From the NCBI GenBank assembly GCA_017415165.1, contig JAFQIY010000037.1:28637-92636 (forward strand): a DNA stretch of 64,000 nt, in the 5' to 3' direction. A model generated the notes under the pieces. The model did not search any database. It was given only the letters and a program-made list of their open reading frames with translations, and was not told the origin of the DNA. Every line of letters begins with the position of its first letter. Position 1 is the first letter of the stretch. The position numbers and the translations under genes are program-made. Positions 1 to 64,000 of the stretch are shown here, piece by piece. The DNA is from Oscillospiraceae bacterium (lineage in GTDB: Bacteria > Bacillota > Clostridia > Oscillospirales > Ruminococcaceae).

Positions 1-53
1 CCTCTTGATGTAAAGGCGTAAGCCGCTGTAAATGGGCAGAAAGGATACATATT

Positions 54-488
54 ATGATTATTAAAACAAGAGATTTCGGCGAACAGACAATCTCCGAGGA
101 GAAAATCATAACCTTTCCTCACGGAATTTTCGCCTTTGAAGATGAGCACAGATTTATAATGCTTTCACCTCTTGGCGATGATAAATATCCCGCGTGGCTT
201 CAGAGCGTTGATAACGAAAACCTCTGCTTCATAGTTTATTCACCTGAGCAGATTGTTGAGAATTACAAGATAACCGCTGATGCGGAAAGCCTTGAAGCTG
301 CTGAACTGGGAGAAAATGATAAGCCATATTATCTCGTGCTTGCGGTTGTTCCCGAGGAATATAAGGATACTACTGTAAACCTTAAAAGCCCTATACTTAT
401 TAATACGGAAAAAATGCTTGCGGTTCAGACTATTGCCGCAGAAAATTACCCGATAAAATTCCCCATCTTTAAAAAGGAGGGAGAATAA
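54..488 (+). CDS. fliW: flagellar assembly factor FliW
   Basis: FliW is a cytosolic protein that binds CsrA and also binds flagellin. When flagellin is exported, free FliW captures CsrA and lifts its block on flagellin translation (family knowledge). The 144-residue length, the N-terminal segment ITFPHGIFAFED and the acidic body with a C-terminal PIKFPIF stretch fit the family. The ATG at 54 is preceded by AAAGGATAC at a normal distance. The stop codon overlaps the csrA start by one base (TAATG), so the two partners are translationally coupled. The gene opens the visible part of a flagellar operon running on to fliD, fliS and a FlgN-like gene. The 53 bases upstream are probably the end of another flagellar gene but are too short to identify. 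Confidence 0.95.
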   Translation: MIIKTRDFGEQTISEEKIITFPHGIFAFEDEHRFIMLSPLGDDKYPAWLQSVDNENLCFIVYSPEQIVENYKITADAESLEAAELGENDKPYYLVLAVVPEEYKDTTVNLKSPILINTEKMLAVQTIAAENYPIKFPIFKKEGE

Positions 489-718
489 TGCTGGTTATAA
501 CCCGTAAGAACAACGAGGGACTGCGTATAGGCGAAAATATTACCGTAACTGTTGTTGAAACTTCAAAGGACAGGGTTAAAATCGGTATAGATGCTCCCTC
601 AGATGTAAGAATTATCAGAAATGAGCTTTTCGACACAGAAAGGTTCAACATTCAGGCGGCTGTTCATAAACCTGCCGCAGACCTGCTTTCACTGCTCCGC
701 AGTCAGCAGGAAGTCTGA
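488..718 (+). CDS. csrA: carbon storage / translational regulator CsrA
   Basis: Small dimeric RNA-binding protein that binds GGA motifs in 5' leaders and blocks ribosome access; in Gram-positives its main target is the flagellin mRNA. The sequence starts MLVITRKNNEGLRIG, followed by the beta strands ITVTVVE and VKIGIDAP, the VRIIRNEL segment and a helical tail, all typical of CsrA at 76 residues. AAAGGAGGGAG lies directly before the ATG, inside the fliW end. Its stop TGA is embedded in the first hairpin of a structured element at 713-793. No flagellin gene is visible in the window, so its target cannot be inspected. Confidence 0.96.
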   Translation: MLVITRKNNEGLRIGENITVTVVETSKDRVKIGIDAPSDVRIIRNELFDTERFNIQAAVHKPAADLLSLLRSQQEV

Positions 719-793
719 AAATAAATTTTCAGACCCGAGTTTTGTTTTTCTTGCTAAAGTGAGAAATTTTCTGCGAAAACCACAAAACATCGG
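713..793 (+). other. two-hairpin 3' element, copy A
   Basis: Two hairpins follow each other at the csrA end. The first is GTCTGAAAAT / ATTTTCAGAC (713-722 / 725-734), which includes the csrA stop codon. The second begins at once: CCGAG TTTTG (735-744) pairs with CAAAAC A TCGG (783-793), leaving one unpaired A on the 3' side between a 4-bp foot (CCGA/TCGG) and the upper stem. The same architecture recurs at 53239-53291 and 57301-57354, each time at a gene end. It may be a terminator/processing element or a small repeat family; its function is not known to me. Confidence 0.5.
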
Positions 794-826
794 AGAATAA
801 TCGTATCATAGAAAGGCGGTAATGTT

Positions 827-3352
827 ATGTCAACAATCCGTGAAACTAACAGAATGGCGGGACTTATGTCAGGTCTCGATACTGAAGAACTCGTAAAGGC
901 GATGTCCGCTAATACCAAGGCTCGTCTCAATTCCCAGAAGCAGAAGCTTCAAAAGCTCGAATGGAAGCAGGAAAGCTACCGTTCTGTAATCTCCAAGGTT
1001 TCTGATTTCAAGTCCAAGTATCTTGATATTCTCGGAGAAAAGTCCATCAAGGCTAATTCCGTTATGAAGAAGTGCACAGCTACTTCTTCCAATGATAAGG
1101 TTATTTCTGCAACAGCTTCTGCAGGTGCTACCGCTGCAAAATATACAATTTCCAAGGCAACAGCTGCAACAGCTGCAAAATTTGATTCCAACGGTGCAAT
1201 TTCAGACGGTGCAGTAAAGCTTGATTTCTCCAAGGCTGAGGCAGGAAAGAGCTATACCGTTGAGCTTAATTTTGACGGCGTAACAAAGAACATTTCCTTT
1301 ACAGCAGGTGCAGATGTCGAAGCTACAAAGAACAGCTTCCTCAATGCCGCAAACAACGCAGTTGCTGATATTACGAATTCCTCACAGCGCTTTGAATTCA
1401 AGGCGGGTACTTCCACCCTTACATTCAACGGCGGAGGCGACGGTGTATACCACACATTCGGCGTAGGTGCAGGTGAGTCTGTAGGTCTTGACTTCAGCAC
1501 TTCCAGCAAGATTACATCTTCCACAAAGCTCAGCGCTATTGATTTCAACGAAACTCTCGTTGCAGGTGCTGACGGCAAGTATAAGTTTACAATCAACGGT
1601 ACTGATTTTGAGGTTGACGGCGATACCACAATCAGCGACCTTATCAATAAGGTTAACAGCTCCGATGCAGGTGTGAAGCTTTCTTTCAGCACTGTAGCAC
1701 AGAGCTTCGAAATCGAAACAAAGGACACAGGCGCTGCTGCTGAAATCAATATGTCACAGTCAAGCGGTAACCTGCTTAACTCCCTTTTCAATATTGATTC
1801 TTCTTCCCTTTCTATCACAAACGCTGATAAGGGTACAATTGAATATACAGAAGTAAACAGCGATTTCAGCACAGCTATTACTTCCGAAATTGCAAACAAG
1901 ATTAAGTACGGCTTCAAGGCTGACGATGCTGAGTCTTCCAAGTATTCTATGAATATCAACATCGACGGTACAGATTATGAGCTTGAGCTTGACCTGAGTG
2001 CTCTCACCAGAAAGGAAGCAAATGAGGACGCTTACACAGATGAAGAAGTTGCAGCAGCTCTCAACGATGCTCTTAAGGCTGCTTATCAGGATAAGACAGG
2101 CACAGAGCTTACAGGTGTTGAATTCGGCTTTGCTGACAATAAGCTTTCTATCAAGTCCGACTCCGCTGTAACCCTCGGCGAGAATGACTTCTACATCGCA
2201 AGCGGCACAACAAACGTTGAAACAAAGAAGGCTGACGCTTCTTACCTTGCAGCTGCAGGCGTTGACTCTATGACATTCAATGTTAACGGCAGCGAAGTTA
2301 CTGTAAATGCAAGCAGCAGCGAAGGTATAAAGATGCAGGACCTCGTTGATGCAGGTGTCGTTACAATCGACAATGCAGGCAACATTACTGCGGCAGCTGA
2401 CGTTGACGGCGTAAGCGCTGAGGCAAAGACTCTCCTTAACGATATTTTCGGCAAGGATACAGGAATTCAGGGTGCTAACGCTACAGATACAATCACAGCT
2501 TACGGAACAAACAGCTCCATTACAGTAAGCAGCGACGGCGAAAACTTTGTAACATATACAAGTGCAACAAATTCCTTCAACTTTGACGGAACAAACATCA
2601 ATCTTTCCAATGCTGAAAGCTTTGAGGCACTTTCGGAAGATGAATACATCACAATCGACACAGCAAGAGATACAAGCGGCATCAAGGACGTTATCGTTAA
2701 GTTTATTGATGATTACAACAAGCTTCTTGATGACCTCTATGACGAGGTAACAACTTCCAGACCAAAGTCCAGCGGCTCTTACTATGACCCTCTTACAGAG
2801 GAACAGAAGGAAGAAATGTCCGAGGACGAAATCAAGAACTGGAACGAAAATGCCAAGAAGGGTCTCCTCTACCGTGATACAAGCGTACAGAGATTCCTTT
2901 CCGATATCAGAGGTGCAATGGCTTCCGCAGTTGACGGTATGACACTCGGCGCTATGGGTATAACTCTGACAGACAGCTGGCAGGACCACGGTAAGCTTGA
3001 AATTGATGAAAGCAAGCTCGACAATGCTATTTCCACATACGGAGATAAGATTGCAGACTTCTTTACTTCTGCAGACGGTCTTGCTGCAAAGCTTGAAAAA
3101 ACTGTTGATAATGCCATTTCCACAAAGACAAACAAGTACGGTTACCTTACTTCTCTCGCAGGTATGGCAAATACCAAGACAGACAAGGATAACCAGATTT
3201 TCAGACAGATGGAGTCCATTCAGGACCTTATCGACAGACTTACAGATAAGTATGAAAGTGAACAGGACAGCTACTGGAATCGCTTTACTGCTCTTGAGAA
3301 GTATATGGCTCAGGCTCAGCAGCAGCAGTCCTACTTTATGCAGGGCTATTAA
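827..3352 (+). CDS. fliD: flagellar hook-associated protein 2 (filament cap) FliD
   Basis: FliD forms the pentameric cap at the filament tip and folds exported flagellin into place. The N-terminus carries the family signature MAGLMSGLDTEELVKAM followed by a heptad-rich helix (about residues 25-75). The C-terminus is a helical region ending in the Gln-rich stretch AQAQQQQSYF. The middle is a long beta-rich, Ser/Thr/Asp/Ala-rich region that includes flagellin-hook-like segments. At 841 residues it is longer than most FliD proteins (commonly about 450-650), so the outer D2/D3 domains look expanded. Codon use is strongly biased (ACA, CTT, AAG), as in highly expressed genes. The ATG at 827 follows GAAAGGCGG. 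fliS and a FlgN-like gene follow at 27- and 12-base gaps. Confidence 0.93.
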   Translation: MSTIRETNRMAGLMSGLDTEELVKAMSANTKARLNSQKQKLQKLEWKQESYRSVISKVSDFKSKYLDILGEKSIKANSVMKKCTATSSNDKVISATASAGATAAKYTISKATAATAAKFDSNGAISDGAVKLDFSKAEAGKSYTVELNFDGVTKNISFTAGADVEATKNSFLNAANNAVADITNSSQRFEFKAGTSTLTFNGGGDGVYHTFGVGAGESVGLDFSTSSKITSSTKLSAIDFNETLVAGADGKYKFTINGTDFEVDGDTTISDLINKVNSSDAGVKLSFSTVAQSFEIETKDTGAAAEINMSQSSGNLLNSLFNIDSSSLSITNADKGTIEYTEVNSDFSTAITSEIANKIKYGFKADDAESSKYSMNINIDGTDYELELDLSALTRKEANEDAYTDEEVAAALNDALKAAYQDKTGTELTGVEFGFADNKLSIKSDSAVTLGENDFYIASGTTNVETKKADASYLAAAGVDSMTFNVNGSEVTVNASSSEGIKMQDLVDAGVVTIDNAGNITAAADVDGVSAEAKTLLNDIFGKDTGIQGANATDTITAYGTNSSITVSSDGENFVTYTSATNSFNFDGTNINLSNAESFEALSEDEYITIDTARDTSGIKDVIVKFIDDYNKLLDDLYDEVTTSRPKSSGSYYDPLTEEQKEEMSEDEIKNWNENAKKGLLYRDTSVQRFLSDIRGAMASAVDGMTLGAMGITLTDSWQDHGKLEIDESKLDNAISTYGDKIADFFTSADGLAAKLEKTVDNAISTKTNKYGYLTSLAGMANTKTDKDNQIFRQMESIQDLIDRLTDKYESEQDSYWNRFTALEKYMAQAQQQQSYFMQGY

Positions 3353-3379
3353 TAGAATTTTCCCGAAAGGATTTGTATT

Positions 3380-3751
3380 ATGATTAAGCAAAATCCATAC
3401 CAGAAGTATATGCAGCAGACAGTTACTACAATGACTCCCGGTCAGATTGTTGTTGCGCTTTATGATAAGGCTATAACAGAGCTGAACAAGGCTATATACT
3501 TCATTGAAGAGGAACCAAGTATTCCTAAAGCACATAACTCTATAACAAGGGTTGCCGATATTGTGGATACGCTTGATGCCCATCTTAAAGAAAAGTATGA
3601 GATTTCAAAGAACCTTGCAGCAATGTATCAGTATTTTCGTGAAAATCTTATACAGGCAAATGTAAAAAAGGATGCGGAAATACTTAAAACGCTTCTCCCG
3701 TTCTTTCAGGAGCTGAGAGATGCGTTTGCACAGGCTTCCAAGGGCTTCTAA
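3380..3751 (+). CDS. fliS: flagellin export chaperone FliS
   Basis: FliS binds the C-terminal helix of flagellin in the cytosol and keeps it from polymerising before export. The 123-residue helical protein starts with NPYQKYMQQTVTTMTPGQIVVALYDKAI, whose NPYQKY and TMTPGQ.V.LYD pieces are the family hallmarks. The ATG follows CCGAAAGGATT. It lies between fliD and a FlgN-like gene, the usual fliDST-type order. Confidence 0.95.
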   Translation: MIKQNPYQKYMQQTVTTMTPGQIVVALYDKAITELNKAIYFIEEEPSIPKAHNSITRVADIVDTLDAHLKEKYEISKNLAAMYQYFRENLIQANVKKDAEILKTLLPFFQELRDAFAQASKGF

Positions 3752-3763
3752 AAGGAGGTTTAT

Positions 3764-4234
3764 ATGAGCAACAAGCCTCTTATCAACCTTGTGGACAGAA
3801 AAATCCGTGAAATGGAACGCTACAGCGAGATTACAAATCGTATGCTGTATGAGGACGTTGACGGAGTAGGTGAGCTTATCGAGGAGCGTCAGAGCATAAT
3901 AACATCAATGGACGGAATTTCAGTTGATATAAAGAAATTTATCAGCGAGCAAACCATTGAACAGCAGGATACGCTCAACAAGCTTATGAAGTTTGAGGAT
4001 ATAGGCGAGCTGAACGGGGAGCTGTTGGAGTTGCAGGAGAAAATTGCGAAAATAAATCAGCTCAAGGAGCAGATTATTGAACGGGATTCAGCAGCGATAA
4101 ACCGTCTCGGTGAAATGCGTGACGAAATGAGAGAGAAGCTTGAACAGTCCGCAAAGGGTAAAAAAGTAATCAACTATTTTTCCAAAACGAATATAAACGT
4201 TAATAAAGGAAAAAGGTTGAATGTTTCTCATTAA
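3764..4234 (+). CDS. FlgN/FliT-like flagellar chaperone
   Basis: A 156-residue protein predicted to be almost entirely alpha-helical and charged, with long heptad-like stretches (for example ELNGELLELQEKIAKINQLKEQI) and a basic tail. Size, helicity and position directly after fliS suggest a FlgN or FliT-type export chaperone for hook-associated proteins, but sequence similarity alone is too weak to choose. The ATG follows AAAAGGAGG by six bases, only 12 bases after the fliS stop. It is the last gene of the operon; a terminator at 4251-4287 follows. Confidence 0.7.
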   Translation: MSNKPLINLVDRKIREMERYSEITNRMLYEDVDGVGELIEERQSIITSMDGISVDIKKFISEQTIEQQDTLNKLMKFEDIGELNGELLELQEKIAKINQLKEQIIERDSAAINRLGEMRDEMREKLEQSAKGKKVINYFSKTNINVNKGKRLNVSH

Positions 4235-4250
4235 TATGTTATAATATAAT

Positions 4251-4287
4251 CTGTCGGGTGTTATGCCCGACAGATTAATGTTTTTTT
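4251..4287 (+). terminator. terminator of the flagellar operon
   Basis: CTGTCGGG (4251-4258) pairs perfectly with CCCGACAG (4266-4273) around a 7-base loop, and a run of seven T follows at 4281-4287. It lies 16 bases after the last flagellar gene and directly before the tRNA gene. Confidence 0.85.
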
Positions 4288-4290
4288 ATA

Positions 4291-4370
<80 letters not shown>

Positions 4371-4384
4371 CGAAAACGGATTGA

Positions 4385-4419
4385 TACGTCATTTGAGTAA
4401 AATCAAGTGACGTATTTTT
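4385..4419 (+). terminator. terminator after tRNA-Arg
   Basis: TACGTCATTTGA (4385-4396) pairs with TCAAGTGACGTA (4403-4414) with one G-T wobble, followed by TTTTT. Confidence 0.85.
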
Positions 4420-4489
4420 ACTTATGTATTAATTTTAACGGTGGAATACTATAGGTGTGAATAAATATTACATATAATACTTATATTGT

Positions 4490-4596
4490 ATTAATCACTT
4501 GCACCCCGATTTTGCACATTTTATAGATTAATATATGGTAATAATAAAGCTGCGTAATCTATTGCAGGTCGGTATTATTATATTCAAGTGATTAAT
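4490..4596. repeat. nested inverted repeat upstream of the XRE gene
   Basis: The 362-base gap between the tRNA and the XRE gene holds a palindromic structure. Outer arms ATTAATCACTTG (4490-4501) and CAAGTGATTAAT (4585-4596) are perfect over 12 bp. Inside them ATAGATTA (4523-4530) and TAATCTAT (4555-4562) form a second perfect 8-bp pair. No ORF is inside. It could be a cruciform/operator region for the XRE protein, a small RNA, or a degenerate miniature element. Confidence 0.5.
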
Positions 4597-4732
4597 GCGC
4601 ACTTATGCGGTTTATAAGTTTGGAATTTTAACGATATTGTGACAATACGGAACTGCATATTGTGCTGATTTTTTCAAACATTTATAATTGAAATATATCA
4701 ATAAAATGTTTGGAAAGGTCAGGTGAATTTGT

Positions 4733-5179
4733 ATGTCAGCAATGCAGATGAAAAACAGGTTAAGAGAGCTCCGACTTGAAAAGGGTGAGTCACAGGAAGA
4801 AGTAGCAAAACTTCTTTCATTAAGCCGAACCTCTTATTGCAAATATGAAACTGGCACATATGAACCTGCCATAGAATCGCTTTTGATTCTTGCCAATCAC
4901 TACAGGGTAACTGTTGACTATTTAGTGGGAAGAACGGATATACCATTTGGCTCGGGAGATTACAGTGCGGACGAGATTTACCTTGTTGCAGAGTATCGTA
5001 AAAGCGGCAAAAAAGATATGATAAAAAATATTATGTCTGAATCGGAGCAGATGTCGAGTCTGTCTGATGACGAACGGGAGCTTGTAAATAACTATCGTGT
5101 TTCAGGTAAGAGCAGCAAACGTTCCTTACTGGATTTTTCCCGTTATTTATCGGATATGAAGAACGGCAAAACGCTGTAA
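4733..5179 (+). CDS. XRE-family helix-turn-helix regulator
   Basis: DNA-binding repressor-type protein of 148 residues. The N-terminal Cro/CI HTH spans about residues 6-62 (NRLRELRLEKGESQEEVAKL, then LSRTSYCKYETG as recognition helix), ending in VDYLVGRTD. The C-terminal half contains an internal repeat: DEIYLVAEYRKSGKKDM and DERELVNNYRVSGKSSK share D-E-x-x-L-V-x-x-Y-R-x-S-G-K. Start ATG at 4733; an in-frame ATG at 4742/4748 is also possible. It is a single gene with the nested palindrome at 4490-4596 upstream, which could be its own operator. Targets are not known. Confidence 0.85.
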   Translation: MSAMQMKNRLRELRLEKGESQEEVAKLLSLSRTSYCKYETGTYEPAIESLLILANHYRVTVDYLVGRTDIPFGSGDYSADEIYLVAEYRKSGKKDMIKNIMSESEQMSSLSDDERELVNNYRVSGKSSKRSLLDFSRYLSDMKNGKTL

Positions 5180-5350
5180 TCGGGATTAGTATAATAAAAT
5201 TTGTCACAGGTGCGGTATTTTTTGCCGCGCCTGTTCTTATATTCGGGTATGTGCTGTAAAGTTTACATTAGCTGACGCAGATTAACAGCTATATTTTGAG
5301 GTGCACATTTACGTATGTTTGGGGTAAATATGAAAAAATACCGAAAAATG
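5180..5350. other. non-coding gap with a hairpin
   Basis: No supported gene. ACAGGTGCGG (5206-5215) pairs with CCGCGCCTGT (5225-5234) around an AT-rich loop and probably ends the XRE transcript. The remainder to the promoter at 5351 shows nothing I can name. Confidence 0.5.
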
Positions 5351-5379
5351 TTGACTTTGCGTTATTTGAGGAGTATAAT
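5351..5379 (+). promoter_or_regulatory. sigma-A-type promoter for the LRR/FnIII gene
   Basis: TTGACT (5351-5356), a 17-base spacer and TATAAT (5374-5379). Transcription would start near 5386, giving a leader of about 220 bases before the TTG start at 5609. The leader has a hairpin GGGTATA/TATACCC (5391-5397/5407-5413) and then the left copy of the 27-bp inverted repeat. The promoter is therefore outside the segment bounded by the repeats. Confidence 0.7.
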
Positions 5380-5503
5380 TATTCTGTTAGGGGTATATGC
5401 GAAGCCTATACCCTTGGCGGAGCTATGCCTTTTTGTGTGCGTTTTGCGAACATTTGGCGTTAAAAGCAATTACAGGACTTTGCAAATGATGCTTTTATGA
5501 TTT

Positions 5504-5530
5504 TGCTTGCATTGACAATCTATCAAAATG
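5504..5530 (+). repeat. left arm of a 27-bp perfect inverted repeat
   Basis: Positions 5504-5530 are the exact reverse complement of 7140-7166 (27 of 27 bases; core TTGACAATCTATCAAAATG). The two arms bound a 1.6-kb segment containing exactly one gene and its terminator. This is the layout of an invertible segment or of a duplicated recombination site. Confidence 0.8.
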
Positions 5531-5608
5531 TATCAAGCGATATGATGTATATACAAAACGTATCAGAAAATGTATGGAACATCAAATTATATTAAGGAGT
5601 GTATAGGA

Positions 5609-7063
5609 TTGAAAGGTAAAAAGATTTTTTCTTCGCTGCTTGCTCTTGTGCTTGCAGTAGGAACAGTAACTATTCCGACTGTGATTACAACAGATGGCGG
5701 TAATATTGGAATTGTTGCGGAGGCGGCAGATAATGCAGCTCCAAAGAATTTCAAGGCAGAAGCAGGAAATAAAAGTGTTACTCTCACGTGGGACAAGGTC
5801 AGCGGTGCGTCCGAATACGATGTAATGTATTCCCTTGCAGGCAAAAATCACTATGAGTTTTACAAAACTGTTAAAGATACAACCTGCACTGTAAGCGGTC
5901 TGACCAACGGAACAAGCTACGATTTTCTCGTGCAGGTAAAGGGCAGTAATGTATGCTCTATTGCTGAAAAGATTACTCCCCAAAATTTCACTGTATCCGG
6001 CGATTTTGTTACCCTAAAAGATAAGAATGGCTTTGTATATATCACAGAATATACAGGCAAAGGCGGAGCTGTTGTAATTCCTGACGGATACAGTGTTGTA
6101 GGGGGTGTTTTCAAGGGAAATAAGGATATTACAAGCGTTACCTTTGGAAAAGACGCTGTTAGTGTCGGTAAAGAAGCTTTTAAGGATTGTAATAACCTTA
6201 AAAAAGTTGTATTTAACGGTATAGCTTGCGTTGATGAAAGCGCATTTCAGGATTGCACATATTTAAAAACTGTTGAGTTTAAGAACGGCTTTTATAAAGG
6301 CATAGGTCCATATGCTTTCTACCGTTGCCAATCGCTTGAAAAGGTAACTATTAAGCAGACTACGACAGAAAAATTTGTAATTAGCGGCAATGCATTTGCA
6401 TCTTGTTTTTCTCTTAAATCAATTAATATACCAAGCGAATGCACAGATATTTACGGTTGTGCTTTTTTAAACTGCTTCAGCCTTGAAAAGGTTACAATTC
6501 CATCGACAACAAAAATCCATGACGATGACAATAATAGCTGTGCTTTCGGATATTGTTACGGAACAAAAACTTATAATGACTCAATTGACCGTAATTTTGT
6601 AACAGTTGTAGCTGATGGCAAGACAGCTATCTACTCTCCGTCGCAGATTGAGTTTGACTATATGAAATACACTCCGAAGAAGCTCACAATGACAGTTACA
6701 AAGGGTTCAAGTGCAGAAAAGTATGCGAAGAACAACAAGATAGCTTATAAGTATGCTTCTTCCTCCAAGACCTCTGATAAGCTTGCTGCACCGGCAGGGT
6801 TCAAAGCATCGAAGTCTGCAACTAAAATCACACTCAAGTGGGATGCAGTTGACGGTGCAGACGCTTACAGAGTTTATATGTACAACAGCAAGACAGGCAA
6901 GTATGAAAAGTGCAAGACAGTTAAGAGTGCAAAATGCACAATCAGCGGACTTAAAAAGGGTACACAGTACAAGTTCAAGGTTGTTGCGCTTGATACTGTT
7001 AACGGCAAGTACAAAGCAGGAAACACATCAAAAAGTGTTGCCGTAACAACAAAGACCAAGTAA
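5609..7063 (+). CDS. secreted FnIII / BspA-type leucine-rich-repeat protein
   Basis: A surface or secreted protein, probably for adhesion or polymer binding (inference). TTG at 5609 is chosen as the start because AAGGAG (5594-5599) sits nine bases before it and a classic signal peptide follows (KGKKIFSSLLALVLAVGTV...VAEA). The upstream ATG at 5570 would add 13 unlikely residues. Domains in the 484-residue product: fibronectin type III (about 42-125, SVTLTWDKVSGASEYDVMY); BspA-like LRR_5 repeats (about 150-330, units such as VGKEAFKDCNNLKKVVF, VDESAFQDCTYLKTVEF, IGPYAFYRCQSLEKVTI); and a second FnIII (about 395-480, ITLKWDAVDGADAYRVYMY). There is no LPxTG or SLH anchor. The gene lies wholly inside the 27-bp inverted repeat, with its promoter outside, which suggests switchable expression. 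Confidence 0.85.
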   Translation: MKGKKIFSSLLALVLAVGTVTIPTVITTDGGNIGIVAEAADNAAPKNFKAEAGNKSVTLTWDKVSGASEYDVMYSLAGKNHYEFYKTVKDTTCTVSGLTNGTSYDFLVQVKGSNVCSIAEKITPQNFTVSGDFVTLKDKNGFVYITEYTGKGGAVVIPDGYSVVGGVFKGNKDITSVTFGKDAVSVGKEAFKDCNNLKKVVFNGIACVDESAFQDCTYLKTVEFKNGFYKGIGPYAFYRCQSLEKVTIKQTTTEKFVISGNAFASCFSLKSINIPSECTDIYGCAFLNCFSLEKVTIPSTTKIHDDDNNSCAFGYCYGTKTYNDSIDRNFVTVVADGKTAIYSPSQIEFDYMKYTPKKLTMTVTKGSSAEKYAKNNKIAYKYASSSKTSDKLAAPAGFKASKSATKITLKWDAVDGADAYRVYMYNSKTGKYEKCKTVKSAKCTISGLKKGTQYKFKVVALDTVNGKYKAGNTSKSVAVTTKTK

Positions 7064-7090
7064 TTTTGGTATACATCTGATTTAAATAAT

Positions 7091-7137
7091 TTGCAGAATA
7101 CTCACAGTTGTTCATAGCAGTGGGTATTTTGCAAAAA
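7091..7137 (+). terminator. terminator of the LRR/FnIII gene
   Basis: Fifteen-base arms at 7091-7105 and 7120-7134 (TTGCAGAATACTCAC with GTGGGTATTTTGCAA) pair throughout, with two G-T wobbles. The T run is weak. It lies just inside the right inverted repeat. Confidence 0.65.
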
Positions 7138-7139
7138 TG

Positions 7140-7166
7140 CATTTTGATAGATTGTCAATGCAAGCA
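7140..7166 (-). repeat. right arm of the 27-bp perfect inverted repeat
   Basis: Exact reverse complement of 5504-5530. It lies between the terminator of the LRR/FnIII gene and the transglutaminase-like gene. Directly after it GGAGAGG and an ATG at 7186 open a five-codon ORF that stops at once, which may be the stub of a displaced gene start. Confidence 0.8.
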
Positions 7167-7293
7167 GCAAACGGAGAGGTATAAAATGAAACGGTGCAGT
7201 TGAAATAGTTGACGGCTGCACAGGCGAGTGCGAATATCACGTCAGGGGAATTGGAAAGGTATTTTAAATATAAGGTTTACGGAGGTAAGGAAG

Positions 7294-8799
7294 ATGAAAA
7301 AAATCATTTCAATTTTAATGGTTTTGGTAATTACAATAATGACTGCTATGTGCACGGCTGTGCCTGCATCGGCTGCAGCTGGAAAAGTAAGGGCTAAATT
7401 AAACATTATTCCAGGCGGCGTGAGAGTTTACTGTCGGGTTGAAGGAGATAAAGAAGTTGATAAATGGTCGGTTATGTACTCAAAAAACAAAGACAGCGGG
7501 TATAAGGGATATAAAAACATTTCGGGCTCTCAGGATTATTATGATATTGATAATCTTGAATATGACACAAAATATTATTTTTACATAACTGCGGTTATAA
7601 ACGGAAAAACAGTTAAATCAGAAATAAAAGAGCAAAAGACCGCAAGCTTTAAAAATTTAGAAATGATGGTACTGAACGACAATTATCCAGGATTTGTTTA
7701 TGTATGCTGGAATAAAGGGCTTAAGCCTGACAGTGTATCAATTTTCTATTCAGATAAGAAAAACGGAAAATATATTGGCTACAAAAATATCAAAGGAGAG
7801 GGCGATTATGGAAACACGTACTCTTTACCGGTGTTTGAATTTGAGAAAACCGTCTATGTAAAGCTGGTTTTAACGCATAAAGGAAAGAGCTATTCGGCAA
7901 TACGACAAGTAACGCCCCCGTCAAAGCCTAAAGCGATTTCTAAAAAGAGTCAGGTGACGGATATTGTAGCAAAAGCAGTTAAAGAAAAGCGGAACACATT
8001 CTATGCACAGGATACATTCTATATTTATTACAAATCAAAGTCAATTGTTATGAATGCTGATGAAATGTTTGACAAGTATGGCTGCTTTAGTTCTGTCGAT
8101 GAGAAGATATACACTCTGAAAGATGGCTCCGCATATGTCAGATACAAAGTAAAGTATAAGAATTATCCGAATATTCTTTTTGCCTATGCAACAGGTGAAA
8201 CCAAGCACCTCAACAAAGAATCAAAGAAAAATTATGATATTCTGAAAAAAATTATTGACTCTGAAATCTCGGATAATTTCAGCGATGAAGAAAAGGTAAA
8301 GGCTATACACGACTATCTTGTAAACAACACGGATTATGACATTGTAAATTACGATAAAGGAACTATACCTGACAGAAGCTATCATATAACAGGGCTTCTT
8401 CAGTATAACAAGAGTGTTTGTCAAGGATATACGGAAACATTCCAGCTTCTTATGGATATGCTGAAAATAAATTCGATTCATATAAGCGGTACTGCCAACA
8501 ATAGCACCAATAGCGGTTATAACGGTCACGCGTGGAACCTTGTTGAGATAGACGGAAAATGGTACTACATTGATGTAACCTGGGATGACCCGTCAAATGT
8601 TAAAATGCTCAGATATGATTATTATCTTGTGACAGAGGCAGTTCTATCCAAAAATCACAGATGGGATAAGGAAGGCTTGCCTGTAAGTGACGGCAAAAAG
8701 ACATATACTGATGAGCAGAATAGAAATTTTATTAAAAAGTTTGCACCTGATTATATTTATTATGATACGACTGATTGGTCATATCAGGGTGACTACTGA
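7294..8799 (+). CDS. secreted transglutaminase-like (papain-fold) protein
   Basis: Exported protein of 501 residues. The ATG at 7294 is chosen because GGAGGTAAGG precedes it and MKKIISILMVLVITIMTAMCTAVPASA is a signal peptide; the ORF extends upstream but without one. The N-terminal half has two FnIII-like beta domains (about 30-115 and 120-205, with SVMYSKNKDSGYKGYKN and SIFYSDKKNGKYIGYKN as matching strands). The C-terminal half is a transglutaminase/protease-core domain with the triad Cys376 (KSVCQGYTE), His412 (NGHAWN) and Asp427 (YYIDVTWDD). Bacterial members are usually thought to act as proteases or crosslinkers at the surface. It may cooperate with the neighbouring surface proteins, but no direct evidence exists. 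Confidence 0.87.
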   Translation: MKKIISILMVLVITIMTAMCTAVPASAAAGKVRAKLNIIPGGVRVYCRVEGDKEVDKWSVMYSKNKDSGYKGYKNISGSQDYYDIDNLEYDTKYYFYITAVINGKTVKSEIKEQKTASFKNLEMMVLNDNYPGFVYVCWNKGLKPDSVSIFYSDKKNGKYIGYKNIKGEGDYGNTYSLPVFEFEKTVYVKLVLTHKGKSYSAIRQVTPPSKPKAISKKSQVTDIVAKAVKEKRNTFYAQDTFYIYYKSKSIVMNADEMFDKYGCFSSVDEKIYTLKDGSAYVRYKVKYKNYPNILFAYATGETKHLNKESKKNYDILKKIIDSEISDNFSDEEKVKAIHDYLVNNTDYDIVNYDKGTIPDRSYHITGLLQYNKSVCQGYTETFQLLMDMLKINSIHISGTANNSTNSGYNGHAWNLVEIDGKWYYIDVTWDDPSNVKMLRYDYYLVTEAVLSKNHRWDKEGLPVSDGKKTYTDEQNRNFIKKFAPDYIYYDTTDWSYQGDY

Positions 8800-8887
8800 G
8801 TTGAAAATGACAATAAATCCTGATACAGCTTTAACAGGCAGATATAAGCAGGTGTTCTGATTAATATATAAGTGAGATGGGTACTTT

Positions 8888-10600
8888 ATGAAAGTTAAAA
8901 AAATATATTCGGTTTTGTGTGCTGCGGTATGCGTATGCGGATTTGCAGCCTGCGATAAAAACACGTCTGAACAAGCTGAGACAGCTACAGCAGCATCTGT
9001 TCACGTCATATCGAGTGGACAGACTACGGTTACAGAAGCTTCAACAAGCGAAAGCGAAACGGAACAAACTACAATTGAAACAGAGCCGCTGTCTGTTTAT
9101 GATGAGAGCTGTTCAGCAAAGATAACACGTTTTGCGATATCTGCGGATAACGAATATATGATTTCTCCGATTGAATACGAAATAAATCAGGAGAACAAAA
9201 CAATTGCAGTAAATATAACTTATGAAAATTATGCTGACATACATACGTTACAGAACTGTATTGTTGATATAGAAATCGAAAACGGGGAATATGCCTTTGA
9301 TATGACAAATCCCGACGGTACAGCGGATTTGACAAGACTTACCGAAATTGTTGTTACTGATGAAAATGGCACAAAAAACAAATATGATGTTATTACGGAA
9401 AGAACTGTTTTTGATTTACCGATTGTAAATGTTTATCTTGAAAATCTGACAGACCAGAGCAATATCGGCAGAGATGAGTATATACCGATGACATTTTTTA
9501 TTGACAATACAGGCGCAGATGAATACGGAGCAGGTACAGACGTTCTTACGGGTAAAATCCGCGGGCGAGGTCACTCAACCTGGAAATGGGAAAAGAAGCC
9601 TTACAGAATAAAGCTTGATGAAAAGACATCGGTGCTTGGTCTTGGAGAGAATAAGGACTGGGTTTTGCTGGCGAACTATTCGGATAAAGCAATGCTCAGA
9701 AATATTACTGCATACAGTATGAGCCGTTCACTTGACGGTATGGATTGGAACCCTACGCAGTATCCTGTTGATTTGTTTGTAAACGGAATTTATCGCGGTG
9801 TTTACACAATTGGCGAGCATATGGAAGCGGCGGAAAGCAGAGTGAACATTGAAACAGGAAGCTCCGAAGCTGATACGGGGTATCTTCTTGAAGTGGGCGG
9901 AGACGATGAAGGCGATGTTAAGGGAAAGGATTATTTCCACACGGAACAGAAGCTTGCGAAATTCATAAAAATCAAATCACCTGACACGGACGAAATGACT
10001 GAGTCGCAGATGGAATTTATAGTTGATTACATAAATAAAACAGAAGAAGCTATTGTTTCAGGAATTGGGTATGAAGAATATATAGACGTTGACAGCTTCT
10101 GCGATTGGATTATCATTCACGAGCTGAGCTACAATTCAGATTGCTGCTTCAGACGAAGCTGTTATCTCAATAAAGACAAGGGTGGAAAGCTGAAGCTTGG
10201 ACCTGTATGGGATTTTGATTTGGCTTTCGGCAACTGCAATAAGGATAATCAGAATTATGATGATTGGGTGACGGTCGGAGAAAGCTACAAAGACGCTTAT
10301 GTGCAGGTGAATTGGTGCAACTATCTTATGGAAAATGAAAGCTTCCGTTCAAGGCTCAGGGAAAGATGGTTTGAGGTAAGAGATGCGCTTGTTGAAGAAG
10401 CAATGAGCTGCATTGATTATTATGGTGCAAAGCTTGAACGTTCGCAGATAAAAAATTATGAAGCGTGGAATGTCTGGGGTAAAAAAACAGGCTATCAATC
10501 GTGGCATAATCTTGAGTTCGATATTACATATAATGACCAGATTCAGTATCTTAAAGATTTCATTACAAAGCGTGCTGAATGGATAGATGAAAATATATGA
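8888..10600 (+). CDS. CotH kinase family lipoprotein (first copy)
   Basis: CotH-fold proteins are atypical protein kinases; the founding member phosphorylates spore-coat proteins, and relatives occur on clostridial surfaces. The 570-residue product starts with a lipoprotein signal (VCGFAAC, Cys at about 19), then a Thr/Glu-rich linker (about 25-70), a beta domain, and the CotH domain from about residue 180. Conserved pieces are GRGHSTWKWEKKPYRIKL, LGENKDWVLLANYSDKAMLRN, and the metal/active-site WDFD at 441-444 in GPVWDFDLAFGN. Start ATG 8888 fits the signal peptide. The next gene overlaps by ATGA-type coupling or starts 23 bases on. A paralogue lies at 14316. The substrate is unknown; the neighbouring Thr-rich lipoproteins are candidates. 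Confidence 0.9.
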   Translation: MKVKKIYSVLCAAVCVCGFAACDKNTSEQAETATAASVHVISSGQTTVTEASTSESETEQTTIETEPLSVYDESCSAKITRFAISADNEYMISPIEYEINQENKTIAVNITYENYADIHTLQNCIVDIEIENGEYAFDMTNPDGTADLTRLTEIVVTDENGTKNKYDVITERTVFDLPIVNVYLENLTDQSNIGRDEYIPMTFFIDNTGADEYGAGTDVLTGKIRGRGHSTWKWEKKPYRIKLDEKTSVLGLGENKDWVLLANYSDKAMLRNITAYSMSRSLDGMDWNPTQYPVDLFVNGIYRGVYTIGEHMEAAESRVNIETGSSEADTGYLLEVGGDDEGDVKGKDYFHTEQKLAKFIKIKSPDTDEMTESQMEFIVDYINKTEEAIVSGIGYEEYIDVDSFCDWIIIHELSYNSDCCFRRSCYLNKDKGGKLKLGPVWDFDLAFGNCNKDNQNYDDWVTVGESYKDAYVQVNWCNYLMENESFRSRLRERWFEVRDALVEEAMSCIDYYGAKLERSQIKNYEAWNVWGKKTGYQSWHNLEFDITYNDQIQYLKDFITKRAEWIDENI

Positions 10601-10623
10601 TTGATGAAAGGAATTTACGGCAT

Positions 10624-11529
10624 ATGAATTTTAAAAAAATGCTTTTAGGGCTTGCGGCACTTTCCACAATTATATCTGTGACAGGCTGTAAAAAAGTAGA
10701 TGAACCGCCTGCTGAAACAACATTGCCTGTAATAACGCAAATGACTACTGCTGCTGAAACGACAGCGGTTACAACAGAAAGCACTGCGGCGGAAACGGTT
10801 CGTGAGCCGCTTGTTCCTTTGGAAAGATTTGCGGAAACTCTTGAAAAGTACCCCGAAGTTGCAGGACACATTACTGTCCCGGGAACAAATGTGGATTACG
10901 ATTTTGTTCAGACAACCGATAACGAATTTTATATGTATCGTGATATGGACGGAAACGATGATAAGCGGGGAACGATTTTTCTTGATTTTCGCTGCAAATT
11001 CAATGATTACAGTGATATGCAGAGTGATAATATTATTTTGCACGGACACAATATGGCTGATTTAAGTATGTTCGGTTCTTTGAAAAATTATAAGATAAAG
11101 CACAGCGATACATCAAATTTCAGCTTTTACCTTGACCACCCTACGTTTACCGTGTCAAACCTATATGAAGAATATACATATAAAATCATTGCCGTATTTG
11201 TTATTGAGGTTGAGGAATGGCAGACCCGTGACGGTGTTATATTCGATTATCATAACTATGTTAATTTTACAAAAAAGCGTTCATTCAACGATTGGATTGA
11301 AAATGTAAATAAAAGAAGTCAGATTATTACAGGTGTTGATGTAAACAAAGACGATAAGTTTATAACGCTTAACACCTGCAGCAATGAATTCAATAATTCA
11401 AGATTTGTTACAATAGCACGCAGAGTGCGTGACGGCGAAAGCGCGGAGGTTGACACATCAAAGGCGATGCTTAATGAAGATGCACTGGAGCCGGATTGGA
11501 GCTATATTTACGATGTTGCAGGTAATTAA
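10624..11529 (+). CDS. class B sortase, lipoprotein form
   Basis: Sortase B enzymes cleave a sorting motif and attach the protein to peptidoglycan or build pili. This 301-residue protein has catalytic His142 (ILHGHNM), Cys252 (TLNTCSNE) and a conserved Arg shortly after (RFVTIARR). It also has the SrtB segments AGHITVPGTNVDYDFVQ and YMYRDMDGNDDKRGTIFLD. ATG 10624 is preferred over 10597 because GAAAGGAA precedes it and MNFKKMLLGLAALSTIISVTGC forms a lipobox. Most sortases are anchored by an N-terminal membrane helix; here the lipid Cys is followed by a Thr-rich linker as in its neighbours, which is unusual. No obvious sorting-signal substrate is encoded next to it. Confidence 0.87.
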   Translation: MNFKKMLLGLAALSTIISVTGCKKVDEPPAETTLPVITQMTTAAETTAVTTESTAAETVREPLVPLERFAETLEKYPEVAGHITVPGTNVDYDFVQTTDNEFYMYRDMDGNDDKRGTIFLDFRCKFNDYSDMQSDNIILHGHNMADLSMFGSLKNYKIKHSDTSNFSFYLDHPTFTVSNLYEEYTYKIIAVFVIEVEEWQTRDGVIFDYHNYVNFTKKRSFNDWIENVNKRSQIITGVDVNKDDKFITLNTCSNEFNNSRFVTIARRVRDGESAEVDTSKAMLNEDALEPDWSYIYDVAGN

Positions 11530-11563
11530 AAAAGCTGAATTTTTCAGCAGGCGGATATTTTGT

Positions 11564-12910
11564 ATGAGCGGTCGTTTTATTTTAGCGGTCTGGATTTGTT
11601 TAAGCTGTGCTTCCTGCGGCACGCAGGGTACGGAGCATATTTCCGAGGATATTACGGAATATACTGCTTCGGAATATTCCGAAACAGTGACAACGACTGA
11701 AATGACAACTGCGGAAACAACAACTGCGGAGACAACCGTCTGTACAGCAGAAACGGAAATTATTACAGCAATAACACAGGCGGCAGCTGAATTTGCTCTT
11801 TCGGGAGATGTTACGGATTATGCTGTAAATATCGGTATACCTCTTGAGGAACGTTACTCAAAAGGAAATATTGCAAGATTTATCCCTGATATAATTGCTT
11901 ATGACGGAAGAATTTATGTCGGCGGCGGAGATGATGAGGGTAATCAAGGTGCTGTTCCTCTTATGGCATATGACGAAGAAGGCAGAGAATGGACTTGTGA
12001 ATACAAGGAAGTTCCTGAGGAGAAAATACAGCGGTTTTACATTATAAATGATACATTGATGTTCAGCGGAGCTGACCCTATGGAGGACTGGACTTTTGGA
12101 AATTATTATTTTCTGAATGACGGAGAGTGGGTTAAGCGGCGCAATATTCCTGAGTCTGCTCACGACTATGGTATGTATTGGTATGATAACAGCTTGTTTA
12201 TAGGAATAGGCTCTGTACCTAAAATTGACGAAAGTGTTTATCCCGCAGTGAAATCGGTTGACAACGGTGAAACCTTTGAACATATCCCGTTTCTAAAGGA
12301 CGGAGAGCCGCTGAATATTGTAAATATGCCACTGGCAAGGGTATATAATTTCTTTGAATTTGATAATGAATTCTATTGCACTCTTTGGGTACGTTCAGAG
12401 GACGGAGCGGTTGACTATTTTGAATTATATCGTTATAATGATAATGTCTTTGTATATGCTGAAAGCCTTGATTATTTTACGGCAGAAAGAAAATATAACC
12501 CGAGAAGCTTTGTTTCTGTATATGAAATAAACGGAAGATTGCTTATGGTAAATGAAAACGGACTTCACGTTACCTATGACCTTAAAAGCTATGAGCCGTT
12601 GGATGTATGCGGAACAAATTCCGTAAGTGATTTAAATGTGCATAATGGGACTGTTTATGTGCTTGCCAATACTGCTGCTGATGATGGGTACATAAATTCT
12701 GTATGTGAAAGCATTGACGGTGAAGTATTTACCGAGAAATTTTCTTTCAGGACAGATATTCCTGCATATTGTTTCACAATCGGTACAGAAGGGTATTATT
12801 TTGCACTTGGGGACAGATTTTGCAGCAAAAGTGATTTGTTTGGAACTGTTCTGTTCATACCATTTGCTGAGGGCACAAGTCAGGCACTTGAAGATATTTT
12901 TTATAACTAA
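11564..12910 (+). CDS. lipoprotein with Thr/Glu-rich linker and propeller-like repeats
   Basis: I do not recognise a named family. The ATG at 11564 starts MSGRFILAVWICLSCASC, a lipoprotein signal with Cys at 18. The ORF reaches upstream into the sortase gene without a better start. Residues about 25-75 are a TTTEMTTAETTTAETT linker. The 448-residue remainder has repeated blocks resembling Asp-box/BNR strands (VKSVDNGETFEHIPF, CESIDGEVFTEKFSF, AYDEEGREWTCEYKE), which suggests a beta-propeller outside the cell. It is 34 bases after the sortase gene and 12 bases before the next lipoprotein gene, so probably one operon. Substrate or ligand unknown. Confidence 0.75.
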   Translation: MSGRFILAVWICLSCASCGTQGTEHISEDITEYTASEYSETVTTTEMTTAETTTAETTVCTAETEIITAITQAAAEFALSGDVTDYAVNIGIPLEERYSKGNIARFIPDIIAYDGRIYVGGGDDEGNQGAVPLMAYDEEGREWTCEYKEVPEEKIQRFYIINDTLMFSGADPMEDWTFGNYYFLNDGEWVKRRNIPESAHDYGMYWYDNSLFIGIGSVPKIDESVYPAVKSVDNGETFEHIPFLKDGEPLNIVNMPLARVYNFFEFDNEFYCTLWVRSEDGAVDYFELYRYNDNVFVYAESLDYFTAERKYNPRSFVSVYEINGRLLMVNENGLHVTYDLKSYEPLDVCGTNSVSDLNVHNGTVYVLANTAADDGYINSVCESIDGEVFTEKFSFRTDIPAYCFTIGTEGYYFALGDRFCSKSDLFGTVLFIPFAEGTSQALEDIFYN

Positions 12911-12922
12911 AGGGTGAATAAA

Positions 12923-14158
12923 ATGAACGCCAGAAAAATAACCGCCGCAGTAATAGCGGTAACAATTCTCGCAGGTATGACAGCGTGTTCAGACACAGCA
13001 AATGAAACAGCGGAGGTAAGTGAAACAACAACGATTGCTGAAACTACAACGGTTGCTGAAGCGACTACAGTTACGGAAGAAACACCAAAAGATGTTCCAA
13101 CAGTAAGCGAAACAGAAGCGGAGACTGCTGTTGAGAAAGCAACGGAAGTTACCAAAGAATTGTTATTGAAGATTATCGACAACACCTGTGCAGAAAATAA
13201 TATCATAATTTATGACTATGACGGCAATGCAATCGTGGATTTCTTTGATTACAATAATGACGGAGAGCTTGAAGCTGTTGCGTGTACATATGATGAAGCA
13301 AATGATGTTTATTCCTTCTGGTATTTTTCAAAGGACGGCGGAACAAAAATCAAGGACGGTGAGGTTACACCGCATTTTTCACGAGTTGAGCTGGATGGGG
13401 TAATGTTTGCTGTATGTGAATATCCTGCAATAGGTGTTGGCTCTCCGATTGATGGCTGTGTGTTTATAGACGGCGAATGTGTGCCGCTTAGCACAGACCT
13501 TGTTGAGAATAATTATCCGCTTGTAATCGACGCTTTTGAAGACATCATAGGAATTCGTGTCAATGGTCAGACAATAGGCAGCAGCTTTGTTATTCCTGTT
13601 AAATGGAACGGTGATAAATTTGTTATTGATAATTCTGCTGTCAGCTATGAATACAACGAAGAAGATATTTACGGCTATGAGCCTGAATTATCTCCCGAAG
13701 ATGTCATAGCACAGCTTTACGAAAAAGACGGAGCTGAAACTGTTGAATATTACAAGAGCAAGATTGCAGGTTCTTTTGAGTTTAACGGAAACCTCTGCGT
13801 GGTTGTTGATGACAATATGATGGTCAGCATTGTAAATTCGGGTACTATGGAGAGCGTGGACATAAGCAAGAATGCAGAATACGCAGATATAAAAATCGTT
13901 GAGGGCAACGGTACATATTATCTGGTTACAAAGTGCGTAAAAGGCTTTGATACAGCATTCAGAACGTGGGGCGTGGTAACGGATATTTCCACAGCTGAGG
14001 AAGTTGCCTGGTACGAACACGAATATGACGGAGCTTCCTGTACAGACAGCACTCCCGTTGAGGAGCTGCCTGCATCTGAAGAGTATGACAGCTACGCTGA
14101 CCTTGCTGTTGTTGAGGATGCAAGTCAGATACTTAAAGATATTTTTACTCAGACCTGA
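12923..14158 (+). CDS. lipoprotein with Thr/Glu-rich linker, unknown function
   Basis: Unrecognised 411-residue lipoprotein. ATG 12923 follows AAAGGGTGA; the GTG at 12914 overlaps that ribosome site and is less likely. The signal peptide ends ILAGMTAC (Cys about 21). A linker rich in ETTTIAETTTV repeats covers about 25-70. The rest is an acidic beta-rich domain with VDFFDYNNDGELEAVACTYDE, a pattern like the Asp-rich FG-GAP/EF-hand loops (D-x-N-x-D-G-x-L-E) of the lipoprotein at 36555. It closes the lipoprotein operon; a strong terminator follows. Confidence 0.75.
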   Translation: MNARKITAAVIAVTILAGMTACSDTANETAEVSETTTIAETTTVAEATTVTEETPKDVPTVSETEAETAVEKATEVTKELLLKIIDNTCAENNIIIYDYDGNAIVDFFDYNNDGELEAVACTYDEANDVYSFWYFSKDGGTKIKDGEVTPHFSRVELDGVMFAVCEYPAIGVGSPIDGCVFIDGECVPLSTDLVENNYPLVIDAFEDIIGIRVNGQTIGSSFVIPVKWNGDKFVIDNSAVSYEYNEEDIYGYEPELSPEDVIAQLYEKDGAETVEYYKSKIAGSFEFNGNLCVVVDDNMMVSIVNSGTMESVDISKNAEYADIKIVEGNGTYYLVTKCVKGFDTAFRTWGVVTDISTAEEVAWYEHEYDGASCTDSTPVEELPASEEYDSYADLAVVEDASQILKDIFTQT

Positions 14159-14178
14159 AAATAAAATCACATACTTGC

Positions 14179-14218
14179 AAGGGCATACCGCTTAGGCAGA
14201 TTAGCGGTGTGCCTTTTT
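14179..14218 (+). terminator. terminator of the lipoprotein operon
   Basis: AAGGGCATACCGCT (14179-14192) pairs with AGCGGTGTGCCTTT (14203-14216) with two wobbles, followed by T. Confidence 0.85.
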
Positions 14219-14250
14219 CAGCTTTCAATTAACCTTTGCGGTTTATTTTA

Positions 14251-14279
14251 TTGACAAACTATGGTGATACATATATAAT
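14251..14279 (+). promoter_or_regulatory. consensus sigma-A promoter of the second CotH gene
   Basis: TTGACA (14251-14256), 17-base spacer, TATAAT (14274-14279). It lies 37 bases upstream of the second CotH gene start and just after a terminator, so that gene is a separate transcription unit. Confidence 0.85.
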
Positions 14280-14315
14280 TAAATCATCTAAAAAATACAA
14301 ATCGGAGATTTTAAA

Positions 14316-15917
14316 ATGAAAAGATTTATTAAATGGGTACTGCCGCTGGTTATGGTATGTATGCTTACAGGATGTTCAGACGGCGCAATTTCAGAGGAGA
14401 CCGCTGCTGCGGGATCTGAGGGCGGTGCGGAAGTGAGTACGGTTACGGCACGGCTTGAAGAGGATTATGCCGCGGTTATGCCGATACTTTCGATTGACAC
14501 GAAAAACGGCAGCACGGATTTTGCAACAAAGCCTGTTTCGGGGCACGTTTCAAAGGAGATTGCAAGCTGGACCCGCGGCTATAAAATTCCGCCTGAGCCG
14601 TATTACGAGGATTGTGTTATTTCCTTGAAGGGTTCTGATGAAAATGTCCTGCTGAGCGGAATTGAGGCTCAGGTCAAGGTGCACGGCAACTGGACTACTA
14701 CTTATGACAAAAAGGCTTTTCGTATCAAATTTGCTGAGAAGCAAAATCTGCTTGGTCTGAATGATGGTGCGGAGGTGAGAAACTGGCTGCTGTTGGCAGA
14801 ATACAAGGACGGTTCAATGCTGAGAAACAAGACCGCTTTTGCGATAGGTCGTGAGCTTCTTGAAGCGGACGGACTTTATTCCTCGGATGCTGAACTTGTG
14901 GAGGTTTATATTGACGGAGAATACTGGGGTGTGTATCTGCTTGCTGAACAGCAGCAGATTAACGAGGAACGTGTTGCGATAACGGAAGCTGAGGAAGGGT
15001 ACACAGGCACGGATATCGGTTATTTTCTTGAATTTGACGGGTATTTTGTCAACGAGGACGAGCTTCAGCAGTTTCACGTTGATTATGCTGACAATGCGCC
15101 CCTTGTTCCTTATGACGGAAACGGCGGCAGCGGCAGGACGATAACCTGTTTATCAAAGGGAAAATGGGATTACAAAAAGGACATCGGCTTTACGATAAAG
15201 AGCGATATTTATTCTGAGGAGCAGCGTGACTTCATTGCGGATTTTGTAGACGGTGCATATAGGATTATGTACGAGGCGGCTTACAATGACAAGGCTTATG
15301 AATTCAACGCTGATTATACGGAGCTTGTTGAGTCGACGCTCACTCCGAGAGAGGCTGTGGAAAATGTTGTGGACGTGCAGTCACTGGTTGATATGTATAT
15401 CATAAGCGAGCTTACCTGTGACGCTGATATTTACTGGTCAAGCTTCTTTATGAGCGCTGATTTCGGTGCGGACGGCAACAAGAAGCTTACCTTCACTGCG
15501 CCGTGGGATTTCGACTCGGCACTCGGCAATAAGGAGCGCTGTGCTGACGGTCAGGGCTTCTACGCTTCAAACATTGTTCCCGATGTTAATTTTCAGTACG
15601 AAACAGCAAACCCGTGGCTGGTTGTGCTTGCGTATGAGGACTGGTATCAGGATATGATTAAGGAGAAGTGGACAAGCGCTTATGACGGCGGTGTATTTGA
15701 CCGTGCTTATGAAATGATTGAGAGAGACAAGACGGTGCACAGCGATGCTTTTGACAGAAACTATGACAGGTGGAATAACCTTGTTGACAATGATTCGTTT
15801 GCAGGGGAGCTTTCCCGAAATGCGGCAAAATGCAGGACTCACGCTGAGGCTGCGGATTATCTTGCTGAATGGCTCAGAAGCAGGGTTGAATTTCTTAACG
15901 GACAATGGCACAAATAA
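14316..15917 (+). CDS. CotH kinase family lipoprotein (second copy)
   Basis: A 533-residue paralogue of the protein at 8888. The signal peptide MKRFIKWVLPLVMVCMLTGC gives a lipid Cys at 20; the linker is short and lacks the Thr repeats of the first copy. CotH motifs: VHGNWTTTYDKKAFRIKF, NWLLLAEYKDGSMLRNKTAF, EVYIDGEYWGVYLLAEQ, and the active-site WDFD at about 397-400 in FTAPWDFDSALGN. The gene has its own consensus promoter. The role is inferred to be phosphorylation of a surface or extracytoplasmic protein; no adjacent substrate is evident. Confidence 0.9.
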   Translation: MKRFIKWVLPLVMVCMLTGCSDGAISEETAAAGSEGGAEVSTVTARLEEDYAAVMPILSIDTKNGSTDFATKPVSGHVSKEIASWTRGYKIPPEPYYEDCVISLKGSDENVLLSGIEAQVKVHGNWTTTYDKKAFRIKFAEKQNLLGLNDGAEVRNWLLLAEYKDGSMLRNKTAFAIGRELLEADGLYSSDAELVEVYIDGEYWGVYLLAEQQQINEERVAITEAEEGYTGTDIGYFLEFDGYFVNEDELQQFHVDYADNAPLVPYDGNGGSGRTITCLSKGKWDYKKDIGFTIKSDIYSEEQRDFIADFVDGAYRIMYEAAYNDKAYEFNADYTELVESTLTPREAVENVVDVQSLVDMYIISELTCDADIYWSSFFMSADFGADGNKKLTFTAPWDFDSALGNKERCADGQGFYASNIVPDVNFQYETANPWLVVLAYEDWYQDMIKEKWTSAYDGGVFDRAYEMIERDKTVHSDAFDRNYDRWNNLVDNDSFAGELSRNAAKCRTHAEAADYLAEWLRSRVEFLNGQWHK

Positions 15918-15963
15918 TTGAACGGTATCGGATTTTGACACAAGTCCGGTAAAAACGGACAAT

Positions 15964-16070
15964 AAAAAACAGCCCCTATGGTATAATATTAAGCAACATA
16001 CTGACTTCGCAATTCAAACGGAGTCAGTATGTTGCTTAAAATTTTATATTATACCTTAGATGCTGTTTTT
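15964..16070. repeat. 107-bp nested palindrome between convergent genes
   Basis: Three sets of arms nest: AAAAACAGC / GCTGTTTTT (ends), GGTATAATAT (15980-15989) / ATATTATACC (16046-16055), and AAGCAACATACTGACT (15991-16006) / AGTCAGTATGTTGCTT (16022-16037), all perfect, around a 15-base loop. T runs on both outer sides make it a plausible bidirectional terminator for the converging CotH and Ro-like genes. The size and regularity also resemble a miniature palindromic element. Confidence 0.7.
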
Positions 16071-16124
16071 GTGCTGTCTGTACAATTTGGGGCAGTGCTT
16101 TTTTTCGGCACTCTTTATTCGTAT

Positions 16125-17588
16125 TCAGCTTACTTTGTCATATCTTGTGCTGTAGATTATGTTGTCCATTACGCTTTCGGGGGAGATTTCGCCGTCCTTT
16201 ACCATATCGAAAATTGCGGGAGAAAAGCCTGAAACAAGTGCAGCGCCCGTATCGGAAAAGCTGACGGGAACGTTTTTCTGACGGCTGTTGACGTTCCAGA
16301 AAATCACATCGGGAAGTCTGTAGCCGAAGCGTGCGTACTTGCGCTTCATAAGCTCAAACAGGGTCTGATTGTTGCCGCCCTCAATGCACCAGTCAAATTC
16401 CATATCTGAAATGATGTAGAGCTTGGAGGGAAGCTCGCTTTGGGACACCTTGTTTCTTACTGCGGCGGAGAGGATAAGCTCAAACACTGCTTCAAGGTTG
16501 GTATTTGCAACCTCATTGAAGCGGCTGCAGTAGCTTACCTTTCCTACGATGTCATCGCCCTTTATTTCCACAAGCTGAGGACGCTCGGAGAAGGTGATGA
16601 AGTGATTTGCAAATGTGCCCTTGTTGTGTTCAGCAAAGTAAATGCCAAGCGAAAGTGCAGCGTCAATGGGTCTTACATCGCAGCCGCAGGTCATTGAGCC
16701 TGAGCCGTCAATAACAGCAATGGCGTTGCAGTTTTCCTCGCCGCTTCCGTAGCTGTCAAGGCTTCTCCAAGCCGCATCAAGGGACGCTCTGTCAGCATCT
16801 GTTGTACAGGCAAAAGCCTGTCTTACGATTTCGTAAGGGAAAAGAGCGGAAGCGTGAAGCTTTTCCTCGCCGCTGATAACACGGCTTACAAATTCGTTGT
16901 AGCGTTTGCCGTCGTTGCGGATGAATGCCTTGCGGTACTTGAACATAGCCTTTGAAGGCTGCTTCGAGTAGTCAAAGGTGTAGTCATACTCACGGAGACG
17001 ATTTTCAATGATGTCTATGTAGCTTCTCAGAGAAGCAAGCGTGCGGCGGTAGTCCTTCTCACGCATACCAAGCATTCTGCAAAGCTTTTTAGCCATAGCA
17101 ACGGTTTTGGCGGAGGACGCATTTACTGAGGGAAGCCATTTTGCAAGGAGAGAAACGTTTTCTTTGTTTGCCATAGCTTCAAGGTCGGCGTCAAGAATAC
17201 GGCTGATTTCCTTGACGGCTTCATCAGCACAAGGCGTGTCGAGAAGCACGCAGAGGTCATCGTATCTGCCGTACTCCGCAACAAGGGGAATGTTTCTTTT
17301 TACAGCCTCGGGCGCTACCTTTGCAAGGATTTCCATAGCTGTGCGGAAGAAACGTCTTTCGCCGAGTCCGCCCCTTACGTCACGGGCAAAAAAGATTATC
17401 TTCATTGTCTTTTCGGGGTTTTCGCTGTACGCCTTTATAACAGCGTCCTCTATCTGTTCATTGGTCTGATTACGCATTGCTCCTGCTGTGAAAAACAGGT
17501 CAACGCAGTGTGACATTGATGAACGGTTTGTAAGCGCACCGTTTTCGGTGCACGCAATATTATTTTCAGCTTTAAGCAGGTTAAGCAT
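16125..17588 (-). CDS. Ro60-like TROVE / vWA RNA-binding protein
   Basis: Ro60-type proteins form a HEAT-repeat ring that binds Y RNAs and ends of misfolded RNA, with a vWA domain beside it. This 487-residue protein has the helical part (about 1-290), with family segments such as VDLFFTAGAMRNQTNEQI and FFARDVRGGLGERRFFRTA (DUF2828/TROVE-like), and a C-terminal vWA domain with MIDAS motif AVIDGSGSM. Start ATG 17588 follows AGAAAGGAAG; an upstream ATG in frame lacks this. It is downstream of rtcB on the same strand, separated only by the structured RNA array at 17620-18096, as expected for an RNA-repair operon in which Ro and its RNA are cotranscribed. It is of the DUF2828-like branch, so exact RNA partners must be inferred. 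Confidence 0.85.
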   Translation of the reverse strand: MLNLLKAENNIACTENGALTNRSSMSHCVDLFFTAGAMRNQTNEQIEDAVIKAYSENPEKTMKIIFFARDVRGGLGERRFFRTAMEILAKVAPEAVKRNIPLVAEYGRYDDLCVLLDTPCADEAVKEISRILDADLEAMANKENVSLLAKWLPSVNASSAKTVAMAKKLCRMLGMREKDYRRTLASLRSYIDIIENRLREYDYTFDYSKQPSKAMFKYRKAFIRNDGKRYNEFVSRVISGEEKLHASALFPYEIVRQAFACTTDADRASLDAAWRSLDSYGSGEENCNAIAVIDGSGSMTCGCDVRPIDAALSLGIYFAEHNKGTFANHFITFSERPQLVEIKGDDIVGKVSYCSRFNEVANTNLEAVFELILSAAVRNKVSQSELPSKLYIISDMEFDWCIEGGNNQTLFELMKRKYARFGYRLPDVIFWNVNSRQKNVPVSFSDTGAALVSGFSPAIFDMVKDGEISPESVMDNIIYSTRYDKVS

Positions 17589-17619
17589 TGTAATCTTCCT
17601 TTCTTTCTCAAATAAATAC

Positions 17620-17672
17620 AAGGCGGAGTTTATATGTTACCCAAAAACATCTTCAATTGCTGTAACCGCCTT
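17620..17672 (-). ncRNA. RNA unit 5 of the array
   Basis: AAGGCGG (17672-17666) pairs perfectly with CCGCCTT (17626-17620). ACAGCAAT follows two bases after the 5' arm. Inside is ATGTT-TTTGGGT-AACAT, a 5-bp hairpin with a 7-base loop. It ends 31 bases before the Ro-like gene start and so sits in that gene's leader. Confidence 0.5.
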
Positions 17673-17685
17673 AAAAAATGTGCAC

Positions 17686-17778
17686 GGTGCAATTTAAGTC
17701 GGGATTTGAACCCGAGACATCTACGGAATAACCCGTAAATGCGATATGCCTCATCACATAAACATTGCTGTTTGCACC
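17686..17778 (-). ncRNA. tRNA-like RNA (unit 4) with a true T-arm
   Basis: The closing stem GGTGCAA/TTGCACC (7 bp) stands where an acceptor stem would be. A T-arm TCGGG-TTCAAAT-CCCGA (17699-17715) has the invariant TTCAAAT loop, and an anticodon-like arm TACGG/CCGTA closes a 6-base loop. A normal D arm is missing, the T arm is separated from the acceptor strand by six extra bases, and CCA is not encoded, so it is not a decoding tRNA. GTGCACATTTTTT follows, giving a U-rich 3' end. tRNA mimicry is known for YrlA, a bacterial Y RNA found next to rsr (Ro) genes, so a YrlA-like role is the best guess. Confidence 0.65.
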
Positions 17779-18040
17779 ATTCTTCTTTTTCGGAACAAGT
17801 CGCTCATTCACTGAATTTTTCGATGTTAAAGAGTGTGAAGGATTGCTGTATGCGGCTTTTGCGTCCGATAGGTTTTCAAGCGTGTTTTCTTTGACATTCT
17901 CACGGTCATACGCATTTCAGCGTTCTGAAACAATACAAGATTGCCCTGACTTGTGATATATGAGAACCTGCAAATTGAATTGCTGTCTCTGAAAACCGTT
18001 TTATCCAATCCTCACAGACGTTCCGAAATTTGTTTTTATC

Positions 18041-18096
18041 ACGGCTTTGTATTTTTACGATTGACAGTCGTTGATAAATATTGCTGTGAAAGCCGT
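18041..18096 (-). ncRNA. RNA unit 1 of the array
   Basis: ACGGCTTT (18096-18089) pairs perfectly with AAAGCCGT (18048-18041); ACAGCAAT begins one base inside. The interior folds as TATTT..ACGA-CTGTCAA-TCGT..AAATA, again a hairpin with a 7-base loop. It lies 13 bases after the rtcB stop codon. Confidence 0.5.
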
Positions 18097-18109
18097 TGTA
18101 TATTCCACG

Positions 18110-19339
18110 TCAGCCTTTTACAACGCCGACAGTGAAAAGCGTTTTGATTGGTTCAACAAGGTCACGCTGATTAGCCATAACCTGTGTGATATCCTTGTAT
18201 GCGAAGCGTGCCTCCTCGGCAACGTCCGCCTTGTTGTGCTTTGCAAGGATAACGTTCTTTTCTTTAAGGTCACACATAACCTGTTCGGTAGAAAAATTAT
18301 CCAGCGCAGCTGTACGGGAGTAAAGTCTTCCTGCACCGTGAGATGAGGACATAAAGCTTTCGGGATTACCCTTGCCCTTTACAATGTAGCTGTATGAACC
18401 CATTGCTCCGGGGATAATTCCAAGCTCGCCGTCACCTGCGTGTACTGCACCCTTTCTGTGCACCCACACGTTTTTGCCGTAGTGATTTTCAAGTGCGGCA
18501 TAGTTGTGGTGACAGTTTATTTCAGTGGAATATGTTGGCTCTGTGCCTGTGTATTTTACAACATAGCGTGTGAAAATCTCCTTGATTTTGCAGAGCATTG
18601 CCGCTCTGTTTTCGTAGGCGAAGTCCATAGCCAGCTGCATATAGTTAAGGTAGCGTCTGCCCTCGTCTGAGTCGGCTGGCAGGAATGGAAGCTTCCATTC
18701 TGTCGGCACGGAGGAATACCACTTCTCATTCAGCTTATAGGCAAGCTTGTTGAAGTGCTGTCCAACGATGTTGCCGAAATGACGGCTGCCCGAATGAAGC
18801 ATTATACAGCACATTCCGTCCTCGTCCTGCTGAAGCTCAATGAAGTGATTTCCGCCGCCGAGAGTACCAATCTGAAAGTAGCCCTCATCAATCTGCGGAA
18901 GAAGCTCAGCGTCAGCTTCATACTTTGAAAGCTCAGCCTTTGCCCTGTCAAGCACAGCGGATTCCTGCGGCTTTTTGTAATGGTTGAAGCCTGTGGGAAT
19001 GTTGCGGAGGATATCTCCGCATATCGCCTGCACAAGATTTCCGCTGCCTGTTATGGTTTCACGGAGAACTGAAACGGGGACATCCGTCTGTATGAAAGCC
19101 ATTCCGCAGCCGATGTCAACCCCTACGGCATTTGGAATTACCACACCGTCGCAGGCGATTACGCCGCCGATTGGCATACCCTTTCCTGCGTGAGCGTCGG
19201 GCATAAGCGCAACCCACTTATGTATAAAGGGGAGGCGTGAAAGGTTTTCAACCTGTTCAATACATTTTTGCTCAAGTGCCTCAACAGAGGTGTTCCATAT
19301 TTTAATCGGCATAGCACCGTCATTGTTTACAACAAACAT
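18110..19339 (-). CDS. rtcB: RNA-splicing ligase RtcB
   Basis: RtcB joins a 3'-phosphate or 2',3'-cyclic phosphate RNA end to a 5'-OH end using GTP and Mn2+, through a GMP-His intermediate. The 409-residue product has all hallmarks: MPDAHAGKGMPIGGV, NAVGVDIGCGM (metal-binding Asp and Cys), GGGNHFIEL, LHSGSRHFG, and the guanylylated-His region SSHGAGR. ATG 19339 is chosen because GGAG lies ten bases before it; the longer TTG form would abut that site. It shares the strand with the Ro-like gene and diverges from two WYL regulators. A TATACT -10 without a good -35 precedes it, which fits activator-dependent expression. Confidence 0.95.
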   Translation of the reverse strand: MFVVNNDGAMPIKIWNTSVEALEQKCIEQVENLSRLPFIHKWVALMPDAHAGKGMPIGGVIACDGVVIPNAVGVDIGCGMAFIQTDVPVSVLRETITGSGNLVQAICGDILRNIPTGFNHYKKPQESAVLDRAKAELSKYEADAELLPQIDEGYFQIGTLGGGNHFIELQQDEDGMCCIMLHSGSRHFGNIVGQHFNKLAYKLNEKWYSSVPTEWKLPFLPADSDEGRRYLNYMQLAMDFAYENRAAMLCKIKEIFTRYVVKYTGTEPTYSTEINCHHNYAALENHYGKNVWVHRKGAVHAGDGELGIIPGAMGSYSYIVKGKGNPESFMSSSHGAGRLYSRTAALDNFSTEQVMCDLKEKNVILAKHNKADVAEEARFAYKDITQVMANQRDLVEPIKTLFTVGVVKG

Positions 19340-19507
19340 TTCTGACAACTCCTTTTTGATGTTTCGTGTTTTGCGGTATGTTCAGAGTATATCACCCTGC
19401 AAGGAAAAAATCATTTAAAAAAATCTGCGAACATTTCCAAAGGTATTGCCATTGAAATTTTTTTCTGCTATTATAATTGTATTGAAAAAAGAAGGGAAGT
19501 GAATATC

Positions 19508-20761
19508 GTGGCAGGCTTTTCCGAGCTGATAAAAAGCTTTGACAAGACAAGGGATTACGTCCGTGATTTCTTTATTTACGGCTGTAAGGTGAGAAATGAT
19601 TTTCAGGCAAAAAGCAGCCGTACCTATGACGATGAAAAGCGTCGTGTGGAAAGCTGGCTGGGGGACTATATACACACCGACAATTCTCAGCGCGGCAAAA
19701 AGGTTTGTATATCCGTTGACAGCGGACATATCAGCGAAAATCCGCTTTACAAGGCATATTACTCAAAAAGCTTTACCGACAACGATATAAAGCTTCATTT
19801 CCTTTTGACAGACATTCTTGCTGACGGCGAGAGCCTGACCCTGAAAGAGCTTGTCAACCGTCTTGCTGACGATTACGGCGAGCTTTTCGATGAGCAGACC
19901 GTCCGCAACAAGCTTAAAGAATACGCCGATGAGGGTGTGTTTGTCAAGGAAAAACAGGGCAAAACCGATTATTTCAGGCTCTCCGAGGATACCGCGGAAA
20001 GCTTTTTTAATGAGTACGCAGGACTGGACAACGCTGTGAAATTTGCGTCCGAGGCAGGAAATTTCGGCGTTGTGGGCAACAGTCTGCTTAAATCGGCAGG
20101 ACTGAAAAACGATATCATTCTGAACAAGCACAATTATATTGTACATACCCTTGAGGACGAGGTTATGCTTGATATTGTTTCGGCAATTGATGAAAAACGC
20201 TTTATAACCTTCGAAAGCTTCGGTAAAAACCGTGAGGGAAAGACGTTTGAATACAGCGGTGTGCCGTTCAGAATTCTTTCCTCAATGCAGACGGGCAGAC
20301 GTTATCTTACAATGTACAACTACGAATACCGCCGCTACAATTCGGTGCGTCTTGACAGCATAAAGTCCGTAAAGCAGGGTGAGATTTGTCCCGATTATGA
20401 TGAAATGCTTGCCCTGTATCTGAAAAATGAGCAGAAATGCTTCGGTGTGTCATTCGGAAGAAGAACCGAGCTTGGGCACGTTGAGCCGATAAAGCTTACG
20501 ATATTTGCTGACGAAAAAACGGAGGACTACATCATCAACCGTCTTGAACGCGAAAAGCGGTGCGGCACGGTGGAGCACGTTTCCGAAAACACCTTCGTAT
20601 TCAGTGCTGACGTTTTTGACCCGAATGAAATTATGCAGTGGGCGAAAAGCTTTATAGGGCGGATAATTTCCGTTGAGGGCGGCAGTGAGGAAATCCGTAA
20701 TAAATTTTACAATGACATAGAAAGAATGAACAGGATGTATTGCGATGAAAAGGAAGATTAA
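19508..20761 (+). CDS. WYL-domain protein, first of a pair
   Basis: WYL domains bind nucleic acid or nucleotide ligands and usually form transcription factors with an HTH. The 417-residue protein has a winged-helix-like part (about 95-160, LTLKELVNRLADDYGELFDEQTVRNKL), and a C-terminal WYL region with FESFGKNREGKTFEYSGVPFRIL and RRYLTMYNYEYRRYNSVRLDSI. GTG at 19508 is preferred: GAAGGGAAG ends nine bases before. It is divergent from rtcB across a 168-base gap and overlaps the second WYL gene by 17 bases. Inference: it controls the RtcB/Ro operon in response to damaged RNA or a cyclic-phosphate end, in place of the RtcR activator of proteobacteria. Confidence 0.8.
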   Translation: MAGFSELIKSFDKTRDYVRDFFIYGCKVRNDFQAKSSRTYDDEKRRVESWLGDYIHTDNSQRGKKVCISVDSGHISENPLYKAYYSKSFTDNDIKLHFLLTDILADGESLTLKELVNRLADDYGELFDEQTVRNKLKEYADEGVFVKEKQGKTDYFRLSEDTAESFFNEYAGLDNAVKFASEAGNFGVVGNSLLKSAGLKNDIILNKHNYIVHTLEDEVMLDIVSAIDEKRFITFESFGKNREGKTFEYSGVPFRILSSMQTGRRYLTMYNYEYRRYNSVRLDSIKSVKQGEICPDYDEMLALYLKNEQKCFGVSFGRRTELGHVEPIKLTIFADEKTEDYIINRLEREKRCGTVEHVSENTFVFSADVFDPNEIMQWAKSFIGRIISVEGGSEEIRNKFYNDIERMNRMYCDEKED

Positions 20762-21734
20762 TATTTTCAGCGAGCTGTACGGTGCATATTACCGCACGGC
20801 GGCGAAAATTCTTGCAGAAGATGAAATAACCGAAAGCGGTATCTACAGTATAATTTCAGAGGAGGCATTTGCCGACTCGGCTTTGTTCATACCGCAGAAG
20901 CTTATTCCCAAAAACGGTGTTTCCGATTGGGGACTTATCAAGGCTTGCGACGGAAAAAGCTTTGCTTCTGTATTGAAGCACAAGCCCCGCAGCGCTGCGA
21001 CGGAGCTTCATAAACGTTGGCTGAGAGCTCAGCTTGCCGACCCGAAATTCAGGCTTTTTCTTGATGATGAGGTTTGTGCAAGGCTGGAGAAACGGCTTGA
21101 AGGTGTAAAGCCGCTGTATAAAAGCGAAATTTTCAGAAGTGCAGACGTTTTCAGCGACGGCGACCCTTACACAGATGAAAATTACATAAAGAATTTCCGC
21201 AGGATTGTGTCTGCGATTACTTCAAGGGAAGTGCTGGACATTGAATTTCTTTCGGGGAAAAATGAACGGAAGCGTGGGCATTTTCTTCCCTTGCGGCTTG
21301 AATATTCACGAAAGAATGACAAGTTCAGGGTGTATTGTGCGGCGTATCGTGACCGTCATTGGAGCAACGGGCTGATTAATCTGGGCAGGGTTATTTCCGC
21401 AGCAGGTACTGAATATAAGTCCGTATATGAAGCGGATATGGAGCAGTATTTTTCACAGCGCAGGTGCGTTGAGCCTGTTACTGTGGAGGTTACTCCTGAG
21501 CGAAACGGCGTGGAGCGTTTTATGATGGAGTTTGCAACCTATGAGAAATACACGGAACGTGATTTGGAAACAGGCGTGTGCACGGTCAAGCTGTGGTATG
21601 ACAGGGCTGACGAAACGGAGCTGCTTATCAGACTGCTCAGCTTCGGACCTGTGATTGAGATAAAATCACCGCAAAGCTTCCGCAGACTTGCGGCAGAGCG
21701 TGTAAAAAGACAGAATGAGCTGCTCAGGCTGTAA
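20745..21734 (+). CDS. WYL-domain protein, second of a pair
   Basis: A 329-residue protein whose middle and C-terminus form a WYL-like region (REVLDIEFLSGKNERKRGHFLPLRLEYSRKNDKFRVYCAAYR, described in pieces: VLDIEFLSG and FLPLRLEYS). It has a C-terminal WCX-like extension (VEVTPERNGVERFMMEF...VKLWYDRADETELLIRLLSFGPVIEI). No strong N-terminal HTH can be seen, so it may act as partner of the preceding WYL protein, which it overlaps by 17 bases (translational coupling). Its target is likely the divergent rtcB-Ro unit, by position only. Confidence 0.78.
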   Translation: MKRKINIFSELYGAYYRTAAKILAEDEITESGIYSIISEEAFADSALFIPQKLIPKNGVSDWGLIKACDGKSFASVLKHKPRSAATELHKRWLRAQLADPKFRLFLDDEVCARLEKRLEGVKPLYKSEIFRSADVFSDGDPYTDENYIKNFRRIVSAITSREVLDIEFLSGKNERKRGHFLPLRLEYSRKNDKFRVYCAAYRDRHWSNGLINLGRVISAAGTEYKSVYEADMEQYFSQRRCVEPVTVEVTPERNGVERFMMEFATYEKYTERDLETGVCTVKLWYDRADETELLIRLLSFGPVIEIKSPQSFRRLAAERVKRQNELLRL

Positions 21735-21813
21735 ACGGCTGAGCGGCTTTGTTGACTTTTGGGGTAATATGTGCTAATATTTTTATTAGAAATATTTTTT
21801 TCAGAGGTGCTAT

Positions 21814-23175
21814 ATGCAAAGAAAAAAAGCTGTGAGCTTTTCCACAACACATATTATTATGCTGAGCTTTTTGCTGGTTATAGCAATAGGCACACTTTTG
21901 CTTTGGCTTCCGATAAGCCATTCTCAGGGACAGCAGGTTTCCTTTTTGGACGCATTGTTTATGGCGACAACCTCCGTGTGCGTTACGGGGCTGGTTACGC
22001 TTACAACAGCTTCCGCCTGGAGTGTTTTCGGTCAGATTGTTATTCTGCTGCTGATACAGATAGGCGGTCTTGGATTTATCACAATTGCTTCGGGCATAGT
22101 CATTTCCCTGCATAAAAGAATGAATATGAAAAGCCGTATGCTTATTCAGGACGCATTCAATCTCAACAGCCTTTCGGGAATTGTCAGGTTTACAAAAAAT
22201 GTTATCAGGGGCACGGCTGTTGTTGAGGGCATAGGTGCACTGCTTTATATGCTTGTATTTGTTCCGCAGTTCGGTGCAAGGGGCATATGGATTTCGGTGT
22301 TTACCGCAGTATCCGCTTTCTGCAACGCAGGTATAGATATTATAGGAAGTGACAGCCTTTGCAGTTATGCAACAAATCCGATAGTTAATTTTACAACCTG
22401 TTTTCTGATTATTGCAGGCGGTATCGGCTTTATTGTATGGTGGGATGTGATAAATGCGGTCAGAAAGATAAGGCAAAAGGGTCTGAACGCTTTTCGTGAG
22501 TTTACCCTTCACACCAAGCTTGCCCTTTCGGCAACAGCGGTGTTTATCCTGTCGGGATGGTTGCTGTTCTTTATTTTCGAGTTTGGCAATCCGCTTACAA
22601 TAGGGGATTTTTCCTTGGGCGATAAGCTTATGGCATCGCTGTTTCAATCGGTAACAACAAGAACGGCAGGCTTTGCAACCGTGCCGCAGGAAAATCTTAC
22701 AAATGCTTCTGCGGGAGTTTCATTGCTGCTGATGTTTATAGGCGGTTCACCTGCGGGTACGGCAGGCGGTATAAAGACAGTTACGATTGCTGTTGTTTTT
22801 GCTTCTGCACTTGCTACAATACGTCATCGTAAGGATGTTATACTTTTCGGAAGAACAGTTACCAAGGAAGCTGCCGGAAAGGCGGCTGCGGTAATGTGTA
22901 TGTCCTTTGTGATAATGTTTATTTCAACAATTTTACTGGCAGCAGTTACGGAAGCGGATATGCTGGCAATTGTGTACGAAACGGTAAGTGCAACAGCTAC
23001 TGTGGGACTTACAAGGAACCTCACGGGCAGCCTTGATGTCTGGGGCAAGCTGATTATAATTGCCACGATGTATCTCGGAAGAGTAGGTCCGATTTCATTG
23101 GCGATTGCATTCAGCACACAAAAGGAAAAGCAGAATATTATCAAATGTCCGTCAGAGGATATAAGTGTCGGATAA
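21814..23175 (+). CDS. ktrB: potassium uptake channel KtrB/TrkH
   Basis: Membrane pore subunit for K+ (often Na+-coupled) uptake. The 453-residue protein has repeated M1-P-M2 units; the first selectivity-filter loop is TTSVCVTGL, later ones include SAFCNAGID, TTRTAGF and TATVGLTRNLTG. This is the usual KtrB length. ATG 21814 follows CAGAGGTG. ktrA follows after 20 bases and encodes its gating ring. c-di-AMP commonly inhibits Ktr systems, and a c-di-AMP-binding DarA is also encoded in this window. Confidence 0.94.
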   Translation: MQRKKAVSFSTTHIIMLSFLLVIAIGTLLLWLPISHSQGQQVSFLDALFMATTSVCVTGLVTLTTASAWSVFGQIVILLLIQIGGLGFITIASGIVISLHKRMNMKSRMLIQDAFNLNSLSGIVRFTKNVIRGTAVVEGIGALLYMLVFVPQFGARGIWISVFTAVSAFCNAGIDIIGSDSLCSYATNPIVNFTTCFLIIAGGIGFIVWWDVINAVRKIRQKGLNAFREFTLHTKLALSATAVFILSGWLLFFIFEFGNPLTIGDFSLGDKLMASLFQSVTTRTAGFATVPQENLTNASAGVSLLLMFIGGSPAGTAGGIKTVTIAVVFASALATIRHRKDVILFGRTVTKEAAGKAAAVMCMSFVIMFISTILLAAVTEADMLAIVYETVSATATVGLTRNLTGSLDVWGKLIIIATMYLGRVGPISLAIAFSTQKEKQNIIKCPSEDISVG

Positions 23176-23195
23176 AACAGATTGGAGATTAAAGT

Positions 23196-23840
23196 ATGAA
23201 AAAATCTTATGCGGTATTTGGTCTTGGAAGATACGGTCACGCTGTTGCAAAGGAGCTTATCAGCTATGGTGCTGAGGTAATTGCGGTTGATATGGACGAG
23301 GAAATCGTCAATGACGCAGTAGGGGAAATTCCTTTCTGCAAGTGTGCGGATATTACAGACCCTGATGTAATCAAGCAGCTTGGCATTTCAAACGTAGATG
23401 TGGTAATTGTTGCAATGGCTTCAAACCTTGAAGCAAGCGTTATGGCAACAATGCTTTGCAAGGAAGCAGGTGTGGGCACTGTAATTGTAAAGTGTGCAAA
23501 TGAAATGAATTGCCGAATTCTTGAAAAAATAGGTGCGGATAAGGTAGTTTTTCCTGAGAGAGAGTCAGGAACACGTCTTGCAAAAAATCTTGTAAGCTCA
23601 GGCTTTATGGATATTATGGAGCTTTCTGAGGATATTTCTATGATTGAGCTTAATGTCCGTGATGAATGGCAGGGCAAGACTCCTATCGAGCTTAATCTGA
23701 GAAGAAAATACGGAATAAATATTGTTGCTATTTACAGGGGGGAAAGGGTTACGATTGAAATTGACCCGTCAAAGCCTCTTGAAAATGATATGAAGCTTAT
23801 TGTCATTGCCAATGTAAATAAGCTTGAAAAATTGAGATGA
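23196..23840 (+). CDS. ktrA: potassium uptake regulatory subunit KtrA
   Basis: Cytosolic RCK protein that forms an octameric gating ring on KtrB and binds ATP/ADP and, in many Firmicutes, c-di-AMP. The N-terminal Rossmann part has YAVFGLGRYGHAVAKEL and the acidic strand end VIAVDMDEEIV; the C-terminal RCK_C part covers about 135-214 (MIELNVRDEWQGKTPIELNLRRKYGINIVAIYRG). 214 residues, usual length. It is coupled to ktrB and followed by a terminator. Confidence 0.94.
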   Translation: MKKSYAVFGLGRYGHAVAKELISYGAEVIAVDMDEEIVNDAVGEIPFCKCADITDPDVIKQLGISNVDVVIVAMASNLEASVMATMLCKEAGVGTVIVKCANEMNCRILEKIGADKVVFPERESGTRLAKNLVSSGFMDIMELSEDISMIELNVRDEWQGKTPIELNLRRKYGINIVAIYRGERVTIEIDPSKPLENDMKLIVIANVNKLEKLR

Positions 23841-23846
23841 TGAAAA

Positions 23847-23883
23847 CGCTGTGCAGGGAAATCTGTACAGCGATTTTATTTTT
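23847..23883 (+). terminator. terminator of ktrBA
   Basis: CGCTGTGCAG (23847-23856) pairs with CTGTACAGCG (23863-23872) with one wobble, followed by an ATTTTATTTTT tract. Confidence 0.85.
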
Positions 23884-23892
23884 GGAAAACTA

Positions 23893-23943
23893 TTGACAAA
23901 TCAGATAAATGTATGATATACTATAGTTAGCAAAAGCTAACTA
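23893..23943 (+). promoter_or_regulatory. promoter with DtxR/iron-box-like operator
   Basis: TTGACA (23893-23898), 18-base spacer, TATACT (23917-23922). Immediately after it is the palindrome TAGTTAGC-AAAA-GCTAACTA (23924-23943), covering the start site. The half-site TTAG(6 bases)CTAA also occurs at 24297-24310 before the next gene. It resembles the IdeR/DtxR consensus TTAGGTTAG-CTAACCTAA (family knowledge), so metal-dependent repression is a reasonable inference. Confidence 0.65.
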
Positions 23944-23970
23944 AGATTTCTTTTCGAAAGGATTGATAAT

Positions 23971-24252
23971 ATGAGCGTTGTTGTGGTTGGAGGTAACGAC
24001 CGTATGGCAACACGATACAAGGATATCTGCAAGGAATACAACTGCAAGGCAAAGGTTTTCACGCAAATGCCCTCTGATTTTGAGAACAAGCTTGGCACGC
24101 CCGACCTGATGGTGGTTTTCACAAATACCTGTTCTCACAAGATGGTCAACAGCGTCAATCAGCGTTCACAGAAGTATGATATTCCCGTTGCGAGAATTCA
24201 CAGCGCAAGCGCTACAGCACTGAAAAGTGTCCTTGAGCAGTATTGTATATGA
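23971..24252 (+). CDS. DUF2325 family protein
   Basis: Small cytosolic protein of 93 residues with a Rossmann-like pattern: SVVVVGGNDRM, DLMVVFTNTCSHKMV and PVARIHSASATAL match DUF2325 proteins. The function of the family is unsettled. The ATG follows GAAAGGATTG. It has a strong promoter overlapped by a DtxR-like operator and is followed by a DUF3793 gene behind a similar half-site pair, which points to a shared metal regulon. Confidence 0.85.
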   Translation: MSVVVVGGNDRMATRYKDICKEYNCKAKVFTQMPSDFENKLGTPDLMVVFTNTCSHKMVNSVNQRSQKYDIPVARIHSASATALKSVLEQYCI

Positions 24253-24259
24253 TTTTAAT

Positions 24260-24285
24260 GTGCAATTCAGATTGCGCTGATTTTT
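24260..24285 (+). terminator. short terminator after the DUF2325 gene
   Basis: GTGCAAT (24260-24266) pairs with ATTGCGC (24271-24277) with one wobble, followed shortly by TTTTT. Confidence 0.6.
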
Positions 24286-24295
24286 AAAGCAGAGG

Positions 24296-24311
24296 GTTAG
24301 CGCCAACTAAC
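24296..24311 (+). promoter_or_regulatory. second DtxR-like operator
   Basis: GTTAG-CGCCAA-CTAAC, an inverted repeat with the same six-base separation between TTAG and CTAA as the operator at 23924-23943. It lies 17 bases before the DUF3793 start. Confidence 0.5.
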
Positions 24312-24327
24312 TGGATGAGGTGAGTTT

Positions 24328-24927
24328 ATGTCAGATAAATGCAACAATTTCGTATGTAAGAACTGTGAGTGCGAGAAATTCGGTCAGAAGCTTGCGTTCC
24401 ATACAGCGCCTACGCTGCTTGGAATAAAGTGCGGAAGCCTTATTTCCCTGACAACGGCGGAGTTTACACTTGATGAGCAGTCTGAACTGTTCAACAGCAA
24501 GGCGGCGGCAAAGGGACTTGTAACGAAAATACTTTGCAGCTGTGGAAACCGCACGCTGTTGTTCGTGTACAACGAAAAGCTGATGAAAAGACGGCTTGCC
24601 GACCCGCAGGTTCAAGAGGTGCTTAAACAGTACGGCTACCCTGAAAATGTTGGAATTGATGAATGTCTTGCGCACCTTTCAAGCCGCATACGCAGCAGCG
24701 AGGAATTCCCGCACGAAATCGGCGTGTTCCTCGGATATCCGCTGGAGGACGTTGTAGGCTTTATTGAGAACAAGGGGGAAAACTTCAAGTTCTGCGGATG
24801 CTGGAAGGTATACGGCAGCGAGGAAAATGCAAAGCGTACATTTGCAAACTATGAGAAATGCCGCAAATTTCTCTGCGGCAGGCTGAACGAGGGTGCTGAC
24901 ATTTATCAGGCACTTAAAATATCGTAA
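24328..24927 (+). CDS. DUF3793 family protein
   Basis: A 199-residue Cys-rich cytosolic protein. It begins with a CNNFVCKNCECEKFG cluster and has recognisable family segments LAFHTAPTLLGIKCGSLISL, CGNRTLLFVYNEKLM and PHEIGVFLGYPLEDVVGFI. The function of DUF3793 is not established; clostridial genes of this family often lie near flavodoxin or iron-related genes (recollection, not checked). The ATG follows GATGAGGTGAG. An upstream DtxR-like inverted repeat supports a metal-responsive role, possibly with the N-terminal Cys cluster binding metal. Confidence 0.82.
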   Translation: MSDKCNNFVCKNCECEKFGQKLAFHTAPTLLGIKCGSLISLTTAEFTLDEQSELFNSKAAAKGLVTKILCSCGNRTLLFVYNEKLMKRRLADPQVQEVLKQYGYPENVGIDECLAHLSSRIRSSEEFPHEIGVFLGYPLEDVVGFIENKGENFKFCGCWKVYGSEENAKRTFANYEKCRKFLCGRLNEGADIYQALKIS

Positions 24928-24939
24928 ATAAACAGAAAA

Positions 24940-24967
24940 CCGCTCCGATAACTCGGAGCGGTAATTT

Positions 24968-24970
<3 letters not shown>
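24940..24970. terminator. bidirectional terminator
   Basis: CCGCTCCGA (24940-24948) pairs with TCGGAGCGG (24953-24961), with T-rich sequence on both sides. It serves the converging DUF3793 and guaB genes. Confidence 0.88.
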
Positions 24971-26476
<1,506 letters not shown>

Positions 26477-26592
26477 TCATAAATATATTTCTATTAGAAT
26501 ATCACTTTACCGCCCTTTAGTCAAGTAATAATTAATGAACAGGCAGTTAGAAAAATATCAAGTTTTGCGGTGTAATTTTGTGCATTTCTTCA

Positions 26593-27753
26593 CTACCCGA
26601 TTTTACCGCTTTCCTTCAGCAGGTTATACAGTGTAGGTTCAAAGGAAAATTCCTTCATCAGGTTCTCGGCTTCTTCAAGATACTGCTCACGTCCGCGGGG
26701 ATTTCCGCTTCGTTTCACGGCACGGATAAGGATATTTTTCGGAGTATGCTCAAAGTCCACGAATTCCAGCAGCTGAGTTTTGTAGCCGCAGTATTCCAGC
26801 AGATTTGCACGGATAGCGTCCGTACAAAGTGCCGCAGTACGCTCCTTGATTATGCCGTAGCGTGTCAGAAGTGAAAGCTTGTCCGACTTCATCTGTGAGT
26901 TAAGCTCGTGCTGACAGCAGGGGACGGAAAAAATCATATCAGCGTTGCGCATTATTGCATTGTGCAAAGCGTAGTCCGTAGCCGTGTCGCAGGCGTGAAG
27001 CGTAACAACCATATCAACCTTGCCCTGTACGGAAGCGCCGCTGATGTCACCCATCTCAAAACGCAGATTTTTGTATCCGTATCTTTCGGCAGCAGCATTG
27101 CACTTTTCGATTACATCGGCTTTCAGGTCAAGACCCAGCATATCAACCTCCGTGCCGAGAATTTCAGTGAAATAGTGGTACAGCACAAAGGTAAGATAGG
27201 ATTTTCCACAGCCGAAATCCACGATTTTCAGCTTTTTTCCCGACAGACCCTTTTCACGCACAGCATCGTCAATAATCTCCGTGAAGCGGTTAATCTGACG
27301 GAACTTGTCATACATAGGCTTTGCAACCTTGCCGTCCTTTGTGAAAACGCCCATATCCACAAGCGCAGGGAATGGCTTGTCCTCAGGGATAATATAGTTT
27401 TTCTTACGGTTATGGGTCTGTTCCGCAGGTACATCGACAGCAGCTGTTTTCTTCTTGTTGAAAAGCACCTTACCCTTTTTTGTAACGGAAAGTGCATATT
27501 CGTAATTTTCACCCCAGCCATTCAGCTGACCATAGCCGTCATTGAAGAAGTCCACGCACTTTTCAGACGCCTCCTCAGCTGTAAGGTTTTCGTGGAACAC
27601 CTGCTTTTCGGTGTATTTTTCAAGCTGATAGCCGCTGTTCTTTTTCAGTATGCATAGCTTGCGGTACTCAGCATTTTTCGGCGGCTTGCTTATAATTATT
27701 CTTGTGGGATTATCCCCGAAAACAGTATCAAGAAATGTGTTTATTTCGCTCAT
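26593..27753 (-). CDS. SAM-dependent methyltransferase, class I
   Basis: Cytosolic methyltransferase of 386 residues. The Rossmann SAM site is KLKIVDFGCGKSYLTFVLY (about 180-200), followed by VDMLGLDLK, MGDIS and VVTLHACDTATDYAL. The SVPCCQHE motif marks the 'methyltransferase domain 32' group related to eukaryotic GSTCD/METTL25 proteins. The N-terminal 150 residues, including a positively charged region, may bind RNA. Start at ATG 27753, preceded by CTGGAGAAAA; the longer ORF begins without a ribosome site. The substrate is unknown, and RNA is an inference from the relatives. Confidence 0.82.
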   Translation of the reverse strand: MSEINTFLDTVFGDNPTRIIISKPPKNAEYRKLCILKKNSGYQLEKYTEKQVFHENLTAEEASEKCVDFFNDGYGQLNGWGENYEYALSVTKKGKVLFNKKKTAAVDVPAEQTHNRKKNYIIPEDKPFPALVDMGVFTKDGKVAKPMYDKFRQINRFTEIIDDAVREKGLSGKKLKIVDFGCGKSYLTFVLYHYFTEILGTEVDMLGLDLKADVIEKCNAAAERYGYKNLRFEMGDISGASVQGKVDMVVTLHACDTATDYALHNAIMRNADMIFSVPCCQHELNSQMKSDKLSLLTRYGIIKERTAALCTDAIRANLLEYCGYKTQLLEFVDFEHTPKNILIRAVKRSGNPRGREQYLEEAENLMKEFSFEPTLYNLLKESGKIG

Positions 27754-27820
27754 AATTTTTCTCCAGAGTTTTTTAAAATTATACCACGGCACTGCCGCAA
27801 ACGTCAAGTGCATAGGAAAC

Positions 27821-27855
27821 AAAAAGCCACCCCTGAATTCAGGAATGGCTTTGAT
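27821..27855 (-). terminator. terminator of the M23 peptidase gene
   Basis: Reading on the minus strand, AAAGCCA...TGAATTCA...TGGCTTTTT forms a long hairpin (27821-27852) ending in a T tract, placed just after the peptidase stop codon. Confidence 0.85.
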
Positions 27856-27861
27856 GTGCTA

Positions 27862-29697
27862 TTAATACTGTGAAACGTAGTCCAATGGGTCTTCATATGA
27901 ACCGTAAGCGTTTCTGATTTCGAAGTGGAGGTGGTTACCTGTGGAGTCACCTGTGCTTCCGACGTAACCGATAAGCTGTCCCTTTACAACGTAATCGCCG
28001 TAGGAAATTTCTGCAAGTGAGCTCATATGAGCGTACATTGCAACCTCACCATTGTCGTGCTTGATTCTTACACAAGTACCGTAACCGCCGTTCCAGCCTG
28101 TTTCAGCCTGTGTGATAGTACCTGCTTCTGTAGCATAGATAGGTGTTCCGTAAGGAGCAGCGATATCAATACCCTTATGACCTCTGCCATCGCCCATATA
28201 AGCGGAAATATAACCGCCGTCAACAGGCCAGAAGTAAACACCTGAACCGCCTGAGCCTTCACTTACAGGAGTAATTGTTTCTCTTGTGCCGACTCTTCTG
28301 TATTCAGTAATCGGTTCGGAAATAATTTCCTCACTGATAATTTCTGTTGCAACAGGAGTATCGCCCTTGTATGTAACCTTTGCAAATACTCGCTTTTCGC
28401 CTTCAACGCCCTCTACATCGACTTCATAGTCGCCCTTGTAGATGTCATCGTCCTCGGTCTTTACGATTTCGTAGTCAATTTCTTCTGTGTACTCAACTTC
28501 ACGGGTAGTCATTACCTGAAGGTAAGGAACTTCTTCACTAAGCTGAATTACAGCACCAATCGGGAAAAATTCCGTAATATCCTCAATTTCTTCGCCCTTG
28601 TAGGAAGCAAAACATTCATTGAGTTCGTCCATAGTCATACCGTTGTCAATTGCAACGTCCCAAGGGTTATCGCCCTTTACAACCTCGTAATAAACAGGCT
28701 CTGTAACGAGAGAGTCGAGCTTTTCAATAATATCAATCTGCTCAACGACCTGGTCAGGCATTACATAATTTTCGTATGTATACTCAACGTTTTTATCGAA
28801 GGAAACCTCGATAACGCCTTCACCTGCATACTCGGTTTTCTTGGTTTCAAGGAAGTTTTCAATTGCTGTATTATCTGTAACAGCTCCGATAAACTCGCCG
28901 TCAACTGTGATAACGTAAGCTCTTTCCTTATCGACAGTGCTTTCAATCATATCAACAGGTTCTTCAGCTTCTACAGGGATTTCTTCAACAGGTTCAGCTT
29001 CAACAATCTGAGTATCAATCTGTTCCTGAATAGCGTCAGCAAGCATCTGCTCGTCGATTACCTTATCCTGAGCACCGAGAGGCTTCAGGGAAAGCATAGC
29101 TGTGATATATGTTTCACTTTCTGTATCGAAGTAAGTTGCTCTGTCAGCAACAACCTGCTGAGCCTGATTGATAACGGATTCTTCGGAAACCACGCCGATT
29201 TCCTGACCGTTATATTCAACGGAAACACCGTAGTCAGCGGAAGTTTTTTCCGCAACAACACCGATGAGTAACGCAATACCAAGCACCGGAACAGTATGGT
29301 TTATAACCGTTTTGGTAAAATTCTTATTGTTCTTTATAGCCGCACCAATATCGGAAAGCTGGAGGATAAGAGCCTTACCGAAGCCTACCTCAGCCATTCT
29401 TTCGGCGAATTTTCCGTTTATTGCAGAAATATTCTCGGCAAACCTTACGAAGCCTCTTCCGAAATTCTTCATTTTGATTAATGAAGCGTCTGCAATTTCT
29501 TTTCCCAAAGGAACAAGACTGTGATTAATCTTTTTTACGGCACTGCCTGCAAGAGAGAGAGTTCTCTTAACGGCAGCGGAACAAATATATGTAACGAGTG
29601 TACCGATGTCCACCATAGCTGACTCAAAATTTATCTTTTTCTTATTAAGTTCAGCGGCATTCTCCGCTTGCTTTTCAGCATTTGGATGAAGGCTCAT
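27862..29697 (-). CDS. membrane-anchored LysM-G5-M23 cell-wall endopeptidase
   Basis: Zn2+ endopeptidase predicted to cut peptide bridges in peptidoglycan outside the cell. The 611-residue order is: amphipathic/basic N-terminal region, one membrane anchor (about 135-152, VPVLGIALLIGVVA), a beta domain, an acidic linker, a LysM motif (VVKGDNPWDVAIDNGMTMDELN), a G5 domain (about 400-480, TTREVEYTEEIDYEIVKTED), and an M23 domain with HKGIDIAAPYGTPI, AMYAHMS and NHLHFEI (metal and catalytic His/Asp). It is alone on its transcript. Two exact WalR-type boxes upstream suggest control by the essential cell-wall two-component system. Confidence 0.92.
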   Translation of the reverse strand: MSLHPNAEKQAENAAELNKKKINFESAMVDIGTLVTYICSAAVKRTLSLAGSAVKKINHSLVPLGKEIADASLIKMKNFGRGFVRFAENISAINGKFAERMAEVGFGKALILQLSDIGAAIKNNKNFTKTVINHTVPVLGIALLIGVVAEKTSADYGVSVEYNGQEIGVVSEESVINQAQQVVADRATYFDTESETYITAMLSLKPLGAQDKVIDEQMLADAIQEQIDTQIVEAEPVEEIPVEAEEPVDMIESTVDKERAYVITVDGEFIGAVTDNTAIENFLETKKTEYAGEGVIEVSFDKNVEYTYENYVMPDQVVEQIDIIEKLDSLVTEPVYYEVVKGDNPWDVAIDNGMTMDELNECFASYKGEEIEDITEFFPIGAVIQLSEEVPYLQVMTTREVEYTEEIDYEIVKTEDDDIYKGDYEVDVEGVEGEKRVFAKVTYKGDTPVATEIISEEIISEPITEYRRVGTRETITPVSEGSGGSGVYFWPVDGGYISAYMGDGRGHKGIDIAAPYGTPIYATEAGTITQAETGWNGGYGTCVRIKHDNGEVAMYAHMSSLAEISYGDYVVKGQLIGYVGSTGDSTGNHLHFEIRNAYGSYEDPLDYVSQY

Positions 29698-30081
29698 TAC
29701 AACAACTCCTTTCCGTATTTTTCACACATATTATTTATCATATAAAAATTGTCTGCAAATCAAACAGTTACAAAACAGTAACATTACTACTATTATACCC
29801 TTTTTGCCTGAAAAATCAACCATTAATCGTTTTAAGTCACAATTTCTTCATCTTTTTTGGACGTTATTACAAATTGTTTGCGAATTTTTAGTTGTTATGC
29901 CTATAAATTTTATTGTATTCTTTGTCATAATCTTTGCTTTTTTGTTGCATCACGCTAAAATTAACAATTTATTACAGTTACAATCTGTAACTTTTTTAAA
30001 GTCACTTTTAAAATAAATGACGTAAAACAGCCATTTCAGCCAATTCAAATTATTACAAAACGGTAACAAAGAGTTACAATC
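29698..30081 (-). promoter_or_regulatory. promoter region of the M23 gene with two WalR-type boxes
   Basis: This 384-base gap has no gene. On the minus strand TGTTAC-TGTTT-TGTAAC (29783-29767) and TGTTAC-CGTTT-TGTAAT (30068-30052) both match the WalR consensus TGTWAH-N5-TGTWAH exactly (established for Bacillus and Staphylococcus). The proximal box ends nine bases before a -35-like TTGCAG (29758-29753), which has a 17-base spacer to AATAAT. That is the position for activation. A near-match, GTTACAGATTGTAAC, lies between them with spacing off by one base. Confidence 0.65.
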
Positions 30082-30981
30082 CTACATCTCAGAAAATAAC
30101 GTTGCCATATCCTCTCTCAGCGGACAGCTTACCACAATTTCTCTGCCGTCGGACAACGGAAAACTCATTTCGCCGCAGTGAAGTGCCTGAACCTTGCAGT
30201 GTTCAAGGCTTCCACCGTAAAAATCGTCCCCTGCAAGAGGGTGACCCACAGAAGAAAAATGCACCCTTATCTGATGAGTACGGCCTGTTTCAAGCAAGAC
30301 CCTGACCAGACTGTGAAATGCATTGCTTTTTATAATAGTATAGTTTGTCACGGCACGCTGACCGTCGCTTCTTACCTCACGGCGGATTATTGATTCTCCA
30401 GCCCTTCCGATTGGTGCGTCAATTCTGTACCCCTCCGATGTTTCCGTCCATTCAATTCCCTCACAGCAGCCTGACGGAACAGGCTTGCCCTCGGTTACGG
30501 CGTAGTAAACCTTATTGATTTTTCCACCGTAAATATTTGCAGCGTGTGCATTTTTTGCAGCAGCGCAAAGTCCCGATGTGTCCTTGTCAAGCCTGTTTAT
30601 AGGACGAAAGGTCAGCTGAGGATACATTGCCGAAAAGCAGTTGCCAAGCGTATCGCCCTGATGCTTTATGGACGGATGCACAGGCATTCCTGCGGGCTTG
30701 TTGAAGATGACAAGATTTTCGTCCTCATATGCAACGGGCACAGTAAGGTCTGAGTTTGGTTCAAGCAGGCTTTCGTCAAGGTTTTTCAGCACCACGACAT
30801 CGCCGTCGCTGACGATATCAACCGTTCTCAGCAATTCGCCTCGTCGGGTTATTCCCATATTGACACGTTTAAGCTTTGTCACAAGCCGTCTTGATACACC
30901 GCACTGCCTGAGAAAATCGCCGCAGGTTATACCGCCGTTTTCTACCGTAAATTCAATTGTTCCAGCTTTATCTTGAAGCAA
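30082..30981 (-). CDS. RluA/RluD-family pseudouridine synthase
   Basis: Converts uridine to pseudouridine in rRNA or tRNA. The 299-residue protein has an S4-like N-terminus (GDFLRQCGVSRRLVTKLKR), and the catalytic motif RPINRLDKDTSGL with the nucleophilic Asp. Other family pieces are VIFNKPAGMPVHPS, LLETGRTHQIRVHFSSVGHPLAGDDFYGG. It is close to the usual RluD length. The start is TTG at 30981 with GGAG nine bases upstream, overlapping the end of the preceding membrane-protein gene by 14 bases. Which RNA position it modifies cannot be told from the sequence. Confidence 0.92.
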   Translation of the reverse strand: MLQDKAGTIEFTVENGGITCGDFLRQCGVSRRLVTKLKRVNMGITRRGELLRTVDIVSDGDVVVLKNLDESLLEPNSDLTVPVAYEDENLVIFNKPAGMPVHPSIKHQGDTLGNCFSAMYPQLTFRPINRLDKDTSGLCAAAKNAHAANIYGGKINKVYYAVTEGKPVPSGCCEGIEWTETSEGYRIDAPIGRAGESIIRREVRSDGQRAVTNYTIIKSNAFHSLVRVLLETGRTHQIRVHFSSVGHPLAGDDFYGGSLEHCKVQALHCGEMSFPLSDGREIVVSCPLREDMATLFSEM

Positions 30982-31789
30982 ATTTTTCTCTCCGTTCCAT
31001 ATTTACAAGTTTGTCCTTTTCAAAACCGTCCTCAATTATTTCATTTATTGCCGCCGTGTAAATCATCATCATTTTCGGAATTACAAAAATCATTGGGAAA
31101 ACAACTATACAGGGAATCAGCATTATTGCACAGCTTCTGAGCACCTCTATCATATAACCCTGTTTGCCTTTCATAAACTGTACGCTTTCGTTTATTATTT
31201 CGCCTGCAGGTCTGTCGTGACCGAGAGCGTAAAGATATGGTGCAGCCGCATATTTTATATTGATGATGTTATATGCCAGATATGTCAGGGCGGAAAGCAT
31301 AAGGAGTGCCACGACCACCAGATTATATCCGAGACCGCCGCCGATAGTGTTGAATTTGATTATGAGGTATATTCCTGCACTGAGCAGAATTGAAAAGGGA
31401 ATCAGCAGGAAGATTTTTTTCAGAAACAGCATAGCACTCAGCTTATAAACCTGAAGCAGACGCTTGGCTGAAAAATAACAGCTGAATATGCTCTTTGCGT
31501 GGACGGAATGTCCTCTGACCTGCTGAAGTCTGTACCATCTTAAACCGTAATTATAGGGAACAGTAATCACCAGCATAAAAAGAGCAAGAATGGCGGTTAC
31601 TGTAAGCATAATTTTGTCTGCTGCATTTTCAATTATGCCCATAGAAACAAGCGTATTCATTATGATATACCAGGCAAAAACAGCAGCACAAAGTCCGCCT
31701 GCCGAAATGATAAACGCTGCACAACTTTCTCCCCAGCATTTTCTCATACGGGGAGCAATACTCTGTTTAAGTTCCTTTACATTTTTCAA
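30968..31789 (-). CDS. multi-pass membrane protein (DUF975-like)
   Basis: A 273-residue protein with about five or six membrane segments (for example AAFIISAGGLCAAVFAWYII, IMLTVTAILALFMLVITVPY, LVVVALLMLSALTYLAYNII). The pattern of a short N-terminal helix (KNVKELKQSIAPRMRKCWG) and a cytosolic loop resembles DUF975 proteins; the function is unknown. The start is TTG at 31789, eight bases after GGAGG. It overlaps the pseudouridine synthase gene and is 15 bases after the phosphatase gene, so it lies in a three-gene operon. Confidence 0.75.
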   Translation of the reverse strand: MKNVKELKQSIAPRMRKCWGESCAAFIISAGGLCAAVFAWYIIMNTLVSMGIIENAADKIMLTVTAILALFMLVITVPYNYGLRWYRLQQVRGHSVHAKSIFSCYFSAKRLLQVYKLSAMLFLKKIFLLIPFSILLSAGIYLIIKFNTIGGGLGYNLVVVALLMLSALTYLAYNIINIKYAAAPYLYALGHDRPAGEIINESVQFMKGKQGYMIEVLRSCAIMLIPCIVVFPMIFVIPKMMMIYTAAINEIIEDGFEKDKLVNMERREKFASR

Positions 31790-31804
31790 AATGTGTTCCT
31801 CCGA

Positions 31805-32422
31805 TTAATCTTTTCCCGGAATTTTACCAAGAATTTCAAAGGTGTTGCCATTCTGCCACATCATTGCGCTGACAAGAATTTCGTACCCCTCGCCGGGGTC
31901 GCAGGCAAATTCCATTGGCTTCATTTTCGGCAGACCGAAGCAGGACATCATATTCATCAGAATTCCCGAATGGGTTACCACGCCTGTATGTGTGTAGCCG
32001 TTTTTCATCATATCCATTATAATCAGATTAAGGGCGGAATAGCATCTCATCATCATACTGCGGAGAGTCTCTCCGTTCGGCGGAGGGTTGTCAAGTCCGC
32101 CCTTGAGCCATTTCTTATAGCTGTCAAGCTGAATAAGTTCTTCGGCAGGAAGTCCCTCGAACACGCCGAAGTCCATTTCTCTCAGGTCATCGACAATGAC
32201 AATTTCACGTTCAGGGAAAAGAATTTCCGCAGACTGAACTGCTCTTTCAAGAGGGCTTGAATATACTCTCTGTACTTTCGGATATTCATACTGGTCGTAT
32301 TTATCCTCCAGCGCTTCTCTGCCTGTTTCAGAAAGCGGCAGGTCAGTCTTGCCGATATAAATTCCGTTCTCATTAGCCTCGGTAAGACCGTGGCGAAGTA
32401 TGCTTATGCGGTATCCTTTCAT
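31805..32422 (-). CDS. histidine phosphatase (phosphoglycerate mutase-like)
   Basis: Cytosolic phosphatase of 205 residues with the RHG motif ISILRHGLTEANENG (phospho-accepting His), the second-half YSSPLERAVQSAEI, REMDFGVFEGL and the later VVTHSGILMNM His. ATG 32422 is chosen since GAGAGGAG precedes it; an upstream in-frame start overlaps that site. It heads the operon with the membrane protein and pseudouridine synthase. Its substrate cannot be predicted; members act on sugar phosphates, alpha-ribazole phosphate or others. Confidence 0.88.
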   Translation of the reverse strand: MKGYRISILRHGLTEANENGIYIGKTDLPLSETGREALEDKYDQYEYPKVQRVYSSPLERAVQSAEILFPEREIVIVDDLREMDFGVFEGLPAEELIQLDSYKKWLKGGLDNPPPNGETLRSMMMRCYSALNLIIMDMMKNGYTHTGVVTHSGILMNMMSCFGLPKMKPMEFACDPGEGYEILVSAMMWQNGNTFEILGKIPGKD

Positions 32423-32593
32423 TGGAATTGCTCCTCTCATTTCTATTTAATGGTAAAAATAAAGTGTTTTTTATACAAATATACAAAAAAAATTCTCAAC
32501 ATTTATCGACTTTTTTTGCCTAAACCTATTTACAAATTGTACGTTATAAGTTATAATTTACAGTATGTAAAGAATTTTTCAGGAGGTGACGTG

Positions 32594-33301
32594 ATGAATT
32601 CGGACTTTCCAAGAATTATAACCCTGCTCAGGAAAGAACGCGGCATCAGTCAGAAAAAAGCAGCTGCCGACCTCGGCATTTCGCAGGCTCTCCTTTCACA
32701 TTATGAAAAGGGTATCAGAGAATGCGGTCTTGAATTTCTCGTTAAAACAGCAGATTATTATAACGTTTCCTGCGATTATCTTCTTGGTCGTTCCCCCGAA
32801 CCTGCGGGAAAAACGCTCTCATATGAGGATATCCCCGAGCACGACCCCAACAGCAGGGAAAAGATTGCAGCAGGCGGTGTAATGGCATCATTCAATAAAA
32901 AGCTTGTCATCAATGCGGTTACTGTCCTGTTTTCACTTGTTCAGAAAACAAAAAGTGCTGCAATTTTAAAGGAAGTTTCCAACTACCTTATGCTTTCTGT
33001 GTATAAGATGTTCCGCATCGTGTATTCGGCTAACCCGAAGAATGACCAGCATTTCTTCACAATTCCCGAAATTATCGCATCAGGCTCAGCTTCGGCAGCG
33101 ATGTCCGTGTGTGAGGCTAATGCTTCCGCAGCAGCAAAGGGTGTTGCGGTAAACGGCAATGATGTTGCCGCAGAAACGGATGACACGCTTATTACAGCAA
33201 ATTCCCTCGCTGAGGAATATGCAGGTTCAGCGTCCTCGCTTCTTAATGTTATCAAGAACAGCGAAGCCCGTATGCAGATGATAAACAATTCTGACAAATA
33301 A
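32594..33301 (+). CDS. XRE-family regulator with helical C-terminal domain
   Basis: A 235-residue DNA-binding protein. The HTH covers about residues 7-62 (IITLLRKERGISQKKAAADL, then ISQALLSHYEKG) ending in CDYLLGRSPEP. The C-terminal 150 residues are Ala/Ser-rich helices, without a recognised domain. AGGAGGTGACGTG precedes ATG 32594, which decides the start; the ORF extends 68 codons further upstream without support. It is divergent from the histidine-phosphatase operon across 171 bases and may regulate it. A bidirectional terminator follows. Confidence 0.85.
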   Translation: MNSDFPRIITLLRKERGISQKKAAADLGISQALLSHYEKGIRECGLEFLVKTADYYNVSCDYLLGRSPEPAGKTLSYEDIPEHDPNSREKIAAGGVMASFNKKLVINAVTVLFSLVQKTKSAAILKEVSNYLMLSVYKMFRIVYSANPKNDQHFFTIPEIIASGSASAAMSVCEANASAAAKGVAVNGNDVAAETDDTLITANSLAEEYAGSASSLLNVIKNSEARMQMINNSDK

Positions 33302-33349
33302 TATTCTAACATACTTTTCGTCTTTTTTCAATAGCCAATAAACAAGTAT

Positions 33350-33388
33350 AACCTGAGAAGAACAGATTTCTTCTCAGGTTATTTTTTG
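33350..33388. terminator. bidirectional terminator
   Basis: AACCTGAGAAGAA (33350-33362) pairs perfectly with TTCTTCTCAGGTT (33368-33380), followed by ATTTTTTG. It lies between the convergent XRE and DUF1385 genes. Confidence 0.9.
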
Positions 33389-33390
33389 TT

Positions 33391-34341
33391 TTACCACTTA
33401 TCTTCTTCGCCCTCTTTTGGCAGGCAGGGAGTAAGTGCCGCAATTGCGCACTCAATCTGCTTGTCAGTCGGCTCTTTTGTTGTAATTCTCTGAAGCCACA
33501 GACCGGGGGCGGAAATTATTTTTGTTATGATGTTGTCGTACTTGCCTGCAAGCTTGATAAGCTCATATGCAATTGAGGCTTCGGGGATAAGACAAAGCAT
33601 CTGCACGCCGAAACGAAGCCACATATTTGTCCTCGGCAGGAAGATACCAACGATAAGACTGAGCAGGAGTACGATAAGTATAAAGCTTGTTCCGCAGCGT
33701 GGGTGGAAACGGGTATGCTTGCGGACATTTTCCACTGTAAGTTCTTCCTGTGCCTCGTAGCAGGCAATGGTTTTGTGCTCAGCACCGTGGTACATAAAGG
33801 TTGTTTTGATACTTCCCATAAAGGAAATAGCGTACATATATCCCACAAGCAGCACAAGTCTTGCCAGACCCTCGATAATAGGTCTTGCTGTTTCAGCCGC
33901 ACCCAGCTTTACGAAGATATTGCCCACGAGGATAGGACCGCCCTTGAATACTATAAGGGAAAAAGCAAGTGCGATAACAACGGAAATAATCATTATCACG
34001 TTAACAAGCTTGTCACCGAATTTGTCGGTAAGCCACTGCTCGAATTTGCTTAATTCTTCTTCCTCATCGTCCTCGGTAATCTGCTTTTCGGCAGATTTCA
34101 TCGTGCATCGGATACCCTCTGCCATACTTGATACAAAGTTTATACAGCCTCTTATAAACGGTGCTTTTTTGTACCAAGGTGCATCCTTGCCGTTTTTAAC
34201 AGCCCACTGTTCAACGTCAATCGTGCCGTCAGGGAGTCTGCAAGCCATTGCGGCAGTTGTGATACCTCTCATATAAACGCCCTCAATCAGCGCCTGTCCG
34301 CCGATTTTGGACTTGAAACATTCTTTTTTGCAATCACTCAT
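33391..34341 (-). CDS. DUF1385 (YqhQ-like) membrane protein
   Basis: A 316-residue protein with the family signature IGGQALIEGVYMRG near the N-terminus, YHGAEHKTIACYE and RFHPRCGTSFI in the middle, and four to five membrane segments (about 105-125, 145-175, 225-245, 250-275). YqhQ-like proteins are conserved in Firmicutes, often beside prmC/prfA; the His/Cys motif suggests metal binding, but the function is not established. Here it is the last gene of the minus-strand run after a histidine kinase. The start follows GAAAGGATACACC. Confidence 0.88.
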   Translation of the reverse strand: MSDCKKECFKSKIGGQALIEGVYMRGITTAAMACRLPDGTIDVEQWAVKNGKDAPWYKKAPFIRGCINFVSSMAEGIRCTMKSAEKQITEDDEEEELSKFEQWLTDKFGDKLVNVIMIISVVIALAFSLIVFKGGPILVGNIFVKLGAAETARPIIEGLARLVLLVGYMYAISFMGSIKTTFMYHGAEHKTIACYEAQEELTVENVRKHTRFHPRCGTSFILIVLLLSLIVGIFLPRTNMWLRFGVQMLCLIPEASIAYELIKLAGKYDNIITKIISAPGLWLQRITTKEPTDKQIECAIAALTPCLPKEGEEDKW

Positions 34342-34367
34342 TTTTTGGTGTATCCTTTCTTTTGGGG

Positions 34368-35774
34368 TTAAGATTTCTGCACGGGCAGGATAATCGTTAC
34401 CGTTGTGCCCACATTCTGTTCGCTTGTAATATCAAGCCGTCCTCCGTGCATTGCGATAATTTCATCTGCAACGGCAAGTCCGATACCGCTTCCTCGGCGG
34501 GTGTGGTTTGCCTTGTAGAATTTCGTCTTTATCTTAGGCAGGTCGTGCTTGCTTATTCCGCAGCCTGTGTCGGACACATCAATCCTGATATGGTCGCTGT
34601 CCTCCATAAGTGCCTGAATTGAAACAAGACCGCCCTTGTCGGAATATTTTATAGCGTTGTCGATGACGTTGATGAAAACCTGTCTGATACGGTTTTTGTC
34701 GCCGCAGATAAACGGCAGCATATCAGGCTCGTCATAGACAACGGAAATGCCCTCTTTTTTCGCCTTTTCGGTATAAATCAGCACCGCGTCCCCAAGCTCG
34801 GCAAGAACGTCCATAGTTGCCTTGTTGAGGGAGAAGCGTCCGTTCTGCATACGGGAGAAATCCAGCAATTCTTCAACCATTTCCGAAAGACGTTCACTTT
34901 CGGAAGTTATAACACGCATACCCTTTGCAACGGTTTCAGCGTCGTCAGGCATAGTGCCTATGGTTTCTGCCCAGCCCTTGATAGCAGTAAGAGGTGTACG
35001 CAGCTCGTGGGAAACGCTTGAAATGAACTCGTTCTTCATCTGCTCCGAAAGAGCAAGCTCGCTTGCCATATGGTTTACAGTGTCGCACAGGTCACCGATT
35101 TCGTCGTCGTTCTTTTTGGTAATACGGACGGAAAAGTCACCCATTGCGTACCGCCTTGCAGTTGAACCGATTTGCCGTACAGGGATAACAATTGACTTGA
35201 CAAAGTAAAGTCCCGAGAAGAACATCAGTGCAAGAATTGTAAGGCAGATTGCCGAAAGCATAAAGGTTATGCTGTAGATATGTGTGTTTACTGCATCGAG
35301 GGAGGAAACCATTCTTATTGCGGAGTATCCTGCATCATTTTTCGGAAGCATTATGCATACCGCCATAATTTTCTCGCCGCTGCTGAGTCTGCCAGTGGAG
35401 TAACCGCTTGTACCGCTTTTTGCAGCTTCGGTGTAATCAAGCATCTCATCAAGGCTTTCCTCGGGGACAAACCCTGACGAGGTAAGTCCGACGTTGCCTT
35501 TTTCGCTTACAACCATAAGCTCCATTTTGTCCTTTTCCGACCAGTTTTCTACCGTAGCGCGAACCTCTGCGGAAAAGTTTGTGGAGGGGTCATTGTAGGA
35601 ATTCTGAAGAATATTTGAAACCATATTCATTCGTGAGGTAAGGTACTGCTTTGCTGAGCTGTAATAATAACTGCGCACGAAAAGCGTACCCAGAATAACC
35701 AGTATAAGCAGCATAATTGAAATTACGCCAAGGTTGTTAATCAGCCACCGCCTTGTAATATTCGATTTTCGCAA
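34368..35774 (-). CDS. sensor histidine kinase with HAMP domain
   Basis: Membrane sensor of 468 residues. Order: first membrane helix (about 15-37), extracellular sensing region (about 38-175), second membrane helix (about 176-200), HAMP, HisKA with phospho-acceptor His in SSVSHELRTPLTAIKG, and HATPase_c with DNAIKYSDKGG (N box), DTGCGIS (G1) and GSGIGLAV (G2). The start is TTG 35774, six bases after GGAGG; the GTG two codons earlier abuts that site. The response-regulator gene lies 34 bases upstream. The overall architecture is of the PhoR/ResE/WalK group, but it lacks a clear PAS domain, so it is not certain that it is WalK. Confidence 0.9.
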   Translation of the reverse strand: MRKSNITRRWLINNLGVISIMLLILVILGTLFVRSYYYSSAKQYLTSRMNMVSNILQNSYNDPSTNFSAEVRATVENWSEKDKMELMVVSEKGNVGLTSSGFVPEESLDEMLDYTEAAKSGTSGYSTGRLSSGEKIMAVCIMLPKNDAGYSAIRMVSSLDAVNTHIYSITFMLSAICLTILALMFFSGLYFVKSIVIPVRQIGSTARRYAMGDFSVRITKKNDDEIGDLCDTVNHMASELALSEQMKNEFISSVSHELRTPLTAIKGWAETIGTMPDDAETVAKGMRVITSESERLSEMVEELLDFSRMQNGRFSLNKATMDVLAELGDAVLIYTEKAKKEGISVVYDEPDMLPFICGDKNRIRQVFINVIDNAIKYSDKGGLVSIQALMEDSDHIRIDVSDTGCGISKHDLPKIKTKFYKANHTRRGSGIGLAVADEIIAMHGGRLDITSEQNVGTTVTIILPVQKS

Positions 35775-35808
35775 GAGCACCCTCCTCTCCGTTGCAGATT
35801 ATTAAAGC

Positions 35809-36519
35809 TTAGTCCTCGCCCTTTACCGACCACTTGTAGCCGAAGCCCCATATCGTTGAAATATATTTCGGATTTGAAGGCTCGTCCTCAATTTTCATTC
35901 GGATACGGCGGATATTAACGTCAACAATTTTGTCGTCGCCATAGTAATTTTCGCCCCAGATATGAGTCAGGATAGAATTTCTGTCAAGAGCGGTATCCTG
36001 ATTGTTAAGGAAATACTCCATAATCTGATATTCAACCTGAGTAAGGTCAATAGGTGCACCATTCTTTGCAACAGTCCTGCTCTTGAGATTGAGCACGAAG
36101 GGTCCCGACTCGATTGTTGAAGCGGTGTCTTCCTCACGGACAACGCTCATACTTACTCTGCGGTAGATAGCGTCAATTCTTGCAGTAAGCTCAGAAGGGG
36201 AAAAAGGCTTTGTTATGTAGTCGTCAGCACCAAGCATAAGACCGCTTACCTTGTCCATTTCCTGAGTTTTTGCGGAAAGCATAATAATACCGATTGTGCT
36301 GCTCTTTTTACGGAGCGCCTTGCACACCTGAAAGCCGTCAATGCCGGGCATCATAATATCAAGAAGTGCGATATCGAAGTTGCCGTGCTCCTGCTCGAAA
36401 ACTCTGAGAGCCTCCTCGCCGCAGTTCACGTCCACAACCTCATAGCCTGCTCTTTTAAGGTTGATAACCACAAAGTCGCGGATTACGTCTTCGTCTTCAC
36501 AAACAAGTATACGTTTCAT
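35809..36519 (-). CDS. OmpR/PhoB-family response regulator
   Basis: A 236-residue transcription factor. The receiver domain has the acidic pair in ILVCEDED, the phospho-accepting Asp in IALLDIMMPGIDGFQV, the Thr/Ser switch in IIMLSAKT, and Lys in DYITKPFSP. The C-terminal winged helix has LNLKSRTVAKNG, LTQVEYQIMEYFLNN and VDVNIRRIRMKIEDEPSNPKYISTIWGFGYKW (given in pieces by the family pattern). ATG follows GAAAGGAATGATTTT. It is cotranscribed with the kinase at 34368 and a lipoprotein gene. Its targets are unknown. Confidence 0.95.
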   Translation of the reverse strand: MKRILVCEDEDVIRDFVVINLKRAGYEVVDVNCGEEALRVFEQEHGNFDIALLDIMMPGIDGFQVCKALRKKSSTIGIIMLSAKTQEMDKVSGLMLGADDYITKPFSPSELTARIDAIYRRVSMSVVREEDTASTIESGPFVLNLKSRTVAKNGAPIDLTQVEYQIMEYFLNNQDTALDRNSILTHIWGENYYGDDKIVDVNIRRIRMKIEDEPSNPKYISTIWGFGYKWSVKGED

Positions 36520-36554
36520 AAAATCATTCCTTTCTCAGTTAAAACAACGATTGA

Positions 36555-37880
36555 TTATTTAGCAAGAATAAAGAAGCTGTTGCTGATTTCCGTGCCCGTA
36601 AGAATAAGGGGCTCGTCGGAAATATCGGGACATTTCACCAGATAATTCGTGTTATTGTTGCTCTTTACAAGCATATATCCGTCATCAAGCAGTGCAGGGG
36701 TTTCCTCAGCTGTTGCCGTGGCAATTCTCATAAGCTCGGTTGTACTGTTGTTGAGGTCAATTCTGTATTTATAGAAAACAATCTCACCTGTTACGCTGTC
36801 AGACTTGGCAGTTACAACACCGCCGTCCCAGCGGCTTGGGAGAATAAAGCAGTACCCTTCTGCAATATTATAATAGCTTGAATATTTCTTGACGATGCTG
36901 TAGTTGTCAAGCACATTCCATTCAACGCTGTAGGGCTTTATACCCGGAGTAGTTTCGGTGTAACCCGGGAAAAATGTCAGCTTCGGGATTTCAATTATAC
37001 CGTCAAGGTCGATATCCGTGCAGGGGTAGCCTGCCTGACGCACGGTCTGTTCAATCATAGCAGACTCACCGAGATAGAGCGGGTTACGGAGCTGTCCGTT
37101 GACGGAATAGATAATTTCTGTTGTAAGCTTTCCTCCCGACAGACCGTCAATAAAAATTGCAGGTGTGCCCGTGCCGATATAACCCGAAGCAATATTTACG
37201 AAATCCGTTGTGCTTTCATTCAGTGCAACATTTGCCGTTTCGGTAATTCTGCCCTCAGCGGTAGTTGAAATAAGTCCTGCCGAAGCTTTCTTCATCTGAA
37301 TATTTGGACGGATAAGCACCAGCTCGCTTTTTCCGTCACGTTCAAGGTCGGTAATGAACATAGTGCTGTAGTTGTCGGAATATTCAGGGACTAACATTCC
37401 GTTGCTGTATCGGTAAATTCTTACCTGCTTTTCACCTGAAAGAAGCGTGTAGCCGATAATAATGCTTGTGCCGCTTCTGTCACCGAGTTGGGCAAACATA
37501 ATCCTGTCGATTTCCGTGCCTATTCCTGCGTGGTCGTAGACACTTGTCCACTTGCCTTCACGTCTGTCAATAACATTAACACGGACGTTTGCGCCGTTTT
37601 CGATTTCACCTGTTTTTTCGTAGAACACGATAGCCTCATTGTCGGGTTCATCATCAATATCCGCAAAGATAAAAGCTGAGCGATAATCGCCGCTTCGTGG
37701 ATATTGCAGACGTATGTCCTCACCCACTGATTTTACAAGTGCGTCATAAACCGCAGACTGTTCTTCGGAAAGTTTTGGGGGAGTAAGCAGCATATCAACA
37801 GATGCGCTTGATGAGCAGCCTGAAAAAGCGAAAGCCAATGCAAGTGCAGTTATTGTTTTCAGTATTTTATTTTTATTCAA
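36555..37880 (-). CDS. lipoprotein with FG-GAP-like Asp repeats
   Basis: Unrecognised exported lipoprotein of about 441 residues. The signal ALAFAFSGC gives the lipid Cys. The body has several Asp-rich loops that read like VCBS/FG-GAP or EF-hand-type strands (IFADIDDEPDNEAIVFYE, FITDLERDGKSELVLIRP, TDIDLDGIIEIPKLTF), suggesting a calcium-binding propeller. The start is uncertain: TTG 37880 or GTG 37889, both near a weak GAAAGAAG site; an ATG further upstream at 37931 would add 17 residues. It is 35 bases upstream of the response-regulator gene, so it may be the accessory protein that modulates the kinase outside the membrane. Confidence 0.72.
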   Translation of the reverse strand: MNKNKILKTITALALAFAFSGCSSSASVDMLLTPPKLSEEQSAVYDALVKSVGEDIRLQYPRSGDYRSAFIFADIDDEPDNEAIVFYEKTGEIENGANVRVNVIDRREGKWTSVYDHAGIGTEIDRIMFAQLGDRSGTSIIIGYTLLSGEKQVRIYRYSNGMLVPEYSDNYSTMFITDLERDGKSELVLIRPNIQMKKASAGLISTTAEGRITETANVALNESTTDFVNIASGYIGTGTPAIFIDGLSGGKLTTEIIYSVNGQLRNPLYLGESAMIEQTVRQAGYPCTDIDLDGIIEIPKLTFFPGYTETTPGIKPYSVEWNVLDNYSIVKKYSSYYNIAEGYCFILPSRWDGGVVTAKSDSVTGEIVFYKYRIDLNNSTTELMRIATATAEETPALLDDGYMLVKSNNNTNYLVKCPDISDEPLILTGTEISNSFFILAK

Positions 37881-37948
37881 GGCTTTCACTTCTTTCTGCA
37901 AAAATGGGGCTATGAGAGTTTGCATCCCCACGCCCCATATAATTATTT

Positions 37949-38971
37949 TTATACTTCGTCAGTAATATCGGACATACCCTTTGATGTCATAGTTGTCTTT
38001 GTCCAGCGGCGCTTACCTGTAAGGTTGAGCTTAGGCATTACTCTGTATACATATGTGCTCCAGAATACGGCAATGATAGCAATTGTAACAACTGCGATGC
38101 CGATATTTGAAACAGCAGGCATTTCCATACCGTCTCTTTCAGTATAGGACTTTATGAAAAGCATAATATATCTTGGTGCAACGGAAACCATTGCAAATAC
38201 AGAAGCCATATAGCCGAAAATACACATCCAGAAGCGGGTATTTTTCTTTTCCCAGCCACCGAAAAGTCTTGCTGCGCAAAGGAAGAACATTGATGCAGTC
38301 ATTGCAGTAAACAGCTCAATAATCTTTTCGGAGTAGATACCAACAAGCTGATTTTCGGAGAACATTGCAAAGATTTCAATAAGCTTCCAAATAGGGAAGA
38401 ACATCATAAATACGCAGTTACCGCTTGAAATGCCCTCGCCCTTCATAATATTTACGCCTGTGGAAATAAGGGTAATGATTGTAATAAGCTTAACTGAAAA
38501 CAGTACCCATTCCATAGCAGGGATGCCTGCAAAAATGAATACAGGGTTGTCCTCGGTAGAAATTGCAAGATTTGCCTTTGCAACTGCTGAGAAATCCATA
38601 AAAATTTCAAATACAATAAGGAGTGCAAGAATGAACATTGCAGCACCTGCGTGAGGTGAGATTTTCTTGTTCAGTCTTTCAGCACGCAGACGCATAGGGT
38701 TGATAAGTATGCAGGACTTGATTGCCTTGTCACGGGATTTGCCAAGAATCATTATTGCAAAAATAACCGCAAAGCCGATTAAAAGTGCCCAGAATGTGTA
38801 ATTCTTTGCAAGTGACGGGTCAATATATTTGCCCATAGCAAAATCCATATTTGTATTGAGCTGAATTGTTCTTGCAGCTACTGCACAGACAAGTGTGATA
38901 ACGTATGCAACCAGTGAGAGTTTTTTGTCAAGGATTACTTTTGAAGCCTTGTATGGTTTAGTTTCTTTCAT
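37949..38971 (-). CDS. multi-pass membrane protein, unknown function
   Basis: A 340-residue protein with about eight hydrophobic segments (for example LVAYVITLVCAVAA, FWALLIGFAVIFAIMILG, AAMFILALLIVFEIFMDF, FTAMTASMFFLCAARLFGG). No enzyme or transporter motif is recognised. The ATG follows AAGGGGAAAACGG. It lies between citrate synthase and the lipoprotein gene of the two-component operon, in the same direction. Confidence 0.72.
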   Translation of the reverse strand: MKETKPYKASKVILDKKLSLVAYVITLVCAVAARTIQLNTNMDFAMGKYIDPSLAKNYTFWALLIGFAVIFAIMILGKSRDKAIKSCILINPMRLRAERLNKKISPHAGAAMFILALLIVFEIFMDFSAVAKANLAISTEDNPVFIFAGIPAMEWVLFSVKLITIITLISTGVNIMKGEGISSGNCVFMMFFPIWKLIEIFAMFSENQLVGIYSEKIIELFTAMTASMFFLCAARLFGGWEKKNTRFWMCIFGYMASVFAMVSVAPRYIMLFIKSYTERDGMEMPAVSNIGIAVVTIAIIAVFWSTYVYRVMPKLNLTGKRRWTKTTMTSKGMSDITDEV

Positions 38972-39025
38972 TGCCGTTTTCCCCTTATTTCATATTTACC
39001 TTTCAAGGTATTGGTTGTGTTGATA

Positions 39026-40387
39026 TTATTTACGTTCTTCAATAGGGATATACTTGCGCCTTTTAGCTACTGCCTTATATGCAGGACGGATAATTCTCTT
39101 GCCGTTGAGAAGCTCCTCGATACGGTGAGCAGACCAGCCTGCAATTCTTGAAATAGCAAAGAGTGGAGTATTAAGCTCAACAGGAATTTTCAGCATTCTG
39201 TACACAAGACCCGAATACATATCAACGTTTGCGCACATTGCCTTTGAATTGTTCTTGACCTCTGCAAACACCTGCGGAGTAAGTCTTTCAACCGCATCAA
39301 GCAGCTTGAATTCCTTTTCGAAATCCGTACCCTCAGCAAGTTTCATAGCGTGCTCCTTGAGGATAATTGCTCTCGGGTCGGAGATTGTGTAGACTGCGTG
39401 ACCCATACCGTACACAAGACCTGTACCGTCGCCAGCCTTACAGCGGATAACGTCAGCGAGATAATCCCTGACCTCGTTGTCATCTTCCCAGTTCTTGATA
39501 TTCGCCTTGAATTCTTCAAGCTGGTTGATAACCTTGAAGTTTGCGCCGCCGTGTCTGTGTCCTTTAAGAGAGCCGATTGCGCCTGCGTAAGCGGAGTAAG
39601 CGTCCGTGCCCGAAGATGTGAGCGTGCGGCAGGTGAAGGTGGAGTTGTTGCCGCCGCCGTGCTCAGCGTGGATAATCAGCATAAGGTCGAGAAGACGAGC
39701 TTCTTCCTCGGTATATTTTCTGTCAGGACGAAGTGTTGACAGAACAGTCTGTGCAGTGCACTCATCGGGATTAATCGGGTGCATATACAGGCTTTCGTGG
39801 TCAAAAACCCTTCTCTTTATCTGATATGCGTCAACCATAGCAGATGGAAGTCTTGCAATGATTGAAATTGCACGGAGGATTTCCATTTCTATTGACTGGT
39901 CCTCAGGGTTTTCCTCGTAGGAATAGAGTGCAAGTACGGAACGTGCCATCTTGTTCATTATATTCCTTGAAGGAGCTTTAAATATCATATCCTCGGAAAA
40001 ATACGGAGGAAGCTCTCTGAACTTGAACAGCATTTCGTTGAAGCCCTTGAGCTGTTCTTCTGTAGGAAGCTGACCGAAAAGGAGCAGGTAAACAGTTTCC
40101 TCAAAGCCGAAGCGTCCTTTTTCAGTTGTATTTTCCACGATATCATTGATGCTGTAGCCTCTGTAGATAAGTTCACCCGGTACAGCCTCACGCTCGCCCT
40201 CGTTGAAAACGTAGCCGTGAACGTTACAGATATTTGTTATACCTGCCATAACACCGCTTCCGTCGCTGTTACGCAGACCGCGTTTTACCTGATATTTTTC
40301 ATAAAGCGACTGGTCGATAGTGTTATTTTTTGCAAACTCGTCGCATAAGCTTTTAAAGACATCTTTATTGTAATCAATATTGTTCAA
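39026..40387 (-). CDS. gltA: citrate synthase
   Basis: Condenses acetyl-CoA and oxaloacetate to citrate in the cytosol. The 453-residue protein has VPGELIYRGYSINDI, the catalytic His regions LIIHAEHGGGNNSTFTCR and YGMGHAVYTISDPRA, and GAIGSLKGHRHGGAN. The length matches the clostridial type. The start is TTG at 40387, preceded by GGGAGAG. No aconitase or isocitrate dehydrogenase gene is nearby, so it probably serves glutamate synthesis through a partial TCA pathway (inference). Confidence 0.94.
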   Translation of the reverse strand: MNNIDYNKDVFKSLCDEFAKNNTIDQSLYEKYQVKRGLRNSDGSGVMAGITNICNVHGYVFNEGEREAVPGELIYRGYSINDIVENTTEKGRFGFEETVYLLLFGQLPTEEQLKGFNEMLFKFRELPPYFSEDMIFKAPSRNIMNKMARSVLALYSYEENPEDQSIEMEILRAISIIARLPSAMVDAYQIKRRVFDHESLYMHPINPDECTAQTVLSTLRPDRKYTEEEARLLDLMLIIHAEHGGGNNSTFTCRTLTSSGTDAYSAYAGAIGSLKGHRHGGANFKVINQLEEFKANIKNWEDDNEVRDYLADVIRCKAGDGTGLVYGMGHAVYTISDPRAIILKEHAMKLAEGTDFEKEFKLLDAVERLTPQVFAEVKNNSKAMCANVDMYSGLVYRMLKIPVELNTPLFAISRIAGWSAHRIEELLNGKRIIRPAYKAVAKRRKYIPIEERK

Positions 40388-40500
40388 TTTCTGCTACTCT
40401 CCCATTATCATTTCATATACACTTCTATTTTACAACACTGTAAACAACTTGTCAAGAATTTTATTGATTTAATGACTAAAAAACAAAACGGAGGAATGTT

Positions 40501-41538
40501 ATGATGAAAGATTTGTTGAAAATCGCAGTTGTTTTTGCGGTATTGCTCCTTGCAATACCGATGCTGACTTTTCTTGTGCCGAAAAAAAGCACGTCTGAGG
40601 AGAAGGCAGCGGGAACCGAACAGGCTGAAACTGCGGAACAGTCTGTACTAAATGAAATGTCCGCAGGTGACGTGCTTAAAGTGCTCGATTTCACCAGCGG
40701 ACAAGTTATGACTCTTGAAATGCGTGATTATGTGATAGGTGCGGTGCTTGCGGAAATGCCTGCTTCTTACCACGAGGAAGCCCTTAAAGCACAGGCGGTT
40801 GCCGCAAGGACGTATGCCGTGCGACAGCGCGAAAAACAGCGGCTTAACCCTGACGAACTGCTGATGGGCGCTGATATTTCCAATGACAGCACCAAATATC
40901 AGGCATACTTTACTCCCGAACAGGCGAAAGCTTTTTACGGTGAAAGCTATGATACCTATTATAATATAGTATCCGAAGCGGTTGACGCAACGGGCACGGA
41001 AATCCTGATGTACGGCGGCGAACCGATTGTTGCGGCATTTCATTCCACGTCGGGCGGAAGAACGGAAAGTGCGGAGGTAATATGGGGCAGCGAAGTAGAG
41101 TATCTTGTCCCCGTGGAGAGTGCCGAGGACGAAAATTCTCCCGTGTATCTCGATGAGAAAGTTTTCACCGAGGACGAGCTTCGTGCACGTCTTGAAGCAG
41201 AGTACCCAAATGCTGATTTCAGCGGTGCAGCTGAAAAATGGGTCGTTATCGGTGACAGAAGCACATCGGGTACGGTTGTTGAGCTTTCGGCAGGGGGGGA
41301 AGTGCTGGCGGGCACGGAATTCCGACAGATTTTCTCTCTCAGGTCAGCAAATTTCACGGTTGAGTACGCCGACGGACAGTTTACAATCACAACCAAAGGC
41401 AACGGTCACGGCGTAGGAATGAGTCAGTACGGCGCAAACGCTATGGCGAATGAGGGTGCGGACTACAAGGAAATTCTGCTTCACTACTATACGGGGGCGG
41501 AGGTTGTTAATTCGCAATTCGCAATGCGTAATTCGTAA
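40501..41538 (+). CDS. SpoIID/LytB-type amidase-enhancer protein
   Basis: SpoIID is a lytic transglycosylase acting on denuded glycan during engulfment; LytB relatives act in vegetative cells. The 345-residue protein has one N-terminal membrane anchor (about 8-26), then RDYVIGAVLAEMPASYHEEALKAQAVAARTYA (catalytic Glu in LAEMP), YHSTSGGRT-like FHSTSGGRTESAE, VWGSEVEYL-like IWGSEVEYLVPV and GHGVGMSQYGA. The last eight residues (NSQFAMRN) come from a short intergenic repeat (41514-41538) that has extended the ORF. GGAGGAATGTT precedes the ATG pair at 40501/40504. It is divergent from citrate synthase. Confidence 0.88.
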   Translation: MMKDLLKIAVVFAVLLLAIPMLTFLVPKKSTSEEKAAGTEQAETAEQSVLNEMSAGDVLKVLDFTSGQVMTLEMRDYVIGAVLAEMPASYHEEALKAQAVAARTYAVRQREKQRLNPDELLMGADISNDSTKYQAYFTPEQAKAFYGESYDTYYNIVSEAVDATGTEILMYGGEPIVAAFHSTSGGRTESAEVIWGSEVEYLVPVESAEDENSPVYLDEKVFTEDELRARLEAEYPNADFSGAAEKWVVIGDRSTSGTVVELSAGGEVLAGTEFRQIFSLRSANFTVEYADGQFTITTKGNGHGVGMSQYGANAMANEGADYKEILLHYYTGAEVVNSQFAMRNS

Positions 41539-41871
41539 TTATTCTATGATTTTAAGCAATTTTTTCAGCAATTCGGAGGCAATACTTTTTTCCGTGTCAG
41601 ACAAGCCTTCCGCAAAAGTGAGCAAAGCCTGCTGCTGGTCGGTAAGGTCGCTTGAAGCGAGTCCACGCTTGTTGTTGGTCAAGCCTGCGATGTAGTCAAG
41701 GCTGACGTTGTAGTATTTCGCAAGGGCAATGGCGCGTTCAAATGGGATTTCGGCATTGCCGTTTTCATATTTTCCGTAATGCTGGGCGGTTGTCCCAAGA
41801 TATTCAGCAAGGTCAGCTTGAGTTTTGTCGCTGTCCTCACGTAAATCCCTTATTCTCTGATAATATGCCAC
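41539..41871 (-). CDS. XRE-family regulator
   Basis: A 110-residue DNA-binding protein with HTH at about 5-58 (RIRDLREDSDKTQADLAEYL, then TTAQHYGKYENG) and a helical C-terminus. GTG at 41871 is chosen because AGAGG lies eight bases before it; the longer form has no site. It is divergent from a small zinc-ribbon membrane protein. Repeats ATCTTAT(T/C)AGATTA in the shared promoter region are candidate operators. Confidence 0.85.
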   Translation of the reverse strand: MAYYQRIRDLREDSDKTQADLAEYLGTTAQHYGKYENGNAEIPFERAIALAKYYNVSLDYIAGLTNNKRGLASSDLTDQQQALLTFAEGLSDTEKSIASELLKKLLKIIE

Positions 41872-41920
41872 ATATAACACCTCTTTGCATTGTATTGTAT
41901 CATATGTGACTAATATACCC

Positions 41921-41977
41921 TTGACAAATGTATCTTATTAGATTATAATTATGTTTGTGAAAAATCTTATCAGATTA
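41921..41977 (+). promoter_or_regulatory. consensus promoter with repeated operator-like sites
   Basis: TTGACA (41921-41926), 17-base spacer, TATAAT (41944-41949). ATCTTATTAGATTA (41932-41945) and ATCTTATCAGATTA (41964-41977), each a small palindrome of type ATCT-N4-AGAT, flank the -10, 32 bases (three turns) apart. This fits repression by the divergent XRE protein. Confidence 0.65.
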
Positions 41978-41995
41978 ACAGGGAGATGCTTTAGA

Positions 41996-42367
41996 ATGAT
42001 ACCCAAAAATGAAAAAAATACAGATGATTATCAAATTTTTCTTATTGATGAGGTTTCGTGGTATCCCTATTTCAGTACAACGCTTACCGTGTTTGGAGTA
42101 GTTTCCTTAGTGATGGCGGCTTTAACCTTTGATATAATATGGGTTGTTTTTCTGATTGCTGTACTTATTGCATTGTATTTCGGGCAGCGTGCCGTTGAGA
42201 AAAAATGGAAGGATTATAAAATTAAAACAGAAAATCCTAACCTTGTACCTGAGGATAGGTGTGAATACTGGAAATGCTCCTGCGGAAAGCTTAATCCGAT
42301 TGGTACAGGCATTTGCAGATGCGGAAAAAGTGCTGCTGAGGTAGAGCAGACGATTGAAGAAGATTAA
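41996..42367 (+). CDS. small membrane protein with C-terminal zinc ribbon
   Basis: A 123-residue protein: two membrane segments (about 28-72, TTLTVFGVVSLVMAAL and IIWVVFLIAVLIALYF), then a cytosolic zinc ribbon CSCGKLNPIGTGICRCGK with four Cys. Start ATG 41996 follows GGGAG at ten bases. No family is recognised. It is controlled by the promoter and operators shared with the divergent XRE gene, and ends at a strong terminator. Confidence 0.7.
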   Translation: MIPKNEKNTDDYQIFLIDEVSWYPYFSTTLTVFGVVSLVMAALTFDIIWVVFLIAVLIALYFGQRAVEKKWKDYKIKTENPNLVPEDRCEYWKCSCGKLNPIGTGICRCGKSAAEVEQTIEED

Positions 42368-42398
42368 ACGGACGACAGTAACTGCCGTCCGTTTTTTT
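42368..42398 (+). terminator. terminator of the zinc-ribbon gene
   Basis: ACGGACG (42368-42374) with CGTCCGT (42386-42392) plus inner CAGT/ACTG, followed by seven T. The rest of the gap to 42624 shows no gene or clear structure. Confidence 0.88.
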
Positions 42399-42624
42399 GT
42401 TGTATAAAATCAGTTGAGTTTTGTGTTGTCTCTGCATTGTATCATATGGACAAAACAACTCTTGATTTTTGTAAGAATATGTAGAAAATAGAAAAAGTAT
42501 AGCTGCCAGCTAACCAAAGTTATTTCAGAATGAGGTATATTAAATACAGAAAATATTTCAGCAGTAAAACATAAACACTGCTTATGTTTTACTATCGAAA
42601 AATAACTATAATGGGGGATAAAAA

Positions 42625-42807
42625 ATGGTTGAAATTATTATATCACTTGTTTTAGCAGTAATAATAGTCAATGCTGTGCAGAAGTTATTTATGGACATAT
42701 TAAATATTGACTTTATGTTCTATAGCATAAAATCAAAAATGGTTGCAATAGGAATTGTATTTATGCTGGTTTTGTATGCAATACTTACTGTAACGGGTCA
42801 AGTATAG
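42625..42807 (+). CDS. small membrane protein, 60 residues
   Basis: Short protein with two hydrophobic helices (IIISLVLAVIIVNAV and VAIGIVFMLVLYAILTV) separated by a polar turn. The ribosome site GGGGGA precedes the ATG at a proper distance, which supports that the ORF is real. No family is recognised. A terminator follows at 42839. Confidence 0.55.
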   Translation: MVEIIISLVLAVIIVNAVQKLFMDILNIDFMFYSIKSKMVAIGIVFMLVLYAILTVTGQV

Positions 42808-42838
42808 AACTTGCTGAAATATTGTTTAAAAATAACAT

Positions 42839-42869
42839 AACCCCCACAACTTAAAAAATTGTGGGGGTT
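42839..42869. terminator. bidirectional terminator
   Basis: AACCCCCACAA (42839-42849) pairs with TTGTGGGGGTT (42859-42869), between the small membrane protein and the convergent aldolase gene. Confidence 0.85.
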
Positions 42870-42918
42870 AATTTCATATTTACTGAGTTTTACTTAGCAA
42901 AACTCACAGCTTTTGTTT

Positions 42919-43788
42919 TTACGCCTTGTTAACAGAACCGAAGAGCTCCATCTTTTCCTTAACAGTAGCCTTGATAGCGTCGAAACCGGGAGCGAGAAGC
43001 TTTCTTGGGTCGAAGCCCTTGCCCTGCTGATCCTTGCCTGCTTCAACGTATGTTCTTGTAGCAGCAGCAAATGCGAGCTGACATTCTGTGTTAACGTTGA
43101 TCTTAGCAACGCCGAGGGAGATAGCCTTCTTGATCATATCCTCAGGGATACCTGTACCGCCGTGGAGTACGAGTGGCATATCGCCAACCTTTTCCTTAAC
43201 AGCAGCAAGTGTGTCGAAGGAGAGACCAGCCCAGTTCTCTGGGTACTTACCGTGGATGTTACCGATACCAGCAGCGAGCATTGTTACGCCGAGGTCAGCA
43301 ATCATCTTGCATTCGTTAGGGTCAGCACATTCGCCTGCACCTACAACGCCGTCTTCTTCGCCGCCGATAGAACCAACTTCAGCTTCGAGGGAGATGCCGA
43401 GAACGTCGCAAGCGTTTACGAGAGCTGTTGTCTTAGCGATGTTTTCTTCGATTGGGTAGTGAGAACCATCGAACATAATGGAGGAGAAGCCTGCGTTGAT
43501 GCAAGCCTTAGCGCCTTCGAAAGAACCGTGGTCGAGGTGGAGAGCAACAGGAACTGTAATGTTGAGTTCCTCAAGCATACCTTCTACCATACCAACTACA
43601 GTCTTGTAGCCGCACATATACTTACCGGCACCTTCGGAAACACCGAGGATTACAGGGGAATTGAGTTCCTGAGCTGTAAGGAGAATAGCCTTTGTCCATT
43701 CGAGGTTGTTGATATTGAACTGACCAACTGCGTACTTGCCCTCACGAGCCTTGTTGAGCATGTCCTTTGCGGAAACGAGTCTTGACAT
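42919..43788 (-). CDS. fba: class II fructose-bisphosphate aldolase
   Basis: Zn2+ enzyme that splits fructose 1,6-bisphosphate into DHAP and glyceraldehyde 3-phosphate in glycolysis. The 289-residue protein has VGQFNINNLEW, the zinc-binding LHLDHGS and NIHGKY, FDGSHYPIEEN, GEVGSIGGEEDG-like EAEVGSIGGEED, and LHGGTGIPEDMI. ATG 43788 follows GAAAGGAATG; the longer ORF would add 18 unlikely residues. The codon bias is strong. Sequence alone does not exclude a tagatose- or keto-deoxy-sugar aldolase of the same family, but glycolytic use is likely. Confidence 0.93.
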   Translation of the reverse strand: MSRLVSAKDMLNKAREGKYAVGQFNINNLEWTKAILLTAQELNSPVILGVSEGAGKYMCGYKTVVGMVEGMLEELNITVPVALHLDHGSFEGAKACINAGFSSIMFDGSHYPIEENIAKTTALVNACDVLGISLEAEVGSIGGEEDGVVGAGECADPNECKMIADLGVTMLAAGIGNIHGKYPENWAGLSFDTLAAVKEKVGDMPLVLHGGTGIPEDMIKKAISLGVAKINVNTECQLAFAAATRTYVEAGKDQQGKGFDPRKLLAPGFDAIKATVKEKMELFGSVNKA

Positions 43789-43962
43789 AATTAACATTCC
43801 TTTCAATAATACGGGTTGCCCCGAAATTTTCATACAATACAATTATAACTTATGTACTTCCAAAATGCAAGTATTTTTTGTGAAAATAATAACATATGCG
43901 TACACATATTTTTTGTACACAATAGAAAAAGGGACACTTTCGTGCCCCCTCATTTTATATCA

Positions 43963-44601
43963 TTATATCATATCATAAAGAGAACCCATATAAAGCTTCC
44001 AGCCTTCGTCCTCAACCTTAACAACAATCAGGTCGTAGTCCTCGTCATCCTCGTCGTCCTCGCCAACAATTGCAAGGTTACATTCAAGCTCGTAGGCTTT
44101 GTCAATTTTTACACGGTAGCCGTTATTTTTGTAGTCGTCCTCCAGCTCCTCAATTTCGTCCTCGTCAAGCTCGTACTTTTCACCAAATTCAACCGAAAGC
44201 ACAACGTCATCACCGTAATAGTCCTCCCAGTCGTCAATTGCATCATCAATCATATCTTCGAATTCATCGCAGACGTCGTCGTATTCCCAATCCCTTTTCT
44301 TGTCATAATAACGGAGCATTTTTTCCGTGCAGACTGCTTCAACAAGAATTTCGCCGTCACATTCGTTGACTGCCTTGACAAACTGTTCAACAGGCTTTTT
44401 GTATCCGCCGCCCGCAGACATTACAAGCAGTACGATAAGCGCTATAACAGCAGCAAACGCAATTACCGCCGCAATGATAAATGCAGCAGTGCCGCCGTTT
44501 TTCTTTTCGGCAACAGCTTCACCGTCCATTATTTCACGTTCCTTTGCACAGCCGCAGGCTTCACCCTCGGCAATTTCCTTTCCGCAGAACTGACAGAACA
44601 T
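43963..44601 (-). CDS. zinc-ribbon membrane protein with acidic extracellular domain
   Basis: A 212-residue protein. The N-terminus MFCQFCGKEIAEGEACGCA is a zinc ribbon, followed by a single membrane helix (about 38-62) and a very acidic exterior domain resembling DUF4878/lumazine-binding-like stress proteins (KPVEQFVKAVNECDGEIL). The function is unknown. The start follows GGAGGTTTTTCT. It is near, but separated from, the three-paralogue operon. Confidence 0.78.
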   Translation of the reverse strand: MFCQFCGKEIAEGEACGCAKEREIMDGEAVAEKKNGGTAAFIIAAVIAFAAVIALIVLLVMSAGGGYKKPVEQFVKAVNECDGEILVEAVCTEKMLRYYDKKRDWEYDDVCDEFEDMIDDAIDDWEDYYGDDVVLSVEFGEKYELDEDEIEELEDDYKNNGYRVKIDKAYELECNLAIVGEDDEDDEDYDLIVVKVEDEGWKLYMGSLYDMI

Positions 44602-44674
44602 AGAAAAACCTCCTTGAAATGTCTTTTTTTCATTGTAGCACTTTTACCTCGGCAAGTCAAGGGAAACAGGGCGG

Positions 44675-45169
44675 TTATTCCTCGTCGTCTTCAAGCTGTT
44701 TCATAACAATCTTCTGATTTCGTTTTGCATAATGGCTGATAAAGATGTTCGCTACCATCATTATTCCCCACGCAATTGTCAGTTTATAATCCAAAACATC
44801 GCATATCGAAAGGATTATGCAAAAGACAATAAAGCCTATACAGCAGGGTATTCTCCATTCCGCCGAAGCACTTTTTGCAAAAGACGGGTTCATAACACCT
44901 TTTTCGGAAGCCTTAGCGGCATAAAGAACATACATCACCCAAGTGAATATAAATAGTATAAGACTCATAACTGCCGAAACGGTTTCACCTATACTGATAC
45001 TTAACATATACATAAACGCAGGAACAATGCTCACCACAGAAAATAGTATCTTAAAAAGCTTGTAGCCGATTTTGTAGTTCTCCGCTTTTTGCATTTCGTC
45101 AAAATCTTCATCACGGAATATTGAGGGGGTGACGTTTTCCTTTTCGTATGTGTTATAAAAATCACTCAT
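44675..45169 (-). CDS. membrane protein, paralogue 3 of 3 (DUF6773-like)
   Basis: A 164-residue protein with four hydrophobic helices, preceded by FDEMQKAENYKIGYKLFKILF and ending in KRNQKIVMKQLEDDEE. These features are shared with the two genes upstream (FDEAGYDEMQKAENHEIGFRLFRI...KKNNKVLKKQLEDDGEE, in pieces, and the gene at 45668). The last of a four-gene XRE-controlled operon. The function is unknown; the resemblance to DUF6773 proteins is from memory. Confidence 0.75.
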   Translation of the reverse strand: MSDFYNTYEKENVTPSIFRDEDFDEMQKAENYKIGYKLFKILFSVVSIVPAFMYMLSISIGETVSAVMSLILFIFTWVMYVLYAAKASEKGVMNPSFAKSASAEWRIPCCIGFIVFCIILSICDVLDYKLTIAWGIMMVANIFISHYAKRNQKIVMKQLEDDEE

Positions 45170-45171
45170 TG

Positions 45172-45675
45172 TTATTCCTCCCCGTCATCTTCAAGCTGTT
45201 TTTTCAGCACCTTGTTGTTCTTCTTTGCACAAAGGCACATCAGTACAGCTTCTGTTGAAATCATCAGCCACATTATATAATGCACAACATCATAAAAGCT
45301 GTCGTCATTTTGGATATCTCCTATCAGACGTGCACTCCAGGCAGCAAGCATAATACCATAAAAAACTATTATCCACGTTCCCGACCAGCTTTTTGCGAAC
45401 TTAGGATTCATTATTCCTCTTTTTGCGGTCATATAAGCGTAAAGCAGGTAAAATCCAAATAACGTTGCAAGTAAAACAAGAGAAATTATTGTACCTGCCA
45501 GATTTTCAGTATTTGAACATACTATAATAAACACCATTGTAAATAATAGTACCACAAAAAACATTATTCTGAAAAGGCGGAAACCTATTTCGTGGTTTTC
45601 GGCTTTCTGCATTTCGTCATAGCCTGCCTCGTCAAAAATTGTTCCGCTTGCAAGAGTTGTTTTATTATCACTCAT
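45172..45675 (-). CDS. membrane protein, paralogue 2 of 3 (DUF6773-like)
   Basis: A 167-residue four-helix membrane protein, paralogous to its neighbours. YDEMQKAENHEIGFRLFRI before helix 1, KRGIMNPKFAKSWSG between helices, and a charged tail LKKQLEDDGEE are the shared features. The ATG overlaps the end of paralogue 1 by eight bases, and GGAGG lies in that gene's end, so translation is coupled. Confidence 0.75.
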   Translation of the reverse strand: MSDNKTTLASGTIFDEAGYDEMQKAENHEIGFRLFRIMFFVVLLFTMVFIIVCSNTENLAGTIISLVLLATLFGFYLLYAYMTAKRGIMNPKFAKSWSGTWIIVFYGIMLAAWSARLIGDIQNDDSFYDVVHYIMWLMISTEAVLMCLCAKKNNKVLKKQLEDDGEE

Positions 45676-46159
45676 CTTCTTCGTCCTCCTTCATCTGTTC
45701 ATCAAGTACCTTGAAATTCCGTTTGCCGCAGAAATACAATACAATGCTTTTTATTGCCGCAAGCACAAGCACAACCGATAAAAGCCACGGGTCTTCAAAC
45801 AAAGACGTGAACGGAAGTATTATTGCGCCGATAATACATACTATTGCGGTATTGCGTTCTGTTACTGTAAATGAAAAAGCGGATATCCCGTTTATTACGC
45901 CGTATTTTGAAGCATACACCGCATAAATGCAGTACACCAGCATTGCAAGCGCAAGATAAGATACTGCCACATACATATACGGCATCTGACTGCCGGCGTT
46001 ATATACCAGATACCACACTCCTGTAAGCACTAACGCTCCTAAATAAAGCATACGGAAACAACGGAAGCCGAGCTTTGCACTTATTTCTCTTTGCCTTTCG
46101 TCAAGACCGTAATTGCTGAACATATCAACACTGTTTCTTTCTCTTGATTTATCTGCCAT
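45668..46159 (-). CDS. membrane protein, paralogue 1 of 3 (DUF6773-like)
   Basis: A 163-residue four-helix membrane protein. LDERQREISAKLGFRCFRMLY before helix 1 and RNFKVLDEQMKEDEEDE at the end align with the two downstream paralogues. ATG 46159 follows GAAAGGAAGATTATT. It lies 26 bases after the XRE gene. Small XRE regulators followed by such membrane proteins are common in Clostridia (recollection); the role is unknown. Confidence 0.75.
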   Translation of the reverse strand: MADKSRERNSVDMFSNYGLDERQREISAKLGFRCFRMLYLGALVLTGVWYLVYNAGSQMPYMYVAVSYLALAMLVYCIYAVYASKYGVINGISAFSFTVTERNTAIVCIIGAIILPFTSLFEDPWLLSVVLVLAAIKSIVLYFCGKRNFKVLDEQMKEDEEDE

Positions 46160-46185
46160 AATAATCTTCCTTTCTTTCTGTAAAA

Positions 46186-46386
46186 TCAATCGTTGCCCCA
46201 AAATATCTCATCAAGTGTTTTCCCAAGAGCCTTGCAGATGTCAATGCAAAGGTTCAGCGTGGGGTTGTAGTCGCCCTTTTCAATGGCATTTATTGTCTGC
46301 CTTGACACGCCTACCGCCTCGGCAAGTGCCTGCTGGGACATATCCATAGCTGCCCTTGCGGATTTGAGCTTTAAGTTTTTCGCCAC
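46186..46386 (-). CDS. small Cro/CI-type XRE regulator
   Basis: A 66-residue minimal HTH protein: LKSARAAMDMSQQALAEAVG, VSRQTINAIEKGDYNPTLNL, and the LGKTLDEIFW end typical of the YgzD-like family. The start is GTG 46386 with GGAGG seven bases before. It heads the operon of three membrane proteins and most likely regulates it, with a palindrome next to its promoter. Confidence 0.9.
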   Translation of the reverse strand: MAKNLKLKSARAAMDMSQQALAEAVGVSRQTINAIEKGDYNPTLNLCIDICKALGKTLDEIFWGND

Positions 46387-46413
46387 TGTATCACCTCCGT
46401 GGTTGTTGAGATT

Positions 46414-46483
46414 ATAATATCACACGTTTTACAATTTGTCAAGTATATTTTACAAAAAGATTTTATTATTTTACTTTTTGTAA
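46414..46483 (-). promoter_or_regulatory. promoter and operator of the XRE-membrane protein operon
   Basis: On the minus strand TTGACA (46442-46437), 17-base spacer, TATTAT (46419-46414). TTACAAAAAG (46450-46459) and CTTTTTGTAA (46474-46483) form a 10-bp inverted repeat just upstream, and TTGTAAAA recurs within the spacer. This is a probable autoregulatory site. Confidence 0.65.
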
Positions 46484-46613
46484 GATGAATGTGTGCCGCA
46501 AATCCGTTTGCGGACTTAATCTGACGTGGTAAAATAATTTTGAATAATTGTTGAAATTTCTGCGTAACAATGATATAATTACTGTATATTGCATTATGAA
46601 AGGAATTGTTGAA

Positions 46614-46745
46614 ATGCTTGAAAATATCAGTATCGTTGCAGGAAATGTTTCCGCAGGCTCTTATCTTATAATCGTAATCGTGGCGGGCGTACTTCTCATA
46701 GGTGCGGCTGTGGCAGGTATTGTTACTAAGAAAAAGAAGAAGTAA
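46614..46745 (+). CDS. 43-residue single-helix membrane peptide
   Basis: MLENISIVAGNVSAGSYLII begins a peptide with one hydrophobic helix and a KKKKK tail. ATG 46614 follows AAAGGAATTG. No family is recognised. It is 31 bases before the zinc-ribbon gene and may be cotranscribed. The Lys tail and helix would place it in the membrane with the tail inside. Confidence 0.5.
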   Translation: MLENISIVAGNVSAGSYLIIVIVAGVLLIGAAVAGIVTKKKKK

Positions 46746-46776
46746 TCTCACCCATATTAACAAAAGGAGTGACATT

Positions 46777-47856
46777 ATGGACAACACATTACAGCTTAAA
46801 TGTCCCAACTGCGGTGCTTCAATCGGGTTCAATGCCGCAAGTCAGCTTTTTATCTGTGAATTCTGCAACTCGGATTTCACCGAGGCAGAAATTAATCTTG
46901 CCAATGGCAGGGAGGCTGAACTAAGCAATTCGGACGGCGTAAGCCTTGAAAAAGAGGAATACGCTCCCGACAACACGGAGTTTGCCGACCATACCAACCT
47001 GTACATATGCGAAAGCTGCGGTGCGGAAATTGTTGCTGACGAAAATACTGCCGCGACGTTCTGTCACTACTGTCACGGCACGGTTACGCTGAAAGGACGT
47101 GTCAGCGGTGCACTTCAGCCTGAGCTGATTATTCCGTTCAAGATTGACAAGGCTATGGCGGAAACCACGTTCAGGCAATGGTGCAAAAAGAAGTGGTTTC
47201 TGCCAAAGACGTTTTCATCTCAGGGACAGCTGGAGAAAATGGTGGGACTGTATGTGCCGTTCTGGCTTGCAGACTGCGAGGTTGACGCTTCGGCTGAGTA
47301 TGACGCAAAAAAGGTACACAGCTATCGTTCGGGCGACTACAGAATTACAAATACAAAGGTTTATTCCGCAAGCCGTGCGGCAACTATGAGCTACAGAGGT
47401 ATTCCTGCTGACGGTTCGCAGAAGCTTGACGATAAGCTTATGGATGCGGTTGAGCCTTTCGATTACAATGAATTTCTCCCGTTTTCGATGAACTATTTCA
47501 GCGGCTTTTACGCTGACAAGTACGACGTTGAAAAGAGTGCGGCGATTGTGCGTATCAAAGAACGTATGACAGCAGGTGCATTGCAGGTGCTTCGTCAGAG
47601 TGTATCGGGCTACACATCGGTAGTGCCCAAGGGACAGCGTCTGCGTATTATAAAGACAAAGTGGCATTACACTATGCTGCCTGTATGGTTTATGACTTAT
47701 ATGTACGGCGGCAAAAAGTATTTCTTCGCCATCAACGGTCAGACAGGCAAGATTGCGGGCATTATTCCTGTTTCGGTGGGTAAGCTTATTTTTATGGCAC
47801 TTTGCTTTATTTTCGGGTTTACGCTGATTGGTCTAATCGGAGGTGGGCTTGTATGA
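46777..47856 (+). CDS. zinc-ribbon membrane protein (TFIIB-like zinc fingers)
   Basis: A 359-residue protein. It starts with two zinc ribbons (CPNCGASIGF...CEFCNSDF and CESCGAEIVADENTAATFCHYCHG), then an unknown mid-domain (about 105-325, with LYVPFWLADCEVDASAEYDA and MLPVWFMTYMYGGKKYFFAINGQTGKI), and a C-terminal membrane helix. ATG 46777 follows AAAGGAG. Its stop overlaps the TPM-domain gene start (ATGA). Such pairs are common in Firmicutes; the function is not established, and a membrane stress role is only a guess. Confidence 0.85.
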   Translation: MDNTLQLKCPNCGASIGFNAASQLFICEFCNSDFTEAEINLANGREAELSNSDGVSLEKEEYAPDNTEFADHTNLYICESCGAEIVADENTAATFCHYCHGTVTLKGRVSGALQPELIIPFKIDKAMAETTFRQWCKKKWFLPKTFSSQGQLEKMVGLYVPFWLADCEVDASAEYDAKKVHSYRSGDYRITNTKVYSASRAATMSYRGIPADGSQKLDDKLMDAVEPFDYNEFLPFSMNYFSGFYADKYDVEKSAAIVRIKERMTAGALQVLRQSVSGYTSVVPKGQRLRIIKTKWHYTMLPVWFMTYMYGGKKYFFAINGQTGKIAGIIPVSVGKLIFMALCFIFGFTLIGLIGGGLV

Positions 47857-48695
47857 TTAAGAAGCTTCTTTCGGTTATGATTACGGTTTTTGCGGCACTT
47901 GCTATAACAGCTGTGCCTGCGTCTGCGTGGTCGGCAGGTATTGATGATATGGCGGGGCTTTATTCCGATGATGAAATTGAACGTCTTGAAGCACGTCAGC
48001 AGGAGGTTGCTGACCTGACAGGCTGGAATATTGCTGTTGTTACAACAGATGTAGGCTTCGGTCTGGACGGTGTTGTAGCTTGTGACTTTGCGGAAGATTA
48101 TTGCTACAACACTTTCGGGGACGACCCTGACTCGGTTGTGTACCTTATCGACCTTGACTACCGCTGGATTTCCATTGGCGGTGATTTGTACAATTATTTC
48201 AATTCCACACGCTTTGACACGATGATGGACGCTTGTGAAGCTTGTTATATGGATTACAAGGACGTGGAAAACCTTGAGACATTCTATTACTATCTTGAAT
48301 ATTTCCACAGTCAGGATACTGTTGAGTATGACCCGACAATCGGTGCGCTGGGTGACGATTTCGAGGATGCAATCGAATATTACGATGATTATGATGATGG
48401 ATTTTATCTCAATCTTGAAGCGATTTTCGGCGGATTTATCGCAGGGTTAATCGGTGCTGTAATAAGCGTGGGAATTGTCCTTGCACGCTACAAGACACAT
48501 CACGCACCATCGGCAAATTCCTATCTGAACAGGTCGTCGGTCAATATGTACCGCAATCAGGATTACTTTGTCCGTGAATATACCACACGAACAAGAATTG
48601 AAAGCTCGTCCTCAGGCGGAAGCCACAGAAGCGGCGGAAGCAGACGCTCAGGCGGACGAAGCAGAGGCGGCGGAGGTCGCGGAGGAAGAAGATAA
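47853..48695 (+). CDS. TPM-domain (YgcG-like) membrane protein
   Basis: A 280-residue exported protein. The signal peptide MIKKLLSVMITVFAALAITAVPASA is followed by a TPM domain (about 27-150: DDMAGLYSDDEIERLEARQ, WNIAVVTTDV, YLIDLDYRWISI), an acidic segment, a membrane helix (about 200-222) and a Ser/Arg/Gly-rich cytosolic tail (SGGSHRSGGSRRSGG). TPM proteins are linked to membrane-protein or photosystem turnover in other organisms. ATG 47853 overlaps the preceding stop. Confidence 0.85.
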   Translation: MIKKLLSVMITVFAALAITAVPASAWSAGIDDMAGLYSDDEIERLEARQQEVADLTGWNIAVVTTDVGFGLDGVVACDFAEDYCYNTFGDDPDSVVYLIDLDYRWISIGGDLYNYFNSTRFDTMMDACEACYMDYKDVENLETFYYYLEYFHSQDTVEYDPTIGALGDDFEDAIEYYDDYDDGFYLNLEAIFGGFIAGLIGAVISVGIVLARYKTHHAPSANSYLNRSSVNMYRNQDYFVREYTTRTRIESSSSGGSHRSGGSRRSGGRSRGGGGRGGRR

Positions 48696-48697
48696 AT

Positions 48698-48731
48698 AAT
48701 AATTCGGCGGACTGTGTCCGCTGAATTATTT
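48698..48731 (+). terminator. terminator of the TPM gene
   Basis: AATAATTCGGCGGAC-type arms (48698-48712 and 48716-48730) form 15 bp with one wobble and a 3-base loop. Confidence 0.75.
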
Positions 48732-48796
48732 AATGAATAGTGAAGAATGAATAATGAATAGTGAATAATTAAGGTGTCCGCTTTGCGGACATTTTT
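48732..48796. repeat. AT-rich mini-repeat with hairpin
   Basis: ATGAATAGTGAA-like units (48733-48770) repeat in tandem, followed by TGTCCGC-TTT-GCGGACA-TTTTT (48775-48796), a terminator-like hairpin. A related hairpin fragment TCCG-TTTG-CGGA is at 46503. The following bases to 48989 hold the leader of the binding-protein gene and nothing else visible. Confidence 0.5.
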
Positions 48797-48989
48797 AATA
48801 TTATTGGCGAAGGTAATTCAATAATTATCAATTATTGATTGCTTTTATCAACAAAAAAATATGAAATTTTTTTGCTGAATTTACCAAAACGCCAAACATT
48901 TTTTGCGGCTCTTTACTTTACTTCACGGTTATGGTATTATACAAAAGCAAACGACTTTTTTAATAAAGAGAAGAAGGATGGTTACTATT

Positions 48990-49805
48990 ATGAAAAAGAA
49001 TTTTATCAAGGCACTTGCTGCTCTTGCACTTGTTCCTGCAATGCTTTTCACAGCTTGCTCATCTGAAGAAACAACTGATGCTGCAACAGGTGAGGACAAC
49101 TCCCTTCAGGCAGTTCTTGACAGCGGCAAGTTCATTCTCGGTCTTGACGCTACATTCAAGCCAATGGGCTTCACAGACGAGCAGGACAACATCGTTGGTT
49201 TCGATATCGACCTTGCTGAAGAGGTTTGCAAGAGAATGGGTGTTGAGCTTGTAAAGCAGCCTATCGACTGGGATACAAAGGAACAGGACCTTGACGCAGG
49301 CAAGATTGACTGCATCTGGAACGGTATGTCCGTTAACCCTGAGCGTGCTGAGATTATGAATCTTTCCGAACCATATATGAAGAATGATATGAGCTTTGTT
49401 GTAAAGACAGACAGCGCTATCGCTTCTCAGGCTGACCTTGACGGCAAGTCCGTTGCTGTACAGAGCGGTTCTTCTGCACAGACAATTCTCCTTGAGTCAG
49501 GTCTTAACATTACACCTGTTGAGCTTGCTACAAACGTTGAGTGTCTCCAGCAGCTTGAGCTTGGTCTCGTTGACGCTGTATTTATGGACAGCGTAGTTGC
49601 CAACTACGAAATCACTGCTGAGCAGAAGCCTTACACAGTTCTCCCTGACGGTCTTTCCCCTGAGGAATACGCTATCGGCTTCAGAAAGAACGACCAGAAG
49701 CTCCGTGACGAGGTTCAGAGAATTCTTTCCGAGATGAAGGCTGACGGTACAGTTGCTGCAATCTCCACAGAATGGTTCGGCACAGATATTACTACTATCA
49801 AGTAA
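48990..49805 (+). CDS. amino-acid ABC transporter substrate-binding lipoprotein
   Basis: Extracellular binding protein for a polar amino acid. The 271-residue product has the lipobox MLFTAC, and the bacterial SBP type 3 domain: KFILGLDATFKPMGFTDEQDNIVGFDIDLAEEV, with conserved GFDIDLA, then DWDTKEQDLDAGKIDCIWNGM and YMKNDMSFVV. ATG 48990 is eight bases after GGATGG. No permease or ATPase gene is next to it, so it is an orphan here. The ligand (Gln, cystine or similar) cannot be told. Strong codon bias suggests high expression. A terminator follows. Confidence 0.9.
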   Translation: MKKNFIKALAALALVPAMLFTACSSEETTDAATGEDNSLQAVLDSGKFILGLDATFKPMGFTDEQDNIVGFDIDLAEEVCKRMGVELVKQPIDWDTKEQDLDAGKIDCIWNGMSVNPERAEIMNLSEPYMKNDMSFVVKTDSAIASQADLDGKSVAVQSGSSAQTILLESGLNITPVELATNVECLQQLELGLVDAVFMDSVVANYEITAEQKPYTVLPDGLSPEEYAIGFRKNDQKLRDEVQRILSEMKADGTVAAISTEWFGTDITTIK

Positions 49806-49832
49806 TTGAATAATTCAGTTTCTGAATTTTGA

Positions 49833-49867
49833 AACGGCTTTCGGCAATGCGTCGGAAGCCGTTTTTA
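49833..49867 (+). terminator. terminator of the binding-protein gene
   Basis: AACGGCTT (49833-49840) pairs with AAGCCGTT (49856-49863), followed by TTTT. Confidence 0.85.
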
Positions 49868-49908
49868 CTTGTAGGAGACAGGAAACCGGTCCCGTGCAAT
49901 AAAAACTC

Positions 49909-49957
49909 TTGACAAAACGTATATTGTGTGATACTATATTATACAGCATATAATATA
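49909..49957 (+). promoter_or_regulatory. promoter of the lipase-like gene with palindrome at the start site
   Basis: TTGACA (49909-49914), 17-base spacer, TACTAT (49932-49937). TATATTATA (49935-49943) and TATAATATA (49949-49957) form a perfect 9-bp inverted repeat over the likely start site, a possible operator. Confidence 0.6.
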
Positions 49958-49970
49958 TGAGGTGAGAGAA

Positions 49971-50786
49971 ATGACAGCTGACACAAAATATCCGATTTTA
50001 ATGCTCCACGGAATGGGTTTCCGTGACTATAAGCATATCTGCTACTGGGGACGTATCCCCGAATTGCTCCGAAAAAATGGTGCAAGGGTCTACTTCGGGC
50101 ATCAGGACAGCAATGGCTCTGTTGAAAGCAACGCTTTGCAGATTGAAAAAAGGCTCAAAAAGGTGCTGGCTGAAACGGGTGCTGAAAAGGTCAATATCAT
50201 TGCTCACTCAAAAGGTGGTCTTGAAGCAAGATACCTGATTTCCTCAATGGGTTATGCCGACAGAATTGCTTCGCTCACAACTCTTTCCACGCCCCACAAC
50301 GGCTCGGTAACCGTTGATAAACTGCTGAAATTTCCCGCACCGCTTGTAAAGGGCGGCTGTAAGCTTGTTGACCTTTGGTTTAAGGTGCTTGGGGACAAAA
50401 CGCCCGATACATACGGTGCAATAAACATCTTCCGTACAGACAAAGCTGAGCAGTTCAATGCAAACAATCCCGATGATGATTCGGTTTATTATCAAAGCTA
50501 CGGTTTTGTAATGGGCAGGGCAAGCTCGGATATGACAATGTGCCTTCCTTGGGCTGTGGTAAACGGTATAGAGGGTGAGAATGACGGTCTGCTTGCACCG
50601 AGGGCTGTTAAGTGGACAAACTTCAGGGGAATATACCGCGGTTGCGGAAGAAGGGGGATTTCTCACTGCGACGAGGTGGATATGCGCCGAAAAAGGCTTC
50701 TTGTAAAATGTGAAAATTCAACAGAACAGGACATTACCGAGTTTTATTTGAAAATCGTTTCCGAACTTAAAGAAATGGGATTTTAA
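49971..50786 (+). CDS. lipase-like alpha/beta hydrolase
   Basis: Cytosolic or weakly exported hydrolase of 271 residues without a clear signal peptide. The motif YPILMLHGMGFRD (oxyanion region), nucleophile elbow IIAHSKGGLEARY (AHSKG, a variant of GxSxG), TTLSTPHNGSVT and a late GISHCDEVD with the probable catalytic His match the triacylglycerol-lipase-type family. Ala replaces the first Gly of GxSxG, as in Bacillus lipases. ATG 49971 follows GAGGTGAGAG. The substrate is unknown. Confidence 0.85.
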   Translation: MTADTKYPILMLHGMGFRDYKHICYWGRIPELLRKNGARVYFGHQDSNGSVESNALQIEKRLKKVLAETGAEKVNIIAHSKGGLEARYLISSMGYADRIASLTTLSTPHNGSVTVDKLLKFPAPLVKGGCKLVDLWFKVLGDKTPDTYGAINIFRTDKAEQFNANNPDDDSVYYQSYGFVMGRASSDMTMCLPWAVVNGIEGENDGLLAPRAVKWTNFRGIYRGCGRRGISHCDEVDMRRKRLLVKCENSTEQDITEFYLKIVSELKEMGF

Positions 50787-50976
50787 GGCTTTTTTCGTTC
50801 AAAAATATTTTTGTAAAAATCGAACAAATTTTCTATTTTAACTTGACGAACGTATGTTTCGCTGTTATAATTAAAAATAGGGAATTTGACAGGAATAATT
50901 GTCCGACCCCGAGGACGTTGTTTCTGCCTGCGGACATTAACCATAAATTTGTGTTATTGGAACGGAGGTAATTGTT

Positions 50977-51210
50977 TTGAACGGTTATGTAAATATGCTT
51001 ATGGAATACAAACAGACGGAGGCGGCTCTCCGTGAGCGTATCGGTCAGCTGAATGAGCTGCTGAAAGGGCATCTCGGCTCAATGGAGCGTGAGGATTTAA
51101 TGCGCCGCAAGCTTATGCTTGAACAGGAGCTTTACGATTTACTGGATGTTATAAGCGTAATTTACGGTTACGCAGGCTGCGGGGTGGATGAGAAGTGCAG
51201 AAACGCCTGA
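50977..51210 (+). CDS. small coiled-coil protein paired with a sigma-like gene
   Basis: A 77-codon ORF starting at TTG 50977, eight bases after GGAGG. The product is helical (YKQTEAALRERIGQLNELLK, EREDLMRRKLMLEQELYDLLD). Its end overlaps the sigma-like gene by 16 bases, so the two are coupled. The function is unknown; it could be a partner of the sigma-like protein. Confidence 0.6.
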   Translation: MNGYVNMLMEYKQTEAALRERIGQLNELLKGHLGSMEREDLMRRKLMLEQELYDLLDVISVIYGYAGCGVDEKCRNA

Positions 51211-51503
51211 AAAGTGATTTTCTCGGTGAAGCCGAGTTTTGTGCCGATAAGGAAATTTCAGCCCTTATCGGTGATACTGAGTCAAATAACAGCGCACAGC
51301 ACCGTTTGATGCTGAAAATACTGCGGAAGGTTATTCAGGAGGAACTGACGGAGCGTCAGCGGCAGATGATTACCCTTTATTATTTCGACAGGGTGAACAT
51401 TCCGCAGATTGCTGAAATGCTGAAAGTAAACCGCTCAACCGTGTCGAGGACTATCTCACGGGGCAGGCGGAATATTATGGAGAAAATGAAGTTCTTCATT
51501 TAA
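51195..51503 (+). CDS. sigma-70 region 4-like protein
   Basis: A 102-residue protein with only a sigma-4 helix-turn-helix: LTERQRQMITLYYFDRVNIPQIAEML, then KVNRSTVSRTISRGRRNI. There is no region 2, so it cannot be a complete sigma factor. It may be a DNA-binding regulator or part of a split sigma (compare the SigO/RsoA arrangement) with the helical protein just upstream. It overlaps that gene by 16 bases. Confidence 0.75.
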   Translation: MQKRLKSDFLGEAEFCADKEISALIGDTESNNSAQHRLMLKILRKVIQEELTERQRQMITLYYFDRVNIPQIAEMLKVNRSTVSRTISRGRRNIMEKMKFFI

Positions 51504-51547
51504 TGCGTAATGCGCAATTATTAATTGATATAATGCGAGGGATAGAT

Positions 51548-52876
51548 ATGAATACGCCGATTTATGATTTTCTGGAGCAATACAAAAACAGCGGTGCTGT
51601 CCGTGCACATATGCCCGGGCACAAGGGCAGGGGAATTTCCTGCGGATTTGAGAGCGCATTTCCCTATGACATAACCGAAATCAAGGGTGCGGACGTGCTT
51701 TTCGAGGCTGAGGGAATTATTGCGGAAAGCGAGAAAAATGCCGCAGAGCTTTTCGGCACGGCGGCAACTTTTTACTCAGCAGGCGGCTCAACGCTTTGCA
51801 TACAGACTATGCTTGCGGCAGCTTGTGGCGAGGGACGTGCTTTCATCTGTGCACGGAATGCTCATCGTGCTGTAATGAACAGCGCTGTACTGCTTAATCT
51901 TGAGCCGTGTTGGTTCTATCCCGAATATGAGGACGGCTCTGTTGTTTCGGGAAACATTACAGCAAAGGCTGTTGAGGACGCAATAGAAAAATACGCTGAC
52001 AAAAATCCTGCCTGCGTGTACATAACCTCTCCCGACTATCTGGGACGGCTTGCTCCCGTGAAAGAAATTGCCGCGGTCTGTCACAGACACGGTTTACCTC
52101 TTGTTGTTGACAATGCACACGGCGCTTATCTTGCTTTTCTTGAAGAAAATCTGCACCCCATTGCGCTGGGTGCGGATATGTGCTGTGACTCTGCGCACAA
52201 GACCTTGCCTGTGCTGACGGGGGGAGCTTATCTTCACGTTGCAAATGAAATATATGCACCTGAAATCAAGAGGTATATGTCCCTTTTCGGCAGCACAAGT
52301 CCCAGCTATCTGATAATGGCAAGTCTTGATTTGTGCAACAGGTATCTTGCGGAGCATTTCCGAAATGACCTTGCAGAAACAGTTGCACGCATTGACCGCT
52401 TCAAGGAGAAATTCGTGCACCTCTGCGCTGAAAACATTGAGCCGATGAAGATTACTTTTTATCCGATTTTAAGCGGACTTACGGGATATCAGCTTGCGGA
52501 GCAGCTTCGTGCAGGAGGTATCGAGCCTGAATATGCGGACGAAACTCACGTTGTACTGATGTTTTCCGCTTCAAGCACTGAAGATGATTTCGCACGGCTT
52601 GATGAGGTCTGCGAGAGACTGATGTGTCCGAGAATTTTAATACGTCCGCCGCATTTTGAGATAACCGAGCCGAAGCGTGCAATGCTTCCCCGTGAGGCTT
52701 TCTTTGCGGAAAAGGAAAGGGTTGACACGGAGAATTCCTGCGGAAGAATTGCCGCAGAGGGTATAACAGTGTGCCCGCCCTGCGTGCCTGTTGTTGCGGC
52801 AGGGGAAATAATTGATGAAAATGTGATGAAAATTTTGAAAATGTATAGCATTTCTGAAGTAAATGTGGTAAAATAA
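51548..52876 (+). CDS. Orn/Lys/Arg decarboxylase-family PLP enzyme
   Basis: Fold type I PLP decarboxylase of 442 residues, probably arginine or lysine decarboxylase for polyamine synthesis. HMPGHKGRG at the N-terminus, STLCIQTMLAA, VVDNAHGAYL (Asp/His contacting PLP) and DSAHKTLPVLTGGAYL (Lys Schiff base) are the family motifs. ATG 51548 follows GAGGGATAG; the upstream in-frame extension MRNAQLL is encoded by a mini-repeat. It is the first gene of the conserved Firmicutes order decarboxylase-(tmk)-darA-holB-ricT, here without tmk. Confidence 0.9.
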   Translation: MNTPIYDFLEQYKNSGAVRAHMPGHKGRGISCGFESAFPYDITEIKGADVLFEAEGIIAESEKNAAELFGTAATFYSAGGSTLCIQTMLAAACGEGRAFICARNAHRAVMNSAVLLNLEPCWFYPEYEDGSVVSGNITAKAVEDAIEKYADKNPACVYITSPDYLGRLAPVKEIAAVCHRHGLPLVVDNAHGAYLAFLEENLHPIALGADMCCDSAHKTLPVLTGGAYLHVANEIYAPEIKRYMSLFGSTSPSYLIMASLDLCNRYLAEHFRNDLAETVARIDRFKEKFVHLCAENIEPMKITFYPILSGLTGYQLAEQLRAGGIEPEYADETHVVLMFSASSTEDDFARLDEVCERLMCPRILIRPPHFEITEPKRAMLPREAFFAEKERVDTENSCGRIAAEGITVCPPCVPVVAAGEIIDENVMKILKMYSISEVNVVK

Positions 52877-52915
52877 TAAAGTGTACATATTTAAATATGC
52901 TTCGGAGGGGTTTCT

Positions 52916-53245
52916 ATGAAACTGATTTATGCTATAGTTAATAATGATGACAGCCACGACGTTTCTTCCGCACTTACAAAGGCAGGCTACTTTGCTACAA
53001 AGCTTGCGTCAACAGGCGGATTTCTTATGTCGGGCAACACCACATTTATGATTTGTGCGGAAGCTGACAAGGTTGACGCAATTATCGAAATAATTACCGA
53101 ACGTTCACGCAGAAGAAAACAGTATGTTCCTGCGGCTAATATTGCAGGTGCTGAAATGCACGGCGGCGCAAGCTTCCCTGTTGAGGTTTCCGTCGGCGGT
53201 GCAACTATCTTCGTTACGGACGTTGAAAGATTTGAAAAAGTGTAA
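52916..53245 (+). CDS. darA: PII-like c-di-AMP receptor DarA
   Basis: A 109-residue trimeric PII-fold protein that binds c-di-AMP (DarA/PstA). MKLIYAIVNNDDSHDVSSAL, YFATKLASTGGFLMSGNTTF and the C-terminal FPVEVSVGGATIFVTDVERFEKV match, with the GNTT and TGGFL ligand loops visible. The ATG follows CGGAGGGG. It is between the decarboxylase and holB in the usual Firmicutes order. The target is unknown; it may tie into K+ or cell-wall control, since ktrBA is in the same window. Confidence 0.95.
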   Translation: MKLIYAIVNNDDSHDVSSALTKAGYFATKLASTGGFLMSGNTTFMICAEADKVDAIIEIITERSRRRKQYVPAANIAGAEMHGGASFPVEVSVGGATIFVTDVERFEKV

Positions 53246-53291
53246 AAGCAAGCTTTTACACTTTTCCGGGTTTTGCTTCGCAAAACGTCGG
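53239..53291 (+). other. two-hairpin 3' element, copy B
   Basis: The first hairpin is AAGTGTAAAAGC / GCTTTTACACTT, which includes the darA stop. The second is CCGG-GTTTTGC (53266-53276) with GCAAAAC-G-TCGG (53280-53291): 4-bp foot, one bulged base on the 3' side (G here, A in the other copies), and upper stem. Same build as copies A (713-793) and C (57301-57354). Confidence 0.5.
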
Positions 53292-53385
53292 TAGTTTATG
53301 TGATGAATTTACTGTGTTGAGGACTTGTTTTAATTCCACACTCCTCACTCCACTCTCCACACTTTTAAAAAAGGGGGCTTCCGCT

Positions 53386-54345
53386 ATGTTAAAGCTGTAT
53401 TCAAAGGATACGCTTGTTTCTTCAATAAATGCTATGAAGCAGAGCGGAAGACTTGCTCACGCTTTTCTGCTGACGGGCGAAAGAGGTGTGGGAAAGAAGA
53501 TTGCGGCAAAGTATATTGCGATGACAATTCTTTGCGAACACGGCAATGCCTGCGGGAAATGCAGACATTGCAGACGTGTTCTTTCGGGAACTCACCCCGA
53601 TGTGATTATCCCTGAAAAAACAGGCAAGAAGCAGATTTATTCCGCTGATACAATGCGTGAAATCTGCTCTGATGCCTATGTTTCACCTAATGACTGCGAC
53701 GCTAAGGTTTATATTTTTTCCGACTGCGAGAGTATTGAGGAAAGGACACAGAATTTTCTGCTGAAGCTTATTGAAGAACCGCCTGACACGGCTTACTTCA
53801 TTTTTACCTCGGAAAGCAAAAGCGTGTTTCTGCCGACAATTCTGTCCCGTGTTATCACAATCGGTATTCCTGAATGTTCCGAAGGGGACTGCAGGGCGGC
53901 GCTTGCGGATATGGGTTATACTGCGGAACAGATTGAGGAAGCGGTTTCCTGTTTTCACGGCAACATCGGCAGCTGTACCGATTACCTTGAGGGCGGTGCA
54001 ACGGCGGAAAATGTTGAGCTGTGCAGAAGTATTGTAGGGGCAATCTGCGACGGAAACGAATATGCACTTCTTACGGCGCTTCATAAAATAGGTGAGGACC
54101 GTAAAAAAATAAAGCTTGTATTCGAACTGGTTGACAAGGTTATCCGTGATGCCTGTGTTGCACGTCTCGGAAATACGGCTATGATTGGCTGTGACCCGAA
54201 AGGTGCTGAACAGCTGGCAAAAAAACTGAGTATACACCGTGCGGAAATTATTCACGAGGCTATTGCAAGAACGATTTCACGCTGCGGAATAAATATGAAT
54301 GTACCGCCTGAAATGGCTGCGTTTAGCTGCACCATTATGGGCTGA
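53386..54345 (+). CDS. holB: DNA polymerase III clamp-loader subunit delta'
   Basis: A 319-residue AAA+ protein of the replication clamp loader. GRLAHAFLLTGERGVGKKIAAKYIA (P-loop GERGVGKK), the zinc finger CGKCRHCRRVLSGTHPD, and the sensor-1 region LIEEPPDTAYFIFTSE are clear. It is near the usual length. ATG 53386 is after AAGGGGG. It lies between darA and ricT. Confidence 0.92.
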   Translation: MLKLYSKDTLVSSINAMKQSGRLAHAFLLTGERGVGKKIAAKYIAMTILCEHGNACGKCRHCRRVLSGTHPDVIIPEKTGKKQIYSADTMREICSDAYVSPNDCDAKVYIFSDCESIEERTQNFLLKLIEEPPDTAYFIFTSESKSVFLPTILSRVITIGIPECSEGDCRAALADMGYTAEQIEEAVSCFHGNIGSCTDYLEGGATAENVELCRSIVGAICDGNEYALLTALHKIGEDRKKIKLVFELVDKVIRDACVARLGNTAMIGCDPKGAEQLAKKLSIHRAEIIHEAIARTISRCGINMNVPPEMAAFSCTIMG

Positions 54346-54365
54346 GAAAGGAAAAACTCTTTATT

Positions 54366-55232
54366 ATGATTGAAATTATTGGAGTACGATTTAAAAGTGC
54401 AGGAAAGGTTTATTACTTTTCTCCCGCAGGAATAAATGCTGAAACAGGAGACAAGGTTATCGTTGAAACCGCAAGGGGTGTTGAGTGCGGCGAGGTGGTT
54501 ATGGCAAACCGTCAGGTTGAAGATGATAAAATCACCGTACCGCTGAAATCCATTATCCGTGTGGCAACACCTCAGGATTTGAAAATTATTGAGCAGAACA
54601 AGGCAAAGGAAGAAAATGCATTTAAAATTTGTCAGGAGAAAATCCTTGCGCATAAGCTGGATATGAAGCTTGTGGACGTTGAGTGCACATTCGACAACAA
54701 CAAGCTGCTGTTCTATTTTACCGCAGAGACAAGAGTTGACTTCCGTGAACTGGTCAAGGATTTGGCTTCTGTGTTCAGGACAAGAATTGAACTGCGTCAG
54801 ATAGGCGTCCGTGACGAGGCGAAAATTCTCGGCGGTCTTGGTATATGCGGACGAGAATTCTGCTGTAAGGGCTTTCTTGGTGAATTCCAGCCTGTGTCTA
54901 TCAAGATGGCAAAGGAACAGGGATTGTCCCTTAACCCGACTAAGATTTCAGGCACCTGCGGCAGACTTATGTGCTGTCTGAAATACGAGCAGGAGGCTTA
55001 TGAGTATCTCCTCAAGAGCACGCCTAAGGTTGGCGCTTATGTCAAGACTCCTGATTTCAAGGGTTACGTTGAAGAAGTCAACCTTCTTACGGGTAAGCTG
55101 AAGGTTAAGCCTGAAAAGTCCGAGGAGGCGGCTGTGGTTTTCGACAAGGCTGATGTAACTATTATCCGTGACGGAAAAATCAAGGTTGACAAGGAAGAAC
55201 TCAAGGCGCTGAAAAATCTTGAAGATAAATAA
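54366..55232 (+). CDS. ricT: PSP1-domain protein RicT (YaaT)
   Basis: RicT is part of the RicA-RicF-RicT complex with Fe-S clusters, which aids RNase Y-dependent mRNA maturation and, in sporulating species, Spo0A phosphorylation. The 288-residue protein has the PSP1 pattern: YYFSPAGINAETGDKVIVET, VDFRELVKDLASVFRTRIELRQIGVRDEAKILGGLGICG (in pieces), REFCCKGFL and SGTCGRLMCCLKYE with the conserved Cys pairs. It is next to holB, as in Bacillus. Confidence 0.93.
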   Translation: MIEIIGVRFKSAGKVYYFSPAGINAETGDKVIVETARGVECGEVVMANRQVEDDKITVPLKSIIRVATPQDLKIIEQNKAKEENAFKICQEKILAHKLDMKLVDVECTFDNNKLLFYFTAETRVDFRELVKDLASVFRTRIELRQIGVRDEAKILGGLGICGREFCCKGFLGEFQPVSIKMAKEQGLSLNPTKISGTCGRLMCCLKYEQEAYEYLLKSTPKVGAYVKTPDFKGYVEEVNLLTGKLKVKPEKSEEAAVVFDKADVTIIRDGKIKVDKEELKALKNLEDK

Positions 55233-55253
55233 TTTTTGAAAGGAACTGATTTT

Positions 55254-55454
55254 ATGAAAAAATCAAATGTTGTTGCAATCGTACTTGCTTCTGTTGCTGC
55301 GGCAGCTGCTATTGCTGCACTTGCTGTTGCAATTGTTTCACTGGTAAAAAGCTGTGGAGTGAAGAAAATCTCTACTGCTGAATATAATTACTACGGAATT
55401 CCCGATGCAGATGACGAGGAAGAACACCTCGGCAGTGATACACTTGCATTCTGA
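55254..55454 (+). CDS. small single-helix membrane protein
   Basis: A 66-residue product starting at ATG 55254 after GAAAGGAACTG. It has one Ala-rich membrane helix (VVAIVLASVAAAAAIAALAV), a basic KSCGVKK, and an acidic C-terminus (DADDEEEHLGSD). No family is recognised. It lies between ricT and the SPFH gene. Confidence 0.65.
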   Translation: MKKSNVVAIVLASVAAAAAIAALAVAIVSLVKSCGVKKISTAEYNYYGIPDADDEEEHLGSDTLAF

Positions 55455-55492
55455 TAAGGTTTCCGCTTATTTACGAAAGGAAGGATTACTTA

Positions 55493-56389
55493 ATGGCAAA
55501 TCCAAATCAAAATGTTGTTGACGCAAATGCAGGCGCAGTCAAGAAAATCGTAACCACCGTTATCGTTGTGGCTGTACTTCTGATTATTGCGTTCAACGCT
55601 TTCACAACCGTTCAGGCAGGTCACTCAGGCGTTGTTACAACCTTCGGAAAGGTTTCCGAAAAGGTTCTGGCAGAAGGTCTCCACTTCAAAATCCCGTTTG
55701 TGCAGGATATAATTCTTGTTGACAACCGTGTGCAGAAGGCAGAGTCTGCTTGCTCCGCTGCTTCAAAGGACCTCCAGACTGTAACTTCTACAATTGCGGT
55801 AAACTACAAGGTGCTTAATTCCTACTCCGCAAACGTGTACAAGAATATCGGTCTTGACTACGAGGCAAAGATTATCACACCTGCTATTCAGGAGTGCGTA
55901 AAGGCTGTTACAGCCAAGTTTACTGCGGAGGAACTCATCACAAACCGTCAGTCAATCGGCGACCAGATGATGGAGCTTCTCAAGCAGAAGGTTACAGAAT
56001 ACGGTATCGAAATTCAGATTTTCAACATTACCGCTTTCGATTTTACCGCTGAGTACAACGCAGCTATCGAGGCTAAGCAGACTGCACAGCAGAACGCTCT
56101 CAAGGCTGAACAGGACCTCCAGAGAATTAAGGTTGAGGCTGAGCAGAAGATTGCACAGGCACAGGCTGAGGCAGAGGCTTACAGACTCAAGTCCGAGCAG
56201 ATTACTCCCGAAATCCTTATCAGCAACTACATAGAAAAGTGGGACGGCAAGCTTCCTACCGTTGTATCAGGCGACGGCGGAACAATGATGCTTGACCTTT
56301 CAAAGCTTCTTGAAGAAGCTAAGGCAGGCGGTTATTCCGTACCGACAACACCTCAGACAACGATTGCTGAGGAAACCACAACAGAATAA
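55493..56389 (+). CDS. SPFH/band-7 (prohibitin-like) membrane protein
   Basis: A 298-residue protein with an N-terminal membrane helix (about 20-40), an SPFH domain (TVQAGHSGVVTTFGKVSEKVLAEGLHFKIPFVQ in pieces: VQAGHSGVVTTFGK, EGLHFKIPF), then a coiled coil (NAAIEAKQTAQQNALKAEQDL) and a Thr-rich tail. HflC/prohibitin-like proteins form membrane microdomains and modulate FtsH. The ATG follows GAAAGGAAGG. Strong codon bias. A terminator follows. Confidence 0.9.
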   Translation: MANPNQNVVDANAGAVKKIVTTVIVVAVLLIIAFNAFTTVQAGHSGVVTTFGKVSEKVLAEGLHFKIPFVQDIILVDNRVQKAESACSAASKDLQTVTSTIAVNYKVLNSYSANVYKNIGLDYEAKIITPAIQECVKAVTAKFTAEELITNRQSIGDQMMELLKQKVTEYGIEIQIFNITAFDFTAEYNAAIEAKQTAQQNALKAEQDLQRIKVEAEQKIAQAQAEAEAYRLKSEQITPEILISNYIEKWDGKLPTVVSGDGGTMMLDLSKLLEEAKAGGYSVPTTPQTTIAEETTTE

Positions 56390-56393
56390 AATC

Positions 56394-56423
56394 AGAGAGG
56401 GGCTTCGTGCCTCTCTTTTTTTG
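56394..56423 (+). terminator. terminator of the SPFH gene
   Basis: AGAGAGG (56394-56400) pairs with CCTCTCT (56410-56416), followed by TTTTTTT. Confidence 0.88.
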
Positions 56424-56552
56424 TGCGCATAGCGTAAAGTTTTCACAGGATTTTCAGAAAATACCGACGCTTCACGCTTTACAAAAGAGCTGGTTTGTAG
56501 TATAATATATAGGTATGATTTGAAAACTACAATGCAAAGGATGATTTATATT

Positions 56553-57299
56553 ATGAAGAACATTAAGATTATCGCGCTGATTGCTGCGGCTTCTGTGGCT
56601 CTTTTTACAGGCTGTAAGGGCACACCTGACAGGGGCAATGATTCCGAGACTACAGCACCGGCTGCGGAAAATGTTGAAATCCACAACTTCATTATGCCTG
56701 AGGTTGGCGAAAAGATTGCCGTTATCAACGTAAAGGACTTCGGCACAATCAAAATCAAGCTTTTCCCTGAGGACGCTGAAAAGGGTGTTGAAAACTTTAT
56801 CGGTCTTGCTGAAAGGGAATACTATGACGAGCTGATTTTCCACAGAATTATCCCTAACTTTATGAATCAGGGCGGTGACCCAAAGGGCAACGGCACAGGC
56901 GGTAAGTCTATCTGGGGCGAAAAGTTTGAGGGAGGTACTGACGAAAATCTCTACCACTTCTCAGGTGCGGTTGCTTACGCAAACAGCGGTGCAACATCCA
57001 CAAACGGCAGTCAGTTCTATATTGTAAACACCCCTGAGGATTACGTTTACTACGGCGGTCTTTCTTCCTTTGAAGAGCTTGAAGCTTACGGCACTTATGT
57101 TGCTCCGAATGTTCAGGAAGCATATCTCCAGCACGGCGGTGTGCCTTTCCTTGACGGCGGCTACACAGTTTTCGGTCAGGTATTCGAGGGTATGGACGTT
57201 GTACGTGCAATGGCTCAGGTTGAAACAGATGAAAACGACAAGCCGCTCACACAGGTTATGATGGAAAGCGTTGAGATTGTCGAATATACAGGCGAATAA
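56553..57299 (+). CDS. cyclophilin-type peptidyl-prolyl isomerase, lipoprotein
   Basis: A 248-residue exported foldase. The signal peptide ends ALFTGC (lipid Cys). The cyclophilin domain has GTIKIKLFPEDAEKGVENFIGLA, FHRIIPNFMNQGGDP, GGKSIWGEKF, GSQFYIVN and TVFGQVFEGMDVVRAM, including the catalytic Arg (in FHR) and Gln (in QGG). ATG 56553 is preferred over two upstream ATGs because AAAGG spacing and signal peptide fit it. Extracytoplasmic folding of secreted proteins is inferred. Confidence 0.93.
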   Translation: MKNIKIIALIAAASVALFTGCKGTPDRGNDSETTAPAAENVEIHNFIMPEVGEKIAVINVKDFGTIKIKLFPEDAEKGVENFIGLAEREYYDELIFHRIIPNFMNQGGDPKGNGTGGKSIWGEKFEGGTDENLYHFSGAVAYANSGATSTNGSQFYIVNTPEDYVYYGGLSSFEELEAYGTYVAPNVQEAYLQHGGVPFLDGGYTVFGQVFEGMDVVRAMAQVETDENDKPLTQVMMESVEIVEYTGE

Positions 57300-57300
57300 A

Positions 57301-57354
57301 AACCAACCGTAAAAGCTTGGTTCCGAGTTTTTCTGCGTTGCAGAAAAACATCGG
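57301..57354 (+). other. two-hairpin 3' element, copy C
   Basis: AACCAA/TTGGTT (57301-57306/57317-57322) begins right after the isomerase stop. CCGA-GTTTTTCTGC (57323-57336) then pairs with GCAGAAAAAC-A-TCGG (57340-57354), with a single bulged A. Same build as copies A and B, with a different upper stem that keeps pairing (covariation). Confidence 0.5.
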
Positions 57355-57380
57355 GGCTTGTGCGGAAAAAAATTGTAGGG

Positions 57381-57417
57381 GACGGGCAGACAACACTTGC
57401 GTTGTTTTCGTCCCGTC
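57381..57417 (+). repeat. GACGGG hairpin repeat
   Basis: GACGGG (57381-57386) with CCCGTC (57412-57417) and inner CAAC/GTTG, in the setting TTGTAGGGGACGGG. It resembles an intergenic REP-type family of TTGTAGGGACGGGC elements in gut Firmicutes (recollection). A degenerate relative may lie at 49870-49898. Confidence 0.5.
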
Positions 57418-57446
57418 TTTGTAATAAAATGTAAAGGAAGTATACT

Positions 57447-58790
57447 ATGGCTGTAAGAGTAGGTATGGTATCCCTTGGCTGCTCAAAAAATCAGGTTGAC
57501 GCTGAAAGAATGCTTTACAAAATTCAGAAGGCAGGCTATCAGCTTATCGAGGATGCGGCGCTTGCGGATATTGCAATCATAAACACCTGCGGATTTATTG
57601 AGTCCGCAAAGCAGGAAGCTATCGAAACAATTTTCGAATTCGTTGCACTGAAAAACGAGGGACGTATTAAGAAAATCGTTGTTACAGGCTGTCTTTCCGA
57701 GCGTTACAGAGAGGAAGTTTCCGAGCTTATCCCTGAGTCCGACGCGGTTGTGGGTATCGGCTGTAACGAGGACATCGTTTCCGTCCTTGAAAAGATTATG
57801 GAGGGCGAACGTGTGGAAGCCTTTGACGACAAGGAAAAGCTTTCCCTCACAGGCGGACGTGTGCTGACAACACTTTCGTTTACGTCCTATCTGAAAATTG
57901 CAGAGGGCTGCGACAACCGTTGCTCATACTGTGCAATTCCCGATATCAGGGGCAAATTCAGAAGCGTGCCGATGGAAAATCTTCTTGATGAAGCAAAAAA
58001 GCTTGTTGCTGAGGGGATGCGCGAGCTGAACATTATTGCGCAGGACACAACACGCTACGGTATTGACCTTTACGGAAAATATATGCTCCCCGAACTTCTT
58101 ACAGAGCTTTGCAAGATTGAGGAGCTGAAATGGATAAGAATTCTCTACTGCTACCCTGAAAGAATTACCGATGAATTGCTTGACGTTATGGCTAAGGAAG
58201 AAAAAATCGTCAAGTACATAGACCTGCCTATTCAGCACTGCGATGATGCAATTCTCAAGGCTATGCACCGTCAGGGCACGGAAGCAAGCCTTCGTGAGGT
58301 AATCAAGAAAATCCGTGACAGGGTTGAGGGTGTTGTAATCCGTACAACTCTCATCACAGGTTTTCCAGGTGAAACTGAGGAGCAGTTCAACAAGCTTGCT
58401 GAATTTGTAAATGAAATGGAATTTGACCGCCTTGGCTGTTTCCCTTACTCCGAGGAGGAGGGCACACCTGCCGCTGAAATGGATTGTCAGATTGACGAGG
58501 AAGTACGTGAGCACCGTGCTGAAATTATTATGGAACAGCAGTCGGTTATTGCCGAAAAGAAGAACAATGCTCTCATCGGCAAGACCCTTGAAGTTGTTAC
58601 CGAGGGCTTTGACCGTTACGGTGAATGCTGGTTCGGAAGAAGCGCCGCTGACGCTCCCGAAATTGACGGAAAGATTTTCTTCACCGCACCCGACAAGAAG
58701 CCTTTCCCCGGCTGCTTTGTGAAGGTAAGAATTGACGATGTACTTGACTATGATTTGATTGGAGAGATTGTGTATGAATCTGCCGAATAA
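57447..58790 (+). CDS. rimO: ribosomal protein S12 methylthiotransferase RimO
   Basis: Radical-SAM enzyme that adds a methylthio group to an Asp of ribosomal protein S12. The 447-residue protein has an N-terminal MTTase domain (VSLGCSKNQVDAERM, INTCGF, VVTGCLSERY; three Cys for the auxiliary cluster), the radical-SAM core with CDNRCSYCAIP, and a C-terminal TRAM domain. SLGCSKN..D favours RimO over MiaB. It overlaps pgsA by 17 bases, a common clostridial pair. Confidence 0.95.
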   Translation: MAVRVGMVSLGCSKNQVDAERMLYKIQKAGYQLIEDAALADIAIINTCGFIESAKQEAIETIFEFVALKNEGRIKKIVVTGCLSERYREEVSELIPESDAVVGIGCNEDIVSVLEKIMEGERVEAFDDKEKLSLTGGRVLTTLSFTSYLKIAEGCDNRCSYCAIPDIRGKFRSVPMENLLDEAKKLVAEGMRELNIIAQDTTRYGIDLYGKYMLPELLTELCKIEELKWIRILYCYPERITDELLDVMAKEEKIVKYIDLPIQHCDDAILKAMHRQGTEASLREVIKKIRDRVEGVVIRTTLITGFPGETEEQFNKLAEFVNEMEFDRLGCFPYSEEEGTPAAEMDCQIDEEVREHRAEIIMEQQSVIAEKKNNALIGKTLEVVTEGFDRYGECWFGRSAADAPEIDGKIFFTAPDKKPFPGCFVKVRIDDVLDYDLIGEIVYESAE

Positions 58791-59334
58791 GCTTACGCTT
58801 CTGAGAGTAATTCTCGTTCCGTTTTTCGTGTTCTTCCTGCTGACGGATTTTGTTCCTTTCAGCAAGGTTATCGCTCTTGCAATCTTCATTGCGGCGTCAA
58901 TTACCGACGCTCTTGACGGACACATTGCAAGAAGCCGCAACCTCATTACAACCTTTGGAAAATTCCTTGACCCCCTTGCTGACAAGGTGCTGGTAATTGC
59001 GGCGCTTGTTTGCTTCTGTGAGCTTGGAATTGTAGGGTCTGTTCCTCTGCTTATCATCATCACCCGTGAGTTTATGGTTTCGGGACTTCGTCTTGTTACC
59101 GCAAACGAGGGCGTGGTTGTTGCAGCAGGCATTTGGGGCAAGCTTAAAACCGCTTTCACAATGGTTGCCGAGGTTGTAATTCTTCTCGGACTCTGCTTCA
59201 ATTTCGAGGGCAATGCGGCTGAAATCGCAAACATCGTTTATCAGGTTCTTATCTGGATTGCAACCGCACTTACCGTAATTTCAGGCGGTGTTTATCTGAA
59301 AGGCTACTGGAAATATATTGATGCTTCAAAGTAA
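58774..59334 (+). CDS. pgsA: CDP-diacylglycerol-glycerol-3-phosphate 3-phosphatidyltransferase
   Basis: Membrane enzyme making phosphatidylglycerophosphate. The 186-residue protein has the CDP-alcohol phosphotransferase motif D-G-x2-A-R-x8-G-x3-D-x3-D: DALDGHIARSRNLITTFGKFLDPLADK. It has four to five membrane helices and begins NLPNKLTLLRVILVPFFV. ATG 58774 lies inside the rimO end. It is the last chromosomal gene before the mobile element, whose end probably lies in 59335-59391. Confidence 0.95.
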   Translation: MNLPNKLTLLRVILVPFFVFFLLTDFVPFSKVIALAIFIAASITDALDGHIARSRNLITTFGKFLDPLADKVLVIAALVCFCELGIVGSVPLLIIITREFMVSGLRLVTANEGVVVAAGIWGKLKTAFTMVAEVVILLGLCFNFEGNAAEIANIVYQVLIWIATALTVISGGVYLKGYWKYIDASK

Positions 59335-59391
59335 AAAAATCACTTCCGATTTTAAGGGGCGGTCGATAAAGAAGTTTTATCGTATGTACCG

Positions 59392-61088
<1,697 letters not shown>

Positions 61089-61155
61089 TTATACCATAAT
61101 TGTCATAAAATATCAATACTTTAAAGTGATAAATTTCAATAGAGTCGTGAAACGG

Positions 61156-61314
61156 TTATGCCGCTTGTTTTGACTGTTTTTCAATATCACGTTCTATCAA
61201 TCGACGCACTACGTCGGAAATATTTTCTTTACAATTGGGTGCGAACTTTACGTTCACGATATATGTCGTATTACCGATTTTGTATTCGGTTGCAGATGTG
61301 ATATCCTTTTGCAT
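61156..61314 (-). CDS. TnpW-like transposon-encoded protein
   Basis: A 52-residue protein: MQKDITSATEYKIGNTTYIV, then NVKFAPNCKENISDVVRRLIERDIEK. It matches the TnpW family of Tn4451-like elements. ATG 61314 follows GGAGG. The function of TnpW is unknown. It lies between relaxase and recombinase on the same strand. Confidence 0.87.
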   Translation of the reverse strand: MQKDITSATEYKIGNTTYIVNVKFAPNCKENISDVVRRLIERDIEKQSKQAA

Positions 61315-61377
61315 AAAGCTGAGCCTCCTTCCTTTTAAAAATATGAAAATCATAATTTTATCCCGTCCTTTCCCTCG

Positions 61378-62859
61378 TTATTCCAATTCAGCAGTACGCC
61401 TACGCTGAATTTCATTCTGTTTTTCCTCATAATTCGTAAGTCGCTGAACATTGTAAATCAGCGTTTCCATAACCGCCACATCATCGCCGAGCTTCTCAAC
61501 TTTTGCACGGTCAACTTCGGCAGATTTTTTCAGTTCATCCCGTTCTCTCTGCCACGCTTTTGGAGTAATTTTTGCACCGCTGAGTTTATTGTCATAGAAA
61601 GTTTTCGCCGTCTTGAACAGCGTAATTTCTCCGTAGTGCTTGTCATAAAACTTTTCCTTTTTCTTCGGATTTGTAATAGACTGCCATTCCAGATATACCG
61701 CCTTGTTCTCCTTATAGCGAGGATAATTGTCAAGCAGTTCATTTAATTCCTTGATACGCTTTTGCGTACCGATAAGCTTGGATTTATGATTTTTCAGTTC
61801 TGCTTTCGTTTCAGAATTCTTCTCCGCAAGCTCAGAGAGCGTTCCGATATTATGCCCCTGCACAAAAGCAATAAGGTGAGTCAAATCCTTGAACTTTGCA
61901 ATCTTTTTCAGATTGGAAACGCTGACACCACGCACCTCTGAAAATTTAATTCCGTTATCGTGAAAGCGCATAAGCATTTCAACAAGGCTGTCCTCTTTCG
62001 GAATTTCCTTCATCTTGGCAAGCTCACCGTCAAGCATATCAATTCTTTTCAGCAGAGCAGAAATTTTTGCGTTTATGGATTTGATTTCACGGTTGGTATC
62101 GCCCTTAACGGTACGTATGCCTTTACGCTCCATCTGCGTTGCGGCGACTCCCATATGGACTGTTGGTTTCTCAATTTTGCCCTGTCTTTCAAAAGAACGG
62201 TGGTCTACTTTTTCGGAAATATTACGTTGCTCCAAAGCGTTATTCAGAAATTCTGACCACGCTTCACGCCACTCCTCAGCCTTTTCCCGACTATTCCAAT
62301 CGGTAGTCTGAACGGTGCGGCACTTGTAAGTCCGCTTGCGTTTATCATAAATTTTGTTACCGTTCTTATCAAGCAGATACTCTTTCCTTTGCTTGTCTCC
62401 CCACGTCCCATCCTCATTGAACGGACGCATTGTCAGCATAATATGTGCGTGGATATTTTTCTGCTCACGATTTGGATTGTGAACACAGACATCAGCGCAC
62501 ATTCCCTTGTCAACAAAAGTTTTCTGTGCGAACTCCCGTGCAAGTTCAATGCACTCAGCTTCGGAAAGCTCATTCGGAAGCGCAATTTCAATCTCCCGTG
62601 AAAGCTGTGCGTTCTTGGATTTCTCAACATCTTCGACAGCGTTCCAGAGCATAGAACGGTCTGAGTATTCTCTCGGCGCATTATCGGGGAGGAGAATTTC
62701 CGTGTGAACAATGCCGCCTTTTCTTGTAAAGTCGTGAGTAGTTCCGTCATAGTCGTTCGTGAGTTTTTCACCCGAACGATAAGCAGCGGCGGCAACAGCA
62801 GACTTGCCCTTGCCACGACTGATAATTTTGATGGAGCAATGATAGATTGCGATTGTCAA
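61378..62859 (-). CDS. MobA/MobL (MobQ-type) relaxase
   Basis: Nicks oriT and pilots the strand during mobilization. It opens with AIYHCSIKIISRGKGKSAVAAAAYRSGEKL (catalytic Tyr near the start), then the metal-binding HAHIMLTMRPF. The C-terminal half is coiled coil. The start is uncertain: TTG 62859 is used here, but it is only two bases after GGAGG. The homologous start (M-A-I-Y-H-C) would fall on ATC at 62853, eight bases after GGAGG. A longer ORF to 63048 has no ribosome site. Its oriT lies 63 bases upstream. Confidence 0.9.
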   Translation of the reverse strand: MTIAIYHCSIKIISRGKGKSAVAAAAYRSGEKLTNDYDGTTHDFTRKGGIVHTEILLPDNAPREYSDRSMLWNAVEDVEKSKNAQLSREIEIALPNELSEAECIELAREFAQKTFVDKGMCADVCVHNPNREQKNIHAHIMLTMRPFNEDGTWGDKQRKEYLLDKNGNKIYDKRKRTYKCRTVQTTDWNSREKAEEWREAWSEFLNNALEQRNISEKVDHRSFERQGKIEKPTVHMGVAATQMERKGIRTVKGDTNREIKSINAKISALLKRIDMLDGELAKMKEIPKEDSLVEMLMRFHDNGIKFSEVRGVSVSNLKKIAKFKDLTHLIAFVQGHNIGTLSELAEKNSETKAELKNHKSKLIGTQKRIKELNELLDNYPRYKENKAVYLEWQSITNPKKKEKFYDKHYGEITLFKTAKTFYDNKLSGAKITPKAWQRERDELKKSAEVDRAKVEKLGDDVAVMETLIYNVQRLTNYEEKQNEIQRRRTAELE

Positions 62860-62902
62860 AACCTCCTTTCGGCAGTATTGCCGATTGCCTCGCAGAGCGC
62901 AC

Positions 62903-62940
62903 ATACCACATTTGTGGTATATAAGTGCGCCCTTGTACCA
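62903..62940 (+). other. oriT with RSF1010-type nic site
   Basis: A perfect inverted repeat ATACCACA-TT-TGTGGTAT (62903-62920) is followed one base later by TAAGTGCGCCCT (62922-62933). That is the nic sequence of the RSF1010/MobQ oriT group (established knowledge; nick between G and CCC). The MobQ relaxase lies at one side and DUF3847 at the other. Transfer polarity would bring the relaxase gene in last. Confidence 0.85.
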
Positions 62941-62977
62941 AGGGAAGCAGAATTGCTGAGCTTGCAAAACAGCTTTT

Positions 62978-63313
62978 TCAAGAATTATCACGCAGACTTT
63001 CGGGGAAATGTATGCCCTGTAAGCCGCCGGGCAGATTTCCGAAAGCAACCTTGATGATGTGCTTTATCTGCTCGTTGGTGTAGCTCTCAGCGTTTGGAAT
63101 AAGGCTCTCCAGAATTGCACCACGCTCAATAAGGCGGTGGTTGCGGCTACGGCGTTTCTGCTCCTTGTACCGATTTTGCATAGTTGCAAGTTTGTGTTCT
63201 TCCTGCGTTTCCTTTTTCGTCAGGCGGTCAAGCTCTGCCTGAAGCTTATTACGCTCGGCAAGAGCTTTTTCAATTTCGGCTTCGGTGCGGATAAGTTCCT
63301 TTTCTTCATTCAT
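62978..63313 (-). CDS. DUF3847 family protein
   Basis: A 111-residue charged coiled-coil protein (EAEIEKALAERNKLQAELDRL) with a C-terminal conserved part (RLIERGAILESLIPNAESYTNEQIKHIIKVAF). ATG 63313 is set by GGAGG eight bases before. DUF3847 proteins are encoded beside MobA/MobL relaxases and may be mobilization accessory factors (a role like MobC is inferred). It is divergent from nothing visible; oriT lies between it and the relaxase. Confidence 0.85.
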   Translation of the reverse strand: MNEEKELIRTEAEIEKALAERNKLQAELDRLTKKETQEEHKLATMQNRYKEQKRRSRNHRLIERGAILESLIPNAESYTNEQIKHIIKVAFGNLPGGLQGIHFPESLRDNS

Positions 63314-63840
63314 TGAGGTGTCCTCCATAAAAATAAATTTCAGCAGATTTCTGCCGACATACGCTTTTGCGTTATGTAATGAGGAGGTTTGTAATAAAGG
63401 CGAATTCCCATTTGGGGAATGTGCCAATGGGGTGGTGAATTGCCACCTCATCTTTATTTCTAAGGTCGGATTTCACGACATTTGGATTTCGAGGGTCATC
63501 GAAATGATGATTCCTTTAAACCTCTTTTGTTTCGGAGATGGGGGTCTGATTTGGACCCTCATCGGAAAATTGGTTCTGATATGCTTTTCAGTTCAAGGGG
63601 TGCGGTAAAACACCGCTCCCTGCACTCACCTTGAAACGAGGTGTGTGTTTTCTCTGCAATCAGCTCCAATCTGCCACGGTGATTTGTGCAGTTCCGTACC
63701 GATGGGGTAGCGTTTCGCTACCCCATATTCAACCTACCGTCGCATTTCACGACGGCAGATGATTTTGCTCACTGCACTCGCCCTGAAACAAGGGTCCTTT
63801 GAAATGATTACTTCGCAACGTTTTACAGAATGGCTGACGT
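63314..63840. other. hairpin-rich non-coding region in the element
   Basis: No supported gene. Visible are ATGGGGTAGCG/CGCTACCCCAT (63702-63726), CCGTCG/CGACGG (63736-63754), and two related 22-base repeats at 63620-63641 and 63772-63793 (CTGCACTC-x-CC-x-TGAAAC-x-AGG, three differences), each a small hairpin with compensatory change (ACCT/AGGT versus CCCT/AGGG). Probably a structured leader or small RNA region. Confidence 0.45.
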
Positions 63841-63877
63841 ACTGAAACGATACATCAGTCTTTTCAGGCAAAACAAA

Positions 63878-63974
63878 AAAGCCGTCACACCCACATAACT
63901 ACAACAAGCCAGACCCAACAGCTTTTGCTGATGAGTCAAGACTTATTCGATTGTTATGTTAGTGTAACGGCTTT
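63878..63974. other. long imperfect hairpin
   Basis: AAAGCCGT/ACGGCTTT, ACAC/GTGT and ACATAAC/GTTATGT nest to a stem of 19 pairs around a 53-base loop (63878-63974). T or A runs on both sides could make it a terminator for either strand. Confidence 0.5.
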
Positions 63975-64000
63975 AAATCTCCGTTATCATTCGGCTGGTA

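What the first reader, a model, noticed from the sequence alone, without database searches (positions are those of the whole stretch)
17620..18096. Array of five structured RNA units inside an rtcB-Ro operon, with a shared ACAGCAAT motif
Seen: the octamer ACAGCAAT occurs five times within 430 bases, only on the strand of rtcB and the Ro-like gene. Each time it lies 0-12 bases inside the 5' arm of a helix that closes a unit of 53-93 bases. Units 1, 4 and 5 have perfect 8-, 7- and 7-bp closing stems. Three units contain hairpins with 7-base loops. Known: Ro60 proteins bind Y RNAs, and in Salmonella rsr is linked to yrlBA RNAs and rtcBA. Inference: this is a multi-copy family of Ro-associated RNAs, or RtcB substrates, that does not resemble known Y RNA layouts. 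Units 2 and 3 have weaker stems and could be decayed.
Basis: partly seen in the sequence, partly recalled or inferred. Interest (0 to 1): 0.88.

Follow-up and report, generated by a model that had tools for sequence, protein, structure and literature searches.

The report
Ro-linked array of tRNA-mimic RNAs
Between an RNA-repair ligase gene and a Ro60-like protein gene lies a row of small RNA genes that share one built-in handle and display different imitation pieces of transfer RNA, probably as bait or docking sites in a system for coping with cut tRNAs.

Summary
The octamer array is real and belongs to a large family. Upstream of the Ro-like gene in 80 bacterial relatives, ACAGCAA occurs 213 times sense and once antisense. 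It sits in a fixed handle: a 7-bp closing stem, exactly 2 nt, ACAGCAR, a variable core, then the stem's 3' strand and a G. The partner protein is DUF2828/DUF7788. It is not Pfam TROVE by sequence, but its predicted fold best matches Ro60. In 150 relative genomes a handle pattern hit 5 times, always upstream of a DUF2828 gene. Handle units occur in 50 of 80 viral contigs and 9 of 11 named phages with DUF2828; 14 TROVE loci show none that I find convincing.

The cores are the surprise. Many carry hairpins with tRNA anticodon loops (Phe, Lys, Leu, Asp, Glu, Asn and others). Others carry T-arms or tRNA bodies, canonical or circularly permuted. Stems covary, and similar units swap anticodons at position 34. 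Window units 1 and 5 have Asp-like and Pro-like loops; unit 4 is tRNA-like. But 166 of 300 cores show no tRNA piece that I tested for.

Best reading: an RNA-repair operon whose Ro-like protein carries a repertoire of tRNA decoys or adaptors. The decoy step is inferred.

The parts
19417..19432 (-). Conserved promoter element GTTCGCAGATTTTTTT, 25 nt before a TATACT hexamer (19386-19391, read)
   Evidence: Element in 44 of 80 bacterial loci, 0 antisense; spacing 25 nt in 34 of the 38 sites with a -10-like hexamer; window copy. The general promoter scan did not flag it
18110..19348 (-). rtcB, RNA ligase
   Evidence: PF01139, E 2e-110
18040..18096 (-). Unit 1: handle ACGGCTT/AAGCCGT + G, core with Asp-like anticodon hairpin (ACGACTGTCAATCGT at 18057-18071)
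   Evidence: Exact 7-bp stem, gap 2, G; loop in 15 distinct cores, 13 of them flanked by 4 bp or more; covariation; the minimum-energy fold of this one sequence does not show the hairpin
17901..17999 (-). Unit 2: irregular, probable ends ACGG...CCGTG; motif 17979-17986
   Evidence: Direct reading; variant motif kept in both sister species; stem ambiguous (the finder chose another one); fold 4 of 200 shuffles as good
17796..17858 (-). Unit 3: handle AAGCCGC/GCGACTT + G with one mismatch; core unclassified
   Evidence: kept in both sister species; fold no better than shuffles
17683..17780 (-). Unit 4: tRNA-like unit; handle ATGGTGC/GCACCGT + G, D-arm-like 17741-17757, variable arm 17719-17740, T-arm 17699-17715
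   Evidence: ARAGORN tRNA-??? 17691-17763; fold z -5.14, 0 of 200 shuffles as good; coordinates
17619..17672 (-). Unit 5: handle AAGGCGG/CCGCCTT + G, core with Pro-like anticodon hairpin (UUUGGGU loop, 17634-17650)
   Evidence: identical core in L029 (one search lists it there)
16125..17591 (-). Ro-like protein, DUF2828 + DUF7788 (helical part plus vWA with invariant DxSxS)
   Evidence: PF11443 E 1.7e-34 and PF25043 E 4.5e-44; invariant D295, S297, S299 in 12 sequences; best PDB matches Ro60/TROVE
19499..20761 (+). WYL-domain regulator 1, divergent
   Evidence: PADLOC WYL E 2.8e-9, no Pfam or NCBIfam match; homologue in 57 of 80 loci
20745..21734 (+). WYL/WCX regulator 2, divergent
   Evidence: PADLOC WYL E 1.5e-13; WCX 20.5 bits, below its 23.9 cut-off; homologue in 53 of 80 loci

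Best explanation
This is a Ro-like ribonucleoprotein and RNA-repair operon with a multi-unit array of small noncoding RNAs. Each unit has a common handle that is probably gripped by the DUF2828 Ro-like protein, and an exchangeable core. Many cores imitate pieces of tRNA: anticodon stem-loops with real anticodon loops, T-arm pieces, or nearly whole tRNAs in normal or permuted order. Proposed mechanism: WYL regulators switch the operon on when RNA or DNA is damaged; the Ro-like protein binds the handles and displays the cores as decoys or lures for enzymes that attack or process tRNAs, above all anticodon nucleases; RtcB reseals cut tRNAs. Shown by sequence: the handle, its tie to DUF2828 loci, tRNA mimicry, covariation, anticodon switching, the predicted fold match, and gene linkage. 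Inferred: that the units are made as RNAs, protein-handle binding, WYL control, decoy function, and the link to RtcB.
For: Handle: in 80 loci, 222 of 290 ACAGCAR motifs have an exact 7-bp stem ending 2 nt upstream (34 of 290 when the arm is sought in another locus); 221 of 222 are followed by G. A strict finder gives 284 sense units and 7 antisense from 517 motif sites. Handle pattern: 5 hits in 150 genomes, all 22-610 nt upstream of a DUF2828 gene (13 of 150, own genome included, have one); a scrambled-motif pattern hits one genome without DUF2828. Mimicry: 7-nt hairpin loops 120 vs 33 in shuffles, U33 in 84 of 120. Host anticodon loops on stems of 4 bp or more: 34 of 300 cores vs 0.82. Such loops are stem-flanked in 47 of 76 cases in cores, 66 of 1550 and 42 of 1468 elsewhere. 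T-arms 68 of 308 units vs 1.45 in shuffles, 6 in reverse complements. Viral loci agree. Covariation 0.691 vs 0.215. Position-34 differences on identical stems: Lys/Asn, Glu/Asp, Leu/Phe. Ro60-like fold. RtcB in 43 of 80 loci, WYL genes in 57 and 53. Phage CKA15: the homologue is in virions and abundant noncoding regions lie upstream (PMC12282133 passages).
Against: No RNA or binding data for this organism. 166 of 300 bacterial and 61 of 98 viral cores show neither a T-arm nor a U33 7-nt hairpin. Energies of units 3 and 5 are no better than shuffles, and the minimum-energy fold of unit 1 lacks the anticodon hairpin. CUGUCAA is not an exact loop of the tRNAs I listed (host Asp is CUGUCAC). 37 of 80 loci show no RtcB, though many flanks are short; RtcB was not searched for in the viral loci. 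In CKA15 the one highly transcribed region with printed coordinates that I saw (26,236-26,727) has no handle; the units lie near 25.3-25.6 kb. Three TROVE-linked RNAs that I read carry an Asn-like anticodon hairpin, so anticodon mimicry is not confined to DUF2828. Permuted-letter heptamers also gave 0.64 stem hits per copy over seven gaps, against 1.5 for the real motif (some of them overlap real units). No anticodon nuclease was looked for in these genomes.
Confidence: 0.6

Rival explanations
1. YrlA-type adaptor RNAs: the cores are docking modules that tether a nuclease (such as PNPase) or other tRNA-binding enzymes to the Ro-like protein for RNA decay or quality control, with no decoy role.
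For: Ro60-like fold. The YrlA model gives sub-threshold matches at permuted units (EFDG1 43.2 bits, G026/L023 30.1, Faith1 21.7). Rsr-Y RNA-PNPase precedent as told in PMC7790460 and PMC8394870 (passages).
Against: Does not by itself explain why many units carry just an anticodon hairpin with many different anticodons, or the position-34 differences.
Confidence: 0.25
2. Damage sensors: the mimics are cut by the same nucleases as tRNAs and the fragments signal to the WYL regulators, as tRNA fragments do for the Salmonella operon.
For: WYL pair and a fixed promoter element beside the array; activation of the Salmonella operon by tRNA fragments (PMC8394870 passage; PMC7790460 title and passages).
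Against: Phages have the array too, and no WYL gene is named in the annotation tables that I read (many genes there are hypothetical, and CKA15_054 is called a transcriptional regulator). No ligand data.
Confidence: 0.1
3. The units are RtcB substrates that are circularised; the handle brings the ends together.
For: Ends lie next to each other in the handle stem; circular permutants of one design exist; RtcB linked in 43 of 80 loci.
Against: The permutants are encoded in the DNA, and in permuted handles with loops of 3-5 nt the G is kept inside the hairpin loop in 6 of 8, so G is not an end left by ligation. No circle data.
Confidence: 0.05
4. Cis elements of the operon mRNA (processing or attenuation) with no separate RNA product.
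For: The array lies between the genes and the consensus scan shows no minus-strand terminator-like site in it.
Against: Handles are found upstream, downstream and permuted around the gene in phages; tRNA loop identity is not expected of cis elements.
Confidence: 0.05

Closest known systems
Bacterial Y RNA YrlA (Rfam RF02553) with Ro60/Rsr
   Same: RNA genes next to a Ro60-fold protein; paired ends; tRNA-like body, circularly permuted in some units; RtcB nearby in some systems
   Different: Another, highly conserved handle (ACAGCAA, 2-nt gap, 3' G); up to 7 high-confidence units per locus; many units are bare anticodon hairpins; below the Rfam threshold
TROVE/Ro60 proteins (PF05731)
   Same: Best PDB matches of the predicted fold; helical part plus vWA with DxSxS
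   Different: No Pfam TROVE match in the window's genome; belongs to DUF2828/DUF7788; at 14 TROVE loci the strict finder gives 3 sense and 1 antisense calls, none that I find convincing
Salmonella rsr-yrlBA-rtcBA RNA-repair operon
   Same: Ro-like gene, tRNA-mimic RNAs and rtcB together
   Different: Divergent WYL pair beside the operon; rtcA and RtcR were not searched for here
Phage tRNAs that escape anticodon nucleases (T5 against PARIS, PMC11455837 passages)
   Same: Phage-coded tRNA-like genes and the anticodon loop as battleground
   Different: Here many mimics keep unchanged loops and sit on a common handle; the tRNA-like units lack a usable acceptor end or anticodon

Membership tests
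YrlA (RF02553) | Scores above the curated Rfam threshold | tested here: not met
   No match in the own genome; 0 of 16 genomes/records over the cut-off, best 43.2 of 69 bits at EFDG1
YrlA (RF02553) | tRNA-like domain with D, T and acceptor arms in permuted order | tested here: inconclusive
   Seen in L057, L070, L073, L074, L080, EFDG1, wV8, Faith1; window unit 4 has D-like and T arms but no acceptor hairpin; most units lack it
Bacterial Y RNAs | Encoded beside a Ro60-type protein | tested here: met
Bacterial Y RNAs | Bind Ro60/Rsr through the stem of the paired ends | not testable with these tools
   Stem is present and covaries; binding needs an experiment
TROVE (PF05731) | Pfam TROVE sequence model | tested here: not met
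Ro60 fold | Helical-repeat ring part plus vWA domain | tested here: met
Functional tRNA | Acceptor stem with readable anticodon | tested here: not met
   Unit 4: ARAGORN 'tRNA-???'; in canonical-order units the handle stands where the acceptor stem would be
rsr-yrl-rtc RNA-repair operon | RtcB linked | tested here: met
   Window; 43 of 80 loci, 28 window-like and 15 of a second kind
rsr-yrl-rtc RNA-repair operon | RtcR (sigma-54 activator) and RtcA | not tested
   Not searched; a WYL pair stands beside the operon

The most novel reading that the evidence does not exclude
DUF2828 loci of gut Clostridia and of many phages encode a repertoire of anticodon decoys: an evolving set of tRNA anticodon-loop replicas, each on the same Ro-binding handle, that soak up or report anticodon nucleases in phage-host and toxin conflicts while RtcB mends the tRNAs. 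This would be a guide-like array in which each unit's specificity is its copied anticodon.
Probability: 0.4. Interest if true: 0.95.

Novelty: new variant of a known kind. Interest (0 to 1): 0.85.

Why it matters
What bacterial Y RNAs do, and why Ro-like genes sit beside RNA ligases, is still open. Here many of the RNAs show by their own letters what they imitate, loop by loop. The partner gene is common: 571 related stretches in one capped scan of species genomes, 493 in viral contigs and 682 of 50,697 phage records, of which I examined 80, 80 and 11 for arrays. That turns a vague 'RNA quality control' idea into testable pairs of mimic and target tRNA. It also gives a sequence handle for finding such RNAs in other phages, and links DUF2828, a domain of unknown function, to the Ro60 fold.

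Tried and rejected
Rfam scan of the window: only one true tRNA; sensitive scan of the array: three chance-level matches. TROVE search of the own genome: none. Sarcin-ricin-loop letters in the cores: none. A viral scan with one TROVE protein gave nothing; with an alignment, 4 loci. A first folding call used stretches 1-9 bases off the units and was redone at exact coordinates. A first promoter-element count used a wrong letter class and was redone. A first unit count in named phages mixed criteria and was redone uniformly. My note said 44 of 80 loci have RtcB; the recount is 43. My note said that a permuted-tmRNA hit in L184 overlaps handle units; it lies roughly 1 kb further on. Circular RNA, cis-element and decayed-repeat readings were considered and ranked low.

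PDB sequence search with the DUF2828 profile: 0 matches at E <= 1; only the fold comparison shows the kinship. NCBIfam and PADLOC give no match at E <= 0.01 for the Ro-like protein.

Literature: 10 searches. DUF2828 appears in 4 papers, by their titles all on plants (listing). In these listings and in passages of five papers (PMC7790460, PMC7824862, PMC8394870, PMC12282133, PMC11455837) plus one passage of PMC12714340 I saw no description of the handle or the anticodon mimics. The key Y RNA papers (Chen 2014, Wang 2018, Sim and Wolin 2018, Sim 2020, Burroughs and Aravind 2016) are not held, so I cannot say that they lack them; PMC12282133 cites Chen 2014 for Y RNAs in mycobacteriophages, some of which carry DUF2828.

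Full report
WHAT IS IN THE WINDOW. Between rtcB (18110-19348, minus; PF01139) and a 488-residue protein (16125-17591, minus) lie five copies of ACAGCAAT on the coding strand only. The protein matches DUF2828 and DUF7788, not TROVE, and the own genome has no TROVE hit. ARAGORN sees a tRNA-like gene with no readable anticodon at 17691-17763; Rfam sees nothing at threshold there. Divergently, two WYL-type regulators are encoded at 19499-21734 (PADLOC model).

THE HANDLE. In the 900 nt upstream, ACAGCAA occurs 213 times sense and once antisense, in 72 of 80 loci. Within 1000 nt there are 290 ACAGCAR motifs. An exact 7-bp stem ending exactly 2 nt before the motif is found for 222; it is 34 when the 3' arm is sought in another locus; 221 of the 222 3' arms are followed by G. 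In the same permuted-letter heptamers gave 0.64 stem hits per copy over all seven gaps, against 1.5 for the real motif; some of those overlap real units. A finder that allows G-U pairs and single mismatches gives 357 units in 90 loci, against 36 on the reverse strand; with three other letter patterns it gives 28 of 118, 21 of 96 and 16 of 105 sites. A strict version (trailing G needed) gives 284 sense and 7 antisense units from 517 motif sites in the 80 loci. After filters (motif, trailing G, score, distance) 308 of the 357 remain, in 88 loci, with 300 distinct cores. Per bacterial locus there are 0 to 7 such units, 0 in 2 of 80. A handle pattern run over 150 whole genomes hits 5, each 22-610 nt upstream of a DUF2828 gene; 13 of the 150, own genome included, have DUF2828; the pattern misses the other 8, the window among them, because it fixes part of the stem and the core length. 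The tool's own backward control has 1 hit, and a scrambled-motif pattern hits one genome, both without DUF2828.

THE CORES IMITATE tRNA. Hairpins in the 300 cores were tallied by loop size: 7-nt loops number 120 against a shuffle mean of 32.8 (maximum 42); 6-nt loops are also raised (59 against 32.5, maximum 44); 4-nt loops are slightly up (63 against 49.3, maximum 69); the others are near background. In the 7-nt loops position 33 is U in 84 of 120 (388 of 1312 in shuffles). Exact anticodon loops of the host's own tRNAs (28 distinct loops) on a stem of 4 bp or more are found in 34 of 300 cores, against 0.82 in shuffles (maximum 3) and 1 in reverse complements; with loops from the viral tRNA arrays added, 50 of 300 against 2.84. 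Host loops include Phe (10), Lys (5), Leu (5), Asp (4), Glu (3); Asn and Pro loops match tRNAs of the viral contigs. A test that does not select on pairing: wherever a host loop or CTGTCAA occurs, it is flanked by at least 4 bp in 47 of 76 cases inside cores, against 66 of 1550 and 42 of 1468 on the two strands elsewhere in the same loci, true tRNAs included. T-arms are found in 68 of 308 units, against 1.45 in mononucleotide shuffles and 6 in reverse complements. In all, 134 of 300 bacterial cores have a T-arm or a U33 7-nt hairpin (shuffles 11.3, maximum 22); 166 have neither.

COVARIATION. For 13 distinct CTGTCAA-class units (16 rows with 3 duplicates dropped), 10 of 12 pairs show double changes; covariation score 0.691 against 0.215 +- 0.035 in shuffles and at most 0.146 when slid. 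The handle helix was chosen by pairing; the anticodon helix was chosen by loop letters only (86.2% of cells paired).

ANTICODON SWITCHING. Units with identical 5-bp stems differ at position 34: Lys UUU in L031 and L033 against Asn GUU in L078; Lys in L044 against Asn in L053; Glu UUC in L043 and L047 against Asp GUC in L050; Leu UAA in L051 against Phe GAA in L078. The first three sets look like versions of one unit over their whole length; for the last I did not compare whole units. Over all 200 near-identical-stem pairs, 43 have identical loops, and differences are spread over positions 32, 34, 35, 36 and 38 (82, 92, 98, 73, 91), with 37 low (13); position 33 was fixed by the selection and 37 restricted to purines. 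So position 34 is not singled out over the whole set.

WINDOW UNITS. Unit 1 (18040-18096) carries an Asp-like loop CUGUCAA; the host tRNA-Asp loop is CUGUCAC. Unit 5 (17619-17672) carries UUUGGGU, a tRNA-Pro(UGG) loop of the viral tRNAs; the host loop is UUUGGGA. Unit 4 (17683-17780) has a D-arm-like and a T-arm, and a middle arm that differs completely between the window and its two sister species (read). Unit 3 has one stem mismatch. Unit 2 is irregular. Units 1-5 all have counterparts in both sister species. Folding against shuffles at exact coordinates: z -1.94, -2.10, 0.20, -5.14 and -0.89 for units 1 to 5; the minimum-energy fold shows the anticodon hairpin in unit 5 but not in unit 1. 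The whole array folds better than 98 of 100 shuffles.

PERMUTED tRNAs AND PHAGES. Some units run T-arm, acceptor hairpin, D-arm inside the handle (L057, L070, L073, L074, L080). In viral contigs L145 and L157 the reverse occurs: tRNA bodies of 112-121 nt, above Rfam's tRNA threshold, in which the handle, in permuted order, stands at the anticodon arm (in L157 its stem is not exact). In permuted handles with loops of 3-5 nt, 6 of 8 keep the G. In 80 viral loci 50 have a unit (98 distinct cores, 2 antisense controls); 7-nt hairpins 39 against 15.3 (maximum 28), U33 25 against 4.5, exact tRNA loops 13 against 0.17. Lys(UUU) is the most frequent exact loop there, 6 of 22 rows, three of them on the same stem. 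In the viral upstream regions 79 of 156 motif copies have no exact stem. Of 11 named DUF2828 phages examined with one criterion, 9 have sense units (23 units, 3 antisense); Synechococcus phage B23 and Aeromonas phage Ah1 have none (a laxer rule showed weak candidates in B23). At 14 TROVE loci the motif is rare (7 sense, 1 antisense) and the strict finder gives 3 sense and 1 antisense calls, none convincing to me; the flanks of four of these loci are under 1 kb.

RELATION TO YrlA. The Rfam YrlA model (threshold 69 bits) gives sub-threshold matches at permuted units of EFDG1 (43.2), G026/L023 (30.1) and Faith1 (21.7) and near TROVE genes (39.9, 39.8, 27.9), with other hits elsewhere in the genomes and in 9 of 14 control genomes, so it is weak evidence. 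Three TROVE-linked RNAs that I read have another closing stem, a permuted tRNA body, and an Asn-like anticodon hairpin. Two of the three show [AG]CAGCAA 9 or 21 nt before that stem, not in the handle arrangement; I cannot explain this. So the permuted members are YrlA-like; the handle and the bare anticodon units are what differs.

OPERON AND CONTROL. RtcB lies in 43 of 80 loci: 28 of the window kind, upstream, and 15 of a second kind about 30% identical, 12 of them downstream; some are cut by contig ends. P100 and CKA15 have an annotated tRNA splicing ligase near the DUF2828 gene. WYL homologues are found in 57 and 53 of 80. A promoter element is found in 44 of 80, antisense 0, with fixed 25-nt spacing to the -10-like hexamer in 34 of 38. 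That WYL binds it is inference.

EXPRESSION. For Listeria phage CKA15 the paper reports the homologue CKA15_055 in virions (20 peptides) and three abundant noncoding regions within 2 kb upstream, guessed to be Y RNAs (PMC12282133, passages). My three handle units lie between CKA15_055 and CKA15_056; the one region with printed coordinates that I saw, 26,236-26,727, has no handle. So support for expression is suggestive only.

MECHANISM. Anticodon loops like those of real tRNAs, on a common handle near a Ro-like gene and often an RNA ligase, fit decoys or lures for anticodon nucleases. The PARIS nuclease cuts tRNA-Lys and phage T5 escapes with a tRNA-Lys changed in the anticodon stem-loop (PMC11455837, passages). 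Here many loops are unchanged, which suits bait rather than resistant replacement. Adaptor and sensor readings remain open.

Noticed in passing
L190 2430-2660 (-), L192 150-370 (+), L189 2440-2640 (-): RNAs beside TROVE genes of Bacillota look like permuted tRNAs that keep an Asn-like anticodon hairpin (loops CTGTTAA, CTGTTAA, TTGTTAA); two have [AG]CAGCAA shortly before the closing stem.
   Followed up: partly
L088 2677-3251: A ROOL RNA within a tRNA array about 1.7 kb upstream of a DUF2828 gene in a bacterial MAG contig.
   Followed up: no
L184 6509-6665; L174 10903-11005; L149 10257-10362: Rfam hits to permuted tmRNA and to wcaG RNA in viral contigs that carry DUF2828 arrays.
   Followed up: no
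window 15980-16056: Long inverted repeat (arms around GGTATAATATTAAGCAACATACTGAC) just 3' of the DUF2828 gene; perhaps a terminator or a small repeat element (read).
   Followed up: no
L025, about 580 and 290 nt upstream of the DUF2828 gene: A stretch of about 294 nt with a handle-like motif is present twice in near-identical tandem copies, suggesting unit duplication.
   Followed up: no
Phage CKA15 (OR088597), gene CKA15_055: The DUF2828 protein is reported in purified virions (20 peptides, 57.1% coverage), so the RNP may be packaged (PMC12282133 passages).
   Followed up: no
L201 4366-4475 (Synechococcus phage B23): A 110-nt 'tRNA-OTHER' annotated near the DUF2828 gene; possibly another tRNA with an extra element.
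   Followed up: no
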